Source: Altibacter sp. (GTDB lineage Bacteria > Bacteroidota > Bacteroidia > Flavobacteriales > Flavobacteriaceae). From it: DNA of 64,000 nt. Position 1 is the stretch's first letter. The number at the start of each line of letters is the position of its first letter. A program made the translations under genes and the position numbers. This document shows, one piece after another, positions 1 through 64,000 of the stretch. Where the stretch lies: assembly GCF_019913785.1 (NCBI RefSeq), contig NZ_JAIOHK010000055.1, positions 186,001-250,000 on the forward strand. Reading direction: 5' to 3'. The notes beneath the pieces are model-generated. The model searched no databases and had not been told where the DNA came from. It saw only the letters and a list, made by a program, of their open reading frames with translations.

Positions 1-29
1 TCAGAAAGTGCTATATATTGATCTTTCAT
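1..29 (-). CDS. Start of a gene after narH, probably narJ (partial)
   Basis: An ATG four bases downstream of the narH stop opens a frame reading MKDQYIALSE to the window edge. In nar operons the gene after narH is usually narJ, the cytoplasmic chaperone that inserts the molybdenum cofactor into NarG. The tight spacing supports translation in the same operon. Only about ten codons are visible, so the identity rests on gene order, not on sequence. Confidence 0.5.
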
Positions 30-33
30 TTTA

Positions 34-1527
34 TTATAAACCCCTTGCAGGTCTTTCTTTAAATCCAAATCCCGTTTCGCCTTTAAAATCGGCAGTTGCT
101 TCTAACATTTCTATAGATTCTTCCCTGTGAGCAGGAGGAATTACAAATCGTTCTTCAAATGTCGCCAAAGACGTTAACCTGTAGATTGCATTGGCAGTAT
201 CTTTATCTATTTGGGCAACAGTCATTAAATCCTTAACCTCGTCCTTGGGTAAATCCCCAACTGTACAGTCGCGTCGGTGAACTTTAACAGCCATAAGCTT
301 ATCGTAAACGGTTCTTACAATATCTGTATCGCCGGCCGAAAATAGGGAAGCTAGGTATTTCATCGGCAGCCTGTTCTGATCTATACTCGGAAACAAAGAT
401 TTCGCGCTTGATTCATAAACACCACTGCTATCAACCTGTGCCATACCGGGCAACATTGGCGGTACGTAAAACAGATTAGGTATCGTTCTATATTCTGGGT
501 GAAGCGGCAAAGCAATTCCCCACTCTTTTACAAACTTATACACTGGTGAGTTTTGCGCAGCAGTTATTGTGGAATCGGCGATACCGTTTCTTTGTGCTTC
601 CGCAATTACCTTGGGGTCATTGGGATCGAGATAAATATCAAGATGCGTTTCCACTAAAACATCTTCATTACAGGAGGCAACAGCCTCTATTCTATCGGCA
701 TCATAGAGCATAACACCCAAATAACGGATTCTACCAACACATGAATGCATACAAGCAGGCGCCTGTCCCGATTCCAATCTTGGATAGCATAAAATACACT
801 TTTCAGATTTCCCGTTATTCCAATTGTAATATGTTTTTTTGTAAGGACAAGCTGTCACACACATTCGCCATGCTCTACATCTTTCTTGATTGATTAGAAC
901 AATGCCATCTTCTCCTCTTTTATAAAGTGCCCCTGAAGGGCAGGAAGCAACGCAAGCCGGGTTAAGACAATGATTACAAATACGAGGTAAATACATCATG
1001 GTCATTTTTTCCAATTGGAACATGGCCTCCTGTTCTGCCGGTGATAAACTTTTAAAATTGGTATCCTTTCTGGCATATTCCGGTGAGCCACCTAGGTCGT
1101 CATCCCAATTGGGGCCGGCCTTTATTTCCATGGGTTCACCTGTTATCATAGAAACAGCACGACCAATAGGCTGATCGTCTCCTTCAGGAGCTGTAAACAA
1201 GTCTTCGTATTTATATCTCCATGGATGATAATAGTCATCAAGCACAGGCATATTGGGGTTATGAAATATATTCTTTAACCCTTTTAATTTTCCTGCACCT
1301 TTCAGAGATACCGTATTTCCATTCTTCTCCCATCCACCTTTATATATGTCCTGATCTTCCCATTTAGTAGGGTATCCAGTTCCTGGTTTTGTTTCCACAT
1401 TATTCCACCACATATATTCTGCACCTTTTCTATCGGTCCAAATGTTTTTACAGGCTACCGAACAAGTGTGACAACCTATACATTTGTCAAGATGAAAAAC
1501 CATTGAAATTTGTGCTCTTATATCCAT
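34..1527 (-). CDS. narH: Respiratory nitrate reductase beta subunit (NarH)
   Basis: Iron-sulfur electron-transfer subunit of the membrane-bound cytoplasmic nitrate reductase, passing electrons from the quinol/cytochrome side to NarG. At 497 residues it has normal NarH length. A first ferredoxin-type cysteine group lies at C16, C19, C22 and C26 (KCIGCHTCSVAC). Further groups occur around residues 184-260, including CNHCLNPACVASCP and CRAWRMCVTACP. In the latter a Trp stands where a cluster Cys would be, the NarH hallmark that gives a [3Fe-4S] cluster. There is no signal peptide, as expected for a cytoplasmic subunit. It starts 20 bp after the narG stop and is followed 4 bp later by the next gene. 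Identity is secure. Confidence 0.97.
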   Translation of the reverse strand: MDIRAQISMVFHLDKCIGCHTCSVACKNIWTDRKGAEYMWWNNVETKPGTGYPTKWEDQDIYKGGWEKNGNTVSLKGAGKLKGLKNIFHNPNMPVLDDYYHPWRYKYEDLFTAPEGDDQPIGRAVSMITGEPMEIKAGPNWDDDLGGSPEYARKDTNFKSLSPAEQEAMFQLEKMTMMYLPRICNHCLNPACVASCPSGALYKRGEDGIVLINQERCRAWRMCVTACPYKKTYYNWNNGKSEKCILCYPRLESGQAPACMHSCVGRIRYLGVMLYDADRIEAVASCNEDVLVETHLDIYLDPNDPKVIAEAQRNGIADSTITAAQNSPVYKFVKEWGIALPLHPEYRTIPNLFYVPPMLPGMAQVDSSGVYESSAKSLFPSIDQNRLPMKYLASLFSAGDTDIVRTVYDKLMAVKVHRRDCTVGDLPKDEVKDLMTVAQIDKDTANAIYRLTSLATFEERFVIPPAHREESIEMLEATADFKGETGFGFKERPARGL

Positions 1528-1547
1528 AATGATTGTAATACGTTTTC

Positions 1548-4500
1548 TTAATATTCTACTTTTGTCATTTTTCGTACCAATACGTGGGTGTCTCTATTTA
1601 CACCTACCGGACCCCAATAATTGAAATGATAGGTGAACTGACCGTAACCTCCGCACATTAAGTTTGGCTTTAAGTGAACTCTGGTAAAGGAATTATTCAT
1701 CCCTCCACGTCTAGGCTCGCCTTTTTTTCCTCTTCGTTCTTGCGACTTGGGAATATTATACGTTCGTTCAACAGCATGATAAACAATACATACTCCTTTC
1801 GGAATTCTAGAACTTACACAGGCCCGGGCTACATAGGTTCCGTGATCATTATATACTTCAACATGCTCATTGTCCTTAATTCCGAGTTCTTCCGCATCTT
1901 CTTCACTTATCCAACAAGGTTCGGCACCTCTAGACAAGGTAAGCATCCTCAATGTATCGCCATAAGTTGAATGAATATGCCATTTTCCATGTGGTGTAAG
2001 GCAGTTTAGCATCTTGGCCTTACCATCGTTAACCGTTACTCTCAAATCACCATAGGTTTCCGGTGTTGGTGATGGTTTATAGGTTGATAGATGTTCGCCG
2101 AAAGCAATATATGCGTCGTGATCCAAATAGAAATGCTGCCGTCCGGTAAGTGTTCTCCAAGGAACAAACATATCTACGTTATATGTATACGCCGCATAAG
2201 TCCTTCCTTCATGCATTAATCCAGACCAAAGTGGAGAGGAGTTATATCGTTGCGGTTGTGCCTGCAAGTCTAAATACTCCATCTTAATATTTTCGTATGG
2301 ATTTCCTAGTTGCGCTATTTCAGGTACGCCAATTTTTTTAGCCATATTTTCATAACACCGCTTGGCCAATTTGCCATTCGTTAGTGTTGATAGTATAAGT
2401 ATCGCATTAATGGCCTCAACATCATCTTTTAAAGAAGGGTATTCGGTTCCATCTTTCCATTTGGTAATATGCTGTCTTCTTGTCAACATCTCCTCGTATA
2501 CATCCTCACACATATAATGGTTTCCATGTGCGCCCAAGCCATTTTCGGCTACTGCTTTTCCAAGTGAAATGAATTTATCATAAATCTTAGTGTAATCTCT
2601 ATCCTTAAAAACAATTTTATGCATCGTCTTCCCAGGGATAGGTTCACAGTCACCTTTGCTCCAATCTAGAAGGTTCGTCTGACTTATTTCATCTTTTGAG
2701 TCGTGCGTAAGAGGAAGGTTAACAACATCTGTCATCACATCAGGAAGATACTGTGGCGCCATTTCTTGTACTTTCTTGGCCAAGCCCTGAAAAATTTGCC
2801 AATCGGTCTTTGCTTCCCAAACTGGAGGAATCGCTGCTGAAAGTGGATGAATAAAGGAGTGCATATCGGTAGAGTTGATATCTGCCTTTTCATACCATGA
2901 AGCGGTTGGAAGCACTATATCTGAATAAAGGGCCGAGGTATCCATTCTGAAGTTAATATCAATTACCAAATCCATTTTACCTTTAGCGCCTTCTTTGACA
3001 AATTCGATATCCTCAACTATATCTCCCGCCACCTCGTCGGCAATTTTATTACTGTGTGTGCCCAAATAATGGTCTAAAAAGTACTCATGTCCTTTGGCCG
3101 AAGTTCCTATGGCATTTCCACGCCAAATAAACCAGACTCTAGGGAAATTTATTTCTTTATCGGGCTGAACTACAGAATGCTGAAGATCTCCATTCTTTAG
3201 CTGGTTCACAATGTAATCTCTCATGGCCTCGTCAGTAGCATGTCCGCTGGCCTTGGCCTCTTTCACAATATCATAATTGCTTTTATTATATTGCGGATAG
3301 TAGGGCATCCAGCCGTTTTTAACTGCCATTACCACCCAGTCTGCACTGTGCATATTGGCAATTTTATTATCCGGGGACGAATTGTAGTATTTCTGATTAC
3401 CATCATAACGCCATTGGGATGAATTGATATAGTGCCAAATTGGACCTTGTTGTAAACGAGGTGCGGTTCCCCAATCTTTGGAGCTCATAATAGTTGCCCA
3501 AGAATCCATCGGCGCCAATTTTTCCTGCCCAACATAGTGATTCATTCCACCACCGTTTTTCCCATTACACCCAGTGAGCATCTGCGCCATAATCGATGCC
3601 CGATACATCAGGTTATTGTGGAACCAGTGATTAATGGCGGCACCCACAATTACCATACAAGCCCCTTCTGTCTTTTCTGCCGTATTAGCCCATTCTCTGG
3701 CAATTTGTAATACCTCATTTCTACTAAGGCCTGTAAATATTTCTTGCCATGCCGGAGTATAAGCAGCATCTTTATCATCATATGATGATGGATAAGCACC
3801 TTCCAAACCACGCCCAACTCCATATTGCGCCATGGTGACATCGTAAATGGTAGTAACCGCGATTTTTGTCCCGTCTACACCTGTAATATAACGTACAGGA
3901 ACACCACGATTAACCTTTTTGTCCAGCCCGAATTCTGTAAACTCAACCTGAAGTATATCATCATTATTTTCGATTAATGAAAGTTCGGGATCATATTCAT
4001 TCCCTGTTTCACCATCTTTGTAGTTTAAATTCCATTTGCCTTTTTCATCTTGCCATCTATATCCGGAGGTTCCCATGGGTGATACCAGACCACCCGATTT
4101 TGAATCGAAGTTCAGAAACTTCCAATCTCCATTTTCAGCATCTTTGTACGTTGCCACTTCATTGGCACGAACCATTCTTCCGGGATGATAAGTTCCTCCT
4201 TTTTTCTCTAATTTTATGATAAAAGGACAATCGGTAAATCGCTTTACATAGTCTATAAAGTAAGGAACCTTGCGATCTACATGAAATTCTTTTAAAATAA
4301 CATGAGTAACTGCCATCCAAAAGGCACCGTCTGAACCAGCATGTACTGGCAACCATTGATCGGCGTGCTTTGCAACCATACTAAAGTCTGGAGACATCAC
4401 AACGGTTTTTGTGCCATTGTGCCTAGCTTCGGAAAAGAAATGGATATCCGGAGTTCTAGTCATTCCCAGATTCGCCCCCATCGAAATAATGTACTTTGAT

Positions 4501-5189
4501 TTATACCAATCTGCGCTTTCACAGACATCGGTCTGTTCCCCCCAAATTTCAGGAAAGGCACTTGGCAAATCACAATACCAATCGTAAAAACTCAGGTTTA
4601 CGCCACCCATTAATTGCAGATATCGAGCCCCTGATGCGTAACTCAACATGCTCATTGCTGGTATAGGTGAAAATCCAATCAAGCGATCCGGGCCATATTT
4701 CTGAACCGTATATATATTTGAAGCTGCTATTAATTCAGTAATTTCATCCCAATGTACTCTTCGAAATCCACCTTTTCCTCTTGCTCTTTGATACCTTCTT
4801 CGTTTTTCGTCATCGGCCTGTAAATTTGCCCAAGCCGCAACGGGATCTCCGTTCGCTTTTTCCTTCTCAATTCTGAACAAATCGATGAGAGCTCCTCTAA
4901 CAATAGGGTACTTAACCCGTATTGGACTATACAAATACCAGGAATACGAAATTCCTCTTTGACATCCTCTTGGCTCATAAGGAGGAACCTCTTTATTAAA
5001 TTGTGGATAATCCAGCTGCTGCATTTCCCAAACCACCACACCATCTTTTACATGGATTCCCCAGGAACAACCACCTGTACAATTTACACCATGCGTGCTA
5101 CGCACTACTTTATCATATTGCCATCTGTTTCTGTAAAAATCTTCCCACTTTCGGGTCTTCGGTGAGATAATGTCTTCAATCCAACTCAT
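1548..5189 (-). CDS. narG: Respiratory nitrate reductase alpha subunit (NarG)
   Basis: Catalytic molybdenum (bis-MGD) subunit that reduces nitrate to nitrite. At 1213 residues it aligns by eye along its length with NarG. The FS0 iron-sulfur site is visible as H33, C37, C41 and C76 (HGVNCTGGC and RGCQRG). D207 in [19 protein letters not shown] occupies the place of the Mo-ligating Asp of E. coli NarG (Asp222; the offset of 15 agrees with that of the FS0 residues). No functional Tat signal is present: the start [20 protein letters not shown] enters the conserved RQRW-like region directly, so this is the cytoplasmic-facing type and not periplasmic Nap. It lies 46 bp after the cytochrome gene and 20 bp before narH. 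Confidence 0.98.
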
Positions 5190-5235
5190 ATTATTAGCAA
5201 ATGTTTATTCTATTAAATTGTATTAATACTTGTGA

Positions 5236-6084
5236 TTACCTATTATAAATGTCGTGCTTAACAGATCGCTTAAGTCTTCTTCTCCAAAGCAATTCAATAA
5301 CAAGGAACAGCACAACTAGGCCTCCTCCTCCACCCAAAAGAAGGACTTGATTTCCATTATTTATGGTTTGCTGTTCTTCTTTTACTTCATCGACATGCTT
5401 TAGATACGCTGAAAGCTGTATCACTTCCAAGCTGTCCAATGCATTATTCTTATATGCGGCAGCCATGACTGGAAACGGTGGCGTACCTATGATACTAACA
5501 AGGCCGGCATCGCCCATTCTGGAATACGCTGCTGTTAAGTCTTTCGCCAATATCCCGCCACTTATCAATTCATCACTGTCGATATGATGGCATGAAATGC
5601 AAGAAGTTCCTTTATTGGCAAATCTTTTTTTACCAGAAAAAAGAAGATGTCCGTTCTTAACATCCTCTTCTGTATATTCGATAGGTATAATTTCAACTGC
5701 TTCTTCAACGACACTCACTGATGAACTAGTTCTCGCCGCTGTTTCCTCATCAATATATGCCAGAATTGCGTTTATATCGTTATTGCTCAGACCGGGTTGG
5801 TCATTCATGATTACTTCGTTATTTTCTTTGAACAATGCAACGGCAAGAGAATCACCTGCCTTAATCATTGTTTGCGATGACTTAATGAAACTAACCACCC
5901 AATCTTTGTCCCGCTTTTTAGTAACGCCTAAAAGGTCAGGGCCTAGAAACTTCTTTCCTAACTTATGACATGCAGTACAATTTTGCTTAAACAGAGCCTC
6001 CCCGTCTTGTCCAATTATATATTGGGAGGAACAACTCAAAATAAAAAACATAAACACCGTAATACGCTTGCTGAAAATTTTCAT
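5236..6084 (-). CDS. Membrane-anchored dihaem cytochrome c heading the nar operon (NarC-like)
   Basis: First gene of the nitrate reductase operon. The 282-residue protein has an N-terminal export signal ending near FFILSCSS (a possible lipobox Cys at 18) and two class I cytochrome c domains with CTACH at 36-40 and CISCH at 162-166. Met93 (VIMNDQ) and Met207 (FPVMAAAY) are candidate distal ligands. A single C-terminal membrane helix spans about 247-267 and is followed by a basic tail (WRRRLKR). The haems therefore lie in the periplasm while the tail is cytosolic. Its position suggests a role in electron transfer to or from the NarGHI complex, as proposed for NarC in other nar operons. That role is inferred from context. 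Confidence 0.85.
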   Translation of the reverse strand: MKIFSKRITVFMFFILSCSSQYIIGQDGEALFKQNCTACHKLGKKFLGPDLLGVTKKRDKDWVVSFIKSSQTMIKAGDSLAVALFKENNEVIMNDQPGLSNNDINAILAYIDEETAARTSSSVSVVEEAVEIIPIEYTEEDVKNGHLLFSGKKRFANKGTSCISCHHIDSDELISGGILAKDLTAAYSRMGDAGLVSIIGTPPFPVMAAAYKNNALDSLEVIQLSAYLKHVDEVKEEQQTINNGNQVLLLGGGGGLVVLFLVIELLWRRRLKRSVKHDIYNR

Positions 6085-6096
6085 TAGTCTTGGTAA

Positions 6097-6124
6097 TTTG
6101 TTTAATCGTATTTGTTTAATCGTA
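6097..6124. repeat. Tandem 14-bp direct repeat upstream of the nar operon
   Basis: Two abutting identical copies of TTTGTTTAATCGTA at 6097-6110 and 6111-6124, starting 12 bp upstream of the cytochrome start codon and so probably inside the leader. It may be a regulator site, an mRNA element or a slippage product. Confidence 0.8.
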
Positions 6125-6137
6125 GTCTATTCAACAA

Positions 6138-6145
6138 CAAAAATA
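6138..6145 (-). promoter_or_regulatory. Candidate -7 element for the nar operon
   Basis: Reads TATTTTTG on the minus strand, matching the Bacteroidetes -7 consensus TAnnTTTG, 54 bp before the cytochrome start. No clear -33 TTTG was found, and the region is A/T rich, so a chance match is possible. Confidence 0.4.
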
Positions 6146-6151
6146 TATAAC

Positions 6152-6173
6152 CATCATGTCTAAAAATATGATG
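6152..6173. promoter_or_regulatory. Inverted repeat upstream of the nar promoter
   Basis: CATCAT at 6152-6157 and ATGATG at 6168-6173 are separated by 10 bp. It lies just upstream of the candidate -7 element, where an activator of anaerobic or nitrate respiration could bind. The regulator is unknown. Confidence 0.35.
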
Positions 6174-6190
6174 TGGCTCATATATTAGGA

Positions 6191-6454
6191 TTAAACCAAA
6201 TGTATCTGGGAGGTGACTGAAAAATCAATTAGCAACGCAACTAATTCTATAGGATTTACAGCATCACTTAATCCGGGTAAAACTGCGTAAGGGGATTGAA
6301 GAACTGGACTCCTAATTTGTAAAAAAGCAAACTGATAAGCAGGAGTACCAATTTCCATAAAACCAAAAATCAATGCCCTATCTTTTATCGCTGCGTCAGT
6401 ATCTTGAAAAGGTATTTTTAATACAAATGTTGAAACCTTATTTGTGGTTCGTTT
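6191..6454 (-). pseudogene. Possible remnant of a protein gene
   Basis: An open stretch of about 87 codons bounded by stops, reading for example ALIFGFMEIGTPAYQFAF near its middle and ending ..VTSQIHLV. It looks protein-like but has no ATG at its upstream end; the only starts are internal (TTG at 6373, or ATG codons further in). No family was recognised. It may be the 3' end of a decayed gene or simply noncoding DNA. Together with 6085-6190 and 6455-6574 it fills the gap between the nar operon and tRNA-Asn. Around 6532-6572 there are short self-complementary segments of unknown meaning. Confidence 0.25.
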
Positions 6455-6574
6455 TCATCTACATAGAGGGAGTGGGTTCGCCTGTATAAATAAAAGATTT
6501 ATTCACGTCATTGGGCGAAGAAATAAAATTTAGGTGGCCTCAGAAAAGCCAGTGCGGCAGGCCGTGTACCTCAC

Positions 6575-6605
6575 AAAAAAAGCCACTCACTTTCGTGAAT
6601 GGCTT
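6575..6605 (-). terminator. Rho-independent terminator after tRNA-Asn
   Basis: A hairpin with 10 paired bases and one mismatch around a 4-base loop (AAGCCA.TCAC arms at 6580-6605). On the minus strand it is followed by a run of T (A run at 6575-6581 on the plus strand). It sits 14 bp past the tRNA 3' end. Confidence 0.85.
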
Positions 6606-6618
6606 CTCGTCGCTTTCG

Positions 6619-6692
6619 CTCCTCTTCTTGGGCTCGAACCAAGGACCCTCTGATTAACAGTCAGATGCTCTAACCAACTGAGCTAAAGAGGA
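6619..6692 (-). tRNA. tRNA-Asn (GTT)
   Basis: A 74-nt cloverleaf without encoded CCA. Acceptor stem TCCTCTT/AAGAGGA with discriminator G; D arm GCTCAGTTGGTTAGAGC; anticodon stem TCTGA/TCAGA with loop CTGTTAA giving anticodon GTT; T arm CTTGG TTCGAGC CCAAG. A terminator follows directly. Confidence 0.97.
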
Positions 6693-6784
6693 ATTTCATA
6701 TAGAAATATAAAAGCTGTTAGTCTTTTAGCGGTTGCAAATATAATTTATTTTTCTAAGTGCTACAAAAAAGAATTTCACTTTTT

Positions 6785-8104
6785 TTACCCCCCAAATATG
6801 GCGCGATAGATATCATTTCCATTTGCAAATAATACCAATGCAATCAACAGGAAGAATCCAACCATTTGTGCGTATTCCATAAACTTATCATTTGGCTTAC
6901 GCCCGCTTACCATTTCATACAGTAAAAACATCACATGACCTCCATCCAAGGCCGGTATCGGGAGTACGTTCATAAAGGCCAATATGATTGAGATGAGCGC
7001 TGTGGTTTGCCAAAAACTCATCCAATCCCAGGTGTCCGGAAACAGATTCCCTATGGCTCCAAAACCACCCAACTGACTCGCCCCTTTCGTGGTAAACACA
7101 TATTTAAATTGTTTTACATAGTCCTTTAGGATATTATACCCAAATCCAACCCCTCCGGTGATGCTTTCTAAAAAAGTATAGTCGAGATGTGTCGTCTTTC
7201 CATAATTATTAACGCCAACAATTCCGTCCTCATTAGGTGTTACATTCATGGTCAGTAGTTGACCATTTCTATCGACTACAATGGTATTCTCCATATCCTT
7301 GTTCTCTACGACATTCATCGTAAACTCATGCCAATACGAAACATCCAAGCCGTTTACCGATATGATTCGGTCTCCTTTCAAAAAACCGGCCATTGCCGCC
7401 GGATACTCTGCAAGCACCGTATCTATCACCGGGTTTCTACGCTCAACAAATGGCTTCAGAATGTCTTTTTTAAACATTTCAGTACCAATATCTTCAGGAA
7501 CCGCAAGTGTTTCGGTGGTGCCGTTCTCGTGTCTTACTTCAATTGAAGTCACATCTCTCAAAAACAGATATTTATTAATATCGGTCACATTTTCAAATAC
7601 ATCTCCGTTTACTTTCAGAATTTGATCTCCGTCCTGAAAACCGTATTGTTTAAATTCTTCAGCAATGGCAAACCCAAGGGGCATATCGGCATTGGTGGTG
7701 ATATTTCTACCGTAAAACCCTAAGATCATAGAATAAATAGCAAAACCAACAATAATATTCACTGTAACACCTCCCAGCATAATGATTAATCGCTGCCAGG
7801 TTGGCTTGCTTCTAAATTCCCAAGGTTGCGGTGGCTGCGCCATTTGCTCCTTGTCCATACTTTCATCGATCATTCCCGAGATTTTCACATACCCTCCCAA
7901 AGGTAACCACCCTATCCCATAGACTGTATCGCCAATCTTTTTCTTAACCAATGCAAATTTCACATCGAAAAACAAAAAGAACTTTTCTACTCTGGTTTTA
8001 AATATTTTAGCGGGAATAAAGTGTCCCAACTCATGCAAAACAATCAATATAGATAAGCTTAAAATAAGCTGAAGTGCCTTCACCACAAATGGAGTCATAG
8101 TCAT
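6785..8104 (-). CDS. rseP: RIP metalloprotease, site-2 protease family (RseP)
   Basis: Intramembrane zinc protease that cleaves membrane-anchored regulators, typically anti-sigma factors, after a first-site cut. The zinc motif HELGH is at 24-28 in the first membrane helix. The third zinc ligand motif is in NVLPIPALDGGH near the C terminus. PDZ-type segments lie between (for example GDQILKVNGDVF and GDRIISVNGLDV), followed by C-terminal membrane helices. At 439 residues it is typical for the family. The start at 8104 (MTMTPF) is supported by a TACTTTTG element about 14 bp upstream; the Met two codons in is also possible. Its target in this window is unknown, although a sigma/anti-sigma-like pair lies at 59232-61314. 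Confidence 0.96.
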   Translation of the reverse strand: MTMTPFVVKALQLILSLSILIVLHELGHFIPAKIFKTRVEKFFLFFDVKFALVKKKIGDTVYGIGWLPLGGYVKISGMIDESMDKEQMAQPPQPWEFRSKPTWQRLIIMLGGVTVNIIVGFAIYSMILGFYGRNITTNADMPLGFAIAEEFKQYGFQDGDQILKVNGDVFENVTDINKYLFLRDVTSIEVRHENGTTETLAVPEDIGTEMFKKDILKPFVERRNPVIDTVLAEYPAAMAGFLKGDRIISVNGLDVSYWHEFTMNVVENKDMENTIVVDRNGQLLTMNVTPNEDGIVGVNNYGKTTHLDYTFLESITGGVGFGYNILKDYVKQFKYVFTTKGASQLGGFGAIGNLFPDTWDWMSFWQTTALISIILAFMNVLPIPALDGGHVMFLLYEMVSGRKPNDKFMEYAQMVGFFLLIALVLFANGNDIYRAIFGG

Positions 8105-8111
8105 AAAAATT

Positions 8112-8139
8112 AGGGCACAAAAGTAATCTTTTCTGCCCT
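8112..8139. promoter_or_regulatory. Long inverted repeat overlapping the rseP promoter
   Basis: AGGGCA-c-AAAAG taat CTTTT-c-TGCCCT: 11 paired bases per side with one C/C mismatch. It contains the -7 element of rseP and is not followed by a T run on either strand, so it looks more like an operator or 5' hairpin than a terminator. Confidence 0.5.
8118..8125 (-). promoter_or_regulatory. -7 element of rseP
   Basis: TACTTTTG on the minus strand (TAnnTTTG), 13 bp before the ATG at 8104. It implies a very short mRNA leader. Confidence 0.6.
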
Positions 8140-8220
8140 GTTAAAAAAATAATTCAAGGGTACTCGTTAGTATTCCAAAACTTTAATACGTTACAATCGT
8201 GATATTATTCTTTTTGATGG

Positions 8221-8228
8221 TAATTTTG
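8221..8228 (+). promoter_or_regulatory. -7 element of the SCO1-type gene
   Basis: TAATTTTG matches TAnnTTTG and lies 19 bp before the ATG at 8248. Confidence 0.5.
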
Positions 8229-8247
8229 TTTAAATTTTTTACTGAAG

Positions 8248-8913
8248 ATGCTCCGGTTTTTTGAAAAATATAAGTTTTTGGCCATTGTACTAATGGTCCT
8301 CTCCATCATTATTATTTCCCTAATCTACCAAATCCTGAAGCCCACTGCTGTTTTACCCGTATTTCAACCGGCTCAGGTGAATGCAGAAATGGTAGACAGT
8401 ACCCTACAGCATGTAAAAAAATACCATACCGTTGGCGATTTTTCATTGCTCAATCAAAACGGAAAAGAAATCACCTCAAAAGACTACGAGGGGAAGATCT
8501 ATGTAGCCGATTTCTTTTTCACCACCTGCCAAACCATCTGCCCCATCATGACGGACCATATGTTACAAATTCAGGAAGCTTTTAAAAATGATACCGCTGT
8601 GTTATTGCTTTCGCATACAGTAACCCCTGAGATCGACTCGGTCGCCCAACTCAAAAAGTATGCCCTAGAGAAAGGAGTGGACGACAAAAAATGGAATTTG
8701 GTCACCGGAGATAAAAAAGAGATCTACGACCTCGCCCGTAAATCATACCTCGCGGCCAAAGACAATCCATTTTCAGAAAATGACCTAATCCACACCGAAA
8801 ATTTTGTACTTGTCGATGCTAAAAAACGAATTCGAGGGTTTTACGATGGTACCAGTCCGGAGGACATCACAAAACTTTTGGAGGACATTCAAATGCTGAA
8901 AGCAGAGCACTAA
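8248..8913 (+). CDS. SCO1/SenC family copper chaperone, thioredoxin-fold
   Basis: Delivers copper to, or keeps reduced, the CuA site of cytochrome c oxidase. The 221-residue protein has an uncleaved N-terminal membrane helix (about 11-30) and a periplasmic thioredoxin-like domain. The Cu-binding C94-x3-C98 lies in FFFTTCQTICPIM and the third ligand is H182 in LIHTENF, so all SCO1 ligands are present. A single gene, flanked by divergent rseP and co-directional feoAB with an 80-bp gap, so probably its own transcript. Confidence 0.95.
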   Translation: MLRFFEKYKFLAIVLMVLSIIIISLIYQILKPTAVLPVFQPAQVNAEMVDSTLQHVKKYHTVGDFSLLNQNGKEITSKDYEGKIYVADFFFTTCQTICPIMTDHMLQIQEAFKNDTAVLLLSHTVTPEIDSVAQLKKYALEKGVDDKKWNLVTGDKKEIYDLARKSYLAAKDNPFSENDLIHTENFVLVDAKKRIRGFYDGTSPEDITKLLEDIQMLKAEH

Positions 8914-8955
8914 TTTTTTTAAACTGAAATGTTTTTTCACCTCCCAATTTTAGGT

Positions 8956-8963
8956 TACTTTTG
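8956..8963 (+). promoter_or_regulatory. -7 element of feoAB
   Basis: TACTTTTG matches the Bacteroidetes -7 consensus and lies 30 bp upstream of the feoA ATG. It overlaps the palindrome-like element at 8959-8974. Confidence 0.65.
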
Positions 8964-8974
8964 CCTTGTTTAAA
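8959..8974 (+). promoter_or_regulatory. Candidate metalloregulator site at feoA
   Basis: TTTTGCCTTGTTTAAA is identical at 14 of 16 positions, in the same orientation on the plus strand, to the palindrome TTTAGCCTTGTCTAAA upstream of mntR at 16592-16607. It overlaps the -7 box, a position suited to iron- or manganese-dependent repression. The two differences (A to T at position 4, C to T at position 12) weaken its own symmetry. Confidence 0.5.
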
Positions 8975-8993
8975 ATCAATCTAAATAAAGTAC

Positions 8994-9221
8994 ATGCTAA
9001 CAATTGCTTCATTGAAAAAAGGGCAACGCGCTATTATCAAGGACTTTTCCGTAGATGTAGTGCCCTTGAAGTTATTAGAAATGGGCTGCCTCCCTGGCAA
9101 TGAAGTGACTTTAGTACAACTTGCCCCATTTCATGATCCACTGTATCTCAATATAAATGGTAGTCACCTCGCTATTCGGAAAGAAACCGCCGCCCAGATT
9201 GAAATAGAATTGATAGACTGA
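8994..9221 (+). CDS. feoA: Ferrous iron transport protein A (FeoA)
   Basis: A small cytosolic SH3-like protein that assists the FeoB ferrous iron permease. At 75 residues it has the usual size. The FeoA pattern is visible: an early LKKGQRAII segment, LLEMGCLPGNEVTLVQLAP in the middle, and a C-terminal SHLAIRKETAAQIEIE strand pair. feoB begins 2 bp after its stop, so the two genes are translationally linked. The ATG is used, preceded by a -7 box 30 bp upstream. Confidence 0.95.
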   Translation: MLTIASLKKGQRAIIKDFSVDVVPLKLLEMGCLPGNEVTLVQLAPFHDPLYLNINGSHLAIRKETAAQIEIELID

Positions 9222-9223
9222 CC

Positions 9224-11323
9224 ATGGCAAAACAAATCAACGTTGCTCTCATAGGAAACCCCAATACCGGAAAAACATCGGTGTTTAACAGGCTTACCGG
9301 TCTGAATCAAAAAGTGGGTAACTATCCGGGTATTACGGTTGAAAAAAAACAAGGAGTTTGCAAATTACCACGCGGGGTAAAAGCGCATATTCTAGATTTA
9401 CCGGGCACTTATAGTTTGAATGCCTCTTCCCTAGATGAGAATGTCGTCATCGAATTACTGCTCAATAAAAATGACAAAGACTTCCCCGATGTCGCCATAG
9501 TGGTCACCGAAATTGAAAACCTAAAGCGGAACCTCCTTCTTTTTACTCAGATTAAAGACTTGGGGATACCCACCATCCTTGCGGTGAACATGTCGGATAG
9601 AATGAAGCGTAAGGCCATATCGTTGGATGTGGAGAAATTGGAAGCCTTGCTGGAGACGAAAATCGCACTTATTAGTTCGCGAAAAAATGAAGGTTTTGAA
9701 CTTTTAAAGGAATACATTACCAACTATTCACAACTATCTACCCTTCCTTGTGTAAATGCTTCGGAAATTGCCCCCCAATATTTTGATCGGCTTCGAAAGG
9801 CATTTCCCAACCAAGATCTATACAAACTTTGGCTGGTCATTACACAGGACGTTAACTTCGGAAAGCTCAACCGAAATGAAATGAAAGGGGTTGCCACGTT
9901 TCAAACCGAATCGGTTAGTAACCTGAAACGCCTTCAGCAAAAGGAAACCATAGCGCGTTATCAATTTATCAATAATGCCTTAAAAGAAACACTGGTGATC
10001 GATACCGCCAACGCAAAAGATCTGCGCAGTAGGTTCGATCGGGTGCTAACGCACAAGGTTTGGGGCTACGTTATTTTCTTCAGTATCTTATTGCTTATTT
10101 TTCAAGCCATCTTCGACTGGAGTAGTTACCCCATGGATTTTATTGATACTTCCTTCGCTTCGTTAAGTGAATGGTTAAAGCAAACGCTTCCCCCTGGAGA
10201 TTTCAGTAATCTCATTGCGGAAGGAATTGTGCCGGGATTGGGAGGTATCGTTATTTTTATTCCGCAGATCGCCTTTCTATTTTTATTCATTTCCATTTTG
10301 GAAGAAAGCGGTTATATGAGCCGGGTGGTATTTCTAATGGATCGCGTAATGCGAAAGTTCGGTCTGAGCGGCAAAAGTGTCGTACCACTCGTTTCAGGAA
10401 CTGCCTGTGCGATTCCGGCTATAATGGCCACGCGTAATATTGAAAACTGGAAGGAACGGCTTATCACTATTTTGGTAACTCCTTTTACAACTTGTTCGGC
10501 ACGACTGCCGGTGTATTTGATCATTATTGCCTTGGTGATTCCCGAACAACGCATTCTGGGAATTTTTAGCCTACAAGGGCTCACCTTGATGTTCCTGTAC
10601 CTACTCGGTTTTGCATCAGCAATTTTTTCAGCTTATTTGTTGGACAAGATACTGCGTATACGAACCAAGACTTTTTTCGTGGTCGAAATGCCCAATTACA
10701 AGATCCCACTGTTAAAGAATGTTGTAATCACGGTGGTGGAAAAAACAAAATCCTTTGTATTGGGTGCCGGTAAGATCATTTTAGCGATATCGGTTATATT
10801 ATGGGTTTTGGCCTCCTATGGTCCGGGCGATTTTAATAATGCCGAGGTACTCGTAAATAAAGAAACAGCCTCAAAAAATCTGTCTGAAAAAGAACTGGAA
10901 ACAAAAATTGCTTCTTTTAAATTAGAGCACTCCTATATCGGTATTTTGGGAAAAGCAATTGAACCGGCTGTAAGACCTCTTGGATACGATTGGAAAATAG
11001 GAATTGCCATAGTAAGTTCTTTCGCAGCCAGAGAGGTGTTTGTTGGGACCCTCGCAACTATTTACAGTGTGGGTAGCGAAGAAGAGGAAACCATCAAAAA
11101 TAGGATGGCAGCCGAAGTCAATCCGGTACTGGGCACCCCATTATTTAATTTTGCAAGTGGTGTATCCTTATTGCTATTTTATGCATTTGCTATGCAATGT
11201 ATGAGTACGCTTGCCGTCGTAAAACGAGAAACCAATAGCTGGAAATGGCCTTTATGGCAATTATTTGCGATGACAGCAATCGCTTATGTTGTTGCCTTGG
11301 GTGCTTATCAACTTTTAAAATAA
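9224..11323 (+). CDS. feoB: Ferrous iron transport protein B (FeoB)
   Basis: Inner-membrane Fe(II) importer with a GTPase domain, 699 residues. G1 is GNPNTGKTS at 11-19, G3 is DLPGTYSL and the G4-like motif is NMSD. A linker leads to the membrane core from about residue 275, with two Gate motifs (for example VSGTACAIPAIMATR and TTCSARLPVYLI) that carry the conserved cysteines. It follows feoA by 2 bp and is followed at once by the FeoB-associated Cys-rich gene. With SCO1, haem genes and nar nearby it fits the large iron demand of respiratory metabolism. Confidence 0.98.
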   Translation: MAKQINVALIGNPNTGKTSVFNRLTGLNQKVGNYPGITVEKKQGVCKLPRGVKAHILDLPGTYSLNASSLDENVVIELLLNKNDKDFPDVAIVVTEIENLKRNLLLFTQIKDLGIPTILAVNMSDRMKRKAISLDVEKLEALLETKIALISSRKNEGFELLKEYITNYSQLSTLPCVNASEIAPQYFDRLRKAFPNQDLYKLWLVITQDVNFGKLNRNEMKGVATFQTESVSNLKRLQQKETIARYQFINNALKETLVIDTANAKDLRSRFDRVLTHKVWGYVIFFSILLLIFQAIFDWSSYPMDFIDTSFASLSEWLKQTLPPGDFSNLIAEGIVPGLGGIVIFIPQIAFLFLFISILEESGYMSRVVFLMDRVMRKFGLSGKSVVPLVSGTACAIPAIMATRNIENWKERLITILVTPFTTCSARLPVYLIIIALVIPEQRILGIFSLQGLTLMFLYLLGFASAIFSAYLLDKILRIRTKTFFVVEMPNYKIPLLKNVVITVVEKTKSFVLGAGKIILAISVILWVLASYGPGDFNNAEVLVNKETASKNLSEKELETKIASFKLEHSYIGILGKAIEPAVRPLGYDWKIGIAIVSSFAAREVFVGTLATIYSVGSEEEETIKNRMAAEVNPVLGTPLFNFASGVSLLLFYAFAMQCMSTLAVVKRETNSWKWPLWQLFAMTAIAYVVALGAYQLLK

Positions 11324-11331
11324 TATCTTTG
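11324..11331 (+). promoter_or_regulatory. Possible -7 element for the FeoB-associated small gene
   Basis: TATCTTTG starts immediately after the feoB stop and lies 4 bp before the next ATG. If used, it would give an almost leaderless transcript of the small gene in addition to read-through from feoAB. Confidence 0.35.
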
Positions 11332-11335
11332 TACT

Positions 11336-11494
11336 ATGCAAACTATTTTAGTCCTTATCACCTTCTGTATCGCAACAGGCTACTTATTAAAGAAGTTTGT
11401 GTGGAATCCCATTTTTGAAGGACGGCAAAAAACGCCCGGAACCTTAGACGGTGGAAAAACCAAATGCGGTAAAAACAATTGCGGCTGTCACTAA
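11336..11494 (+). CDS. FeoB-associated Cys-rich membrane protein
   Basis: A 52-residue protein starting 12 bp after feoB: one N-terminal membrane helix (QTILVLITFCIATGYLL), a short linker, and a C-terminal cluster KCGKNNCGCH with three Cys and one His. This architecture matches the FeoB-associated Cys-rich membrane protein family found next to feoB in many Bacteroidetes and Firmicutes. A role handing over or sensing Fe(II) at the FeoB exit is plausible but unproven. Confidence 0.85.
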   Translation: MQTILVLITFCIATGYLLKKFVWNPIFEGRQKTPGTLDGGKTKCGKNNCGCH

Positions 11495-11501
11495 AATACG
11501 A

Positions 11502-11915
11502 TTATTTCTGAGTCGATATTAGTACAGCATATGCTCTATTTCCTTTATCTTCGGAAGTAGGATAGGGCGAAACTGCAGCCACTTTTAAAAACACATCATC
11601 CGAATCGTATAAGGTACGATCTGAAGACTCCCCGGGTTTTGTTTGTCCAATAAGAATTTCCTTTTGGAATGCCGGTTTTCCTTTTATACCAACCTCAATC
11701 TGCACCCGTATTCTCCCTGCCCAAATACAGGTAACATCTTTGGGACAACGAGAATCCTCCAATACCGAAACGAATCTAACAGAAGCATCTCCTATCTGGG
11801 CCACTTCGCCGGCAGGGATTCTCACCAAAATTAGAGGAACTTCAACAGGGGTTTCGCTCTGTGCAAATCCAACCAGAGTGAACCCAACTAAAAGGAGAAA
11901 CAGTGCTTTTTTCAT
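11502..11915 (-). CDS. Secreted protein of unknown function with a DSRCP..CIWAG motif
   Basis: 137 residues with a clear signal peptide (MKKALFLLLVGFTLVGFAQ). The mature domain is beta-rich and carries EDSRCPKDVTCIWAGRIRV around residues 53-71. Its two Cys may form a disulfide in the periplasm, and the motif recurs in many small exported bacterial proteins without assigned function. It converges on the FeoB-associated gene with 7 bp between stops. No operon partner: the metal permease downstream ends at 11966 on the same strand with its own start far away. Function not recognised. Confidence 0.75.
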   Translation of the reverse strand: MKKALFLLLVGFTLVGFAQSETPVEVPLILVRIPAGEVAQIGDASVRFVSVLEDSRCPKDVTCIWAGRIRVQIEVGIKGKPAFQKEILIGQTKPGESSDRTLYDSDDVFLKVAAVSPYPTSEDKGNRAYAVLISTQK

Positions 11916-11965
11916 GTAAGATATATTTGATTTTAAAGATAACTGAAAAAATAATGCCAGAAAAA

Positions 11966-13126
11966 CTACCCCCTGAATAAAAAGAAATCGTCTTTCATAT
12001 GTTCAATACGATCGTCCTTATTGGTAATGATATATTCCAATGCGCGATTGGTAAAATCTGTTCCTTTTTCGGTAAGCGAAACAATATCGTTTGCGATGGT
12101 TATCATATTGTTCTTTAGCGCAAGCTCCAAGACGGTTTTTGCACGTACTGTTTGCCAATTAATGTGTTCTGTGAGATGATTGATGTGTCGTTCAGTCTCT
12201 TCGGAATGGTTATTCAAATGCAGTAAAAAAGTGATGAGAGAGACCTCCGTACGTTGTTGTTTTTGGCGGTACAAAACCGAAAGCAATCCTTTCTTAGGGG
12301 CAAACAGATATACCAATAAAAATACAATCCCCAGAACCGTGGTCATCGACCCCGAAATAGACGCATCCAAAATATGCGCAAGCCAATATCCCCCAATCGC
12401 TGAAAATACCCCAAATCCAATGGATAACCACAACATACGCCGCAAATCGCTCGTGAGCAAATAGGCTGTAGCCGACGGGGCAATAATCAATGCGACCACC
12501 AAAATAGCACCCACAGCGTCAAACGCACCAACAACCGTTATTGACGAAACCGACATCAATCCGTAATGCATCACCACAGGCGAAATCCCCATGGCCGAAG
12601 ACAAGCCCACATCAAAGGTACTTATCTTCAATTCTTTAAAAAAGAGCAGCAATAATACCACTGTTATAATTAAAACCCCTCCCATCAGCCAAAGCGACTT
12701 TGGCCCTACATCCATCCCAGAAATGAGCAACCTATCAAAGGGGGCAAAAGCCAATTCACCTAACAAAACAGCATCAATATCTAAATGAATATCATTGGCA
12801 TTTTTGGCAATTAAAATAACTCCAATACTAAATAAAGCCGGAAATACCAGACCAATGGCCGTATCTTCCTTAACCAGTCCCGTTTTTTGGATGGCCTCCA
12901 CCAAGACCACAGTTATCACCCCTGTCAAGGCCGCTAATAAAATAAGTAGTGGCGAATTTAAATCTTGCGTAATAAAGAAGCCTGCAACAATCCCCGGTAA
13001 AATGGAATGACTAATGGCATCGCTGATCAATGCCATTTTCCGAAGCACCAAAAACACCCCCGGTATGGCACAGGCCACGGCGACAACAGCAGCAATCAAT
13101 TGTATTTCTATCTGTGGACTAGTCAT
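11966..13126 (-). CDS. Metal ABC transporter permease (Mn/Zn/Fe type) with C-terminal extension
   Basis: Second integral membrane subunit of the metal importer. About 270 residues of ABC-3 family (ZnuB/MntB/TroC-like) helices, for example LISDAISHSILPGIVAG early on and a helix pair around GAILVVALIIAP. A cytosolic extension of about 100 residues follows (from roughly 285 to 386) that reads like a winged helix (helices, then NDIVSLTEKG). I place the start at 13126 ([10 protein letters not shown]): that ATG overlaps the stop of the upstream permease as ATGACTAG, the usual coupling, and removes a hydrophilic 13-residue extension. Fourth gene after mntR. The exact metal cannot be told. Confidence 0.9.
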   Translation of the reverse strand: MTSPQIEIQLIAAVVAVACAIPGVFLVLRKMALISDAISHSILPGIVAGFFITQDLNSPLLILLAALTGVITVVLVEAIQKTGLVKEDTAIGLVFPALFSIGVILIAKNANDIHLDIDAVLLGELAFAPFDRLLISGMDVGPKSLWLMGGVLIITVVLLLLFFKELKISTFDVGLSSAMGISPVVMHYGLMSVSSITVVGAFDAVGAILVVALIIAPSATAYLLTSDLRRMLWLSIGFGVFSAIGGYWLAHILDASISGSMTTVLGIVFLLVYLFAPKKGLLSVLYRQKQQRTEVSLITFLLHLNNHSEETERHINHLTEHINWQTVRAKTVLELALKNNMITIANDIVSLTEKGTDFTNRALEYIITNKDDRIEHMKDDFFLFRG

Positions 13127-14243
13127 CGTTTGGTTTTTGGCTAAATAAATTTTTGGCTTCTTCAAAACCTGTTTGGGTCAATGCCCATTGCTGACCAAAA
13201 AGCTGAATCCAATCTTTCTCTTCCAATCGCTGCAAGGACTTTTTGGTAAATCCTTGAAAATTATTTAAAATACGAATGGCATGTGGATGCGAAATATCTT
13301 CGTGATCCTTTGCAATACCATACATAAACTGTAATGTTTTCTTTAATTGCAGATCGCGACGGTTGTTTCTGAAACGAATTTCGCGGAATAATAGCCCTCT
13401 CCCCGGCGAAAAAATAAAGGAGAATAGTACAAATACTGCTGCCACCAAGACTATGACCGGACCTGTAGATAAACTGTCTTCAGTGGCACTAATCGCGGTT
13501 CCAAACACCCCCGAAAAAGCGCCGAAAACGGCCGCCAAAACGATCATCACTCCAAGACTGTTGGTCCATTGACGAGCGGCGGCGGCGGGGGCTAATAACA
13601 TAGCACTCATAAGTACCACTCCAACCGTCTGCAGTCCAATGACAATCGCCAACACTATAAAGAATGTGATCAATATGTCAATAAATTTGGTATTGAAGCC
13701 TAAGGTTTTGGCGTAATCTGCATCGAAAAGTAAAATCTTGAATTCCTTCCAGAATAGCAGTAGAACAAAGAGGCTAATGCCGGTTACAATGAGCATCAAT
13801 TGTACATCCTTTTCGACCAGCGTTGCTGCCTGCCCAAATAAATATTTATCCAAGCCGGCTTGATTGGCGTTGGGTTGCTTCTGAATAAAGGTTAGCAATA
13901 ACATTCCGAAGCCAAAAAAGAGAGATAGAATTAACCCTAGGGCCGTATCACTTTTCAAGTGTGTTTTTGAAGTAATGCCTCTAATCCAAAAGGTGCCTAT
14001 TAACCCACTAACCAAAGCACCTAGTAGCAACACATTCGTGTCCTTGGCGCCCGTAATTAAAAAAGCCAACGCAATTCCCGGCAGGGCTGCATGCGAGATG
14101 GCATCTCCTAACAAACTTTGCTTTCGCAGTACCGCAAAACTACCCAACATGCCACAAGTTGCCCCCAATACAGCCGTTCCGAGCGTGATGGTTCGGAGCG
14201 TATAATCATTCCACAACAGATCGAAATACTCGGATATGGTCAT
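13119..14243 (-). CDS. Metal ABC transporter permease with C-terminal winged-helix-like domain
   Basis: First integral membrane subunit of the importer, 374 residues. ABC-3 family signature helices include [18 protein letters not shown] and [20 protein letters not shown] cytosolic tail of about 85 residues after [16 protein letters not shown] ([20 protein letters not shown].. to [13 protein letters not shown]) resembles the DNA-binding half of DtxR-type regulators. Normal ABC-3 permeases end near 280, so the tail is extra. Its start overlaps the ATPase stop by 4 bp (ATGA) and its stop overlaps the next permease by 8 bp. The paired permeases presumably form a heterodimer. Confidence 0.92.
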
Positions 14244-14977
14244 TTGTTGATGGCTACCTTATAGTTAATTCCGTAGGTCTTGGTCAAATTATCATCGTTG
14301 AAAATTTCCTTTACCGGTCCAGTGGCGATCTTCTTTACGTTCAAAAAGGTCACCCAGTCAAAATACTCCGGGACGGTCTGAAGATCGTGGTGTACAACCA
14401 CCAAGGTCTTACCCGCCTTTCGCAATTCCTTTAAAATATTGATAATTGCTATTTCTGTAGTAGCATCCACTCCCTGAAACGGTTCGTCCATAAAATAGAT
14501 GGATGCATTTTGAACCAGCGCTCTTGCCAAAAAGACGCGTTGTTGCTGACCACCACTTAACTGACTAATTTGTCTGTTCTTAAACGATAACATGCCTACC
14601 TTTTCCAAGGCTTCAAGAGCTGCCTTCTTTTCCTTTTGTCCGGGGCGTTTTATCCATCCCAAACTGCCATAGGTCCCCATCATCACCACATCGACAGCTG
14701 TAGTTGGGAAATCCCAGTCTACGCTTCCTTTTTGGGGTACATAGGCGACTAATTTTCGTTGTTTATCATAGGGTTTCCCATAGATAGATATACTTCCTGC
14801 AATGGGCTTAATGATGCCCAGTATTGCTTTAATAAGTGTCGATTTCCCGGCACCGTTTGGTCCCACAATAGCCATAAGGACTCCTTCGGGAACGGCCAAA
14901 TCGATATCCCACAAAACGGGTTTGTAGTTATATGCAACCGTGAGGTCATCCACTTGAACCGCCAATTTCCTTTCCAT
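14240..14977 (-). CDS. Metal ABC transporter ATP-binding protein
   Basis: 245-residue ATPase that drives the importer. Walker [11 protein letters not shown]-loop in [13 protein letters not shown], signature LSGGQQQR, Walker B SIYFMDEP, and the H-loop His in VVVHHDLQT. Residues such as [15 protein letters not shown] are typical of Mn/Zn transporters of the MntA/TroB/ZnuC group. It lies 1 bp after the binding-protein gene and overlaps the first permease by 4 bp. Confidence 0.96.
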
Positions 14978-14978
14978 G

Positions 14979-15908
14979 CTACTGTAGTGCGTTTACAATT
15001 GTATTTACATTGTATCGAAACATTCCTATATAGGTGCCTTCTTCTGTTCCAGCGTTTCCTAGGGCATCACTATACAAAGAGCCTCCTATGGTGACCTCGG
15101 CCCCCTTCGACAAAACTGCCTCCTGCAACGCTTCAATGGTGCGTCGCGGCACAGAACTTTCTACAAAAATGGCTTTGACCTGCTTTTCAATGATAAAATC
15201 TGAAAGCCTTTGCACGTCCTGTACGCCTGCTTCGGTGGCAGTTGACAGTCCTTGAAGCCCTACTACTTCAAAATCGTATGCCTTTCCGAAGTAATTAAAT
15301 GCATCATGAGCAGTCACTAAGATCCTTTTTTCTTTCGGAAGTGTATTAATAGTTGCTTTCACTTCAAATTCCAATGCATCCAATTGTTCAAGGTAACTCT
15401 CTTTGTTTTTTTGAAATATTTCGGCATTTTCCGGATCTGCTTGGCTCAAAACCGAAGCTACCTTTTCTGAGAACTGTTTGAAATACTGTATATCAAACCA
15501 AACATGCGGATCGTAATTGGAAGCAAAATATTCCGAACCTATTAAAGTGCTTTCATCTAGCGATTCGGCCAATGGCACTTGTATTTTGTTCTGACGTTCC
15601 ATTTTTTCGAAAACCTCCACTAATTTTCCTTCCAAGTGCAAGCCGTTATAAAAGATCACATCGGCTCCGAAGAGTTTTGATACATCCCCTTCGCTGGCCT
15701 TATACAAATGGGGATCCACTCCGGCACCCATCAAACCATTTACTTCAATAAGGGCTCCCCCTATATTTTTAACGAGATCGGTAATCATGGTCGTGGTGGT
15801 AACCACTTTCAATTTGCCATTATCTTCTGTATTGTTTTTACAAGACATCGTTAACAAAACGACACCTATTGTTACAATAAGTTTCTTCACATTAATTGGT
15901 TTGTACAT
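14979..15908 (-). CDS. Metal ABC transporter substrate-binding lipoprotein (TroA/MntC/ZnuA family)
   Basis: Captures the metal outside the inner membrane. A lipoprotein signal ends at LLTMSC (C23). Predicted metal ligands by family position are H67 (DPHLY), H135 (DPHVW), H201 (TAHDAF) and D281 (YSDALG). A His at the third place is like TroA, which takes Zn and Mn, rather than the Glu of PsaA-type Mn-specific proteins. The His-rich loop of ZnuA is missing. The ATG at 15908 overlaps the mntR 3' end by 17 bp; a GTG six codons later would also give a good signal peptide. The exact metal is open. Confidence 0.92.
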
Positions 15909-16548
15909 ATAAATTTTCGGCTATTTTTTGAGAGACAAAGAACTGATCTCCGCCCACTTGAATAATCATCGAACCATCAAAAAACTCTTTTCCCAACACC
16001 TTAATTTTGGTACCGATACTTATTTTTCGTTTATCGAGATACTGCAAGAATTCGGCACTGGTCTCTTTTACGCCCACACAGACGCCGCGTTGGTTCTTAT
16101 CACATTCTGAAAGCAGTTTCTTTTCGGTTCGCTTCACGTTCCCATGTTTATCGGGGATGGGATCACCATGCGGATCGAAATCGGGATTGCCTAAAAATCT
16201 ATCCAACCGACTTACCAACTCGTCGGATTGAATATGTTCTAATTGTTCGGCAATTTCGTGCACCTCATCCCACTGAAAATTTAGTTTCTCAACTAAAAAG
16301 ACTTCCCACAGGCGGTGCTTTCTAATCACATTTGCCGCTATTTTCCGTCCGTTAGGTGTTAAAAGGGTTCCCTTGTATTTTTTATAGGAAAGCACTTCCT
16401 TTTCGGCCAGTTTTTGAACCATATCGGTTACTGACGACGGTTTGGTATCCATACGCTCCGCGATGGCGTTGGTGCTAACTTCCCCTTGAATTTGTTGCTC
16501 TAAGTGGTAAATAGCTTTTAAATAATTCTCTTCTGCACGTGAAAACAT
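15892..16548 (-). CDS. DtxR/MntR family metal-dependent transcriptional regulator
   Basis: First gene of the importer operon, 218 residues. N-terminal winged helix (about 1-75, with IAERMDTKPSSVTDMVQKLAEK as recognition helix region). Dimerisation domain with the metal-site helix HRLWEVFLVEKL and EVHEIAEQLEHIQSDELVSRLDRFL. A C-terminal SH3/FeoA-like domain (about 150-218). With bound Mn(II) or Fe(II), members of this family repress uptake genes. It probably autoregulates through the palindrome at 16592-16607 and may also act on feoAB. Confidence 0.93.
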   Translation of the reverse strand: MFSRAEENYLKAIYHLEQQIQGEVSTNAIAERMDTKPSSVTDMVQKLAEKEVLSYKKYKGTLLTPNGRKIAANVIRKHRLWEVFLVEKLNFQWDEVHEIAEQLEHIQSDELVSRLDRFLGNPDFDPHGDPIPDKHGNVKRTEKKLLSECDKNQRGVCVGVKETSAEFLQYLDKRKISIGTKIKVLGKEFFDGSMIIQVGGDQFFVSQKIAENLYVQTN

Positions 16549-16552
16549 AGGG

Positions 16553-16560
16553 CAAAGGTA
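16553..16560 (-). promoter_or_regulatory. -7 element of the mntR-metal importer operon
   Basis: TACCTTTG on the minus strand, only 4 bp upstream of the ATG at 16548. Transcription would start at or next to the start codon, giving an essentially leaderless mRNA. Confidence 0.55.
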
Positions 16561-16591
16561 AAGATATTTTTATATTTATATGTGTTTTATT

Positions 16592-16607
16592 TTTAGCCTT
16601 GTCTAAA
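16592..16607. promoter_or_regulatory. Candidate MntR/DtxR-type operator
   Basis: TTTAGCCTTGTCTAAA: TTTAG and CTAAA arms around six bases, with C/G also pairing at the seventh position. This is the general form of DtxR/MntR family operators. It lies 44 bp upstream of the mntR start and about 32 bp upstream of the -7 element, and a 14/16 match sits at the feoA promoter. Confidence 0.6.
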
Positions 16608-16654
16608 TATAAGGCCAAAATAGTCTTATTTTCTTATTATAAGAAATGATCTAT

Positions 16655-17389
16655 TTAAAATCCACGTTCTTTTTGAAGTTGTTCGTAGGCCTCTCGGACT
16701 TTTCTGAATTTTTCCTCAGCCCCTTTCTGATAGGCTTCATCCATGTGTTGTAGCTTGTCCGGATGGTATTTCTTGGCCATGGCTCTATAGGCCGCTTTGA
16801 CTTCCGAATCGGTGGCGGTACGTTCAATCTCTAGGATCTTATACGCACTGTCCGGGTTTTTAAAGAACATTGCCTTAATGCTTTCGAAATCTCTGTATTG
16901 AACGCCTAAATAGCCTGAAATCCTATTAATCTCTTGTACCTCAGGTTCTGTAACATGTCCATCGGCATTGGCAATACTGAATAAAAAGTGCAGAATTTGA
17001 AGTCGGGATTCATATCGCGTTCTGGAGCGTAACAAATTAGAAATATTCTGTGCCGAAACCTGTCTTTTTTTAATTACCTCATTGAAAACACGAAAGGTGG
17101 CGTTGGCTCTTTCCGTACCATAGGCCTGAACAAAATACTTACGCACATAGTCCAGTTCGCTTTGATTCACCGTGCCATCTGCCTTAATCACTAAAGAGGC
17201 CAGTGACAAAAGATTCAGCTCAAAATCGGCCGGAGAAACGGTTTCCCTTTGTTGCTGAAACACCTGCTGAAAGGAACCGCCTTTTTTACTGGTTAGATTG
17301 TCGAGTAAACTCCCTAACAAGAATCCCAAAATTGCCCCGGGAAATCTAAAAAATGTATAGCCAAGAATAGCGGCAATCCAACGAATCAT
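16655..17389 (-). CDS. TerB-like/DnaJ-domain membrane protein (DjlA-like)
   Basis: 244 residues. An N-terminal hydrophobic segment (about 3-30) is followed by a TerB-like helical region (about 50-170, with acidic motifs KADGTVNQSELD and NADGHVTEPEVQE) and a C-terminal J domain (about 180-240) with the HPD motif at 209-211 in KKYHPDK. The J domain would stimulate DnaK ATPase at the membrane; the layout is that of DjlA co-chaperones. It starts at 17389 with a TATCTTTG element about 30 bp upstream, divergent from the bacilliredoxin gene. Confidence 0.9.
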   Translation of the reverse strand: MIRWIAAILGYTFFRFPGAILGFLLGSLLDNLTSKKGGSFQQVFQQQRETVSPADFELNLLSLASLVIKADGTVNQSELDYVRKYFVQAYGTERANATFRVFNEVIKKRQVSAQNISNLLRSRTRYESRLQILHFLFSIANADGHVTEPEVQEINRISGYLGVQYRDFESIKAMFFKNPDSAYKILEIERTATDSEVKAAYRAMAKKYHPDKLQHMDEAYQKGAEEKFRKVREAYEQLQKERGF

Positions 17390-17419
17390 AATCTGTAATT
17401 TCTAACTTCTAACAGCGAC

Positions 17420-17427
17420 CAAAGATA
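17420..17427 (-). promoter_or_regulatory. -7 element of the DjlA-like gene
   Basis: TATCTTTG on the minus strand, 30 bp before the ATG at 17389. It is back to back with the promoter of the divergent gene. Confidence 0.5.
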
Positions 17428-17483
17428 ACCATTTCAACGAGAGTTTTAGATTCCTTTAACGCATAGGTAAGCTTAAAATTAGT

Positions 17484-17491
17484 TACCTTTG
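17484..17491 (+). promoter_or_regulatory. -7 element of the bacilliredoxin gene
   Basis: TACCTTTG, 35 bp before the ATG at 17527. Its position downstream of the TTG at 17500 minus a normal leader supports the later ATG as start. Confidence 0.6.
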
Positions 17492-17526
17492 CATCAAAAT
17501 TGTTACACATTTTAAAGACCCATAGT

Positions 17527-17937
17527 ATGTATCCACCGGAATTAGTTAAGCCCATGCGTGAAGACCTCACTAAAGTAGGTTTCACCGAATTACATTCAGC
17601 AACAGATGTAGAGAATGCACTTAAAAAGGAAGGAACTACCCTAGTAGTAGTTAATTCAGTTTGCGGCTGTGCCGCTGCAAATGCTCGCCCGGGTGCTAAT
17701 ATGTCACTTCAGAATGAAAAAAAACCAAACCATTTGGTAACGGTTTTTGCCGGAGTAGATACCGAAGCCGTGAATGCTGCTCGTGCACATATGGTGCCTT
17801 TTCCTCCAAGTTCTCCATCCATGGCCTTGTTCAAAAACGGTGAATTGGTTCATATGCTGGAACGTCACCACATTGAAGGTCGTCCCGCGCAAATGATCGC
17901 TGAAAATCTTAAAGGAGCTTATAACGAGTATTGTTAG
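17527..17937 (+). CDS. BrxA/BrxB family bacilliredoxin
   Basis: 136-residue thioredoxin-fold protein that removes bacillithiol-type mixed disulfides from proteins; in Bacteroidetes the thiol partner may differ. The active-site CGC is seen in NSVCGCAAANARPG and the family's N terminus MYPPELVKPMR is intact. I chose the ATG at 17527 because homologues begin exactly with MYPPELV; an upstream TTG at 17500 only adds nine residues that do not look conserved. Monocistronic: promoter just upstream and a terminator 22 bp downstream. Confidence 0.94.
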   Translation: MYPPELVKPMREDLTKVGFTELHSATDVENALKKEGTTLVVVNSVCGCAAANARPGANMSLQNEKKPNHLVTVFAGVDTEAVNAARAHMVPFPPSSPSMALFKNGELVHMLERHHIEGRPAQMIAENLKGAYNEYC

Positions 17938-17959
17938 GTTCAAAAAATCTTTTTGAAGA

Positions 17960-17989
17960 GCCGCCCACTGTTTCAGAGGCGGTTTTTTT
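17960..17989 (+). terminator. Rho-independent terminator of the bacilliredoxin gene
   Basis: CCGCC at 17961-17965 pairs with GGCGG at 17978-17982 and is followed by seven T. Confidence 0.85.
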
Positions 17990-17990
17990 A

Positions 17991-17998
17991 TACTTTTG
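17991..17998 (+). promoter_or_regulatory. -7 element of the acyltransferase gene
   Basis: TACTTTTG directly after the terminator T run and 4 bp before the ATG at 18003; it implies a leaderless or near-leaderless transcript. Confidence 0.5.
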
Positions 17999-18002
17999 AA
18001 GT

Positions 18003-18746
18003 ATGAAGCAGCTTTCTAAAATCCTCAGCTATCCGTTATCGGCTGTATTTCTTCTCCTTTTCGGTCTTAATCTTCTTTTATTTCATCCTATTCAATGGTT
18101 TTGCTTGAATGTATTCGGATATCAAGCGCATAAAAAGAGCGTGGACTATTTTAATTGGGTAATTGTCCGACTATTGCATATTGTAGGTGGGACCTATGCT
18201 ATTAGAATTCATGAAAAGCTTCCTTTGAATGTGCCTGTTATTATTGTTTCTAACCATCAAAGTATGTGGGACATTTCTCCCCTAATTTGGTTTCTTAGAA
18301 AATTGCATCCAAAATTCATTTCTAAAATTGAATTGGGAAAAGGAATCCCTTCGGTTTCTTTCAATCTGAAATACGGCGGAAGCGTCCTCATAGACCGTAA
18401 AGATCCACAACAAGCAACCGAACAGATCACAAAAATTGCCCATTACATTTCAGAGCACAATCGCTCCGTAGTCATTTTTCCTGAAGGCACCCGAAGCAGA
18501 GATGGCCATTTAAAAACATTTCATCGAAAGGGTCTTACCACCTTGTTCAAAAATGCTCCCGAAGCCTATGTGCTACCTATTACGGTAAACAATTCCTGGA
18601 AATTACAAACCAAAGGCATGTTCCCCATCCCTTTGGGAGTCCATTTAACATTTGATATCCAAGCCCCTGTCAAAGTTTCAGATCACAGCTCGGATGCCCT
18701 TATCGACCTCCTAGAACGACAGATCGGTGCCATGGTCAAAAATTAG
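18003..18746 (+). CDS. 1-acyl-sn-glycerol-3-phosphate acyltransferase (PlsC family)
   Basis: Makes phosphatidic acid by acylating lysophosphatidic acid at the inner membrane. 247 residues with an N-terminal hydrophobic region (about 10-30). The catalytic HxxxxD is in SNHQSMWDIS and the glycerol-phosphate binding motif is FPEGTRSRDG. A second member lies at 61400-62143. Its stop overlaps the convergent radical SAM gene by 4 bp. Confidence 0.93.
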   Translation: MKQLSKILSYPLSAVFLLLFGLNLLLFHPIQWFCLNVFGYQAHKKSVDYFNWVIVRLLHIVGGTYAIRIHEKLPLNVPVIIVSNHQSMWDISPLIWFLRKLHPKFISKIELGKGIPSVSFNLKYGGSVLIDRKDPQQATEQITKIAHYISEHNRSVVIFPEGTRSRDGHLKTFHRKGLTTLFKNAPEAYVLPITVNNSWKLQTKGMFPIPLGVHLTFDIQAPVKVSDHSSDALIDLLERQIGAMVKN

Positions 18747-19813
18747 AACAACCGCATTTGAGGGTTTTTAAGTCGCAGGTAGTGTGTTTCATCTAAGGGT
18801 AGTATTTCCCTTCCCTTCATAAACTTCTTTTTAGCCAACGCCATGGTTGCGCTTATTTGAGCAGCAATAACGCCTTCGCCCCGCATCCGTCTTCCAAACT
18901 GACTGTCATTTAGATTCCCTCCATGGCATTCGGCAATTTGATTGAGAATTCGTTCTGCCTTATCTGGAATGGTTTTATACGCCCAATCTTTAAATAGTGC
19001 GGCAATTTGTCCGTTTAATCGGACTATCGTAAAGGCTACATTTTTCGCCCCCATTTCAGCTACTTTCTTCACCAAAGGAATGATCTCATGACTATTTAAG
19101 GAGGGAATGATAGGTGCCATCATCACGCCAACCGGGATATTATTTTCTGAAAGTACCTGCACCGTTTTTAAGCGTTGTTTGATACTTGCCGTACGCGGTT
19201 CGAGCAATCTCCTAGTCTCTTCCGAAAGTGACGTAATGGAAATATTCACAGTAATAATATTGAGTCGTGCCATTTCCTTTAAAATATCCAAATCACGTAG
19301 CACGAGTGAATTTTTCGTAATGATACCAGTAGGATGTTTCCATTTCAGCAAGACTTCCAGACACTTTCTGGTAATGCCCAATTTTCGTTCGATGGGTTGG
19401 TAACAATCTGTATTTCCTGAAAACACAATGGTTTGCGGTTTCCAATTTTTGTTTTTCAACTTTTCATCGAGCAATAGTGGTGCATTCTTTTTTACAAGAA
19501 TGTTTCGTTCAAAATCCAGCCCGGCTCCATAACCCCAATATTCATGGCTATTACGAGCATAACAATACACACAGCCGTGTTCACAGCCTTGATAGGGATT
19601 TGCCGAAAAATTCATCCCCACATCGGGACTATGTATCTTGTTCACAAATGATTTTGGGAATACTTCAATATAGTTGGTTCTGTTCCTATCGGCTTCTTCT
19701 CCTTCTGTTTCACAGAAATTGAGGAAATCATCCCGAGTTTCGTGGTGCAGTTCGAAAAACTTGTTAGCTATGTTGCGTTGTGCACCACGGCCTTTTAAAA
19801 AAGATTCAGACAT
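18743..19813 (-). CDS. PA0069 family radical SAM protein
   Basis: 356 residues from the ATG at 19813. The cluster motif Cx3Cx2C is C77, C81, C84 in NPYQGCEHGCVYCYAR, followed by HEYWGYGAGLDFE, a sequence characteristic of the PA0069/Rv2578c group related to spore photoproduct lyase. Its substrate is not known. An in-frame TTG 10 codons upstream (19843) coincides with a TAGCTTTG promoter element, so the ATG is the better start. It overlaps the convergent acyltransferase by 4 bp. Confidence 0.92.
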   Translation of the reverse strand: MSESFLKGRGAQRNIANKFFELHHETRDDFLNFCETEGEEADRNRTNYIEVFPKSFVNKIHSPDVGMNFSANPYQGCEHGCVYCYARNSHEYWGYGAGLDFERNILVKKNAPLLLDEKLKNKNWKPQTIVFSGNTDCYQPIERKLGITRKCLEVLLKWKHPTGIITKNSLVLRDLDILKEMARLNIITVNISITSLSEETRRLLEPRTASIKQRLKTVQVLSENNIPVGVMMAPIIPSLNSHEIIPLVKKVAEMGAKNVAFTIVRLNGQIAALFKDWAYKTIPDKAERILNQIAECHGGNLNDSQFGRRMRGEGVIAAQISATMALAKKKFMKGREILPLDETHYLRLKNPQMRLF

Positions 19814-19840
19814 AAAATAGCGTTGAGATGAAGACTTCTT

Positions 19841-19848
19841 CAAAGCTA
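19841..19848 (-). promoter_or_regulatory. -7 element of the radical SAM gene
   Basis: TAGCTTTG on the minus strand, 27 bp before the ATG at 19813. It argues against the longer reading that starts inside it. Confidence 0.5.
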
Positions 19849-19894
19849 TTTATTATTTGGAATATTTCCTAATTAACTTGGATTTAATCCAATA

Positions 19895-20677
19895 TTATTT
19901 TCCCGGAAAATTTGCCTTGCGCTTTTCTAAGAAGGCCTGAGTCCCTTCTTGAAAATCGGCTGTCCCAAAACACTTCCCAAATTGGGTGATTTCTTCATCG
20001 AAACCATTCTCTCCATCTTCATAACCTGCATTTATGGCTGCAATCGCAGCTGCAATAGCTACCGAAGAATTTCTCGAAATTTTATCTGCGAGTTTATTGG
20101 CTAGTTCTAATAGTTCGGGTTGAGGTGTCACATAATTTACCAATCCGTATTGCAAAGCTGTACTGGCATCTATCATTCCCGCCGTCATAATCATTTCCAT
20201 GGCTCTACCTTTACCCACCAATTGTGGAAGTCGCTGTGTTCCGCCATAACCGGGAATCACGCCCAAACTCACCTCGGGAAGGCCCATTTTTGCGTTATCG
20301 CTTGCAATTCGAAAATGTGCTGCCATGGCCAATTCCAGTCCGCCACCCAATGCAAAGCCGTTTACAGCCGCAATGACCGGAGTTGACAGATGGGCTACAA
20401 AGTCGAAAAGCTTGGCCTGCCCCTCTGCCGCTAATTGCTCGCCCTGTGCCACCGAAAAGTCAGCAAATTCGCTAATGTCGGCTCCTGCGACAAACGCCTT
20501 TTCACCGCTTCCGGTTATAATGACGACTTTTACTTTTTTATGCTCGTCGGCGGCTTTAAATGCAAGATGCAGTTCTTTTATGGTTGCACGATTCAGTGCG
20601 TTGAGTTTTTCGGGTCTGTTAATGGTAATTGTAGTGATTCCGTTTTGGGTTTCGGAAAGAATATTTTTGTAGTTCAT
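19895..20677 (-). CDS. Enoyl-CoA hydratase/isomerase family protein (crotonase)
   Basis: 260-residue crotonase, probably the hydration step of fatty-acid beta-oxidation (trans-2-enoyl-CoA to 3-hydroxyacyl-CoA). Visible features: CoA-binding EKAFVAGADISEF, the oxyanion-hole region NGFALGGGLELAMA, and both catalytic Glu positions of true hydratases (LPEVSLGVIPGYGGTQRL and AMEMIMTAG). No fatty-acid genes surround it; it is separated from the histidine kinase by about 50 bp on the same strand. Confidence 0.92.
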   Translation of the reverse strand: MNYKNILSETQNGITTITINRPEKLNALNRATIKELHLAFKAADEHKKVKVVIITGSGEKAFVAGADISEFADFSVAQGEQLAAEGQAKLFDFVAHLSTPVIAAVNGFALGGGLELAMAAHFRIASDNAKMGLPEVSLGVIPGYGGTQRLPQLVGKGRAMEMIMTAGMIDASTALQYGLVNYVTPQPELLELANKLADKISRNSSVAIAAAIAAINAGYEDGENGFDEEITQFGKCFGTADFQEGTQAFLEKRKANFPGK

Positions 20678-20729
20678 GCCTTTTGGTTTGTAGGGTTATA
20701 GGTTCAGTGTGATAAAATTACAAAAACAG

Positions 20730-22187
20730 CTACAATTGCTTAGGGAACATTACCGTAAATGTGGTTCCTTCCCCATCAGCCGAAGTTAGTGTAATGGATC
20801 CGCCATAGGTTTCCACAATTTTCTTTACCATGGCCAGGCCAAGGCCCATCCCGCTGGTTTTGGTTGTAAATTTTGGTTCAAACACCTTGGTTTTATTCAT
20901 TTCTGATATACCCAGCCCATTGTCTTTTACCGTGATAACAGCGTTACTTCCTTCGGAATAAACCCTTACATCGATTCTAGGGTCTTCGGGATTCTTTTGC
21001 TCAATGGTGTGAATGCTATTTTTGATCAAATTAGTGATTACGCGAATCAATTGTGTGCGATCGAATTTTGCTATGATTTTAGTTTCTTCAGAAAAGAAAT
21101 AGATATAATCTTCATTAAAAATATCCAAGGCCAATTTTGTAATCTTCACCACGTTTAAGGTTTCGTCCTGCTGTGCCGGCATCTGTGCATAGGTGGAAAA
21201 GGCCGATGCTATCGAACTCATCGTATCAATTTGCTGTATGAGTGTATTGGTGTACTCGTTCAATTTTTTGTCGATATCTGGATCGTTTGCATCAAATTTT
21301 CTTTGAAAACTCTGCACGGTCAACCGCATAGGTGTCAACGGATTTTTTATCTCATGTGCCACTTGTTTGGCCATTTCACGCCATGCGGCTTCTCGTTCGT
21401 TCGCTGCGAGTTGTGCCGCACTGGATTCTAGCTCATCGATCATGCCATTATACGCGTTTACCAAGGTCGAAATCTCATGCGTCGTATCTTCAATAAATAT
21501 CTTTTTATTTCTTTTATTAAGACGGGTTTGCGTAATCTTTTCACTGATGGCGTTCAACGAACGCGTTATGTATTTAGATAAAAAATAGGCCAACGCAATC
21601 GCGATTAACAACATCAATAGATAGGCATATCCAAGTCGGGTGAGGTTCTCTTTAAGTTCTTTGTTTAAGAACCCATCATCTTCGATATAGGGGAGGTTGA
21701 GGATTGCCAGTGGCTTAAAGTAACTGTCGGTGATATAGGAATAAGCTGATTGGTATTCCTGTCCGTCTTCTTTAAATTGTTCCACAAAGTGTTTGTTTGA
21801 GGAAGTTTCCAAAGCTTCTATTACATAGGTGGGTAAGGTTTCGGCTGTTGTATCTTTAAAGAAGGAGGCCTTGGACGATTTTAAAAGATTTCCGTCGAGG
21901 TCGTACAGGTATATTTCGAGGTTGTGGATGTTTTTAATCTCATATATCTTTTCTTTGAAAATAAGCGGGATGTTCTCTGTATCTACAGGGTAAGTAGTTG
22001 TCTTTAGGGCATAGTTTATGTTTTCACGTATGGCCGTCTCCTTCCGCAGTAAGCGTTCCCGGTGATAGTCTTCGGCCTCCTCACTATACTGAAAAATGGT
22101 GACCAGCGCAATCAAGATAGAGGCGCCCACTACTAGGAGTAGCATGGATAAGAATATTCGGAATCGCAACGATTTGGTAAAATTCAT
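20730..22187 (-). CDS. Sensor histidine kinase (NtrY-like)
   Basis: 485 residues. TM1 at about 11-32, an extracytoplasmic sensor of about 150 residues (33-183), TM2 at about 186-206, then HAMP, a HisKA domain with the phospho-acceptor H278 in VAHEIKNPLTPMR, and a HATPase domain with N box (LIKNSIH), G1 (VKDNGLGIS) and G2 (GMGLGLAM). The HEIKNPLTPMR sequence is typical of NtrY-like kinases. No response regulator lies beside it, so its partner is elsewhere. The signal is unknown. Confidence 0.94.
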   Translation of the reverse strand: MNFTKSLRFRIFLSMLLLVVGASILIALVTIFQYSEEAEDYHRERLLRKETAIRENINYALKTTTYPVDTENIPLIFKEKIYEIKNIHNLEIYLYDLDGNLLKSSKASFFKDTTAETLPTYVIEALETSSNKHFVEQFKEDGQEYQSAYSYITDSYFKPLAILNLPYIEDDGFLNKELKENLTRLGYAYLLMLLIAIALAYFLSKYITRSLNAISEKITQTRLNKRNKKIFIEDTTHEISTLVNAYNGMIDELESSAAQLAANEREAAWREMAKQVAHEIKNPLTPMRLTVQSFQRKFDANDPDIDKKLNEYTNTLIQQIDTMSSIASAFSTYAQMPAQQDETLNVVKITKLALDIFNEDYIYFFSEETKIIAKFDRTQLIRVITNLIKNSIHTIEQKNPEDPRIDVRVYSEGSNAVITVKDNGLGISEMNKTKVFEPKFTTKTSGMGLGLAMVKKIVETYGGSITLTSADGEGTTFTVMFPKQL

Positions 22188-22235
22188 ATAGCCCGTTTGT
22201 CTTGGAAAGGTAACAATAATTAAACCATATTTTGT

Positions 22236-22775
22236 TTACGGGTTCCGTTCCCTAATTCGTTTGTACATTTTATACCCCAACATAAGAAGCACAGAGAATA
22301 GCACAATTCCTACTACGCCATAGATCCAGTTCACCGCATTTTTTAGAATAACCAGAAAAACAACGGCAAATAAAATTAAAGTAGCCCCTTCGTTAAAAAT
22401 TCGCATAAAATTAGAGGAGTGTTTTACCTCGTCGTTTTGAAGTTGTAGAAATATTAGATGACACTTGATGTGGTATATAATCAGCAACACCACAAAGCCC
22501 AGTTTTACCTGCATCCAAGCATCGCCAAGGTAAAAGGGACGAAGCACGAGTAGCCAAATCGCAAATCCGGTCGCCAAGATCATGGAGGGCCAGGTAATGA
22601 TATACCATAACCTTTTGGCCATAATTTTAAATTGTGTACCAAGGATCTCTTTTTCGGGGGAAGGTTTGTGAAATGCTTCAATCTGGTAGACAAATAATCG
22701 TACTATGTAAAACAATCCTGCAAACCAGGTAATCACAAAGATGAGGTGTAAGGATTTTATATAGTTGTATTCCAT
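22236..22775 (-). CDS. hemJ: HemJ-like protoporphyrinogen IX oxidase (CopD family)
   Basis: 179-residue membrane protein with four to five helices. The HemJ opening pattern is clear: IKSLHLIFVITWFAGLFYIVRLFVYQIEA, where the early His and Arg are conserved. It would oxidise protoporphyrinogen IX to protoporphyrin IX, the step before ferrochelatase, which is encoded at 29889-30926. It overlaps the upstream BNR gene by one base but has no evident functional link to it. CopD-type annotation is also seen for this family; the pattern favours HemJ. Confidence 0.82.
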   Translation of the reverse strand: MEYNYIKSLHLIFVITWFAGLFYIVRLFVYQIEAFHKPSPEKEILGTQFKIMAKRLWYIITWPSMILATGFAIWLLVLRPFYLGDAWMQVKLGFVVLLIIYHIKCHLIFLQLQNDEVKHSSNFMRIFNEGATLILFAVVFLVILKNAVNWIYGVVGIVLFSVLLMLGYKMYKRIRERNP

Positions 22776-25700
22776 TACTCTTTTTCTTCCTCAACAAACA
22801 AATAATTCAGATTCATCGCATTAAATTGATCATTAAATGCTTTGATCTCTTCCGAAACTAAGGTGTCAAACTTTGCCAATTCTACATTGATCTGCTGGGT
22901 CAACTCATCCTTTACAGCAATGTCCTGTTGTGTTGGTGGGAAATCGTCCATCCCCACCAAACTATTTAAATGCCCTAATTTATTGGTTAGTTTAATAGGA
23001 AAGTTAAGGGGATCCTGCCCGCTCTTATTCTGAGTTTGATACAGTGCCTTTTCGATCTCTCCGAAATCTTCACTCAACTTTTTTGCTTTTTCAACCAGAT
23101 CCTTTACCTGTTCATTCTCTTTGTATTGCTTCTGAAATGCTTCCAGTTGTGCATTGATCTTTCGAATCTTTTTAATGGATTTGTGCGCCTTATCTACTGT
23201 TTCGTTCACATCGGTAATAAAATCGAATTGCCGTTGCATTCCGGCGATATCTGTTTCCGAATTTCCATCGGGAACTATATGGAACGTCTGCGAAAAAGTT
23301 TCGGCTCCTACCGTTAACACTACCTTGTATTGTCCCGGAACTGCCTGCGGTGCATTGGTGCTCGCCCACCAAAGAATCATCCCCTTTAAACGTTCGGCTC
23401 CTTTACCGCGCATGTCCCAGGTATGAAAATTGGCTCCTTTTTTTACTTCCAGCTTGTCTTCCTTATCCTTATTACTGAAGGCTTTGATCGTATCGTTCTT
23501 GGAGTTTAAGTAGCTTAGTTTTATTTCCTTTTCCGCAGGATCTTTTACATAGAAATAAGTCATAACCCCATTCGGGTGATTGGTGCCACTGGTGAGTGAT
23601 CCCTTTCTGGAATTACCATCCATTCGATAGGTATCCTTTGGTTTATACAGGAAATTCTCCTTTCCCTTTGCTGAAGCCAATTGATGAATCACCGTTAGAT
23701 CATCGATAATCCAAAGGCTTCTTCCCTGCGTTGCAACAATTAAATTATTTTCTTTTACGGCGAGATCGGTAATGGGAACTATGGGTAAATTAAGCTGAAA
23801 CGATTGCCAATTAGCCCCATCGTCAAACGAAATATACATACCGGTTTCGGTACCGGCATAGAGTAATCCCTTTCGTTTCGGGTCTTCCCGAAGCACTCTC
23901 GTAAAATGTTCGGCCGAGATCCCATTGGTAATCTTTTTCCACGTTTTTCCGAAGTCGGAAGTTTTATATAGATAAGGAGCAAAATCTCCCGATTTATACT
24001 TCGTCCCGGCAATATAACAGGTGGCCGCATCGAAAACCGAAGGTTCCACGCTGTTGATCATCATCCATTCGGGCATTCCTTTGGGCGTAACATTTTCCCA
24101 ATTTTTTCCCCCATCACGTGTTAAATGCACCAAGCCATCATCACTTCCTGTCCAAATAACTCCTGCCGTTACAGGCGATTCGGCCGCGGCAAAAATGGTG
24201 CAATAATACTCTACCGAAGTATTATCCTGTGTAATAGGCCCTCCGGACGATTTTAGTTTTGTGGGGTCATTCCGCGTCAAATCCGGGCTAATTACTTCCC
24301 AGCTCTCTCCTTCATTCGTGGTAAGGTGTAGTTGATTGGATGCCGTATATAATTTATTTGGATCGTGGGGTGAAAAGAAAATTGGGAAGTTCCATTGAAA
24401 ACGGTACTTCATAGCTTCGGCTCCATGTCCCATAGGATTGTCCGGCCATACGCTTACGCTCCTAACCGTTCCCTTTTCGTGATTATAACGGGTTAAAAAT
24501 CCATCATAGCTTCCGCCATACACTATATCATTGTTCTTAGGATCTACCGCTATATGCGCACTTTCCCCTCCTGCGGTGGGTTCCCAATCGTCTTCGTCTA
24601 TACTCCATCCTTCATTGCGGTGTGAAATTCGGATGGTTGAATTGTCCTGCTGCGCCGCATAAATTCGATACGGAAATGAATTGTCCGTCGTAACTCGATA
24701 AAATTGAGAGGTTGGCTGATTGTAATAGGTACTCCAGGTTTCTCCACCGTCATAGGTCACTTGAGCTCCCCCATCGTCTCCAATGATCATTCTATCCGGA
24801 TTTTCCGGGGCGATCCACAGATCGTGATGGTCCCCATGAGGGGCATTATAGGTTTCATAGGTTTTTCCTCCATCGGTACTTTTATGGTAGTTTACATTGA
24901 GTACATATACAATGTCTTCGTCCATGGGATCTGCATAAATCCGTGTGTAGTACCAGGCTCGCTGACGTAATTTCCGTTCGTCGTTTACATTGGACCAGGT
25001 TTCGCCTCCGTCATCGCTTCGGTAAACGCCTCCATTTTCTTTGTTTTCGACTATGGCCCAAACTCGGTCACTATTTGCCGGGGAAACGGTCACCCCGATA
25101 ATTCCCAGCGTATCCTTGGGAAACCCCTTATTTGTTGATATTTCATTCCAAGTTTCTCCGCTGTCCGTACTCTTCCACAGTGCCGAACCATCTCCGCCAC
25201 TGCTCAAACTATAGGGTGTACGTCGTACATTCCAGGTAGAAGCATATAAAATTCGGGGGTTATTTGGATCCATAATAAGATCTACAGCACCGGAGTGTTC
25301 ATTGGCAAATAAGGTCTTACGCCAAGTTTTTCCACCATCCGTTGATTTGTACACTCCCCGATCCTGAGTTGGTTTATAGATATTTCCCAACACAGCCGCA
25401 TACACGAGATTGTGATCTTTTGGGTGGATAGCAATTCGAGGGATATGTCTGCCATTTTCAAGACCCATTTGCTTCCACGATTTTCCGGCGTCTTCGGTTT
25501 TCCAGATTCCGTAGCCCGAAGAGACGTTTCCACGAACGGTTTTTTCACCACCGCCAACATAGATCACATTGGGATCATCTTGTGCCACTTCAATAGCGCC
25601 AATTGATCCTCCAAAAAAGCCGTCGGAGATATTTTCCCAATGTCTGCCGCCGTCTTTAGTCTCCCAAATTCCACCACCGGTAGCGCCAAAATAAAATAAA

Positions 25701-25882
25701 TTCGGTTTTCCGGGAACGCCTGTTACGGCTGCACTTCGGCCACCGCGAAAAGGACCAATTAATCTATATTCTACAGTCTCGTATAAGGCCGAATCATAGG
25801 ACTGCGCAAAAGATTTTTCAGAAAAAAAACCGAAGCACAGCATTGTGAAAAGCACGGAAAGGGAAAGGCGAAAATGACGCAT
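22775..25882 (-). CDS. Large exported BNR/sortilin-type beta-propeller protein
   Basis: 1035 residues with a signal peptide (to SEKSFAQ, residue 27). The body is a series of BNR/Asp-box repeats (many SxDGGKTW-like copies, for example KDGGRHWEN, STDGGKTWRK, SDDGGETWSN, SDFGKTWKK), as in sortilin/VPS10-type propellers and some glycoside hydrolases. The last 300 residues are a different, more helical region (FDFITDVNETVDKAHKSIKKIRKINAQ) that may be a second domain. There is no T9SS tail. It is often annotated as a glycosyl hydrolase, but no catalytic residues could be assigned. Confidence 0.85.
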   Translation of the reverse strand: MRHFRLSLSVLFTMLCFGFFSEKSFAQSYDSALYETVEYRLIGPFRGGRSAAVTGVPGKPNLFYFGATGGGIWETKDGGRHWENISDGFFGGSIGAIEVAQDDPNVIYVGGGEKTVRGNVSSGYGIWKTEDAGKSWKQMGLENGRHIPRIAIHPKDHNLVYAAVLGNIYKPTQDRGVYKSTDGGKTWRKTLFANEHSGAVDLIMDPNNPRILYASTWNVRRTPYSLSSGGDGSALWKSTDSGETWNEISTNKGFPKDTLGIIGVTVSPANSDRVWAIVENKENGGVYRSDDGGETWSNVNDERKLRQRAWYYTRIYADPMDEDIVYVLNVNYHKSTDGGKTYETYNAPHGDHHDLWIAPENPDRMIIGDDGGAQVTYDGGETWSTYYNQPTSQFYRVTTDNSFPYRIYAAQQDNSTIRISHRNEGWSIDEDDWEPTAGGESAHIAVDPKNNDIVYGGSYDGFLTRYNHEKGTVRSVSVWPDNPMGHGAEAMKYRFQWNFPIFFSPHDPNKLYTASNQLHLTTNEGESWEVISPDLTRNDPTKLKSSGGPITQDNTSVEYYCTIFAAAESPVTAGVIWTGSDDGLVHLTRDGGKNWENVTPKGMPEWMMINSVEPSVFDAATCYIAGTKYKSGDFAPYLYKTSDFGKTWKKITNGISAEHFTRVLREDPKRKGLLYAGTETGMYISFDDGANWQSFQLNLPIVPITDLAVKENNLIVATQGRSLWIIDDLTVIHQLASAKGKENFLYKPKDTYRMDGNSRKGSLTSGTNHPNGVMTYFYVKDPAEKEIKLSYLNSKNDTIKAFSNKDKEDKLEVKKGANFHTWDMRGKGAERLKGMILWWASTNAPQAVPGQYKVVLTVGAETFSQTFHIVPDGNSETDIAGMQRQFDFITDVNETVDKAHKSIKKIRKINAQLEAFQKQYKENEQVKDLVEKAKKLSEDFGEIEKALYQTQNKSGQDPLNFPIKLTNKLGHLNSLVGMDDFPPTQQDIAVKDELTQQINVELAKFDTLVSEEIKAFNDQFNAMNLNYLFVEEEKE

Positions 25883-25966
25883 AATCTCTGATTAAAAAGT
25901 TTTTTTAAAGATAAAGTTTCCTTAGCGTTTCTTCAACTCAATCTTATGCATTTTTGTGACAACCCC

Positions 25967-26788
25967 TTATTCACCTTCTAATTCCTCAATTTCAACATGC
26001 TTAATGACCTTTCTGTTCTTTGGTTTATAAGGAATTCTAGCAAGGATATGCTCTATGGCTTCTATACGTGCAGTTGTTTTTTTATCGGCCTTAATTATAG
26101 TCCATGGCGCTATTTCAGTATCAGTACATTCAAACATCTTGTCTTTGTAAAGCGTATACTTGTCCCATAATTGCAATGCTTTCCGGTCTACAGCACTGAA
26201 CTTCCATTTTTTTACAGGACTGGCTTTAATTTCTTCGAATCGCTTCGCCTGCTCGTCTTTCGAAATTGAAAAATAGAATTTGATAAGACGAATTCCGGAG
26301 GCGATGATCATTCGTTCAAAATCGTTCACCTGATTCAAAAAGACCTTGTATTCCTTTTGAGTACAAAATCCGTTAACAGGCTCTACAACCGCCCTGTTAT
26401 ACCAACTTCTATCAAAAAATACAATCTTTCCTTGCTTGGGAAGTTCGTTGATATATCGTTGAAAATACCATTGCCCGCGCTCTTCTTCATTGGGTTTTGG
26501 GAGGGCAACCACTTTGAATTCCCTTGGATTTAAATGCTCCGTAGCCCGCCGAATAGCGCCCCCTTTACCCGCCGCATCACGCCCTTCGAAAAGAATGACA
26601 ATTTTCTCGTTATTGGCCACCGCCCAATGTTGCAATTTGATAAGCTCTTCCTGCAACGATTTTAAGCGGTTCTCATATTTTATAAAGCGTAAGGCCTTTG
26701 CAAAACTGCCGTTTTCAATTAAAAACTGTTTGATTCCTTTTTTGGAATTTAAACTTTTTAACTCGTCTTCCGATATTTTATGCGCCAT
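25967..26788 (-). CDS. Polyphosphate kinase 2 (PPK2), second copy
   Basis: 273-residue PPK2: transfers phosphate between polyphosphate and nucleoside di- or monophosphates. Walker A is GRDAAGKGG at 69-77; the Walker B/lid region is FFDRSWYNRAVVEPV with D126. It follows the other PPK2 by 1 bp, so both are made from one transcript. The two are clear paralogues but far from identical. Which acceptor (ADP, GDP, AMP) each prefers cannot be read from the motifs with certainty. Confidence 0.95.
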   Translation of the reverse strand: MAHKISEDELKSLNSKKGIKQFLIENGSFAKALRFIKYENRLKSLQEELIKLQHWAVANNEKIVILFEGRDAAGKGGAIRRATEHLNPREFKVVALPKPNEEERGQWYFQRYINELPKQGKIVFFDRSWYNRAVVEPVNGFCTQKEYKVFLNQVNDFERMIIASGIRLIKFYFSISKDEQAKRFEEIKASPVKKWKFSAVDRKALQLWDKYTLYKDKMFECTDTEIAPWTIIKADKKTTARIEAIEHILARIPYKPKNRKVIKHVEIEELEGE

Positions 26789-26789
26789 C

Positions 26790-27674
26790 TTAGTCTATTT
26801 GTTTTACCATACGTTGGTATCGTTGTACTACATTCGGGTCTGGAAAAGTGGTCGTGCCAGACGCGCCTTTGCTATCGTATTTAAATTTAGACAGTACGTA
26901 GCGAATACTTTCCAAGCGAGCCTCTTTTTTAATGTTTGTTTTTATAATAATCCACGGACTTATAGACGTATGTGTCTTGCTAAACATTTGTTCTTTATAC
27001 TGCGTATAGCTATCCCAGCGATTCTGCCCTTCCTGATCCACCGGACTAAACTTCCAGCGCTTTAAGGGGTTTTCCAAACGCGATGTAAATCTTCGCAACT
27101 GTTCTTCTTTCGAAATCGAGAACCAGAATTTAATAAGGTCAACGCCATCTTCATAGAGCATATGCTCAAATTCGGGGACTTGTCGTATAAATTTATCGTA
27201 TTCCTCTTCATTGCAAAAGCCCATGACCGGCTCTACTACTGCCCTGTTATACCAACTTCGGTCGAAAAAAACAATTTCTCCCGCATTGGGTAATTGTTTA
27301 ATATATCTTCTAAAATACCACTGCCCTTTTTCAATTTCCGTAGGCTTGGTCAAGGCAACTATACGAATGGAACGGGGGTTTAAATGTTCGATAAATCTTC
27401 GGATGGTGCTTCCTTTTCCGGCAGCGTCTCGACCTTCAAAAATAATACATACTCGTTTTTTGTGCTTCGACACCCACTGCTGCAGGTTCACCAATTCGGC
27501 CTGTAATTTCAGCAATTCCTGTTCGTATTGGATGGTATACAAGATTTCTGAAACCCGTTCTTCTTCTACCTTAGACTTAAGGATGTCGAGAAACTCGGCC
27601 TCACTTTTAGCATTTTTAAAATCTTCGACTTTTAGCATAACATTAGGTGTAATATATAAAGTTGAAACAATCAT
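26790..27674 (-). CDS. Polyphosphate kinase 2 (PPK2), first copy
   Basis: 294 residues from the ATG at 27674; an ATG 12 codons later (27638, MLKVEDF) would give 282 residues and is equally likely, because the first twelve residues are not typical of the family. Motifs: EGRDAAGKGS (Walker A) and FFDRSWYNRAVVEPV. The SDS-like conserved block KRWKFSPVDQEGQNRWDSYTQYKEQMF matches the neighbour's KKWKFSAVDRKALQLWDKYTLYK. A tandem pair with the downstream gene suggests division of labour between polyphosphate use and synthesis. Confidence 0.94.
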   Translation of the reverse strand: MIVSTLYITPNVMLKVEDFKNAKSEAEFLDILKSKVEEERVSEILYTIQYEQELLKLQAELVNLQQWVSKHKKRVCIIFEGRDAAGKGSTIRRFIEHLNPRSIRIVALTKPTEIEKGQWYFRRYIKQLPNAGEIVFFDRSWYNRAVVEPVMGFCNEEEYDKFIRQVPEFEHMLYEDGVDLIKFWFSISKEEQLRRFTSRLENPLKRWKFSPVDQEGQNRWDSYTQYKEQMFSKTHTSISPWIIIKTNIKKEARLESIRYVLSKFKYDSKGASGTTTFPDPNVVQRYQRMVKQID

Positions 27675-27720
27675 TTTATTTAAAAAATGACAATAATCAT
27701 TGAAAATAGGTGAGAAATCT

Positions 27721-27740
27721 GCTAAAAAGGCAAGTTTAGC
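27721..27740. promoter_or_regulatory. Inverted repeat upstream of the ppk2 pair
   Basis: GCTAAA at 27721-27726 and TTTAGC at 27735-27740 with an 8-bp spacer, 46 bp upstream of the ATG at 27674. No T run follows, so it looks more like an operator than a terminator of the gene ending at 27747. Confidence 0.35.
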
Positions 27741-27746
27741 AATATT

Positions 27747-28460
27747 TTATTCTTTTATAATTTTCTTAACGACCGAATGATTTCCCGATATTATTTTGGC
27801 GAAATAGATTCCTGTAGAAAATTCAGAAATATCAATACCAGTTTTATCAAGGGTAAAAACATCCTTCACTAAAACTCCATCAATAGTATATATAAGTATC
27901 GTATCGATATCCAGATTTGAAGTCTTGATTGAGAAGATATCACTTACAGGATTGGGTGTTATATAACTTTTTTGAAGTTGTTGTTCTGGGACAGATAGTG
28001 TAATTGTGTTTTTAAAATGATGATTAAAATAGGCAGCTGTTTCAATTATTAATTCTGAATTGCCTATATCTCCCCAAATTAGACAATTGACAGTGTCTGT
28101 AACTTCATATATTAATTCTAAAACGTATCCCGTACTTCCTCCAAGTATGCAATCTTTGGTGTAATTTAAGGTAATCAACCCAAAATCCAGATGAATGTCT
28201 TCCTCTGTATATTCGAAGTTTCCCGAAATCGCCCAACAATTATCAATCGCTGTAAATGAAAAATCTGGAAATATGGTCATTTGCGGAACATCTGCCCCAT
28301 AATAATAATTAGGATCTCCCATATCAACAGAAGTTGAGTATAAATACCAAGTCTGAAATATTAACGGATCTGGATCGAAAAGGGCTTTTCTTGAAGATTC
28401 ACTGCTACTGAAAGAACTGAAGAGTATACAGCATACGAAAAGTCCGAATAACTTTTTCAT
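27747..28460 (-). CDS. Secreted protein with T9SS type A sorting domain
   Basis: 237 residues. Signal peptide MKKLFGLFVCCILFSSFSS. The middle part (about 35-155) is a beta-rich domain of unknown function with Cys pairs. The last 75 residues are a T9SS type A C-terminal sorting domain: NPVSDIFSIKTSN, IYTIDGVLVKDV, ISEFSTGIYFAKII and VVKKIIKE, so the protein should cross the outer membrane by type IX secretion. No recognisable catalytic domain. Same strand as the genes around it but with its own gaps. Confidence 0.88.
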   Translation of the reverse strand: MKKLFGLFVCCILFSSFSSSESSRKALFDPDPLIFQTWYLYSTSVDMGDPNYYYGADVPQMTIFPDFSFTAIDNCWAISGNFEYTEEDIHLDFGLITLNYTKDCILGGSTGYVLELIYEVTDTVNCLIWGDIGNSELIIETAAYFNHHFKNTITLSVPEQQLQKSYITPNPVSDIFSIKTSNLDIDTILIYTIDGVLVKDVFTLDKTGIDISEFSTGIYFAKIISGNHSVVKKIIKE

Positions 28461-28506
28461 AAGAAAGAAGTTTATATTGGGAAGCCAATGTTAAATATAC
28501 AAAATA

Positions 28507-29889
28507 TTAGTTATTCTTCAGGCTTTGTCTAACTTCTTTGTTCAAATAATATCCGGTGACCAGAGTAGAAAGTACATCGGCAATGGGGAAGGAGATCCAA
28601 ACACCCCAAACACCTAGGAAGTTGGGTAATATTAAAATTAGGGGAATTAAAAAGAACCCTTGTTTTGTCAAACTTAATAACAAGGCCGGTACTGCCTTCC
28701 CAATAGCCTGAAAATAGGATGCTCCTATGAGTTGTACCACAATGACGGGTGTGGCGGCAAAAACCCAACGAAGTGCACTCGGAGTACGTTCCAGCAATTC
28801 GGCATTATTTGCCAAGGTATTTGCATCCAAGTTAGCGCTATTACTTATAAAAATAGAAACAATGTTCGTTGGAAAGATCATGATGATCGCAAAAATAAAC
28901 AGGGCGATCACTCCTGAATATTTAATGGATGTGTTGATTGATTCTCGAACACGTTCGTACTTTCGCGCGCCAAAATTATAACCGGCAATAGGCAAAAAAC
29001 CTTGATTTACCCCAATGACCGGGAAAAGGGCGAACATCAACATTCTGCTTACAATCCCATAGGTAGCCACATCCAAGGCATCGCCATGGGTAATGAGAAC
29101 ATTGTTCAATAAGATGGTTAGCACTGCAATGGTGCCTTGTCTGGCCAAGGTCACCGAACTCAAGCTACTGATTTCTGAAACTATTTTTTTCTGAAGCCTA
29201 AACGACTCCCATTTCAGGCGAAGCTCACTTTCAGCAATAAAAAACCACAGAATAAAGGCAAAGCAAATAGCATAACTAATAAATGTAGCCCAAGCGGCTC
29301 CTGCCATCCCATAACCAAACACATTTATGAGCAAATAGTCCATAAGGATATTGCCAAAGGCCGGAAGCATCATAGCATACATGGCAAATTTGGGTTTCCC
29401 TTCTGCCCGAATCACGTTATTACCCATCATACACATGGATAACATCACAATTCCATACATCACAATGCGATAGTAGGTCAGCGCCAAATCCTTAAAGGAC
29501 TCATCTGCACCAAAAAATTCAATTAAATAATCCTGAAAAATAAGTCCGAGTAACGCCAATAGCCCGGAAGTCAAAAAGGTAAGTGTAATCTGATTCCCAA
29601 ACACCCGAAGCGCCTTGTTATCATCTTTGGCACCCAAAGCACGAGAAAGCACCGAACTCCCCCCAATTCCTACAGAAAGCCCTATCGCTCCAATAAAAAA
29701 CGTAACCGGAATCACTACCGTAATCGCCGAAATAGCCAAGGGTCCAATCCATCGCCCTACGAATATGGTGTCGACAATCATATTGAGCGACATCACCAAT
29801 ATTCCGATAGCAGCCGGAACGGCTTGCCGCACCAATAATTTGCTTATGGGGTCGGTCCCTAAGGTATTCGAACTTTTTTCGTTTGCCAT
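28507..29889 (-). CDS. MATE family efflux transporter
   Basis: 460 residues with about twelve membrane helices in two six-helix halves, starting DPISKLLVRQAVPAAIGILVMSLNMIVDTIFVGRWIG and with a second-half RQGTIAVLTILLNN segment. MATE proteins export organic cations or other toxins using Na+ or H+. It overlaps the ferrochelatase gene by one base, so the two are co-transcribed. An exporter of porphyrin-type compounds would fit the neighbour, but that is only inference. Confidence 0.93.
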   Translation of the reverse strand: MANEKSSNTLGTDPISKLLVRQAVPAAIGILVMSLNMIVDTIFVGRWIGPLAISAITVVIPVTFFIGAIGLSVGIGGSSVLSRALGAKDDNKALRVFGNQITLTFLTSGLLALLGLIFQDYLIEFFGADESFKDLALTYYRIVMYGIVMLSMCMMGNNVIRAEGKPKFAMYAMMLPAFGNILMDYLLINVFGYGMAGAAWATFISYAICFAFILWFFIAESELRLKWESFRLQKKIVSEISSLSSVTLARQGTIAVLTILLNNVLITHGDALDVATYGIVSRMLMFALFPVIGVNQGFLPIAGYNFGARKYERVRESINTSIKYSGVIALFIFAIIMIFPTNIVSIFISNSANLDANTLANNAELLERTPSALRWVFAATPVIVVQLIGASYFQAIGKAVPALLLSLTKQGFFLIPLILILPNFLGVWGVWISFPIADVLSTLVTGYYLNKEVRQSLKNN

Positions 29890-30926
29890 TAGGCGATAGC
29901 CGATTTAATATCTACGATTCTCCAGCGGTCGATCCATCCGGTAAGTACTTCAGCCCAATCGTCACGATCGTTTAGACAGGGTATTGTTGTAAATTCCTTT
30001 CCTCCAACTTCGTGAAATATTTCTGCTCCCTCCATGGCAATTTCCTCTAGGGTTTCTAGGCAGTCGCTAACAAAGGCCGGAGTAACGATGGCCATTTTTT
30101 TAATTCCTGCCTTGCCCAACCGTTCGATGGTTCTATCTGTATAGGGTTGCAGCCAAGGATCAAAACCCAATCGCGATTGGAACGAAGTTGAATAGGTTCC
30201 CGCTTTTAAATTTAATTTTTCAACAACTAATCGCGTTGTTTCAAGACATTGGTGCCGATAGCAAAACTGGTGTGCCGGTGAAGGTGTTACACAACACGTT
30301 TTGTCAATTTTACAATGCGATTTCGTAATATCCCGCTTGCGAATATGCCTCTCGGGGACGCCGTGGTAACTAAACAATAAATGATCGTAGTCCAGTCCCT
30401 GAATGGTTTCTGAAATGCTTTTGGAAAGCACTTCAATGTATTCCGGTTTGTTGTAAAAGGCCGGTAGGGAGCTAATCTCTAGCTGCGGAAAATATTTTTT
30501 CTGAAGCGCTTCGATGGCTACTTCAATGGTTTCGGTAGTGGCCATGGCGAACTGTGGATATAGTGGAACTACTAAAACCTCATCTACCCCTTTGTCTACC
30601 AACTCCTGAAGTCCCTTTTTAAGGGTCATACTGCCGTATCGCATGGCCAAGGCGATTGGAAGCGTTGTTTTTTGCTGAATTTTTTTCTGAAGCCTTTCAG
30701 AAATAACTATCAGCGGAGATCCTTCCTCCCACCATATTTTTTTATAGGCAGCAGCCGATTGTTTGGGGCGCGTATTTAAAATAATCCCTCGTACCAATAA
30801 GATTCGAGCCCAGCGGGGAACGTCGATTACACGTGGATCCATCAAAAATTCATCGAGATATCTTTTTACGTCTTTTGGATTGGTGCTGTCCGGTGATCCG
30901 AGGTTTACTAGGAGAACTCCCTTCAT
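29889..30926 (-). CDS. hemH: Ferrochelatase (HemH)
   Basis: Inserts Fe(II) into protoporphyrin IX, the last step of haem synthesis. 345 residues from the ATG at 30926 (MKGVLLVNLGSPDS); an in-frame TTG three codons upstream is less likely. Catalytic-site signatures LLFSYHGVPERH and, in the second half, YSTSFQSRLGFDPWLQPYT are intact. The stretch CCVTPSPAHQFCYRHQC carries clustered Cys. The -7 box TACTTTTG lies about 20 bp upstream. Co-transcribed with the MATE gene. Confidence 0.96.
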   Translation of the reverse strand: MKGVLLVNLGSPDSTNPKDVKRYLDEFLMDPRVIDVPRWARILLVRGIILNTRPKQSAAAYKKIWWEEGSPLIVISERLQKKIQQKTTLPIALAMRYGSMTLKKGLQELVDKGVDEVLVVPLYPQFAMATTETIEVAIEALQKKYFPQLEISSLPAFYNKPEYIEVLSKSISETIQGLDYDHLLFSYHGVPERHIRKRDITKSHCKIDKTCCVTPSPAHQFCYRHQCLETTRLVVEKLNLKAGTYSTSFQSRLGFDPWLQPYTDRTIERLGKAGIKKMAIVTPAFVSDCLETLEEIAMEGAEIFHEVGGKEFTTIPCLNDRDDWAEVLTGWIDRWRIVDIKSAIA

Positions 30927-30945
30927 ATAGTGCAATTTTAAGGTG

Positions 30946-30953
30946 CAAAAGTA
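30946..30953 (-). promoter_or_regulatory. -7 element of hemH
   Basis: TACTTTTG on the minus strand, 19 bp before the ATG at 30926. Confidence 0.55.
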
Positions 30954-31017
30954 ATTTTTAATTCACCATAAGACAAAACTGAGGTACACGAATCGTCTAT
31001 GGAATGATTGATTTGCT

Positions 31018-31914
31018 CTATGCCGAAAGACTCATCAAATACTTCTTGGGTGTTGTTCCAAATTTCTTTTTAAAGGCAGAAATAAAATGACTTGCGGTAC
31101 TATAGCCCACTTTCAGTCCTACTTCGTTTACATTGTGATTTCCTGTGGCCAATAATTGGCGGGCGACTTCCATCTTATAATCGAATAAGAAACTGAACAC
31201 CGAATCACCGTATATTTGTTTAAAGCCTTCCTTTAATTTATTTACGGGCAATCCAATTTCGTCTGCCAGACCTTGCAGTGTAGGTGGTTCGGCCATTTTA
31301 GAAATGACGATCTGTTTGGCCCTTTTAATCTTTATCACATTGACCTCATCGGCTAAGAAAGGGCATTGTTCTATATCGGCTTCGACCGGACGATTAAAGT
31401 ACAAACTCAACAATTCGTATGCTTTTCCCTTAAAGTACAAGGGTTTGATAAGGGGATGCAGGTTATTATTCATCAACTGGTTTAATACAATGGCCATAGA
31501 AGGCGTCAGTGGCGCATCTTTATAATATTTCCGATCCTTGTTCTCGTCACTTAAAAAGGTAATATAGTTGGCCTCACTCGAAAATAACCCGTGAAATTTC
31601 TTGATGGGAAGTAATACCGAAATAACCCACGAATTGGGGCCTAAGGAAAGGTGAAGCGGCAAATCCCTTTGCGGATTGTACAACAATAACGAATGATCTT
31701 CCTGAAGCGGTAATCGGTAGTTTCCATCATTGAAGCTGAAACTCGAAGTTCCTTTCAAACAAAAATGAAACTGAATAAAATGCGAACTTACTTCCCGCTT
31801 AAATAACTGACTCCCATGGGTTTCATTATTAAATTTTAGGATAAAAAAACCATCCTCAATTATAATTTCATCATAGAAACTTTCAGCGACATTTTTCCCA
31901 ATTGATAAGTCCAT
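31018..31914 (-). CDS. AraC family transcriptional regulator divergent from hemA
   Basis: 298 residues. An N-terminal domain of about 190 residues binds an unknown ligand. The C-terminal AraC HTH pair spans about 200-296, with the first HTH around LQGLADEIGLPVNKLKEGFKQIYG and the second ending VGLKVGYSTASHFISAFKKKFGTTPKKYL. Divergent from hemA, with 183 bp between starts, so it may control the haem cluster and itself. Its own promoter area contains a 19-bp palindrome. The ligand (iron, haem or precursor) is inferred only from position. Confidence 0.93.
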   Translation of the reverse strand: MDLSIGKNVAESFYDEIIIEDGFFILKFNNETHGSQLFKREVSSHFIQFHFCLKGTSSFSFNDGNYRLPLQEDHSLLLYNPQRDLPLHLSLGPNSWVISVLLPIKKFHGLFSSEANYITFLSDENKDRKYYKDAPLTPSMAIVLNQLMNNNLHPLIKPLYFKGKAYELLSLYFNRPVEADIEQCPFLADEVNVIKIKRAKQIVISKMAEPPTLQGLADEIGLPVNKLKEGFKQIYGDSVFSFLFDYKMEVARQLLATGNHNVNEVGLKVGYSTASHFISAFKKKFGTTPKKYLMSLSA

Positions 31915-31927
31915 AATTAAATTCTTT

Positions 31928-31946
31928 ATTTAGAATTGTTCTAAAT
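31928..31946. promoter_or_regulatory. 19-bp perfect palindrome in the araC-type/hemA intergenic region
   Basis: ATTTAGAATTGTTCTAAAT has 8-bp arms around TTG. It starts 13 bp upstream of the AraC gene ATG and overlaps a near-consensus TAATTTAG -7 position, ideal for repression. The form (TTTAG..CTAAA outer arms) recalls metalloregulator operators. Confidence 0.6.
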
Positions 31947-32078
31947 TACCAGCTATAAAACACGCCTTGAGCCTACGAAATTAGGGCATTTATATGATAT
32001 TTATCATATTTTAAGTAAAATTAACAGTCGTCGTTATATTTCATACCGCTAGCGTTACTTTTTAAAATATATTGCTTC

Positions 32079-32086
32079 TACATTTG
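32079..32086 (+). promoter_or_regulatory. -7 element of the hemA cluster
   Basis: TACATTTG, 11 bp before the hemA ATG at 32098, so the leader is very short. It heads the hemA to hemB run of same-strand genes. Confidence 0.6.
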
Positions 32087-32097
32087 CAGCGTTAGGT

Positions 32098-33366
32098 ATG
32101 AAATTAAACGGCAATACACTTAGTTCTTCTTCGGAAGGGAATTTCTACGCCATCGGGCTCAACTACAAAAAGGCCGATGCCGAAATTCGAGGTCACTTCA
32201 GTATTTCTGAAGAAGCTAAACAAGCTATTTTACTACAGGCAAAGGAAGAAGGAATTGCCTCCTTAAGCGTTATCTCTACCTGCAATCGCACCGAATTATA
32301 CGGTATTTCCCAACATCCTTTTCAATTGATCAAATTATTGTGCGCACACACCAACGGCACGGTAGAAGAATTTGAGAAAGTAGCGTACATCTATAAAAAC
32401 AAATTGGCTGTATCCCACCTATTCAAGGTGGGTACCGGTTTAGACAGCCAGATCTTGGGCGATTTCGAAATTATAAGTCAGTTGCGAAATGGTTTCAGGC
32501 AATCTAAGAAGTTAGGAGTGATGGATCCCTTTTTGGAGCGATTAGCCAATGCAGTGATTCAGGCAAGCAAACGCATAAAGAACGAAACAGAGATTTCTTC
32601 GGGAGCAACCTCAGTGAGTTTTGCCGCAGTACAATATATTCTAAACCATGTTCCAACTATTTCAGAAAAGAACATTTTACTCTTCGGAACAGGTAAAATT
32701 GGTCGAAATACCTGTGAAAATCTTATAAAACATACCAAAAACGAACATATTACCCTTATTAACCGCACCAAGATCAAGGCAGAAAAGATCGCCGGGAAGT
32801 TCAATTTGGTAGTAAGAGACTATGCCGATATTCAAAGTGAGATTGCAAAAAGTGATGTGCTTATTGTTGCTACAGGGGCTCAAAACCCAACGATTTCAAA
32901 AGAATTACTATTCCTAAAAAAGCCGCTACTCATTTTGGATCTTTCCATTCCGAAGAATGTATCCGATTCGGTGACTGAAAACGAATTCGTAACCTTAGTT
33001 CATCTGGACAACCTTTCAACCGTAACCGACAAAACCATGGAACGGCGTGCCTCGCAAATTCCCCTAGCGGAAGGCATCATAGAAGAAATTGAAACTGAAT
33101 TCAATACCTGGGCCGAAAACAGAAAGTTTGCTCCTACTATCAAGGCACTCAAGCTGAAATTGGCCGAAATAAAAGCCGGAGAAATTGATTTTCAACGGAA
33201 AAAAATTCCTCATTTTAACGAAGCACAGGCCGAACTTATCAGCAATCGTCTCATTCAGAAGATAACCACTCATTTTGCGAATCATTTAAAAGACGACACG
33301 GTTTCAACCCCGGAAAGTATCGAATTGATCAAAAAAGTGTTTCAACTTCAAAATGCCGAAGTGTGA
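32098..33366 (+). CDS. hemA: Glutamyl-tRNA reductase (HemA)
   Basis: First committed step of C5 haem synthesis: reduces Glu-tRNA to glutamate-1-semialdehyde with NADPH. 422 residues. Active-site Cys in VISTCNRTELYG, the conserved GDFEIISQLR segment, a Rossmann domain with LLFGTGKIGRNTCENL, and a C-terminal helical dimerisation region. Its stop overlaps the hemC GTG start by 4 bp. Glutamate-1-semialdehyde aminomutase (hemL) is not in the window. Confidence 0.97.
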   Translation: MKLNGNTLSSSSEGNFYAIGLNYKKADAEIRGHFSISEEAKQAILLQAKEEGIASLSVISTCNRTELYGISQHPFQLIKLLCAHTNGTVEEFEKVAYIYKNKLAVSHLFKVGTGLDSQILGDFEIISQLRNGFRQSKKLGVMDPFLERLANAVIQASKRIKNETEISSGATSVSFAAVQYILNHVPTISEKNILLFGTGKIGRNTCENLIKHTKNEHITLINRTKIKAEKIAGKFNLVVRDYADIQSEIAKSDVLIVATGAQNPTISKELLFLKKPLLILDLSIPKNVSDSVTENEFVTLVHLDNLSTVTDKTMERRASQIPLAEGIIEEIETEFNTWAENRKFAPTIKALKLKLAEIKAGEIDFQRKKIPHFNEAQAELISNRLIQKITTHFANHLKDDTVSTPESIELIKKVFQLQNAEV

Positions 33367-34271
33367 AAAAGCTTATACGAATTGGTACACGCGACAGTCA
33401 ATTGGCCATGTGGCAAGCCACTACTGTACAGAAAAAACTTGAAAAACTCGGATTTCCAACTCAATTAGTTCCGGTAAAGTCTACTGGGGATCTAATTCTG
33501 GACAAACCGCTCTATGAGTTGGGTATAACGGGAATTTTTACAAAGACTTTGGATGTGGCCATGCTGTCCGGAACTGTCGATATTGCTGTCCATAGCATGA
33601 AAGATGTCCCCACCTTGCTGCCAAACGGCATTGTGCAAACCGCGGTGCTAGAGCGCGCTTCCTTCGACGATATCCTAGTTACAAATAGCATTTTCGAACC
33701 TTCAAAAAATTGTACGGTCGCTACCGGCAGCCTTCGCAGAAAGGCCCAGTGGTTACATAGATACCCACATCACAAAGTCGTGGACCTACGCGGGAATGTA
33801 AATACGCGTTTGCAGAAATTGACAGACAACCAATGGGATGGGGCCATTTTTGCAAAAGCAGGTCTTGAACGGATTGATGTCTTGCCAACAAACCATACCC
33901 TCCTCGATTGGATGGTTCCAGCTCCGGCACAGGGCGCAATGGTAATTGTAGCACTAGAAGATGACAGCTATTGTAAAGCGGCTACCGCAAATTTAAATGA
34001 TCGAAATTCCGAAATCTGTACGCATATAGAACGTGAGTTTCTGCGCACTCTCGAAGGAGGCTGTACCGCGCCTATTGGTGCAATTGCCGAAATTGAAGGA
34101 TCGGAAGTACACTTTAAAGGCGTGCTACTTTCTTTAGATGGCAAAACCAAGTTGGAAACTGAAAAAAGAATTCCATTAGACCGGTACAGTACTTTTGGAA
34201 AAGAGTGTGCAAACGAAATATTGGAGCAGGGCGGAGCCAATTTGATGAAATTGATAAAAGATGGAAGGTAG
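33363..34271 (+). CDS. hemC: Hydroxymethylbilane synthase (HemC)
   Basis: Porphobilinogen deaminase: polymerises four porphobilinogens. 302 residues starting with GTG (GTGA overlap with hemA). Conserved N terminus IRIGTRDSQLAMWQA, the substrate-binding SLRRKAQWL, and the dipyrromethane cofactor Cys in EGGCTAPIGA are present. hemD starts 11 bp before its stop. Confidence 0.97.
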   Translation: MKKLIRIGTRDSQLAMWQATTVQKKLEKLGFPTQLVPVKSTGDLILDKPLYELGITGIFTKTLDVAMLSGTVDIAVHSMKDVPTLLPNGIVQTAVLERASFDDILVTNSIFEPSKNCTVATGSLRRKAQWLHRYPHHKVVDLRGNVNTRLQKLTDNQWDGAIFAKAGLERIDVLPTNHTLLDWMVPAPAQGAMVIVALEDDSYCKAATANLNDRNSEICTHIEREFLRTLEGGCTAPIGAIAEIEGSEVHFKGVLLSLDGKTKLETEKRIPLDRYSTFGKECANEILEQGGANLMKLIKDGR

Positions 34272-34950
34272 AATCAGTTCGAAGCGCGTTCTTTCTACTA
34301 AATTGTTGTCTGAACCTCAAAAAAAGATTTTCACAGACGCGAAGATAGAGCCGGTTGCTTACGACGCTATCCAAATCGAATTTCTCGATTTTGAAACACC
34401 AGCAACGATTAAAAATGCAATTTTTACCAGTAAGAATGCCGTTTATTCTTTGAAAAATTCAACAGCTAATACGCTTTTCGGTCAAATACAAGATTGTTAT
34501 TGTGTTGGAAAAAACACAAGAGCACTTTTGGAAGAAATTGGTCAAAAAGTGACAAAAACCACTGAATATGCCTCAGAATTAGCGAATTTTATCGTAAAAG
34601 AGCGTAAAAATGAAGTGTTTTATTTTTTCTGTGGCAATCTGCGAAGCGATGAGATTCCAACCAGGCTAAAAAACGCGAAAATTGATTGTTTTGAAGTAAA
34701 AACTTATAAAACCGAGCTAAATTCCGTCAAATTTGAACAAAAATGGGGTTATATCCTGTTTTTTAGTCCGAGTGGCGTACAGAGTTTTATTGCTGAAAAC
34801 AATTTGAACGATGCAACGGCCATTTGTATTGGTACTACCACAGCTTCCGAAGCAAAAAAACATACAAAAAATGTATGCATTGCCGAAGAAACAACGATAG
34901 ATAGTGTGATTGCAAAAGCGATTTCGCTTGTAAATGAAAGTAATATTTAA
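34261..34950 (+). CDS. hemD: Uroporphyrinogen-III synthase (HemD)
   Basis: Closes the tetrapyrrole ring. 229 residues. This family is poorly conserved; support comes from its place between hemC and hemE, overlapping hemC by 11 bp, and from HemD features such as ..[10 protein letters not shown].. near residue 57 and ..[15 protein letters not shown].. near residue 160. It is more A/T rich and Lys rich than its neighbours, as is common for hemD in this group. Confidence 0.9.
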
Positions 34951-34979
34951 ACGAATTCGCACCTAGGCGAACTGACCTT

Positions 34980-36011
34980 ATGATTAAAAACGATTTATTT
35001 CTAAAAGCTTTAAACGGAGAAACCGTAGATCGCCCACCTGTTTGGATGATGCGCCAAGCCGGCCGTTATTTACCCGAGTTCATGGCATTAAAAGATAAAT
35101 ACGATTTCTTTACCCGCTGTCAAACACCGGAACTGGCCAGTGAAATTACCGTACAACCTATTCGTCGGTATGGCATGGACGCCGCTATTTTATTCAGTGA
35201 TATTTTGGTCATTCCTCAGGCCATGAACATTCATGTTGAAATGAAGCCGGGTGTTGGGCCGTGGTTGCCGGAACCTATTCGTTCACAAAAAGACCTGGAT
35301 CGAGTGATCGTTCCAAACATTGAAGACACTTTAGGGTATGTCATGGAAGCAATACAAATGACCAAGGAAAAGCTGAACGATGAAGTCCCATTAATTGGTT
35401 TCGCAGGAAGTCCCTGGACCATTTTGTGTTATTGCGTACAAGGGCAGGGCAGTAAAAACTTCGATATAGCCAAGGAATTTTGTTTTACAAAACCTTTGTT
35501 GGCACATGCGTTACTTCAGAAAATAACAGACACAACCATACTGTATTTAAAAGAGAAAGTAAAGGCCGGGGTCAATGCGGTGCAGCTTTTTGACAGTTGG
35601 GGTGGGATGCTATCCCCTGTCGATTATCAGGAATTTAGTTGGCAATATATGCAGCAAATAATCGATGCTTTAAAAGACGAAACTCAGGTAATCGCCTTCG
35701 GAAAAGGATGCTGGTTCGCCTTGGATACGATGGCAAAAAGCGGTGCATCGGCATTGGGAATTGATTGGAACTGTTCTCCAAGAAATGCGCGGTATTTAAG
35801 TGGGGGGCAAATTACACTACAAGGTAATTTTGATCCTACAAGATTGTTTAGCCCTCCTTCAGAAATTAAAAAAATGGTGACTCAGATGATCAACGAATTT
35901 GGGAAAGATCGTTATATCGTAAATTTAGGCCACGGTATTTTACCAAACACCCCTTTGGAAAATGCAGCTGCATTTATCCAGGCGGTAAAAGAATACAAAG
36001 CCGAAGCGTGA
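34980..36011 (+). CDS. hemE: Uroporphyrinogen decarboxylase (HemE)
   Basis: Decarboxylates uroporphyrinogen III to coproporphyrinogen III. 343 residues. N-terminal signature [17 protein letters not shown], the second signature [12 protein letters not shown], and the C-terminal [19 protein letters not shown] are all present. It overlaps the next gene through GTGA. Confidence 0.97.
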
Positions 36012-36502
36012 ACATTTGGGTGCGAATTAAACAATTAAGTATAAAACAGCTTTTACAGTTGGCGTTTTTGTTTGCCCGAAAGCCACTTTATATACAACCG
36101 ACGATTCGCGCTACGAAAGAGACCATGAAGTTATGTGATGCTAAGTTCGGAAGGGCTCATCACAAGAGCAATCGAAGTAATGCATTCCGACATGCACTTT
36201 GGAATTATTTAATATGTCGAAATATATTAAAAATTGCGAAAAACAGTCAAAAAGCTTTGATTTGGGCCGAAAAAGTGACAAAAACCTATGAAAAAGTAAC
36301 AAATAACAACATTTTGGACGAGGTGATGGATTTACACAATAATGAGATAGGAAGAAAGGTCTTTTTTGAGCAAAAAAGTCTAAAACTGACTGAAATCGAT
36401 CGTTTTTTGGAAGAAAAATTGCAAAAAGCGATAAAAATTGTCCAAATTGAAGATATAAACAATGCAGAAGGCCAATTGGTCTATATTTTAGAAAAATGGT
36501 AA
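36008..36502 (+). CDS. DUF6973-type protein inside the haem cluster
   Basis: 164 residues with a GTG start overlapping the hemE stop (GTGA). The recognisable pattern is [19 protein letters not shown] followed about 60 residues later by [15 protein letters not shown], with conserved His, Arg and Asp/His/Asn that could form a small active or metal site. Strongly basic and rich in Lys/Asn; no signal peptide, though the N terminus is amphipathic ([19 protein letters not shown]). The function is unknown. Its overlap with hemE and with the next gene argues for co-expression with haem synthesis. Confidence 0.75.
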
Positions 36503-37269
36503 AGAATATTTTAAAAGGCATACAGGCGTATGGAGGCACCTTCCAACTAATTTCGAAGTTGGGATTGTGGAAGTATTTTGGCATCCCCATGCTTATCAGT
36601 TTTCTAACAGCGCTGCTCATTGGGGTGACCGCATGGACCTTGTCTGATAATATAGGAGGGCTTATTGCCAAAGCGTGGTTTTGGGAATGGGGTGCAGAAA
36701 CCTTCCGAAGCATTGGTGATATTCTTGGAGCTATTTTGGTGATTGTTGTTGGTTTGGTAGTATACAAACACATTGTAATGGCATTGAGTGCTCCCTTTAT
36801 GAGCCCCGTTTCCGAAAAGATTGAAGCACATATAACCGGAATCACACACACGCACAGAAAGTCGTCCAATATGGCGCAATTATGGCGTGGGATACGAATA
36901 AACATTCGGAATTTACTTATGGAGTTATTGTTAACCATTCCTATTTTTATCTTGGGGTTTATACCCATTATTGGTTTCCTATCGTCTATTTTATTGTTTT
37001 TAGTGCAGTCGTATTACGCCGGTTTCGGAAATATGGACTACACCTTGGAGCGGCATTTTGAAGTAGGAGAGAGTGTAAAATTCGTAAAACAAAATAGGGG
37101 TGTGGCCGTGGGGAATGGTATCATTTTCATGTTAATGCTGCTAATTCCCGTTATTGGGATCATTTTAGTCTTACCGCTTTCGGTAACTGCAGCAAGTACG
37201 GAAACAGTCCGGATTTTAAAGGAAACTAAAAAACTAAACGCGCCCGAATCTATTTCAAAAATAGCATGA
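36496..37269 (+). CDS. EI24/CysZ-like membrane protein
   Basis: 257 residues with about six hydrophobic stretches (for example FGIPMLISFLTALLIGVTAW, ILGAILVIVVGLVVYKHIV, LLLTIPIFILGFIPIIGFLSSILLF). The ALSAPFMSPVSEKIEAHITG segment is typical of EI24-domain proteins, the family of the sulfate permease CysZ. The substrate here is unknown. It overlaps the DUF6973 gene by 7 bp and hemF by 4 bp, so it is translated with the haem cluster. Confidence 0.88.
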   Translation: MVKNILKGIQAYGGTFQLISKLGLWKYFGIPMLISFLTALLIGVTAWTLSDNIGGLIAKAWFWEWGAETFRSIGDILGAILVIVVGLVVYKHIVMALSAPFMSPVSEKIEAHITGITHTHRKSSNMAQLWRGIRINIRNLLMELLLTIPIFILGFIPIIGFLSSILLFLVQSYYAGFGNMDYTLERHFEVGESVKFVKQNRGVAVGNGIIFMLMLLIPVIGIILVLPLSVTAASTETVRILKETKKLNAPESISKIA

Positions 37270-38168
37270 AAGAACAATTTGTCAATTATATACGAAATCT
37301 TCAAGACACCATTACATCCGGTTTAGAAGCTGAGGATGGTAAGGCGGTGTTTAAAGAAGACCTTTGGGAACGCCCTGAAGGGGGTGGCGGTCGTACTCGG
37401 GTGATCGAAAACGGGGCTGTATTTGAAAAAGGAGGCGTGAATATTAGTGAAGTTCACGGTGAATTGCCTAAATCGATGCAGGAATACTTCGGAGTTACCG
37501 ATGCGAATTTCTTTGCCTGTGGATTGAGCCTGGTTTTGCATCCAAAAAATCCATTTGTACCGACCGTTCATGCCAATTGGCGTTATTTCGAGCTTTATAA
37601 CAACCAAGGCAATATAGTTGAACAATGGTTTGGTGGCGGGCAGGATTTAACGCCCTATTATTTATTTGAAGCGGACGCGGCTCATTTTCATACCATTTGC
37701 AAGCGTGCCTGTGATGCGCATAATTCTGAATTTTATTCCACCTATAAAAAGCGCTGCGATGAATACTTTTATAATGCACATCGCAATGAAGCTCGCGGTA
37801 TTGGCGGGCTATTCTTCGACTATCTGAAGGCAACAGACACCATGAATATGCAAGACTGGTATAATTTCGTAACCTCAGTGGGCGATAGCTTTCTCGAAAG
37901 TTACCTTCCTATCGTGGAACAAAGAAAAAATACCCCTTATACTTCTCAACATAAGGACTGGCAAGAGATTCGGCGGGGTCGCTATGTCGAATTCAACCTG
38001 GTGCATGACAAGGGAACCTTATTCGGTTTAAAAACCAATGGTCGCATTGAAAGTATTTTAATGAGTCTGCCACCGCATGTACAGTGGCGTTACGACTACC
38101 ATCCCGAACCGGGAAGTGAGGAAGAAAAATTAATTCGGGTGTTGAAAAACCCAAAAAACTGGATCTAG
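37266..38168 (+). CDS. hemF: Coproporphyrinogen-III oxidase, oxygen-dependent (HemF)
   Basis: Oxidatively decarboxylates coproporphyrinogen III to protoporphyrinogen IX using O2. 300 residues. Signatures: EGGGGRTRVIENGAVFEKGGVN, HRNEARGIGGLFFDY, GRYVEFNLVHDKGTLFGLKT and PPHVQWRYDY. No oxygen-independent HemN is in the window, so haem synthesis under the anoxic conditions implied by the nar operon must use another gene. It overlaps the EI24 gene by 4 bp. Confidence 0.97.
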   Translation: MKEQFVNYIRNLQDTITSGLEAEDGKAVFKEDLWERPEGGGGRTRVIENGAVFEKGGVNISEVHGELPKSMQEYFGVTDANFFACGLSLVLHPKNPFVPTVHANWRYFELYNNQGNIVEQWFGGGQDLTPYYLFEADAAHFHTICKRACDAHNSEFYSTYKKRCDEYFYNAHRNEARGIGGLFFDYLKATDTMNMQDWYNFVTSVGDSFLESYLPIVEQRKNTPYTSQHKDWQEIRRGRYVEFNLVHDKGTLFGLKTNGRIESILMSLPPHVQWRYDYHPEPGSEEEKLIRVLKNPKNWI

Positions 38169-38182
38169 AAAATTATATAACT

Positions 38183-39157
38183 ATGTACCCATTAAGTAGA
38201 AATAGACGTTTGCGCACCTCCGAAGCCATACGAAGTCTGGTAAGAGAGACTAGTATCACTCCCAACGACTTTCTAGTGCCCCTGTTTGTGGTAGAAGGCA
38301 AGGGAATCAAAGAAGAAATTCCGTCCATGCCTAACTATTTCAGATATAGTTTAGACCTCCTTTCTACCGAAGTAAAAGAACTGTGGAAACTTGGGTTGAA
38401 ATCGGTCTTGCTATTTGTAAAAGTGCCCGACAATCTAAAAGACAATACCGGAAAAGAAGCACTAAACCCCGATGGGTTGATGCAACGCGCTATTCATGCC
38501 GTGAAGCACGCTGTGCCCGATATGCTTGTCATGACCGATGTCGCCCTGGATCCCTACTCTAATTATGGTCATGACGGAATTGTTTCGGAAGGGAAGATCA
38601 TGAACGATTTAACCAATGAAGTGCTTGCTCAGATGTCCCTGTCACATGCTGTTGCAGGTGCCGACTTTGTTGCACCCAGCGATATGATGGACGGTCGTAT
38701 TTTCGAAATTAGATCGCTTTTAGAGCACGAAGGATTTCACGATACCGGGATTATGAGCTACAGTGCCAAGTATGCTTCGGCATTTTATGGCCCATTTCGG
38801 GATGCCTTGGACTCGGCTCCGGGATTTGGTGACAAAAAAACCTACCAAATGGATTTTGCCAATCGGGAAGAAGCCATTAGAGAAACCCTTATGGATATCG
38901 ATGAGGGAGCAGATATCGTCATGGTAAAACCGGGGCTGTGTTATTTGGATATTGTTCGCGAAGTACGAAATGCGGTAGACGTTCCTGTTGCTGTTTATCA
39001 GGTAAGTGGTGAATATGCCATGTTAAAGGCCGCCGCTGAGAAGGGATGGCTGGATCACGATGCGGTGATGATGGAACAAGTTATTGCCATAAAAAGAGCC
39101 GGTGCCCATATCATTGCCTCCTATTTTGCCAAGGATGTGGTGAAATTAATTTCGTAA
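38183..39157 (+). CDS. hemB: Porphobilinogen synthase (HemB)
   Basis: Condenses two 5-aminolevulinate molecules. 324 residues, ending the haem run. Active-site Lys contexts SYSAKYASAFYGPFRDA and MVKPGLCYLDIVREV are present. The metal-binding region reads MTDVALDPYSNYGHDG, without the three-Cys zinc site, so it belongs to the Mg-type group. It starts 14 bp after hemF. Confidence 0.97.
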   Translation: MYPLSRNRRLRTSEAIRSLVRETSITPNDFLVPLFVVEGKGIKEEIPSMPNYFRYSLDLLSTEVKELWKLGLKSVLLFVKVPDNLKDNTGKEALNPDGLMQRAIHAVKHAVPDMLVMTDVALDPYSNYGHDGIVSEGKIMNDLTNEVLAQMSLSHAVAGADFVAPSDMMDGRIFEIRSLLEHEGFHDTGIMSYSAKYASAFYGPFRDALDSAPGFGDKKTYQMDFANREEAIRETLMDIDEGADIVMVKPGLCYLDIVREVRNAVDVPVAVYQVSGEYAMLKAAAEKGWLDHDAVMMEQVIAIKRAGAHIIASYFAKDVVKLIS

Positions 39158-39166
39158 GTTTAAGAC

Positions 39167-39679
39167 ATGAAGCATCTCGCGCTAGTATTCTCCCTTTTTT
39201 GTATATCAAATGTGTTGGCACAACAAACCACTCCAAAAGAAGCCTTTCTAGAGAAATGGGAAAACTCTAAGCACTATATGATCGCCATGGCAGAAGCGAT
39301 GCCGGCGGAACACTATGATTTCAAACCCACCGAGCGTCAAATGAGTTTTAAGGAACAGCTTATTCATATAAAAGGTAATATGGATTGGTTGAGCAATACC
39401 TTTTTTACTGAAAAGGAATTCAAAAAAGAAAAAACAACACTGCCGGAAACCAAAGACGAAACCATTGCGCTCCTTTCCGAAGCTTTCGATGCAACCCTGG
39501 CAATTATAAAGAATTCTTCCGAATCAGAGCTGGCGACTGTTGTCGATTTCTTTGCAGGACCGAAGAGTAAGCTGCAAATACTGAATCTGCTACAGGATCA
39601 TGTAACACATCACCGCGGACAGCTGGTGGTCTACCTCAACCTCAATGAGGTGGAACCGCCAAAGTATGTGGGCTGGTAA
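39167..39679 (+). CDS. DinB family protein, exported
   Basis: 170 residues: a signal peptide (MKHLALVFSLFCISNVLAQQ) then a four-helix DinB fold with possible metal His residues (HYDFKPT, EQLIHIKGN, DHVTHHRGQLVVYLN). DinB proteins are mostly thiol-dependent metalloenzymes, and those in Bacteroidetes are often periplasmic with unknown substrate. It lies 9 bp after hemB and may be read from the same transcript. Confidence 0.88.
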   Translation: MKHLALVFSLFCISNVLAQQTTPKEAFLEKWENSKHYMIAMAEAMPAEHYDFKPTERQMSFKEQLIHIKGNMDWLSNTFFTEKEFKKEKTTLPETKDETIALLSEAFDATLAIIKNSSESELATVVDFFAGPKSKLQILNLLQDHVTHHRGQLVVYLNLNEVEPPKYVGW

Positions 39680-39732
39680 TCAATTTTCTAAATAATTAAT
39701 AAAATTTTAGCAGAACGAATTTACTTTTCGCA

Positions 39733-39740
39733 TACATTTG
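39733..39740 (+). promoter_or_regulatory. -7 element of the small exported protein gene
   Basis: TACATTTG lies 4 bp before the GTG at 39745, so transcription may begin at or very close to the start codon. Confidence 0.55.
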
Positions 39741-39744
39741 CTTT

Positions 39745-40095
39745 GTGAAAAAAGTGAAAATTCTTTCTGTTTTCTTCCTCCTGATCGCCTTTTATCTGGC
39801 ATCGGGGGTGTCGGTATTCGCCAATACAGAGGTCCTTTCACAAACTACTTCCGAAGAAAAGCATTTGTTTCAAACCGATTCGCATGCAGCGGCGTTGTTT
39901 GTTGAAGAAATGGCGCCTTCTGAAGTGTTTCAGCCCGCATCCGAAAGCAATTCTTTCTTTAATAGCATCGGTATAGGTACTGCCGAGATATCCTTCAGCA
40001 ATCAAAAGCGTGCAACAAGCTATCAAGCGCTTTTAGTTCGGGATCAACGAAAACTTATTAGTCAGTACCTCTTTCCGTTCCATTTTTTCTGGTAA
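39745..40095 (+). CDS. Small exported protein of unknown function
   Basis: 116 residues with a GTG start and a signal peptide (VKILSVFFLLIAFYLASGVSVFA). The mature part, of about 90 residues, is rich in Ser/Thr/Gln and ends in an aromatic run (YLFPFHFFW). No domain recognised. The promoter TACATTTG is only 4 bp upstream. Together with the next gene it may form a pair, although the 103-bp gap contains a hairpin (CAACTTT at 40123-40129 with AAAGTTG at 40136-40142). Confidence 0.7.
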   Translation: MKKVKILSVFFLLIAFYLASGVSVFANTEVLSQTTSEEKHLFQTDSHAAALFVEEMAPSEVFQPASESNSFFNSIGIGTAEISFSNQKRATSYQALLVRDQRKLISQYLFPFHFFW

Positions 40096-40198
40096 CACCT
40101 GTTTTAATTCTATTGTCTCTTTCAACTTTCTGAATAAAGTTGCCAATGGGGGCACACGTATTTCAAAAAAAAAGTAGTTAAACTTAAATTCATTAAAA

Positions 40199-40669
40199 AT
40201 GGAAACAAAATCGTTAATCATTGATATCGTCTTATTTTCAATTATTGCAGTACCACTAGCCGTTTTAGTAATTTACACCATAAACGGTGATAAGAGAATA
40301 AAACGTAAAGTAAACACCCTGTGTAAGGCCAATAATATTGCTTTAGGGAGTTTTGACATTCACGGGAATGTGGTGCTTGGCTTAGACACAACCGCCACTA
40401 AATTGATATTGTCTAACAGAAAACAAATAGATACAGAATTTCAAATTATCGAGCTCTCTTCTTTAAAAGACTGCCGTGTAAAAACAATCAAACTTACTCC
40501 AAAAACAACAGATTGGGTGGGGTTGGAGTTGCTTGGTACAACTACTAAAAAGGACATCGCGTTTTATGAAGAGAAGGATGAGGACAATCCGGCTACCGAC
40601 CCTCAGGTTTGTATGCAGCAGGCTATCAAGTGGGAGAAATTGATCAAGCCACATCTCAAGGCATCGTAA
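40199..40669 (+). CDS. Single-helix membrane protein of unknown function
   Basis: 156 residues: an N-terminal membrane helix (about 8-27, VLFSIIAVPLAVLVIYTI) and a cytosolic or periplasmic domain of about 125 residues with a beta-rich look (GSFDIHGNVVLGLDTTATKLIL.., DCRVKTIKLT). No family recognised. A strong terminator follows its stop, so it ends a transcript. Confidence 0.7.
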   Translation: METKSLIIDIVLFSIIAVPLAVLVIYTINGDKRIKRKVNTLCKANNIALGSFDIHGNVVLGLDTTATKLILSNRKQIDTEFQIIELSSLKDCRVKTIKLTPKTTDWVGLELLGTTTKKDIAFYEEKDEDNPATDPQVCMQQAIKWEKLIKPHLKAS

Positions 40670-40672
40670 TTT

Positions 40673-40705
40673 AAAAAAAGGGCGGTTTTAAAACCGCCCT
40701 TTTTT
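40673..40705 (+). terminator. Rho-independent terminator
   Basis: A 20-bp perfect palindrome GGGCGGTTTTAAAACCGCCC at 40680-40699 flanked by A7 and T6; its symmetry allows function on both strands. Confidence 0.9.
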
Positions 40706-40772
40706 ATTCAGCTCGTATTTTAAGAATATAAGTTTTTAAATCTTTAATTTAGTAGAAACTTTTATACTAAGA

Positions 40773-41867
40773 ATGACCCTACTAATTGTTTACGCACTCG
40801 TTTCAATCTTTTTTTCGTTCCTGTGTTCCATATTGGAGGCAGCCTTATTAAGTTTCACTCCTAGTTTTATCAATCTAAAGTCGCAAGAAGGGAAAGGGTA
40901 CGCAAAGACATTATCAAAATTTAAAAAAGATATCGATAAGCCCTTAATTGCAATTCTCACAGTAAACACTATCGCACATACTGTTGGTGCGATTCTGGTA
41001 GGTGTAGAAGCAGAGAAGCTTCCTTACAAAGTGGAATTTTTTGGTATTAATCTGGTTGGAATTGTATCGGCGATAATGACGCTGCTCATACTAATTGTTT
41101 CTGAAATTATTCCGAAGACCATTGGGGCCACCTATTGGAAAAATTTAGGTTCTTTTACAGCACTATTTCTTCAGATTATCATATTTCCCTTAAAATACTC
41201 CGGAATCCTTTGGCTGTTACTACTAACGACGAAATTAATTGGTAAGTCGGCGCACGTAAGCACTATTAGCAGGGAAGAATTTATGGCAATTACCGATGCC
41301 GCCGAACAGGAAGGTGTCTTCGCAGAAAACGAAAGTGCAGTTATTAAGAATCTATTAATTTTTAAGTCGGTTACCGCAAAAAATGTGATGACTCCTTTCT
41401 CGGTGGTGATCAGTGAGGATGAAACTATTACTTTAAATAAGTTTCATAAAAAGCATAAAAGTTTACGCTTTTCACGCATCCCAATTTTTAAAGACAAGAG
41501 TCACAATATAACCGGATTTGTGCTAAGAGATGACCTTTTAGAAGAAATTGTGGAGGAGCAGGGGGAAAAGCCTTTAAGTGAGATTAAACGCGAAATGACG
41601 GTAGTTCAGGATGATGCTCCCATCCCAGATTTGTTCGACACTTTTATAAAACAACGGGCACATATCGCACTGGTGGTTGATGAATACGGCAATACAACGG
41701 GGATTGTAACTATGGAAGACATCATTGAGACCTTATTGGGGCTAGAAATTATGGATGAAAGTGACGACATTGAGGATATGCAGGTTCAGGCCAGAAAAAA
41801 CTGGGAGCGGAGGGCAAAACGGATGGGAATTCAGTTGCAAAATAATAACAAAGAAGACGACGAATAA
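40773..41867 (+). CDS. CNNM-domain (HlyC/CorC-like) membrane protein with CBS pair
   Basis: 364 residues. An N-terminal DUF21/CNNM membrane domain (about 1-165) is followed by a CBS-pair domain (about 190-335, with NVMTPFSVVISEDETITLN and DEYGNTTGIVTMEDIIETLLG). It lacks the usual C-terminal CorC_HlyC domain and ends in an acidic tail (NNNKEDDE). Members transport or sense Mg2+ or Co2+. The stop overlaps the MGMT gene start (ATGA). Confidence 0.9.
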   Translation: MTLLIVYALVSIFFSFLCSILEAALLSFTPSFINLKSQEGKGYAKTLSKFKKDIDKPLIAILTVNTIAHTVGAILVGVEAEKLPYKVEFFGINLVGIVSAIMTLLILIVSEIIPKTIGATYWKNLGSFTALFLQIIIFPLKYSGILWLLLLTTKLIGKSAHVSTISREEFMAITDAAEQEGVFAENESAVIKNLLIFKSVTAKNVMTPFSVVISEDETITLNKFHKKHKSLRFSRIPIFKDKSHNITGFVLRDDLLEEIVEEQGEKPLSEIKREMTVVQDDAPIPDLFDTFIKQRAHIALVVDEYGNTTGIVTMEDIIETLLGLEIMDESDDIEDMQVQARKNWERRAKRMGIQLQNNNKEDDE

Positions 41868-42340
41868 TGAAAACCGCATATATTGCAAGCCCCGTTGGGG
41901 TTTTGGAAGTAACAGGAGATGTCAAAGGTTTGGCTTCGGTGACATTTATGGATGCTTCGGAAGAAATTAGCGATGATATTCCTTCAGAATTAGAAGCTGC
42001 CGTTTCGCAATTATCGGCCTATTTTGAAGGAAAACGCACAGAATTCAGCTTAAAACTAGCTCCTGAAGGAACAGAGTTTCAAAAAAAGGTATGGAAACAA
42101 CTGCAAGAAATTCCCTTTGGGAAAACCATCTCCTACCAACAAGTGGCGAATAGTTTGGGAGATCCAAAAGCAATTCGCGCGGCTGCTTCCGCAAACGGAA
42201 AAAATCCTATCGCTATCGTCATTCCATGTCATAGAGTAATTGGAAGTGATGGCTCCCTTACCGGTTATGCAGGAGGCTTATATCGAAAAAAATGGTTGCT
42301 GGAACATGAAAGCCCGGCAAAACAACAATCCCTTTTTTAA
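41867..42340 (+). CDS. ogt: Methylated-DNA-[protein]-cysteine S-methyltransferase
   Basis: 157 residues: suicide repair of O6-methylguanine. The active Cys is C121 in IPCHRVIGSDGSLTGYAGG, and the helix-turn-helix arginine-finger region QQVANSLGDPKAIRAAASANG precedes it. Overlaps the CNNM gene by 1 bp. Single-domain form (Ogt-like), not Ada. Confidence 0.94.
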   Translation: MKTAYIASPVGVLEVTGDVKGLASVTFMDASEEISDDIPSELEAAVSQLSAYFEGKRTEFSLKLAPEGTEFQKKVWKQLQEIPFGKTISYQQVANSLGDPKAIRAAASANGKNPIAIVIPCHRVIGSDGSLTGYAGGLYRKKWLLEHESPAKQQSLF

Positions 42341-42349
42341 GTGTACCCT

Positions 42350-43498
42350 ATGAAAAAATGTTTAAAATGGTGTATCGGAATTGTAATCGTACTGCTTATA
42401 ACCATGTATCTAACCGATTATGATTATATTTTAAAAGGCGTTCGTGTGGTTTATTTTACCGGACACACCACCGCATTTATAGATGATCATGTGTATTTTG
42501 AAAACGAAACAATTCCGGCTAGTACAAGCCCACAACCTTGGCCGCTTCACAAAGATTATAATTCGGCTGTCATGACTGAAAGACTTTCGAAGATGAACTC
42601 CGAGTTGGGCACTGTTGCGTTTTTAATTATTAAGGACGACAGCATTTGGTTTGAAGACTACACAGAAAAATATGGCACCACCTCTCAGACCAACTCCTTT
42701 TCGATGGCCAAGAGTATTACCTCGGCCCTACTTGGCAAAGCAATTTCTGAAGGGTATATCGAAGGTTTAGAGCAACCGGTAAGCGATTTTTACCCCCAGT
42801 TTAAAGAAAGTAGCATGACCGTTGGGGATCTGTCTTCAATGTCTTCGGGCCTCAATTGGAACGAGAATTATACGAGTCCGTTTAGCGTGACAGCACGGTC
42901 GTACTACGATGATGATTTGGCTGAAACCATTTTAAATTTGAACGTGACAGAAACTCCCGGTGAAGCATTTACCTACCTCAGCGGAAATACGCAGTTGTTG
43001 GGAATGCTTATTCAGAAAGCCATAGAAAAAGACCATATAAATCTCACCAACTATCTCTCCTCCAGATTTTGGGAGCCAATGGGGTTTGAGCAGTCGGCAC
43101 TTTGGCAAATAGACGATAAAGACCATCGCCTGGTAAAAGCCTATTGCTGTATTGCGAGCAATGCGCGCGATTTTGCCCGCTTCGGAAAATTATACAAGGA
43201 CTTTGGAAACTGGAATGGAATACAGATCCTAGATTCAACCTTTGTAGCGACCTCGATCGTTCCACGCTTTGAAGAAAGCCCGGAATACGGCTATGGTTTT
43301 TGGCTCAGTAATCATTTGGGCAAAAATAGCTTTGTGATGCGTGGAATCCTCGGGCAATACGTGATTACCATTCCCGAAGACAATATCATCATAGTTCGTT
43401 TGGGACATCAACGAGGGGAAAAAGGAGACGATCCGTTTAGTTCAGATTTTTATACCCTACTGGAAGAAGCCTATGAAATGTTAAACGTAAATTCCTAA
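42350..43498 (+). CDS. Serine hydrolase, beta-lactamase class C-like
   Basis: 382 residues from the ATG at 42350; a GTG three codons earlier directly follows the MGMT stop but is less likely. A membrane anchor at the N terminus (about 6-25) puts the enzyme in the periplasm. The nucleophile motif SxxK is S118-MAK-121 in NSFSMAKSITS, and FTYLSGNTQLLG is the likely second motif (YxS/N). Substrate unknown; members include esterases and D-amino peptidases, and not usually true beta-lactamases. Confidence 0.9.
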   Translation: MKKCLKWCIGIVIVLLITMYLTDYDYILKGVRVVYFTGHTTAFIDDHVYFENETIPASTSPQPWPLHKDYNSAVMTERLSKMNSELGTVAFLIIKDDSIWFEDYTEKYGTTSQTNSFSMAKSITSALLGKAISEGYIEGLEQPVSDFYPQFKESSMTVGDLSSMSSGLNWNENYTSPFSVTARSYYDDDLAETILNLNVTETPGEAFTYLSGNTQLLGMLIQKAIEKDHINLTNYLSSRFWEPMGFEQSALWQIDDKDHRLVKAYCCIASNARDFARFGKLYKDFGNWNGIQILDSTFVATSIVPRFEESPEYGYGFWLSNHLGKNSFVMRGILGQYVITIPEDNIIIVRLGHQRGEKGDDPFSSDFYTLLEEAYEMLNVNS

Positions 43499-43541
43499 AT
43501 ATTTTGTAGTTTTAAACGTCCTCCCCAATTATTTTCAAACT

Positions 43542-44255
43542 ATGCTTAAAAAAATGAATCTGGAACATATCCTTTTTTTGGATATTGAGACCGTTCCTCT
43601 ACACGAACAATTTAAAGATCTTGAAACACCTGCAAAGGCATTGTGGGAATTGAAAACACAGTACCAACGCAAGGAAGAATTTACGGCAGAAGAATTTTAC
43701 GACCGGGCCGGAATCTGGGCCGAATTTGGAAAGATAATTTGTATTTCGGTAGGATATTTTACGTTTAAAGGCGATATCCGAAATTTTAGAGTTACAAGTT
43801 TTCACGGCGAAGAAGTCACTATTTTAAAGGAGTTTAAGTCTCTTTTGGAACATCATTTCAACAAACCTCAACACCTGCTATGCGCTCATAACGGAAAGGA
43901 ATTCGATTTTCCATACATCGCCCGAAGAATGATCATCAATGGTATTGACATTCCTTTTAAATTAAATCTTTTTGGAAAAAAACCATGGGAAATTCCGCAT
44001 TTAGACACTATGGAATTGTGGAAATTTGGAGACTACAAGACATTCACATCTTTGAAATTGATGGCCTATGTTTTGGGTATTCCCTCTCCAAAAGATGATA
44101 TTGACGGGAGTCAGGTGCGGGATGTATTTTACAACGACAAAGACATTGATCGCATTATAGAATACTGTGAAAAAGATACCATAACAGTAGCTCAAATCTT
44201 TTTACGCCTTCGGAATGAAGAACAACTTTCCGATGATGAGATTCAATCGGTATGA
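43542..44255 (+). CDS. Predicted 3'-5' exonuclease (PolB-like DEDD)
   Basis: 237 residues. DEDD-type exonuclease with the first acids D14 and E16 in FLDIETVP, the second motif around HNGKEFDFPYIARR, and the last in YCEKDTITVAQIFLR. This is the stand-alone exonuclease family related to the proofreading domain of DNA polymerase B, of unknown biological role. Starts at ATG 43542; a second Met four codons later is possible. Confidence 0.9.
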   Translation: MLKKMNLEHILFLDIETVPLHEQFKDLETPAKALWELKTQYQRKEEFTAEEFYDRAGIWAEFGKIICISVGYFTFKGDIRNFRVTSFHGEEVTILKEFKSLLEHHFNKPQHLLCAHNGKEFDFPYIARRMIINGIDIPFKLNLFGKKPWEIPHLDTMELWKFGDYKTFTSLKLMAYVLGIPSPKDDIDGSQVRDVFYNDKDIDRIIEYCEKDTITVAQIFLRLRNEEQLSDDEIQSV

Positions 44256-44349
44256 CCCTATACTTGTATTTCGCAGGTCAAAAAGCATCCGTTTTTCGAA
44301 AATTCAGTAAAAAAATGTAGCTTTACACACATTATTTTAAATAAAAGCT

Positions 44350-44721
44350 ATGAAAACACTAAAAAAATCAGCAAAAAAAATTGCAACATTACTTTTTATA
44401 TCATCCCTTGTACTGGTAACCTCTTGTAAGGAGAACACCACCGAAACAAAGGCAGATACTACGGTCGAAAAAAGCGCTACCGAAGTAAAAGCGAGTACGC
44501 CGGCCGTTGCGGATAGTCTTGCCATGAATCCGGCACACGGGCAGCCGGGGCACAGATGTGATATTCCTGTTGGAGCACCGTTAAATTCTGCTTCAAAGAA
44601 ACTCAACACCAACACCAACGATAAAAGTTCCCCGTTGCTTAACGCGGGAACCGGAAAGGCAAATCCAGCCCATGGGCAGCCAGGGCATCGTTGTGATATT
44701 CCTGTTGGAGCTCCACTTTAA
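44350..44721 (+). CDS. Lipoprotein with two copies of a PxHGxPGHRCDIPVGAPL motif
   Basis: 123 residues. A lipoprotein signal ends at VLVTSC (C26). A low-complexity Thr/Ala/Glu-rich linker (27-59) follows. The motif NPAHGQPGHRCDIPVGAPL occurs twice, identically, at 60-78 and 105-123, with the second copy at the very C terminus. Each copy has two His and one Cys in a compact, Pro/Gly-rich frame that could bind a metal or haem. The function is unknown. The gene is alone and shares a terminator with the convergent metallopeptidase. Confidence 0.85.
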   Translation: MKTLKKSAKKIATLLFISSLVLVTSCKENTTETKADTTVEKSATEVKASTPAVADSLAMNPAHGQPGHRCDIPVGAPLNSASKKLNTNTNDKSSPLLNAGTGKANPAHGQPGHRCDIPVGAPL

Positions 44722-44745
44722 TTTGAATCAGTTTGTTTATAAAAC

Positions 44746-44777
44746 AAAAGCCTCACGATTTTCATCGTGAGGCTTTT
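44746..44777. terminator. Bidirectional terminator
   Basis: AAAAGCCTCACGAT at 44746-44759 pairs with ATCGTGAGGCTTTT at 44764-44777: a 14-bp stem with a 4-base loop. It lies between converging genes, with T runs on both strands. Confidence 0.92.
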
Positions 44778-44796
44778 TACATATTGATGGTTGGTG

Positions 44797-47700
44797 TTAT
44801 TCTTTGATAAAACGTTCAACGAATTTTTCATCTCCCGCATGAACCATGATTATGTATACGCCACTATCCAGTGTTGACACATCAACACGGTTGGTGAACG
44901 CACCTTTTGAAACTATTTGTCCAATAAGGTTATAAATTACATAATCGGTAGCTTCTGCTTCCAAGACTTCAACATGTAAGACAGCGCCTTCTACCGGATT
45001 AGGATAGATACTGAATACACCTTTTGACCTAGCTGAAGTATCGCCACCCATGATTCCTTGTATTGGATTACCACCGCCAATAACAACGATATAATCTTCT
45101 ACCTCACCGTAGGTAAAGGATTCACAAGCGGTTGGAATTCCATTGTATTTCATGGAAACCCGCATTCTTGTCGGTCCTGCCGAAGCACCTGTTGGGACTC
45201 CAAAGCTTCCAGATACCGAAGTAGCTGTTGTAGCCGATCTTGAATAAACCAATTCGTTGGCATCTCCAAAATCACCGTCACGGTTGAAATCAACCCATAC
45301 CGCATAGGCTTCCGGATAAACGGTTCCTGTCCAAGCCGGAGTAATGGTAATGGTATTACTTGCTCCCAAATTGGTGGATAACGACGTATAATTTCCATAT
45401 CCTCCCGGAGATGCGCCGGTAGCATTGTTGATGCTTCCAATCTGTACGCGTTGAATGTACTCATCGGAGGTGTTATTCCCGTTAGAAGCACAATATCCGG
45501 TGGGTGGATTTCCTCCGCCACCACCTGTAGAAAGGTTGATGTTATCAATAGCTATATCGGCTTGCCAGGTAGAACCTGTAAGTCGGTTAAATCGCAATTG
45601 AACACCTCCTCCAACATAGGCAGAAAGATCGATGCTGGCACTTAGCCAAGCATTTCCTTTGTTCCCGGTCTGACTCCATAAACTGGTCCAATTAGCACCA
45701 TTGTCACTACTTGCTTCCAAAGCAATACTTCCCATGTCACTGGCTCCATACATATGGTAGCTAAAGTTGAAAGTTGCTGCTGTTTCGGCAGATAGATTAA
45801 AACATGGCGAGTTTAAAATAGCCCGTTTGCTAGGATAGTTTGGTGAAGATGCTTCCACATAGACATACCATGATCCGGCAGCTCCTGTAGATGGCCCGGT
45901 ATTGCTGGATGGAGTACCTCCTGAATCACGTGTCCAGTTAATATCATCTGCCGTAGACTGTGTCCATGCACCAAAAGAGCTTTCAAAACTTTCTGTATAT
46001 GGAAAGGCAGCAATACCTCCGGTACAGCCACTTCCGCCACCGCCTCCGGTAGTAGTTACATTCACTGTATTACTATATCCCGAAAGGTTTCCGGCAGCAT
46101 CACGTGCCCGAACTCTAAATGAGTACGCAGTTGCCGCAGTTAATCCGGTTACTTGCGTGGAAGTTCCTCCAACGGTTCCAAGATTGGTACTTCCTTGATA
46201 TACATCGTATCCCGTAACACCTACATTATCTGTAGAAGCACTCCAAGAAAGATCAACGGTTGTATTTGTGATATTCGATGCGGCTAAATTTGCCGGTGTT
46301 GTAGGTGCTTCTGTATCGGGTGGTGAAGCTGTAGTAACATTTACCGTATTGCTATAGCCTGAAATATTTCCGGCAGCATCACGAGCTCGAACTCTGAATG
46401 AATAGGCCGTCAATGGTGTTAAGCCGGTAATTTGAGTCGACGTACCCGTAACGGTTCCTAGATTGGTGCTTCCTTGATACACGTCATAACCTGTTACTCC
46501 CACATTGTCCGTAGAAGCGTTCCAAGAAAGATCAACCGTCGTTTGAGTTACTCCTGAAGCCACAAGATTTGCCGGAACAGAAGGCGCCTGCGTATCGGGT
46601 GCCGATCCTCCCAAATTAACTGTGTAATCTTCCACTTCTCCGTAGGTAAACGATTCACACGCCGTTGGAATACCGTTGTATTTCATAGAAACCCGCATTC
46701 TGGTAGCAGTACCCACAGTTCCCGAAGGTACTGTAAACGAGCCACTGTTCGGAGTGTTAGTGGAAGCTGCTTTGGACCAAACGAGTTCGCCTGCATCCGA
46801 AAAATCACTATCTCCGTTATAATCTATCCAAACGGCATAACCTTCGGAATATACGGTACCTGTCCATGTTGGAGTTACCGTTATGGTATACTGCTGCCCT
46901 TCGGTTAAATCGGTTGAAATACTTGTAAAATCTGAATAGAATTGCGCACCTGAAGTATTGTTAATAGTATTCAGCTGAACTCTGCTAATATATTCATCGT
47001 TCACATTGGTACTCGCCGAAGCGCAGTAGTTCGAACCACCGCCACCGCCATAGGCAGCACCAACACCTACCGCATGCCAGGCGTTTGTAACAGCCTGTTC
47101 TTCGGCACCACCGGCGCCATACAGATCAACGGCAGCCTGAATGGCTCCTGTTCTCGCATTGGCAAAGGTAGAGTTTGAAGAAAGGTAATTGTTCAAGGTT
47201 CTGTAGGCAATCGCAGATGCTTTTGTCATTCCGATGCTGGAAACATTAAACGCATTTCCAATATCATTAGTCCCGGAACCCCCTACAACTGTAAGGTAGA
47301 ACCAGTAGTTTAAAACTCCTGAGTTGGTGTGTACACCACAGTAATCATTGTTCTGCGTTGGTGTACCACAATTCGGGTTTTGCCAATACGTACCGCCGTA
47401 GGTATCCGGTTGTCCCTGAGAAGTAGGATTGCTCATAGAGCGCAAAGCGGCCGAACCACTTCGTCTATCGATCTCATCTCCTATCAGCCATACTGCTGAA
47501 GTTGGATTGGTATCACTTCCATTCCCCTTGGCAAAATGCTCCACGGCAGCCCCCCAAATATCTGAGAATCCTTCATTTAGTGCCCCAGATTCTCTTTGAT
47601 AGGCCAGGTTTGCTGTGAATTCGGTTACGGCATGTCCAATTTCATGCGCTGCTACATCGATTGAAGTGAGTGCGTCGAAACCATTACAGCCTTCGCTAAC

Positions 47701-48876
47701 ACAGGATCCATCTCCATAAGACATCACCGATCCATTCCAAAATGCGTTGTTGTAATTATTGTCTACATGTACATAACTTCTAATTTGCGCACCTGCATTG
47801 TTGTAACTGTTTCGGTTGTGTTTTTGTTGCCAATAATCGTAGGTCATCATGGCGCCCCAATGTGCGTCCAAAGCGGCGTTATCCTTATCGGCATTGTTGT
47901 GCTCTGCTGAAGTCCAATTATTATCATTATCGGTGAATTGTGCATAGTTGTTCACATAGGGATACGAACCTCCAGGTGCCTGATTTAAGGCATCACGAGT
48001 ATACACTTTCCTTCCTGCATCCGATAGGATATAATTACTTCCACTCAGTGCTGTTTCTATAGTTCTCGATCCGCTATAACGAGTGGCTCCAGTACCACTC
48101 ACTAGGGCAAGGTAGTCTTCGTTGGCGATCCGTGCACAGTATTCCGCTTCGTTCTCTACAGTTACAAAGATCTCACCTACGTGTCCAAAAGTACTCGCGT
48201 GCTTGATAATGGCATTGTAAAATAAGGCCTGCCCGTTTTGAGCGTCAATATATAATATACCTCTACTCATTGGGTTGGTTGCGAACATATCAAATTTATA
48301 CGCCAATCTATAGGTGTTGATATCGGCCACATCGCGGCCACTGTTGAAGTCGGGAAGAATGACTAATTCACCTGTTGGCTTTTTATAATTATCCATTTCT
48401 TTGGCGGCCTCGGGGTATTCCCACATATAATTTTGGGCACCTATATGAGAGAGCGCTCTGTTAAACGCCTGGGTATTGCTAATCCCGGGACTTACGTTAA
48501 AATCTTCAATTGGATAGTATTCTGAACTTAAGGACTGAATTGCGCCATTTTTACTATGCACAATTAAGGTTCCAAATTCAACTTTCACACCATTGTAAAA
48601 CTGTTGTAGTTTTTGATGTGTGAATCCTAAATTGTCTTGTTCTTGTTTTACGGTTGCAAAGGAAGTTTGAGGGGAGGGATTTAATACTTCTTTGAACAAC
48701 TGTGAGGAATTTTGAAGTGTAAAATTCTGTGTTTCATCCAATACCAAAAGGCTGGGTGGCTTTTTTACATTCGTCTTTTCATCACTCTTGTTTTGGGCAA
48801 GGATGGTTGTTGTACCCACCATTAAAACAAGTGCTGAAAGTGAAAAAAGAAAAATCAATTTACTAATGTTTCTCAT
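44797..48876 (-). CDS. Large secreted M4-family metallopeptidase with FN3, GEVED and MAM domains, T9SS
   Basis: 1359 residues. Signal peptide (1-28); an FTP/PepSY-type propeptide (about 45-220). An M4 thermolysin-like catalytic domain has HEIGH at 411-415 and the third zinc ligand in NEGFSD at 434-439. After it come a GEVED domain, two nearly identical fibronectin type III domains, a MAM-like domain, a second GEVED domain and a T9SS type A sorting domain (YPNPVEGAVLHVEVLE..VERFIKE). It is an extracellular protease attached or released through T9SS. The FN3 pair is encoded by similar DNA at 46051-46600. Confidence 0.94.
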   Translation of the reverse strand: MRNISKLIFLFSLSALVLMVGTTTILAQNKSDEKTNVKKPPSLLVLDETQNFTLQNSSQLFKEVLNPSPQTSFATVKQEQDNLGFTHQKLQQFYNGVKVEFGTLIVHSKNGAIQSLSSEYYPIEDFNVSPGISNTQAFNRALSHIGAQNYMWEYPEAAKEMDNYKKPTGELVILPDFNSGRDVADINTYRLAYKFDMFATNPMSRGILYIDAQNGQALFYNAIIKHASTFGHVGEIFVTVENEAEYCARIANEDYLALVSGTGATRYSGSRTIETALSGSNYILSDAGRKVYTRDALNQAPGGSYPYVNNYAQFTDNDNNWTSAEHNNADKDNAALDAHWGAMMTYDYWQQKHNRNSYNNAGAQIRSYVHVDNNYNNAFWNGSVMSYGDGSCVSEGCNGFDALTSIDVAAHEIGHAVTEFTANLAYQRESGALNEGFSDIWGAAVEHFAKGNGSDTNPTSAVWLIGDEIDRRSGSAALRSMSNPTSQGQPDTYGGTYWQNPNCGTPTQNNDYCGVHTNSGVLNYWFYLTVVGGSGTNDIGNAFNVSSIGMTKASAIAYRTLNNYLSSNSTFANARTGAIQAAVDLYGAGGAEEQAVTNAWHAVGVGAAYGGGGGSNYCASASTNVNDEYISRVQLNTINNTSGAQFYSDFTSISTDLTEGQQYTITVTPTWTGTVYSEGYAVWIDYNGDSDFSDAGELVWSKAASTNTPNSGSFTVPSGTVGTATRMRVSMKYNGIPTACESFTYGEVEDYTVNLGGSAPDTQAPSVPANLVASGVTQTTVDLSWNASTDNVGVTGYDVYQGSTNLGTVTGTSTQITGLTPLTAYSFRVRARDAAGNISGYSNTVNVTTASPPDTEAPTTPANLAASNITNTTVDLSWSASTDNVGVTGYDVYQGSTNLGTVGGTSTQVTGLTAATAYSFRVRARDAAGNLSGYSNTVNVTTTGGGGGSGCTGGIAAFPYTESFESSFGAWTQSTADDINWTRDSGGTPSSNTGPSTGAAGSWYVYVEASSPNYPSKRAILNSPCFNLSAETAATFNFSYHMYGASDMGSIALEASSDNGANWTSLWSQTGNKGNAWLSASIDLSAYVGGGVQLRFNRLTGSTWQADIAIDNINLSTGGGGGNPPTGYCASNGNNTSDEYIQRVQIGSINNATGASPGGYGNYTSLSTNLGASNTITITPAWTGTVYPEAYAVWVDFNRDGDFGDANELVYSRSATTATSVSGSFGVPTGASAGPTRMRVSMKYNGIPTACESFTYGEVEDYIVVIGGGNPIQGIMGGDTSARSKGVFSIYPNPVEGAVLHVEVLEAEATDYVIYNLIGQIVSKGAFTNRVDVSTLDSGVYIIMVHAGDEKFVERFIKE
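46051..46600 (-). repeat. Tandem FN3 repeat within the metallopeptidase gene
   Basis: Two neighbouring units of about 270 bp encode near-identical FN3 domains. The shared stretch VGVTGYDVYQGSTNLGTV and the end FRVRARDAAGN..SGYSNTVNVTT differ at only a few residues. It suggests a recent internal duplication. Confidence 0.8.
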
Positions 48877-48880
48877 AAGG

Positions 48881-48911
48881 AATTAGTGTTTAGGTTAATA
48901 ATTAGTGTTTA
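48881..48911. repeat. Direct repeat upstream of the metallopeptidase
   Basis: AATTAGTGTTTA occurs at 48881-48892 and 48900-48911, 19 bp apart start to start and just upstream of the ATG at 48876. Confidence 0.7.
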
Positions 48912-48925
48912 TTTTTAATTTTCGC

Positions 48926-48947
48926 CATTAAAAGAACATTTTTAATG
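48926..48947. promoter_or_regulatory. Inverted repeat upstream of the metallopeptidase
   Basis: CATTAAAA at 48926-48933 and TTTTAATG at 48940-48947, 50 bp upstream of the ATG. No U tract, so it is more likely an operator than a terminator. Confidence 0.4.
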
Positions 48948-49082
48948 CGAATAATAAAATTTTTTTCGATGAACGACATTAAGAATTTATTAACAATTAT
49001 ATTCCTACAAAGCAGTCTTACTTTTTAATTCCCAGTGTTTTAGTAGATTAAAGAATTTTTAAGAAAGAATCGGACAATTTGC

Positions 49083-49090
49083 TACCTTTG
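49083..49090 (+). promoter_or_regulatory. -7 element of the fused ABC ATPase gene
   Basis: TACCTTTG, 5 bp before the ATG at 49096; a leaderless or near-leaderless mRNA. Confidence 0.6.
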
Positions 49091-49095
49091 AAATT

Positions 49096-50784
49096 ATGTC
49101 AGAAAAAACGCTGCTCGCAGTAAAAAACCTCTCTATTTCCTTCGGAAAAAAGAAAAAAAAGGTCGAAGTAATTCACGAAATTTCCTTTTCTGTCGCTGAA
49201 AATGAAATACTTGGCATTGTTGGAGAGTCGGGTTCGGGCAAATCGGTTACTTCATTGGCCTTACTGGGATTGCTTCCGAAGAAAACAGCGTTGGTATCGG
49301 GTGAAATTCTCTTTGAAGAAAAAAATCTCTTAAAGGAACATGAGAAAACGCTTCGAAACTTCCGCGGCAACGAAATTGCCATGATCTTTCAAGAGCCCAT
49401 GAGTGCTCTAAACCCTTCATTGAGTTGTGGATTTCAGGTTTCAGAAATTTTACAGCATCACAAAAAAGTATCTCCTTCCGAAGCAAAAAAAGAAACTATT
49501 TCCCTATTTGAAAAAGTTAAACTGCCACGCCCTCGAGAGATCTATAACAGCTATCCCCACCAAATAAGTGGCGGACAAATGCAACGTGTTATGATAGCCA
49601 TGGCCATTGCCTGCAAACCCAAACTCCTAATCGCCGATGAGCCTACTACTGCCTTGGATGTTACGGTACAAAAAGAGATTCTACAGCTGTTGAAGGAGCT
49701 TCAGAAAGAAACGAAGATGAGTATGGTTTTTATTTCACACGATCTGGGTTTGGTCTCCGAGATCGCCGATCGGGTTGCGGTGATGTACCAAGGCGAGATC
49801 GTGGAAGTAGGAAGTGTTTTTCAAATTTTTAAAACACCAAAAAATGAGTATACCAAAGCCTTGTTGGCTTCTCGCCCTAGCCTGGATGTGCGTTTTGAAA
49901 AATTACCCACCATCGCATCACTGGCCGATAAAAGCTTTGTCCCAAAAGTAGTAAGTGCGCAGCAACGGGCGCTTCGGCATAAAAAAATATATACACGCGC
50001 TCCCTTGTTGCAGGTACTCAATCTAGAAAAAGAATATTATAGCAATGCGGGTTTGTTTCAGAAAAAAAGCGTCATTAAAGCAGTTGACCAGGTGAGTTTT
50101 AATGTTTTTGAAGGCGAAACTTTAGGCTTGGTAGGTGAATCGGGTTGTGGCAAATCTACCTTGGGGAAAGCGATACTTCAGCTCGAAAAGGCAACTGCCG
50201 GCAGTATAAAATATTATGGAAAAGAACTGACTAAGTTATCGGCTTCTGAAATTAGAAAACTTCGAAAAGAGATCCAGCTGATATTCCAAGATCCGTACTC
50301 CTCGTTGAACCCAAGACTCCTTATTGGGGAAGCACTAATAGAGCCGATGGAGGTTCACCATATATTGAATTCAAAAAAGAAGCGAAGGGAACGGGTTTTA
50401 CAATTATTGGATCGGGTAGGCCTGGACGAAAGTTTTTATTACCGTTATCCTCACGAACTGTCCGGCGGACAGCGACAACGTGTGGGTATTGCCCGAACCA
50501 TCGCCATGGAACCCAAATTGGTCATCTGTGACGAATCTGTTTCGGCATTAGACATTTCGGTTCAAGCACAGGTGTTAAATTTACTGAATGAGTTAAAAGA
50601 CGATTTTGGTTTTACCTATATCTTTATTTCACATGATCTTGCCGTGGTAAAATACATGGCAGACCAGTTATTGGTGATGAAGGACGGAAAAACGGAAGAA
50701 TTAGGAGATGCCGATGAAATCTATGCCAATCCAACAAAAGCATATACAAAGCGGCTTATCGACGCGATTCCGAAGGGGCTATAA
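49096..50784 (+). CDS. Fused dipeptide/oligopeptide ABC transporter ATPase (DppDF-like)
   Basis: 562 residues with two complete ATPase modules. Module 1: Walker A at 43-50 (GESGSGKS), signature ISGGQMQRV, Walker [13 protein letters not shown]. Module 2: [22 protein letters not shown] and [12 protein letters not shown]. Each has the C-terminal oligopeptide-transporter region ([10 protein letters not shown].., [10 protein letters not shown]..). No permease or binding-protein gene is adjacent, so the partners are elsewhere. In flavobacteria it is a common stand-alone form. Confidence 0.94.
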
Positions 50785-50819
50785 AAAAAGTCCCGTTCTA
50801 ACCTCACAAAGAACGGGAC
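50783..50819 (-). terminator. Minus-strand terminator with no annotated gene upstream of it
   Basis: GTCCCGTTCT at 50790-50799 pairs with AGAACGGGAC at 50810-50819 (10 bp, 10-base loop). The A run at 50783-50789 becomes a T7 run on the minus strand only, while on the plus strand nothing like a T run follows. It overlaps the ABC gene stop. It must serve a transcript coming from the right, which points to a small gene at 50820-51100. Confidence 0.75.
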
Positions 50820-50870
50820 CAACTATTTGAATCATGAATGATTCGGGGGTAATGTACTCTCTGAAAAAAA

Positions 50871-50960
50871 TTACATCAATAGAAAAACTTTTTTCGCAAC
50901 ATACAATACGTTTCTTAATAGTCGCATTGTATTTTTAACCGATTTAATAAGAACTTGCAT
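50871..50960 (-). CDS. Possible 29-residue peptide gene (or sRNA)
   Basis: ATG at 50960, stop at 50871-50873. The peptide MQVLIKSVKNTMRLLRNVLYVAKKVFLLM is cationic and could form an amphipathic helix or a short membrane helix. It is followed 52 bp later by a strong minus-strand terminator. The scoB terminator at 51107-51132 stops transcripts from the right, so this unit would need its own promoter between 50961 and 51106; I saw no clear TAnnTTTG on that strand. The transcript may instead be a noncoding RNA. Confidence 0.4.
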   Translation of the reverse strand: MQVLIKSVKNTMRLLRNVLYVAKKVFLLM

Positions 50961-51084
50961 AGTAGGTTGGTTTATTTTATTTGGGACTGCTAATATGTAA
51001 ACATTTTCAGTAAAATACGTTAAAAAGCATATTTATTCGATGAAATACGTGTTTTTTTAACTATTCAAATATAATTTTAGGATT

Positions 51085-51102
51085 TTTCCTACGTATAGGA
51101 AA
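51085..51102. other. Palindrome TTTCCTA-CGTA-TAGGAAA
   Basis: 7-bp arms around CGTA, next to the scoB terminator. It may add to termination or be a binding site for the small transcription unit to its left. The rest of 50820-51084 is A/T rich and holds nothing else recognised. Confidence 0.5.
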
Positions 51103-51106
51103 TAAA

Positions 51107-51132
51107 AAAACCAATGTTTTTACATTGGTTTT
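51107..51132 (-). terminator. Terminator of scoAB
   Basis: AAAACCAATGT/ACATTGGTTTT arms of 11 bp with loop TTTT, followed on the minus strand by T7 and located 18 bp after the scoB stop. The flanking A and T runs allow it to work both ways. Confidence 0.9.
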
Positions 51133-51150
51133 GGGAAGAATTTTATAAGA

Positions 51151-51807
51151 CTAGAGGGTCATTTCAGGGATTTCTCCCTCTATAATCAGGTTGCCTTCGG
51201 TGGCCGCTTGTATGGTTTCCACCGAAACGCCCGGGGCTCGCTCCAAGAGTTTAAACTTACCATTGGCAATCTCCAAGACGGCAAGGTCGGTGACGATCTT
51301 CTTCACACAATTCACTCCGGTTAACGGCAGTGTACACTCCTTTAAAATTTTTGATTCTCCTGCACGATTGGTGTGCATCATAGCGACAATAATATTTTCG
51401 GCTGAAGCCACCAGATCCATCGCTCCACCCATCCCCTTGACCATCTTTCCGGGAATCTTCCAATTGGCTATATCGCCGTTTTGCGATACTTCCATGGCTC
51501 CCAAGATGGTTAGATCAACATGCTGACCGCGAATCATGGAAAAACTCATCGCTGAATCGAAAAACGAAGCTCCGGGTAAGGCTGTAATGGTTTGCTTTCC
51601 CGCGTTGATAAGATCCGGGTCTTCCTCCCCTTCAAAGGGAAATGGCCCCATTCCTAAAATTCCGTTCTCACTTTGAAATTCGACATTAATATCGCTACGC
51701 ACAAAATTAGCCACCAAGGTTGGGATTCCTATGCCCAGGTTCACATAGTAGCCATCTTTCACTTCTTTTGCGATGCGCTGTGCAATTTGTTCTTTAGTTA
51801 ATCCCAT
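51151..51807 (-). CDS. scoB: 3-oxoacid CoA-transferase subunit B
   Basis: Transfers CoA between succinyl-CoA and acetoacetate, for ketone-body or branched-chain breakdown. 218 residues. The catalytic Glu is in the conserved EFQSENGILGMGPFP (SENG motif). The gene begins 1 bp overlapping the scoA stop and is the second gene of the pair; its terminator follows. Confidence 0.95.
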   Translation of the reverse strand: MGLTKEQIAQRIAKEVKDGYYVNLGIGIPTLVANFVRSDINVEFQSENGILGMGPFPFEGEEDPDLINAGKQTITALPGASFFDSAMSFSMIRGQHVDLTILGAMEVSQNGDIANWKIPGKMVKGMGGAMDLVASAENIIVAMMHTNRAGESKILKECTLPLTGVNCVKKIVTDLAVLEIANGKFKLLERAPGVSVETIQAATEGNLIIEGEIPEMTL

Positions 51808-52508
51808 TAGTTTCTCTGTCTTACAGTTAGTTGTTCAATTCTCTTTTCGTATTTAGCTCCTTGGAAAATACGTTGTACAAAAATTCCGGGAATATGAATA
51901 TGGTTTGGATCTAAAGTGCCTACCGGCACTAGTTCTTCCACTTCGGCCACCGTTATGGTAGCGGCGCCACACATATTCGGATTAAAATTTCTGGCGGTTC
52001 CCTTAAAAATAAGATTGCCGGCGGCATCCCCTTTCCATGCCTTTACAAAGGCAAAATCTGCCTTAAAGGCCACTTCCAAAATATGCATCTTTCCATTGAA
52101 CTCGCGTGATTCCTTTCCTTCACCCACTTCGGTCCCATACCCGGCAGGGGTATAAAAGGCCGGAATCCCGCTTTGGGCAGCTTGACAACGCTGTGCCAAA
52201 GTTCCTTGCGGAATTAATTCAACATCCAACTCGCCACTCAGCATTTGTCGCTCAAATTCGGCATTCTCCCCTACGTAGGAAGAGATCATTTTTTTTATCT
52301 GGTGTTTCTGAAGCAATTGCCCCAGTCCGAAATTGTCCACTCCGGCATTATTCGAAATACACGTCACCCCTTGTACATTGCGGCGTACCAATTCGGCTAT
52401 CGCATTTTCGGGGATGCCGCTCAATCCAAATCCACCTAGCATAAAGGTCATGCCATCTTTTACGCCTTCACAGGCTTCGGAAACGTTAGAAACTGTTTTA
52501 TTGATCAT
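51807..52508 (-). CDS. scoA: 3-oxoacid CoA-transferase subunit A
   Basis: 233 residues; forms the heterodimer with ScoB. The N-terminal glycine-rich CoA-binding segment [15 protein letters not shown] and the [25 protein letters not shown] region are typical of the alpha subunit. Starts with ATG at 52508. A gap of 166 bp separates it from PBP1A; only the PBP1A terminator was recognised there. Confidence 0.95.
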
Positions 52509-52636
52509 AGAATATTCTTTTCTGAAGGCCCCATTTGTTATATTAAATTCGGGCTATTTATGTCACGGGGTTATACGTTTATAAAAATACTGAATTTGCT
52601 TTAGAATTACTTCCGAAGCAAATTCATTTTAAAAAT

Positions 52637-52660
52637 AAACCCGAGGTAACCATCGGGTTT
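52637..52660 (-). terminator. Terminator after the PBP1A gene
   Basis: AAACCCGA (52637-52644) and TCGGGTTT (52653-52660) form an 8-bp stem; on the minus strand TTTATTTTTAAAAT follows. Confidence 0.8.
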
Positions 52661-52674
52661 AGCAATTTTCTCTA

Positions 52675-54996
52675 TTAGAAATCCAATTCGTCCGGGATAC
52701 CTTCTATATCTGAATTTCCTTCTTTAAACTCTTTACAATCGGTAACTATAGATAACTTACCCGGTTTTGCGAAATTTCCTTTGGAAACACCTAGCTCTTC
52801 ATTCTCAAAACATTTCCGCATATAGATTCCCCAAATAGGCAATGCCATGGTAGCTCCCTGTCCGTAGGTAGTAGAGCCAAAATGTGTCGCCCTATCTTCA
52901 CCACCTACCCAAACACCGGTAACCAAATTAGGCACCATGCCCATAAACCACCCATCACTATTATTCTGAGTAGTTCCTGTCTTTCCTGCGATCGGGTTTT
53001 TAAAATCATAGGGATAACCTGTTACCACACTCTTATAGACCGAATTCCCAACTGCCCAAGTACCTCGTAATCTGCTCCCCGATCCCGACTGAGTTACCCC
53101 TTCCAATAAACTTACCGTAACATAGGCCGTCTCATTACTAATTACATCCTTTGTTTCGGGAACATGTTGATACAAGACGGTACCGTTTTTATCTTCAATC
53201 CTCGTTATCAATGTTGGTTTTACATATACGCCCTCGTTGGCGAACGTACTGTAAGCGCCGACCATTTCAAACAAAGAAACGTCCGGAGTTCCCAATGCAA
53301 TTGATGGTGCTTCAGGCATATTTTCAGTATCTACCCCCATTTTTTTTACCAGATCGATAACGGGCCGCGGACCCACTCGATCGATCAATCTGGCCGTTAC
53401 TGTATTGATAGAATTCGCCAAGGCATTTTTAAGAGTAACCATTCCGCCATAGACCCCTCCCGAATTTTTAGGAGTCCAGGGCTTCAGTAATCCGTACTTA
53501 CCGGCTGGAATAGTATATTGGGTATTGGGTAAGGTATCACAGGGTGACATATGCATTTGATCGATGACCGTCGCATATACAAAAGGTTTGAAAGTGGAAC
53601 CAATCTGGCGTTTCCCCTTTTTTACCATATCGTATTTGAAATGTTTATAATTAATCCCGCCTACCCAGGCTTTAACTTCTCCCGTTTGAGGTGTCATAGA
53701 CATCAAGGACGCTTGTAGGATCGATTTATAATACCGAATGGAGTCCATGGGTGTCATGATGGTATCCTTAGAATTACCCTTGGCCGTCCAAGAAAAAATA
53801 CTCATGGGTGTCTTTTTGCTGAAACTATTGATGATTTCTGTTTCACTTTTCCCTTGCTTTTCCATTTCACGCCAGCGGTCACTTCGCCGCATGGCAGTCT
53901 TCATAATTCCATTTATTTCTTCTTCGGTAATATCTCGAAACGGTGCTGTTTTATTTTTTTCGTTCTGCTTGTCAAATTCTTTTTGAAGATTTGCAATATG
54001 CATATCAACAGCCTCCTCGGCATATTCCTGCATTTTTGAATCGATGGTTGTATAAACCTTCAGCCCATCACTGTAAATGTCGTAACTAGAACCATCTGTT
54101 TTTGGGTTCTCCTTGATCCAGTCGGCCATAAATGCTCTGGCATACTCTCTAAAATAGGTTGCAATTCCTTCGTCGTGTCCCTGTGGGGAATGTCTTATAT
54201 TCAGATCGAGAGCCTGCAACGAATCCTTTACCACCTGAGTGATATAGTCATATTTTTCCATCTGTGCTAAAACCACATTCCGTCTATTCTTTACGCCAAC
54301 GGGATTCCTTAATGGATTATACAGGGCAGAATTCTTAAACATGCCAACCAGCGTTGCTGCTTCCACCGTAGATAGTTCGGAGGGTTCTTTGCTGAAGTAA
54401 ATTTTAGAAGCAGATTGTATTCCAACCGCCTGATTCAAGAAATCGTATTCATTAAAGTACATGGTAATAATCTCTTCCTTGGTATAGCGGCGTTCCAAGC
54501 GAATGGCAATGATCCATTCTTTGATCTTTTGCGTGGCTCTAGACAGTTTGTTTCGGGAGACCTGTTCGGTAAAGAACAGTTTTGCCAATTGCTGAGAGAT
54601 AGTACTGGCACCTCCTCTGGTACCTAAAAAAGCTACGGCTCTTACAGTACCCTTAGCATCGATGCCGGAATGATCGTAAAACCGGACATCCTCTGTGGCA
54701 ATGAGTGCATTTATAAGATGATCTGGGAGGTCTTCGTATTGTACCGGAGTTCTGTTTTCCTTATAAAATGTCCCAAGTACAACCCCATCAGATCCTACGA
54801 TTTGGGTGGCCAAGTTCTTTTCGGGATTTTCCAAACTTGTTTCATCAGGGAGACTTCCAAAAACACCCCAAGAGGCTAAAATAAATATCAGAAAAACAAG
54901 GCCTAGCACACACCCTAAAATTTTCCAAAACTTTTTTGCGTGTTGCCGGTTACTATTCTGGGGAGCTGATTTCTTCTTTGCCTGTTGCTTTGCCAT
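52675..54996 (-). CDS. Penicillin-binding protein 1A, bifunctional peptidoglycan synthase
   Basis: 773 residues. A basic cytosolic start and one membrane anchor (about 24-45) are followed by a GT51 glycosyltransferase (TEDVRFYDHSGIDAKG and GGASTISQQLAKLFF) and a transpeptidase with SxxK in GSTFKPFVYA, SxN in NSINTVTARLI and KTG in AGKTGTTQNNSDGWFMG. It polymerises glycan strands and crosslinks them outside the inner membrane. It is upstream of gldH on the same strand with only 5 bp between them, so ricT, gldH and this gene are probably co-transcribed. Confidence 0.96.
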   Translation of the reverse strand: MAKQQAKKKSAPQNSNRQHAKKFWKILGCVLGLVFLIFILASWGVFGSLPDETSLENPEKNLATQIVGSDGVVLGTFYKENRTPVQYEDLPDHLINALIATEDVRFYDHSGIDAKGTVRAVAFLGTRGGASTISQQLAKLFFTEQVSRNKLSRATQKIKEWIIAIRLERRYTKEEIITMYFNEYDFLNQAVGIQSASKIYFSKEPSELSTVEAATLVGMFKNSALYNPLRNPVGVKNRRNVVLAQMEKYDYITQVVKDSLQALDLNIRHSPQGHDEGIATYFREYARAFMADWIKENPKTDGSSYDIYSDGLKVYTTIDSKMQEYAEEAVDMHIANLQKEFDKQNEKNKTAPFRDITEEEINGIMKTAMRRSDRWREMEKQGKSETEIINSFSKKTPMSIFSWTAKGNSKDTIMTPMDSIRYYKSILQASLMSMTPQTGEVKAWVGGINYKHFKYDMVKKGKRQIGSTFKPFVYATVIDQMHMSPCDTLPNTQYTIPAGKYGLLKPWTPKNSGGVYGGMVTLKNALANSINTVTARLIDRVGPRPVIDLVKKMGVDTENMPEAPSIALGTPDVSLFEMVGAYSTFANEGVYVKPTLITRIEDKNGTVLYQHVPETKDVISNETAYVTVSLLEGVTQSGSGSRLRGTWAVGNSVYKSVVTGYPYDFKNPIAGKTGTTQNNSDGWFMGMVPNLVTGVWVGGEDRATHFGSTTYGQGATMALPIWGIYMRKCFENEELGVSKGNFAKPGKLSIVTDCKEFKEGNSDIEGIPDELDF

Positions 54997-55001
54997 ACTA
55001 C

Positions 55002-55487
55002 CTATTGTTGTGAAGCCTCTTCAATACTATACCCTACATCGGTTATGCCTTCTAATTTTGAAACGCCTTCCACATCTCCATTATTGCGAACGGCATGTGT
55101 TATAGTTATGTTATAATTTCCTTCTTCAAAAAATGAGACATGTTCTTTATACCACAATTTATTTTCCTTGACACTGCCAATACCTTGCCCCAGCCAAGAA
55201 CCATCTGCATTTGCCATTCGGTACTCCAGAGTATCCACCACTGTTTTCCCATGTGGAAAATCCATGGTCACGATTAGAAACAGATTGTTAAAACGATATG
55301 CATTCGTATTTCGAATGTGTAGAAACACATTGTATTTCTTTAACGAATCCAATTGAGGTATGCTAAAACCAACAGGATTATCCTTATCCCAATACCCCGG
55401 AAGCGGTTGCGTTTCACTAACTATGGTGTTCGAATTACACGAGCCAAAAAACGTGATCAAAACTAAGAGTACAATTGCACTACGCAT
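55002..55487 (-). CDS. gldH: Gliding motility lipoprotein GldH
   Basis: 161 residues from the ATG at 55487 (MRSAIVLLVLITFFGSC), a clear lipoprotein signal with C17. The 46 further codons open upstream overlap ricT and lack a signal-like character, so the shorter start is right. The GldH pattern PGYWDKDNPVGFSIPQLD and TNAYRFNNLFLIVTMDFP is obvious. GldH is required for gliding and T9SS-linked motility in flavobacteria. The ATG overlaps the ricT stop by 8 bp. Confidence 0.94.
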   Translation of the reverse strand: MRSAIVLLVLITFFGSCNSNTIVSETQPLPGYWDKDNPVGFSIPQLDSLKKYNVFLHIRNTNAYRFNNLFLIVTMDFPHGKTVVDTLEYRMANADGSWLGQGIGSVKENKLWYKEHVSFFEEGNYNITITHAVRNNGDVEGVSKLEGITDVGYSIEEASQQ

Positions 55488-56646
55488 TTTTCCTTGGGTT
55501 TCGCTTCTTATTTCTGTTTCTATTCTTATTGCGGCCTTTATTTCGGCTTCGCTTGGGTTTGTCGAAACGGGTAAGACTGTCTTGTCCCACCACATTACTG
55601 AAAATTTCCTCACTCGGTTGTTCAATTTCGACGATATATTCTTCCAAGCTCGTGGCTTTCTTCCCTTTGTTATTGAGCGCGATAATTTCGTTCACCTTCT
55701 CCAAACTCATTGGAACCCAGTTCATTCCTTCGTTCTCATAGGAGTACCAAAGCATCCTTTTAAATATATCTGACTTTTGACAAATAGCCGTCCCTTTTTC
55801 GGTCAGTAATTTTACATCGCTCTTCGGAAACTCATCCAACGCCTCTAAATAGGTGTCCAATTCGTAATTGAGACAGCATTTCAATTTTCCACATTGTCCT
55901 GCCAACTTCAAGGGATTTAAAGATAATTGTTGATAGCGAGCCGCCGAAGTATTCACCGACCGGAAGTCGGTCAACCAGGTAGAACAGCACAATTCACGGC
56001 CACAGGAACCAATACCTCCCAAGCGGGATGCTTCTTGGCGAAATCCAACTTGTTTCATTTCAATGCGAGTGCTGAAGGTACGTGCAAACTCTTTTATCAA
56101 CTGTCGAAAGTCTACGCGTTCTTCGGCCGTATAGTAAAAAATCACCTTCGAACCATCGCCTTGAAATTCGACATCAGAGATCTTCATTTGAAGTCCTAGT
56201 CGAATAGCGATTTCACGGGACCGTTTCTGTACATCGGCTTCCTTATCCCGTACTTTTTGCCAAACATCTATGTCTTTTTGAGAGGCCTTTCTATAAATTT
56301 TTGGAAGTGCTTCGGGATTGGGTGTTTCGTTCTTTTTCTTCATTTGGACCCGTACCAGTTCGCCTGTAAGGGTAACAATACCAATATCGTGACCGCTTTC
56401 GGCTTCGGTAGCTACCACATCACCAATACTTAAAGATAGTTTTTCCGAATTCTGATAAAAGTGTTTTCTGCCGTTCTTAAAGCGCACTTCCACCCCGTTG
56501 TAGGGTTCTTGATTTCCGGGAAGTGTCATATTGGAAAGCCAATCGAACACCGTTAATTTATTGCAGCCATCAGTTCCGCAAGTTCCATTGTTCTTGCATC
56601 CTTTTGGCTGTCCGTTGGCACTCGTGGCGCAGCTTGTACAGCCCAT
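55480..56646 (-). CDS. ricT: PSP1-domain protein RicT (YaaT)
   Basis: 388 residues. A Cys-rich N terminus (CTSCATSANGQPKGCKNN...CGTDGC), a PSP1 domain (about 90-290) with ELCCSTWLTDF and KLKCCLNYEL that hold Cys pairs of the iron-sulfur type, and a basic tail (KRSRNKGRNKNRNRNKKRN). In Bacillus, RicT/YaaT forms an Fe-S complex that guides RNase Y and sporulation. In flavobacteria its role is not established. Its 3' end overlaps gldH. Confidence 0.92.
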   Translation of the reverse strand: MGCTSCATSANGQPKGCKNNGTCGTDGCNKLTVFDWLSNMTLPGNQEPYNGVEVRFKNGRKHFYQNSEKLSLSIGDVVATEAESGHDIGIVTLTGELVRVQMKKKNETPNPEALPKIYRKASQKDIDVWQKVRDKEADVQKRSREIAIRLGLQMKISDVEFQGDGSKVIFYYTAEERVDFRQLIKEFARTFSTRIEMKQVGFRQEASRLGGIGSCGRELCCSTWLTDFRSVNTSAARYQQLSLNPLKLAGQCGKLKCCLNYELDTYLEALDEFPKSDVKLLTEKGTAICQKSDIFKRMLWYSYENEGMNWVPMSLEKVNEIIALNNKGKKATSLEEYIVEIEQPSEEIFSNVVGQDSLTRFDKPKRSRNKGRNKNRNRNKKRNPRKNA

Positions 56647-56737
56647 ATTTCTTTATATATAGCTCTTTTTCAAGTAAAAAAGAGACGAAGATTAAACATT
56701 GTCTTTAGTAGGTAAAGATACAATTTATTACAGAACC

Positions 56738-57769
56738 TTACTTTTTGAATTTTAGTTTTTCTGAACGCCCTTTTTTGAAAATTTTGTTGCTGTTCGGAAT
56801 GCCTTGTCGAAGTCGTTTTTGTTCTCCATAGGGTAATTGAATTATTTCCTGACAATCGGTAGAACAACAGTTTTCCATTTTCAATCCACATGTCTCACAT
56901 TGAATGAAAAGCAAATGGCAGGCTTCATTGGCGCAGTTCACATGGGTATCGCAAGGAGTTCCACATTGGTGGCAATGCGCGATGACCTCATCGGTAATAC
57001 GCTCCCCTCTACGGTGGTCAAAGACAAAATTCTTTCCTATAAATTTATTTTCCAAGCCTTTGTTCTCTACCTGTCTCGCATATTCAATGATGCCGCCTTC
57101 CAATTGATAGACCTGTTTAAAGCCCTTGTGTTTGTAATAGGCACTGGCCTTTTCACAACGAATCCCCCCGGTGCAATACATCACTAGCTTTTTATCCTCC
57201 TTATGGTCTTTTAAATCGGCTTCAATAATGTCTAAAGAATCCCGAAAGGTATCCACATCGGGAGTGATAGCACCTTTAAAATGGCCTATTTCGCTTTCGT
57301 AGTGATTCCGCATATCTACCAAGACCGTATCGGGATCTTCTATTAACTCATTAAAGGTTTCGGCGTTAACGTGAACTCCCTTGTTTCGCACATCAAAGGT
57401 GTCATCATTTAAACCGTCGGCTACAATTTTATCGCGAACCTTTACCTTTAATTTTAAAAATGACTTTAGATCGTGTTCTATGGCAATGTTCAATCGTACC
57501 TCCTTCAGAAAATAAATTCCGTCTAAAAATTCTTTGAACACTGCAAAATGCTTTGCCGGTACCGAAAGCTGGGCGTTAATTCCTTCACGGGCCACATAAA
57601 TTCGGCCAAGTACACCCATCTCGTCCCAGGCGACGAACAAATGATTTCGAAATAATTGCGGATTGCCAATTTTGGCATATTGATAAAAAGAAAGGGTAAG
57701 GCGGTCTTCACCTGCCTGTTCTAATAAGGCTTCCCTCTCTTTTGCACTTAAGGTGTTGTACAGTTGCAT
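56738..57769 (-). CDS. trhO: tRNA uridine(34) hydroxylase TrhO (rhodanese-like, YceA family)
   Basis: 343 residues: oxygen-dependent tRNA U34 5-hydroxylation in the TrhO family. A rhodanese domain has its Cys at C199 in MYCTGGIRCEK, and a C-terminal Cys-rich region follows (CHQCGTPCDTHVNCANEACHLLFIQCETCGLKMENCCSTDCQE). The N-terminal domain is about 110 residues, as in YceA. Isolated on the minus strand, with a 91-bp gap to ricT and a 338-bp gap on the other side. Confidence 0.93.
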   Translation of the reverse strand: MQLYNTLSAKEREALLEQAGEDRLTLSFYQYAKIGNPQLFRNHLFVAWDEMGVLGRIYVAREGINAQLSVPAKHFAVFKEFLDGIYFLKEVRLNIAIEHDLKSFLKLKVKVRDKIVADGLNDDTFDVRNKGVHVNAETFNELIEDPDTVLVDMRNHYESEIGHFKGAITPDVDTFRDSLDIIEADLKDHKEDKKLVMYCTGGIRCEKASAYYKHKGFKQVYQLEGGIIEYARQVENKGLENKFIGKNFVFDHRRGERITDEVIAHCHQCGTPCDTHVNCANEACHLLFIQCETCGLKMENCCSTDCQEIIQLPYGEQKRLRQGIPNSNKIFKKGRSEKLKFKK

Positions 57770-58107
57770 GCTATACTTTTTTGAGTGAAAAGAATTTAAT
57801 ACTAAAATATGACGGCAAAAATACCATTTTTAAGGAAATGGGAAAAACAGTAGTGCAAATCTCTTTTCCTCCTCAAATTCACGAATCGCGATACGTATAC
57901 GTGAATTCGCCAGTTATGGAAGAATCCTTTCACTATGGGAGACGGTCTCGTTTTTTTAAAATTGATTCGGATTGTTGTTGACAAAAAAGCAATTATCCCC
58001 ACATTTCCTTTTGGGGCAACGGCAAAGAAATAGTACCTTAGCATACTCCCTGTGTCAAAGAAATTAACATAGGGAACATCTATTTTTCACCACAAATTTT
58101 TGAATAC
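57770..58107. other. Intergenic region between trhO and recA
   Basis: 338 bp without a convincing gene. It holds short self-complementary segments: ACGTATACGT near 57893-57902, GAGACGGTCTC at about 57941-57951 followed by a T run at 57953-57959 (a weak hairpin), and CCCC..GGGG near 57996-58016. TACCTTAG about 75 bp before recA is close to the -7 consensus. Small ORFs on both strands look unconvincing. Confidence 0.5.
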
Positions 58108-59115
58108 ATGAGCACTGAAAAAGACGCGAAATTAAAAGCTTTAAAGCTTACATTAGATAAATTGGATAAAACATACGGCAAGGGAACTGTCATGAAGATG
58201 GGCGATTCGGCCGTGGAAGAGGTAGAAGTTATTCCTACCGGATCTTTGGGCTTGGATGTAGCCCTTGGCGTAGGTGGCTATCCCAGAGGCCGTGTTGTAG
58301 AGATCTACGGACCGGAATCCTCGGGTAAAACAACCTTAACATTGCACGCCATCGCTGAAGCTCAGAAAAAGGGAGGCATTGCAGCCTTTATTGATGCAGA
58401 ACATGCCTTTGACAGGTATTATGCTGAAAAGCTAGGCGTGGATATTGAAAATTTAATCATTTCACAGCCTGATAATGGCGAACAGGCCTTGGAAATTACC
58501 GATAATTTAATTCGGAGTGGCGCTATAGATATTATTGTGATCGACTCGGTAGCGGCCCTAACGCCCAAAAGTGAGATTGAAGGCGAAATGGGTGACAGCA
58601 AAATGGGATTACATGCGCGATTGATGTCACAGGCGCTTCGGAAATTAACCGGTTCCATCAGTAAAACAAAATGTACGGTTATTTTTATCAATCAGCTACG
58701 TGAAAAGATTGGGGTTATGTTCGGAAATCCCGAAACCACTACCGGTGGGAACGCCTTGAAATTCTATGCATCAGTAAGGCTCGATATTAGACGTTCTACC
58801 CAAATTAAAGATGCCGAGAGTAATGTAAGAGGAAATAAAACGCGTGTAAAAGTGGTTAAAAACAAGGTTGCTCCGCCTTTCAAAATGGCCGAATTCGACA
58901 TTATGTACGGAGAGGGAATCTCCAAAGTAGGTGAAGTGATAGATCTGGGTGTTGACTTTGACATAGTGAAAAAAAGCGGCTCGTGGTTTAGCTATGACGA
59001 CACTAAGTTAGGACAGGGAAGAGACGCCGTAAAAACACTACTATTGGACAACCCTGAACTCATGGACGAATTGGAGCAAAAAATAAAGGAAGCCATTAAG
59101 GCCATGAACCAATAA
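58108..59115 (+). CDS. recA: Recombinase RecA
   Basis: 335 residues. Walker A GPESSGKT at 68-75; Walker B VIDSVAAL; the L2 region with [35 protein letters not shown]; a C-terminal domain ending [14 protein letters not shown]. Strand exchange and SOS coprotease. No LexA-box-like operator was found upstream. Identity is certain. Confidence 0.99.
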
Positions 59116-59231
59116 TTTTACACGTTTCACGCAACCCTTTTCTTAAAAAGGTATCTACTTTACGTAGAACCCTAAATTGTTATGGTTGCCCGCTTAAAAA
59201 GTGTAATTAATAATAATTTTCGGGACTGCAT

Positions 59232-59765
59232 TTGACTTTAGACGAGCTCATATTACAATGTAAGAAGCAGAATACTAAGGCACAGGGAGAATTGTACCAA
59301 CGTTATTCAAGTACACTTTTTTCTATTTGTTTACGGTATTCCCCCAATTATGTAGAAGCAGAAGACAACCTACAAGATGCATTTCTTACCATTTTTAAAA
59401 AAATAGAGCAGTTTAAGGACAAGGGTTCTTTTGAAGGCTGGATGAAACGGGTGACTGTAAATACCGTCCTTCAAAAATACCGGAAACAACGTGTTTTTGA
59501 CATTTCGAATGAGGAGCAGTTAGAAGCTGCCGAAGAAGAACTGGAAGACCAGCATGTTCCGTTGGATTTTTTACTGAAGATCATTCAGGAACTCCCGGAT
59601 CGGTATCGATTGGTTTTTTCCATGTATGTCTTGGATGGATATTCCCACAAAGAAATTGCCGAACTGTTAGGAATTTCGGATGGAACGTCTAAATCGAATC
59701 TAGCAAGAGCACGAGGTATATTAAAGACTAAAATAGAAGACTATAACACGTCAAATAAAGCGTAA
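59232..59765 (+). CDS. ECF-type RNA polymerase sigma factor
   Basis: 177 residues with a TTG start (TTGACTTTAGACGAGC); the next candidate starts are too far in and would remove region 2. Sigma-70 region 2 includes NYVEAEDNLQDAFLTIFKKIEQF and region 4 includes LPDRYRLVFSMYVLDGYSHKEIAELLGIS. The protein begins LTLDELILQCKKQNTKAQGELYQRYSS, as in close flavobacterial relatives. Its 3' end is 7 bp from the ATG of the next gene, so the two form one transcription unit with a probable membrane partner. The signal is unknown. Confidence 0.92.
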   Translation: MTLDELILQCKKQNTKAQGELYQRYSSTLFSICLRYSPNYVEAEDNLQDAFLTIFKKIEQFKDKGSFEGWMKRVTVNTVLQKYRKQRVFDISNEEQLEAAEEELEDQHVPLDFLLKIIQELPDRYRLVFSMYVLDGYSHKEIAELLGISDGTSKSNLARARGILKTKIEDYNTSNKA

Positions 59766-59772
59766 TCGCTAA

Positions 59773-61314
59773 ATGAAAGAAAAAAAGCACATAGATCAGC
59801 TTTTTAAAGATCGCTTCAAAAACTTTGAGGCCTCCCCCTCTCCGCAAGTCTGGGAACAGATTCAAGCGAAATTAAAAGAAGAGAAGGAGGACCGCAAGGT
59901 GATTCCGTTGTGGTGGAAATTGAGTGGTGTGGCAGCATTACTGGCCATTTTATTGACGGTAGGCGTAACGGTATTTAATCCGTTTGACACCAACAATACC
60001 ATTACTACCGAAACCGAAGACAAAACAATTCCGGATCCTACCCATTCGGAACTACAAGATAATCCGCTAAATAATGATTATATTAATGAGACTGTTGTTG
60101 CTTCTGAAGAAAATGATCCTTCCACCAAGGATGCTTCAGAAGCCGCTGCAGTAACCGATGTGGTAAATGCGGAGAAAGAGAAGGATGCGATTCTTAAAAA
60201 ATCCACAGCGGTTAAAAGTGCAGTAGCCATTGAAACCGGTACCGAAAAAGATGTTGCGGCATCACAGAAAAAGGCGGCTATTGACAACTTAATTAAAAAG
60301 GATGCTTCGGAAGGGATTTCGACTAAAAAAGAAGCCGTGGCAATAAATACGGAAGCAGAGACTACTTCAGAAAAAAATAAAACAGCAGTCAAAAAAGAAC
60401 TCGGCATCGAGGAAACCACCAAAGTGGTAACGGCAGATACTGATACAAATCGGACTAAAAATGGTGTTGATCCAAAAACCGAAGCTGAAGCTTCAAAAAT
60501 AGAAGAGGAATCAAAAAAACGTTCCATTCTGGATGCTATCAACGAAAAAAACGAGGTAGAAGCCATTGCTAAGACTTCGGATAAACCCAAAGATCGCTGG
60601 GATGTAGCGCCAAATTTCGCACCCGTTTATTACAATAGTTTAGGAGAAGGTTCGTCTATAGATCCTTCCTTTGCCGACAATAATAAAAAAGGAGATGTCA
60701 ATTTTAGCTACGGAGTTCAGGTGAGCTATGCCCTTAGTAATCGGTTAAAAGTGAGAAGTGGGGTTAGCAATGTAGATCTTAGTTATGCCACTTCCGGCCT
60801 TGAGTTGGGGACTGCCCCTGTTTCGGCCGCCTTAAAATCTATTGATTATGGAGGGCGTCAAGTCGTTGTCACAGCACTGGATAAAGGAACCTTTGCGGCA
60901 CAATCGGGTGAAGGCAACCCCTTTGACAATATCATGCCGAAATCGACTTCCGGTGATGTGGAATTGATACAAAATATTTCCTATTACGAAGTGCCTTTAG
61001 AGTTAACCTATGCGGTGGTGAACAATAAGTTTGGGATCAACCTGATTGGAGGGTTTAGTACACTGTTCTTAGGAAACAACGAAGTTTCGGTACAAGCCGG
61101 AGATTTCAACGATACCTTGGGTGAAGCGAATAATCTATCTTCAGTGAGCTTTACCACGAATGTAGGGCTTGGCTTCGATTATAAAATTAGTAAAAAGTTC
61201 ACGTTTAATATTGAGCCTATGTTTAAATATCAACTCAATCCGTATACAGATTCCTCTGTAGACTTTAAGCCCTATTATGTAGGGATTTACAGTGGCTTGA
61301 GTTTTAAGTTTTAG
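59773..61314 (+). CDS. Membrane partner of the sigma factor: anti-sigma-like N terminus, long linker, C-terminal outer-membrane barrel
   Basis: 513 residues. The cytosolic part (1-47, MKEKKHIDQLFKDRFKNFEASPSPQVWEQIQAKL) resembles anti-sigma entry domains. One membrane helix at 48-69. A charged, repetitive K/E/A/T-rich linker of about 205 residues (70-275). Then a beta-barrel-like domain (276-513) of PorT/OMP_b-brl type (FSYGVQVSYALSNRLKVRSGVS.., GFDYKISKKFTFNIEPMFKYQLNPY) ending in SGLSFKF with the C-terminal Phe of outer-membrane proteins. If the topology is right, one chain would reach from the cytosol to the outer membrane. It is 7 bp downstream of the sigma gene. A terminator follows. Confidence 0.82.
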   Translation: MKEKKHIDQLFKDRFKNFEASPSPQVWEQIQAKLKEEKEDRKVIPLWWKLSGVAALLAILLTVGVTVFNPFDTNNTITTETEDKTIPDPTHSELQDNPLNNDYINETVVASEENDPSTKDASEAAAVTDVVNAEKEKDAILKKSTAVKSAVAIETGTEKDVAASQKKAAIDNLIKKDASEGISTKKEAVAINTEAETTSEKNKTAVKKELGIEETTKVVTADTDTNRTKNGVDPKTEAEASKIEEESKKRSILDAINEKNEVEAIAKTSDKPKDRWDVAPNFAPVYYNSLGEGSSIDPSFADNNKKGDVNFSYGVQVSYALSNRLKVRSGVSNVDLSYATSGLELGTAPVSAALKSIDYGGRQVVVTALDKGTFAAQSGEGNPFDNIMPKSTSGDVELIQNISYYEVPLELTYAVVNNKFGINLIGGFSTLFLGNNEVSVQAGDFNDTLGEANNLSSVSFTTNVGLGFDYKISKKFTFNIEPMFKYQLNPYTDSSVDFKPYYVGIYSGLSFKF

Positions 61315-61369
61315 GTTAGTTTTTTTAGTTGGTTAGGTTTGGAGATTATACCAAACAATGATGACAGAG

Positions 61370-61403
61370 AAAACCGTTCTTCGCCATAGGACGGTTTTTT
61401 TAT
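61370..61403. terminator. Bidirectional terminator
   Basis: AAAACCGT (61370-61377) with ACGGTTTT (61391-61398), extended by three further pairs (one G-T). A T7 run on the plus strand follows; an A run stands on the other side. It overlaps the convergent acyltransferase stop. Confidence 0.85.
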
Positions 61404-62143
61404 ACTCCTTTTTTTAAAGCCGTCCAGATGATATTTCGAATTTGATCCTTGAGTCGACGCTTGTCCTCTATTTCCAGATGCTTTGTAGAAATTGTTTTAT
61501 GAATAGAAACTCTTAATTTCCCCGGCCCCGAACTTACCGATGAAAAATTATACGGAAACCGTTTTTTGTTATCGTGAAAGCTCATGGGTGCTATAGGAAT
61601 ACAATGTTCGATGGCAAGCCGGAAAGCTCCGTCTTTAAATTCGTCCAACAGCACACTTTCATCATCCGGCACACCTCCCTCCGGAAAAATACACACACTT
61701 AGTCCTTGATTAAATTTCTTTTGTGCCCTGTTAAACACATCCGATCTGCTCTTGGGACTATTTCTATCCACCATGATGCAAGTTCGTTTGTAGAAAAATC
61801 CAAATAAGGGAATTTTTTCCAATTCCTTTTTACCCACAAAGACAAAGGGATTTTTGGTGACATATAGCATCAACATAATGTCTAGCATGGAGGTGTGGTT
61901 GGAGACAAACATATAGCTCTTCCCTCTCTTATAGGATTCTTCTCTTTTAACTACAGGCATAAAACCCATACCAAATAAAATGATTGCTGCCCAAAACCGG
62001 GCCAGTCTAAAAAAAAATGGATACCATGCCTCCTTTAATATGCTCACAAGCAAAATGGGAAATAACACCAAAATCGGAACTGTGACCAAGATATAGAACC
62101 AAATGCGGTAAATAGGTGTAAAAATGTAGCGTAGGATTTTCAT
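61400..62143 (-). CDS. Lysophospholipid acyltransferase (PlsC family)
   Basis: 247 residues from the ATG at 62143 (MKILRYIFTP); 20 further codons are open upstream but do not look like a signal and would run into the trpS promoter area. Hydrophobic N terminus (about 10-45), catalytic SNHTSMLDIML, then VFVGKKELEKIPLFGFFYKRT and the FPEGGVPDDES motif. A second member of the family besides 18003-18746, with distinct active-site surroundings. Substrate not certain. Confidence 0.9.
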   Translation of the reverse strand: MKILRYIFTPIYRIWFYILVTVPILVLFPILLVSILKEAWYPFFFRLARFWAAIILFGMGFMPVVKREESYKRGKSYMFVSNHTSMLDIMLMLYVTKNPFVFVGKKELEKIPLFGFFYKRTCIMVDRNSPKSRSDVFNRAQKKFNQGLSVCIFPEGGVPDDESVLLDEFKDGAFRLAIEHCIPIAPMSFHDNKKRFPYNFSSVSSGPGKLRVSIHKTISTKHLEIEDKRRLKDQIRNIIWTALKKGV

Positions 62144-62191
62144 CAAGACCCAAAAATAGCAATAAGAAACATGAGAATACACTAAAAAAAG

Positions 62192-62199
62192 TAACTTTG
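62192..62199 (+). promoter_or_regulatory. -7 element of trpS
   Basis: TAACTTTG, 86 bp before the trpS ATG, giving a leader of about 80 nt. No leader peptide or T-box was recognised in that leader. Confidence 0.45.
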
Positions 62200-62285
62200 C
62201 CAAAATTTAAAGCAGGGAAGTATTCTTTTGAAGCGCATCAAAAAAGGATATATAAAACTGTGATATATTAAATAGAAATTTCAGC

Positions 62286-63254
62286 ATGTCACGAATACTT
62301 ACAGGGATACAAAGCACTGGCACACCACATCTTGGTAATATACTAGGGGCAATTCTTCCGGCTATCGAGATGGCCAATGACCCCAAAAACGAATCCTTTT
62401 TATTTATAGCCGATATGCATTCGCTAACACAGATCAAGGATGCTGAAACACTTCGGAATAATACCTACAGTACCGCTGCAGCATGGCTGGCCTTTGGATT
62501 GGATATTGAAAAAACGGTCTTTTACCGTCAAAGTGATATTCCTCAGGTCACTGAACTCTCTTGGTATTTGAGCTGTTTTTTCCCTTACCAACGCCTTACA
62601 TTGGCACATTCATTTAAGGATAAGGCAGATCGCCTCGAAGATGTGAATGCGGGCTTATTTTCATATCCTATGTTGATGGCAGCCGACATCCTGTTATATG
62701 ATGCCGATATCGTTCCTGTAGGAAAGGATCAACTACAACATTTAGAAATGACGCGCGATGTGGCTTCCCGCTTTCATGCGCAAATGGGAGAAGTTTTTGT
62801 GTTACCCGAAGCAAAGGTGCAGAAAAACACCATGCTTATTCCCGGGACGGATGGTGCCAAAATGAGTAAATCGAAAAACAATATCATCAATATCTTTTTG
62901 TCGGACAAACAGCTCCGAAAACAGGTGATGGGAATTGAAACGGACAGCACTCCCATGGAGGAACCTAAAAATCCGGATACGTGTAATGTCTTTGCCTTGT
63001 ATAACCTATTGGCTACCTCCGAAGCAGTTGCCCAAATGCGAAAGAATTACGAAGGCGGAAATTACGGGTATGGACATGCCAAACAGGCACTTTTCGAACT
63101 AATTACTTCTCGCTTTGCCGAAGAACGAACTCGCTATGCATATTATATGGAACAGCTTTCGGAGGTAGATAAGGCTTTAGAAATTGGTGCTTCGAAGGCC
63201 AGACTTGTAGCAAATGAGGTATTAGATCGGGTTCGTGCCAAAGTAGGTTATTAA
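62286..63254 (+). CDS. trpS: Tryptophanyl-tRNA synthetase
   Basis: 322 residues, class I synthetase. The HIGH-like motif is GTPHLGN in SRILTGIQSTGTPHLGNILG and KMSKS is complete in GAKMSKSKNN. Short, bacterial type. Its stop overlaps the convergent dprA stop by 3 bp. Confidence 0.97.
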   Translation: MSRILTGIQSTGTPHLGNILGAILPAIEMANDPKNESFLFIADMHSLTQIKDAETLRNNTYSTAAAWLAFGLDIEKTVFYRQSDIPQVTELSWYLSCFFPYQRLTLAHSFKDKADRLEDVNAGLFSYPMLMAADILLYDADIVPVGKDQLQHLEMTRDVASRFHAQMGEVFVLPEAKVQKNTMLIPGTDGAKMSKSKNNIINIFLSDKQLRKQVMGIETDSTPMEEPKNPDTCNVFALYNLLATSEAVAQMRKNYEGGNYGYGHAKQALFELITSRFAEERTRYAYYMEQLSEVDKALEIGASKARLVANEVLDRVRAKVGY

Positions 63255-64000
63255 ACCCCTTGGAACAATTTCCCAGGTAAGGGCCGTACCGCGCCCTTTA
63301 ATTCCATATTAAGAAGGATACTTGCTGCCTTAAATGTGGGCATCTTACATGAAAGTGCAATGATGTCTAACGCCTCCTTGTCCCTTTCATTTAAAAAATC
63401 ATAGATTATTTGTTCCTCTTCCGTTAGCTCAATAAAGAGTTTGGTTTGTTGGGGTTTTAAGACCTCTGCTTCGATTTCCCATCCCAACATATAAACAAGG
63501 TCGGCCGCATTGGTCAATGCATGAGCCTGTTGCGATTTTATCAAATTATTACACCCTTGGCTTTGCGTATCTGTTATTCTCCCCGGAACGGCAAAAACAT
63601 CTCTGTGATATGAATTCGCAATATCTGCTGTCACCAAACTTCCTCCCTTTTCAGCCGATTCGATTACGACGGTTGCCTCACTCAATCCGGCAATGATCCT
63701 GTTGCGCTGAAGAAAATTAGCACGGTCAAAGAGATCGGTGCTCCAGAATTCGGTGATAAATCCGCCATTTGCCTTTACACTTGAAACATATTTTTGGTGC
63801 TCTTTAGGGTACACCTGATTAAGACCATGTGCCAGGCAGGCAATAGTTTGCAACCCATTCTTGATAGCTGCCTTATGGGCCGTAATATCCACACCATAGG
63901 CAAATCCTGAAACGATCACAGGGTTTAAAGGCGTTAGTGCTGCGATTAGTTTTTCGCAAAACCCCGATCCATAGGAAGTTACGTTTCGAGTGCCAACAAT
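63251..64000 (-). CDS. dprA: DNA-processing protein DprA (partial, runs off the window)
   Basis: 250 codons are open to the window edge: IVGTRNVTSYGSGFCEKL, then VIVSGFAYGVDITAHKAAI, LAHGLNQVYPKEH and GFITEFWSTD, the Rossmann fold that loads RecA on single-stranded DNA in transformation. The GTG at 63919 is internal, not a start: the frame continues upstream with conserved sequence. The C-terminal winged-helix-like domain (EEEQIIYDFLNERDKEALDIIALSCKMPTFKAASILLNMELKGAVRPLPGKLF) is complete. Confidence 0.94.
   Translation of the reverse strand: MVGTRNVTSYGSGFCEKLIAALTPLNPVIVSGFAYGVDITAHKAAIKNGLQTIACLAHGLNQVYPKEHQKYVSSVKANGGFITEFWSTDLFDRANFLQRNRIIAGLSEATVVIESAEKGGSLVTADIANSYHRDVFAVPGRITDTQSQGCNNLIKSQQAHALTNAADLVYMLGWEIEAEVLKPQQTKLFIELTEEEQIIYDFLNERDKEALDIIALSCKMPTFKAASILLNMELKGAVRPLPGKLFQGV

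Follow-up and report, generated by a model that had tools for sequence, protein, structure and literature searches.

In the window, the whole stretch of 64,000 nucleotides of Altibacter sp. DNA that we analysed, a gene for a Das/EcfO-like ECF sigma factor of 177 aa (59232..59765, + strand, TTG start) is followed after 7 bp by the gene for a 513-aa barrel protein (59773..61314, + strand, ATG start), which ends FKF. The family search matched the first ORF to Sigma70_r2 (1.6e-16), Sigma70_r4_2 (9.8e-18), and the NCBIfam model sigma70-ECF (4.7e-30), and the ORFs and these matches agree with the sequence-only reading of this DNA, which had paired an ECF sigma gene with a 513-residue ORF 7 bp later. 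The neighbours, as named from family matches, are recA, an acyltransferase gene, and trpS; recA (58108..59115, + strand; TIGR02012, 5.1e-171) is the conserved upstream neighbour. The same reading had pointed to rseP as the gene of a possible site-2 protease. It lies on the minus strand at 6785..8104, just where it had been placed, with matches to TIGR00054 (NCBIfam RIP metalloprotease RseP; 1.8e-67, above the cut-off) and Peptidase_M50 (9.5e-48), and RseP is at most a possible partner protease of the sigma/barrel pair. Elsewhere in this genome, two more ECF sigma genes are each followed by a gene for a short membrane protein (L002:1252-2399 and L003:945-2043).

The 513-residue protein is predicted to consist of four parts, all encoded on the plus strand. 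Residues 1-46 (59773..59910) form a cytosolic and presumably sigma-binding segment with two short helices, as judged from the AlphaFold model and from conservation; W27, P22, I30, and L34 are invariant or almost so. Residues 46-69 (59908..59979) are predicted to be an inner-membrane helix with the N-terminus inside, residues 70-275 (59980..60597) a charged and mostly disordered periplasmic tether, and residues 276-513 (60598..61311) an eight-stranded outer-membrane beta-barrel with a terminal Phe. In the model, helices span residues 7-16, 24-35, and 46-68, followed by a short helix at 252-265 and eight long strands within 276-512. The pLDDT is below 50 over most of residues 72-247, modest at 61-78 over residues 1-40, and reaches block means of 85-98 in the barrel.

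A search of solved structures by sequence gave no relative of the whole protein (nine matches, best E 0.1), so a fold search was used instead. For the barrel, it returned a Legionella porin (Z 18.2 over 174 residues), NspA (17.8 over 154), OmpA (17.5 over 165), and OmpW (16.8 over 170), and the family OMP_b-brl_2 (PF13568) matched residues 299-480 at 6.8e-9, above the cut-off. The C-terminal domain, which the sequence-only reading had called barrel-like, is confidently modelled as a barrel of the OmpA/OmpW type. Since the strand number is even, the two ends of the barrel would both face the periplasm, which the tether requires.

Column frequencies among the homologues reveal a short conserved helix in the tether, at about residues 249-260, with the pattern K-x-S-I-x-[DE]-A-I. 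In the window it is encoded at 60517-60552, ahead of the barrel, and the rest of the linker is unconserved; the helix may serve in docking or in the control of a protease. The linker was also searched for D[ST][AILVMT], which we take to be an O-glycosylation motif, and this candidate was rejected, as it occurs 0.80 times per linker versus 0.87 times in shuffled sequences.

The homologue set comprises 90 proteins from 86 genomes, including the protein of the window, and was selected from the same-family genomes with a match (126 of 149). A hydrophobic helix is present in 89 of the 90, the positive charge is higher in the inside flank than in the outside flank in every one, and A-x-A, the signal-peptidase-like pattern, is absent from residues 62-82 in all 90. 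Taken together, these features favour an inner-membrane anchor that is retained and uncleaved, and a cut by signal peptidase after the helix, which would have undone the proposal of an anti-sigma-like start held by a membrane helix, left no trace where it was looked for. We infer the topology of the whole protein from its sequence and the model. Residues 1-46 and 276-513 are conserved in the set, and the linker, 117-265 residues long with a median of 199, is poorly conserved.

The poor conservation of the linker would also be expected if the barrel were cut off constitutively and acted alone, leaving an N-terminal fragment as an ordinary inner-membrane anti-sigma factor, with nothing spanning the envelope. 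This genome in fact encodes a 195-aa protein at L002, beside a paralogous sigma gene, that has a related N-terminus and lacks the barrel, which indicates that the anti-sigma part can stand alone. However, no A-x-A follows the helix in any of the 90 homologues, and both parts are kept in one reading frame in all 90 loci, across linkers of 117-265 residues. We consider constitutive cutting improbable, and prefer the reading in which the intact protein would connect the two membranes.

The gene pairing itself is conserved. In every one of the 90 loci (the window and 89 homologues), the barrel gene directly follows a homologous sigma gene of the same strand, with gaps of -143 to 180 bases between the two when ORF ends are taken mechanically, and a pairing of this regularity is not due to chance. 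The same gene order in relatives had been named as a check on the first reading, and the homologue search bore it out. Farther upstream, recA is found on the same strand in 81 of the 90 loci, and in the first 30 loci, with flanks of 1500 bases, an acyltransferase gene occurs in 28 and trpS in 27. It could still be argued that the 513-residue protein shares an operon with the sigma factor and does not control it, as the NCBIfam "anti-sigma factor" model matches residues 19-70 only weakly (E 0.028, far under the cut-off). Against this stand the pairing in all 90 loci, the conserved cytosolic segment, and the L002 sigma pair in the same genome with its related N-terminus; furthermore, dependence on the sigma factor has been published for relatives, in that the effect of Dma2 loss depends on Das2 (PMC13088901). 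We regard a merely co-operonic barrel protein as very improbable, and control of the sigma factor by the 513-residue protein as the better reading.

Relatives are present at each rank searched, that is, in the family, the class, and the phylum of the window; gene content and relatives suggest that the organism belongs to the Flavobacteriaceae. Within the family, the 23 unmatched genomes are rather small as a group, with 14 of 20 listed ones at 2.2 Mb or below. One genome of 5.4 Mb (G127) was unmatched in the first same-family search and matched with a profile, so genomes unmatched in that first search may still have a homologue. Across the phylum, 81 of 296 genomes matched a profile built from 54 sequences. 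Among 20 weaker phylum loci that were read, with the barrel judged by eye, 17 have a sigma gene beside a protein that by its look combines the N-terminus, a linker, and a barrel; those without this layout are L140 and two loci in which no sigma gene was found (L125 and L127). In the class, 268 of 295 genomes matched a broader profile, although many of these matches cover only part of the protein, the barrel or the N-terminus. At three loci (L180, L183, and L195), a single protein of 547-586 aa combines a sigma domain, a membrane helix, a linker, and a barrel.

The same design has already been described in Bacteroidales. The available part of PMC13088901 describes Dma proteins of B. thetaiotaomicron that have this layout and are encoded beside ECF21 sigma genes, with Dma3 as a fusion of sigma and anti-sigma in one protein; PMC12045153, in the part available, only cites Dma1. 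In P. vulgatus, the anti-sigma protein of a similar pair is predicted to span the periplasm with a barrel at its end, the sigma gene is up 33-fold with BcpT, and a protective regulon is on under BcpT or in strains without a working anti-sigma gene (PMC9308784). The pair was named EcfO-Reo and proposed to sense outer-membrane stress, and NigD was made in broth only when reo was deleted or under stress (PMC13114119). In P. vulgatus, nigD genes belong to the regulon, which is associated with longer O-antigen (PMC9308784, PMC13114119).

The sequence-only reading had proposed a tether and sensor in one polypeptide and had ranked it as an under-described system. The spanning design is sound as judged from the layout, the anchor, and the barrel model, but it is not new: with Dma (PMC13088901) and Reo (PMC9308784, PMC13114119) in print, as far as the available parts of these papers go, the class is already known, and the window pair is a further widespread branch of it. 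Like Dma, the window protein has an N-terminal presumed sigma-binding domain, a membrane helix, a long disordered tether, a barrel, and an adjacent sigma gene. Unlike Dma, its branch is recA-linked and has another upstream sequence, and its genome has no NigD_N match; here Dma1 and Dma2 were compared by description, and the sequence comparison is that with the 80 Bacteroides-type loci below. The window pair shares its layout and gene order with EcfO-Reo of B. fragilis and Phocaeicola vulgatus, whereas the P. vulgatus regulon is marked by nigD and longer O-antigen and the candidate targets of the window pair are kdnA and small lipoprotein-like ORFs. Dma3 resembles the single chains of L180, L183, and L195 and differs from the window pair, which consists of two separate genes. 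In cell-surface signalling of the FecR type, a membrane-anchored anti-sigma factor works with an ECF sigma factor, and a TonB-dependent protein of its own serves as the receptor in the outer membrane. The window system likewise has a membrane-anchored anti-sigma candidate and an ECF sigma factor, but its barrel is part of the same chain. A literature search, which covered mostly top-ranked results and is no proof of absence, found no outer-membrane stress sigma system of the Dma/Reo kind outside Bacteroidales, nor any experiment on the 513-residue protein or its close relatives.

A scan of genome contigs with a Bacteroidales-type alignment yielded 537 loci, of which the best 80, mostly from Bacteroides, were compared with the window family. 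Among these best 80, a sigma gene adjoins upstream in 78, and the window-family profile matches 69 of the proteins, at E up to 0.011, and leaves 11 unmatched. Comparison with the Bacteroides-type alignment by hhalign covered the last ~120 residues, the C-terminal half of the barrel (probability 98.6, E 6.8e-16), and left the N-terminal part of the 513-residue protein unaligned. The homology to the named Bacteroides loci is firm for the barrel and less so for the N-terminus. The window sigma factor is 37% identical to its counterpart in B. fragilis (L217), 40% to that in B. faecis (L261), and 41% to that in P. massiliensis (L283). A predicted model of the B. fragilis L217 protein has the same order of helices and disorder and eight main strands, at a low mean pLDDT of 53.8. 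We assume that L217 is the EcfO-Reo locus. There, the pair lies beside a divergent NigD gene, a LysR-type regulator gene, and a gene for a ferritin-like protein (perhaps Dps), neighbours that would fit the oxidative-stress link of EcfO. The NigD family PF12667 was found in 0 of 29 genomes in one search and in 15 of 396 in another, the genome of the window not among them, and its matches served only to pick out Bacteroides-like genomes.

About 100 bp before the TTG start of the sigma gene, a motif with the -35-like element ACGCAACC and the -10-like element GTATCTA (59129..59157, + strand; C15:245129-245157 in the genome) is predicted to be an ECF promoter. The core GCAAC...ATCT is found in 82 of the 90 loci, with a spacing of 17 bases in 81 and 16 in one, and it follows the gene neighbourhood, as 80 of the 81 recA-linked loci have it and only 2 of the 9 others do. 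The window contains a single match (59131-59157), versus 0.64 expected in shuffled sequences. On both strands of all 90 loci, 791,656 bases in total, GCAACC-N16-ATCT occurs 85 times, so nearly every occurrence is the site ahead of the sigma operon. We read ACGCAACC/ATCTA as an autoregulatory ECF promoter, since a position before the sigma operon, shared by 82 of the 90 loci, points to autoregulation. The distance to the sigma gene is 467-827 bases in 62 of the 82 loci. At L020, L025, and L032, the three of these 62 that were inspected, an ORF of ~136 residues that looks like a lipoprotein lies behind the motif, between recA and the sigma gene (L020:3623-4033); the L020 ORF matched no family above the cut-off, and the window has no ORF of this type between recA and the sigma gene.

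Thirteen near relatives contain 18 copies of the exact motif versus 0 of the backward pattern, and one of the 13 is without any. In the window's own genome, the core occurs 9 times versus 3 in the control, with scores of -2.7 to 30.6. One of the best-scoring core matches (L284, 29.3) sits inside an ORF, which indicates that chance matches occur. With up to two mismatches allowed, there are 6 matches versus 6 in the control, and the regulon is thus poorly defined in this genome. The motif is absent from the Bacteroides-type loci, with a similar string in 1 of the best 80 of 537, and from the two paralogous pairs, where the best scores are -17.9 (L002) and -3.0 (L003). Identity with SM6, an ECF motif of F. 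psychrophilum, was considered and rejected, since SM6 as given in the available part of PMC9723704 has a CGT box, unlike ACGCAACC/ATCTA.

Among the candidate targets, one gene recurs: the motif stands 53-69 bp before what appears to be the same gene in three genomes, that of the window (L296, two mismatches, score 19.5) and those of two relatives (L300 and L315). The L300 protein matches a solved KdnA transaminase over 392 residues at E 6e-149, the next best match being at 2.6e-52. We then scored the kdnA loci of 30 of the 33 genomes with a match. Seven pass, all within the 12 near relatives, and none of the 18 more distant ones do; two of the seven had already been found by the pattern search. 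Neither control gave a pass among 30. The cut-off of 15 was our own choice, and two of the seven passes (16.1 and 15.5) are lower than the lowest training score, 17.4. Moreover, the motif at kdnA overlaps a TAnnTTTG-like box, TACCTTTG or TATCTTTG (box consensus from PMC9723704), and some of its conservation may be due to this box. Because of the chosen cut-off, the passes under the training minimum, and the overlapping box, the link to kdnA, which encodes an LPS-core transaminase, is suggestive only.

Two further sites lie before ORFs of other kinds. In the window's genome and in one relative (L298 and L312), a conserved ORF of 35 residues begins 48 bp after the motif start and shows a hydrophobic stretch followed by Cys; it is possibly an unannotated small lipoprotein. 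On contig C62 (L295), a motif with a score of 26.0 is followed 135 bp later by an ORF that is at least 464 aa long and looks like a multi-helix membrane protein.

These candidates, kdnA and the small lipoprotein-like ORFs, bear on the question of what the barrel would sense. The authors of the Dma work hypothesise glycan sensing by Dma2 (PMC13088901), and the window protein might likewise detect a glycan and not envelope stress. The pair lies among recA, an acyltransferase gene, and trpS, however, and no polysaccharide locus was found around it on reading 57500-64000; the candidate targets are kdnA and small lipoprotein-like ORFs, and the P. vulgatus data (PMC9308784, PMC13114119) point to envelope stress. 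Glycan sensing is, in our judgement, unlikely, though less so than the other two alternatives, and sensing of the state of the outer membrane is preferred.

With a probability of roughly 0.85, we conclude from sequence, model, and analogy that the pair is a sigma/anti-sigma system of the Das/Dma (EcfO/Reo) type, with a tether to both membranes, an outer-membrane sensor, autoregulation, and a small regulon. The gene order, the conserved layout, the barrel model, the homology, and the motif were obtained here. The first ~46 residues of the 513-aa protein would retain the ECF sigma factor at the inner membrane, where a single uncleaved helix would be the anchor, the disordered tether of ~200 residues would cross the periplasm, and the C-terminal eight-stranded barrel would sit in the outer membrane and report its state. 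A disturbance of the outer membrane or of barrel assembly would abolish the anti-sigma function, through either a conformational change or proteolysis, and the sigma factor would be freed. The free sigma factor would then act at the GCAACC/ATCTA promoter to transcribe its own operon, and would also transcribe a small regulon of envelope genes, perhaps with kdnA. We infer this course of events, in which the barrel senses the signal, the anti-sigma function is inactivated, and the sigma factor is released, because of the published genetics of Bacteroidales.

More tentatively, the recA-linked branch may be a self-amplifying outer-membrane monitor common in its family, with the promoter ACGCAACC-N16-ATCTA and an output in the LPS inner core (KdnA, Kdo8N) and in tiny lipoprotein-like products, a picture that we hold to be possible but doubtful. 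No description of the promoter motif and the candidate outputs was found in the literature search, which covered mostly top-ranked results. If this picture is correct, the KdnA/lipoprotein output would differ from that known in Bacteroides, which consists of NigD and vesicles, and should kdnA prove to be a target, the sensor would be tied to a defined change of LPS. The conserved pair and its sharp motif would provide a direct reporter of outer-membrane stress for a large further group of Bacteroidota, extending the Dma idea past gut Bacteroides.
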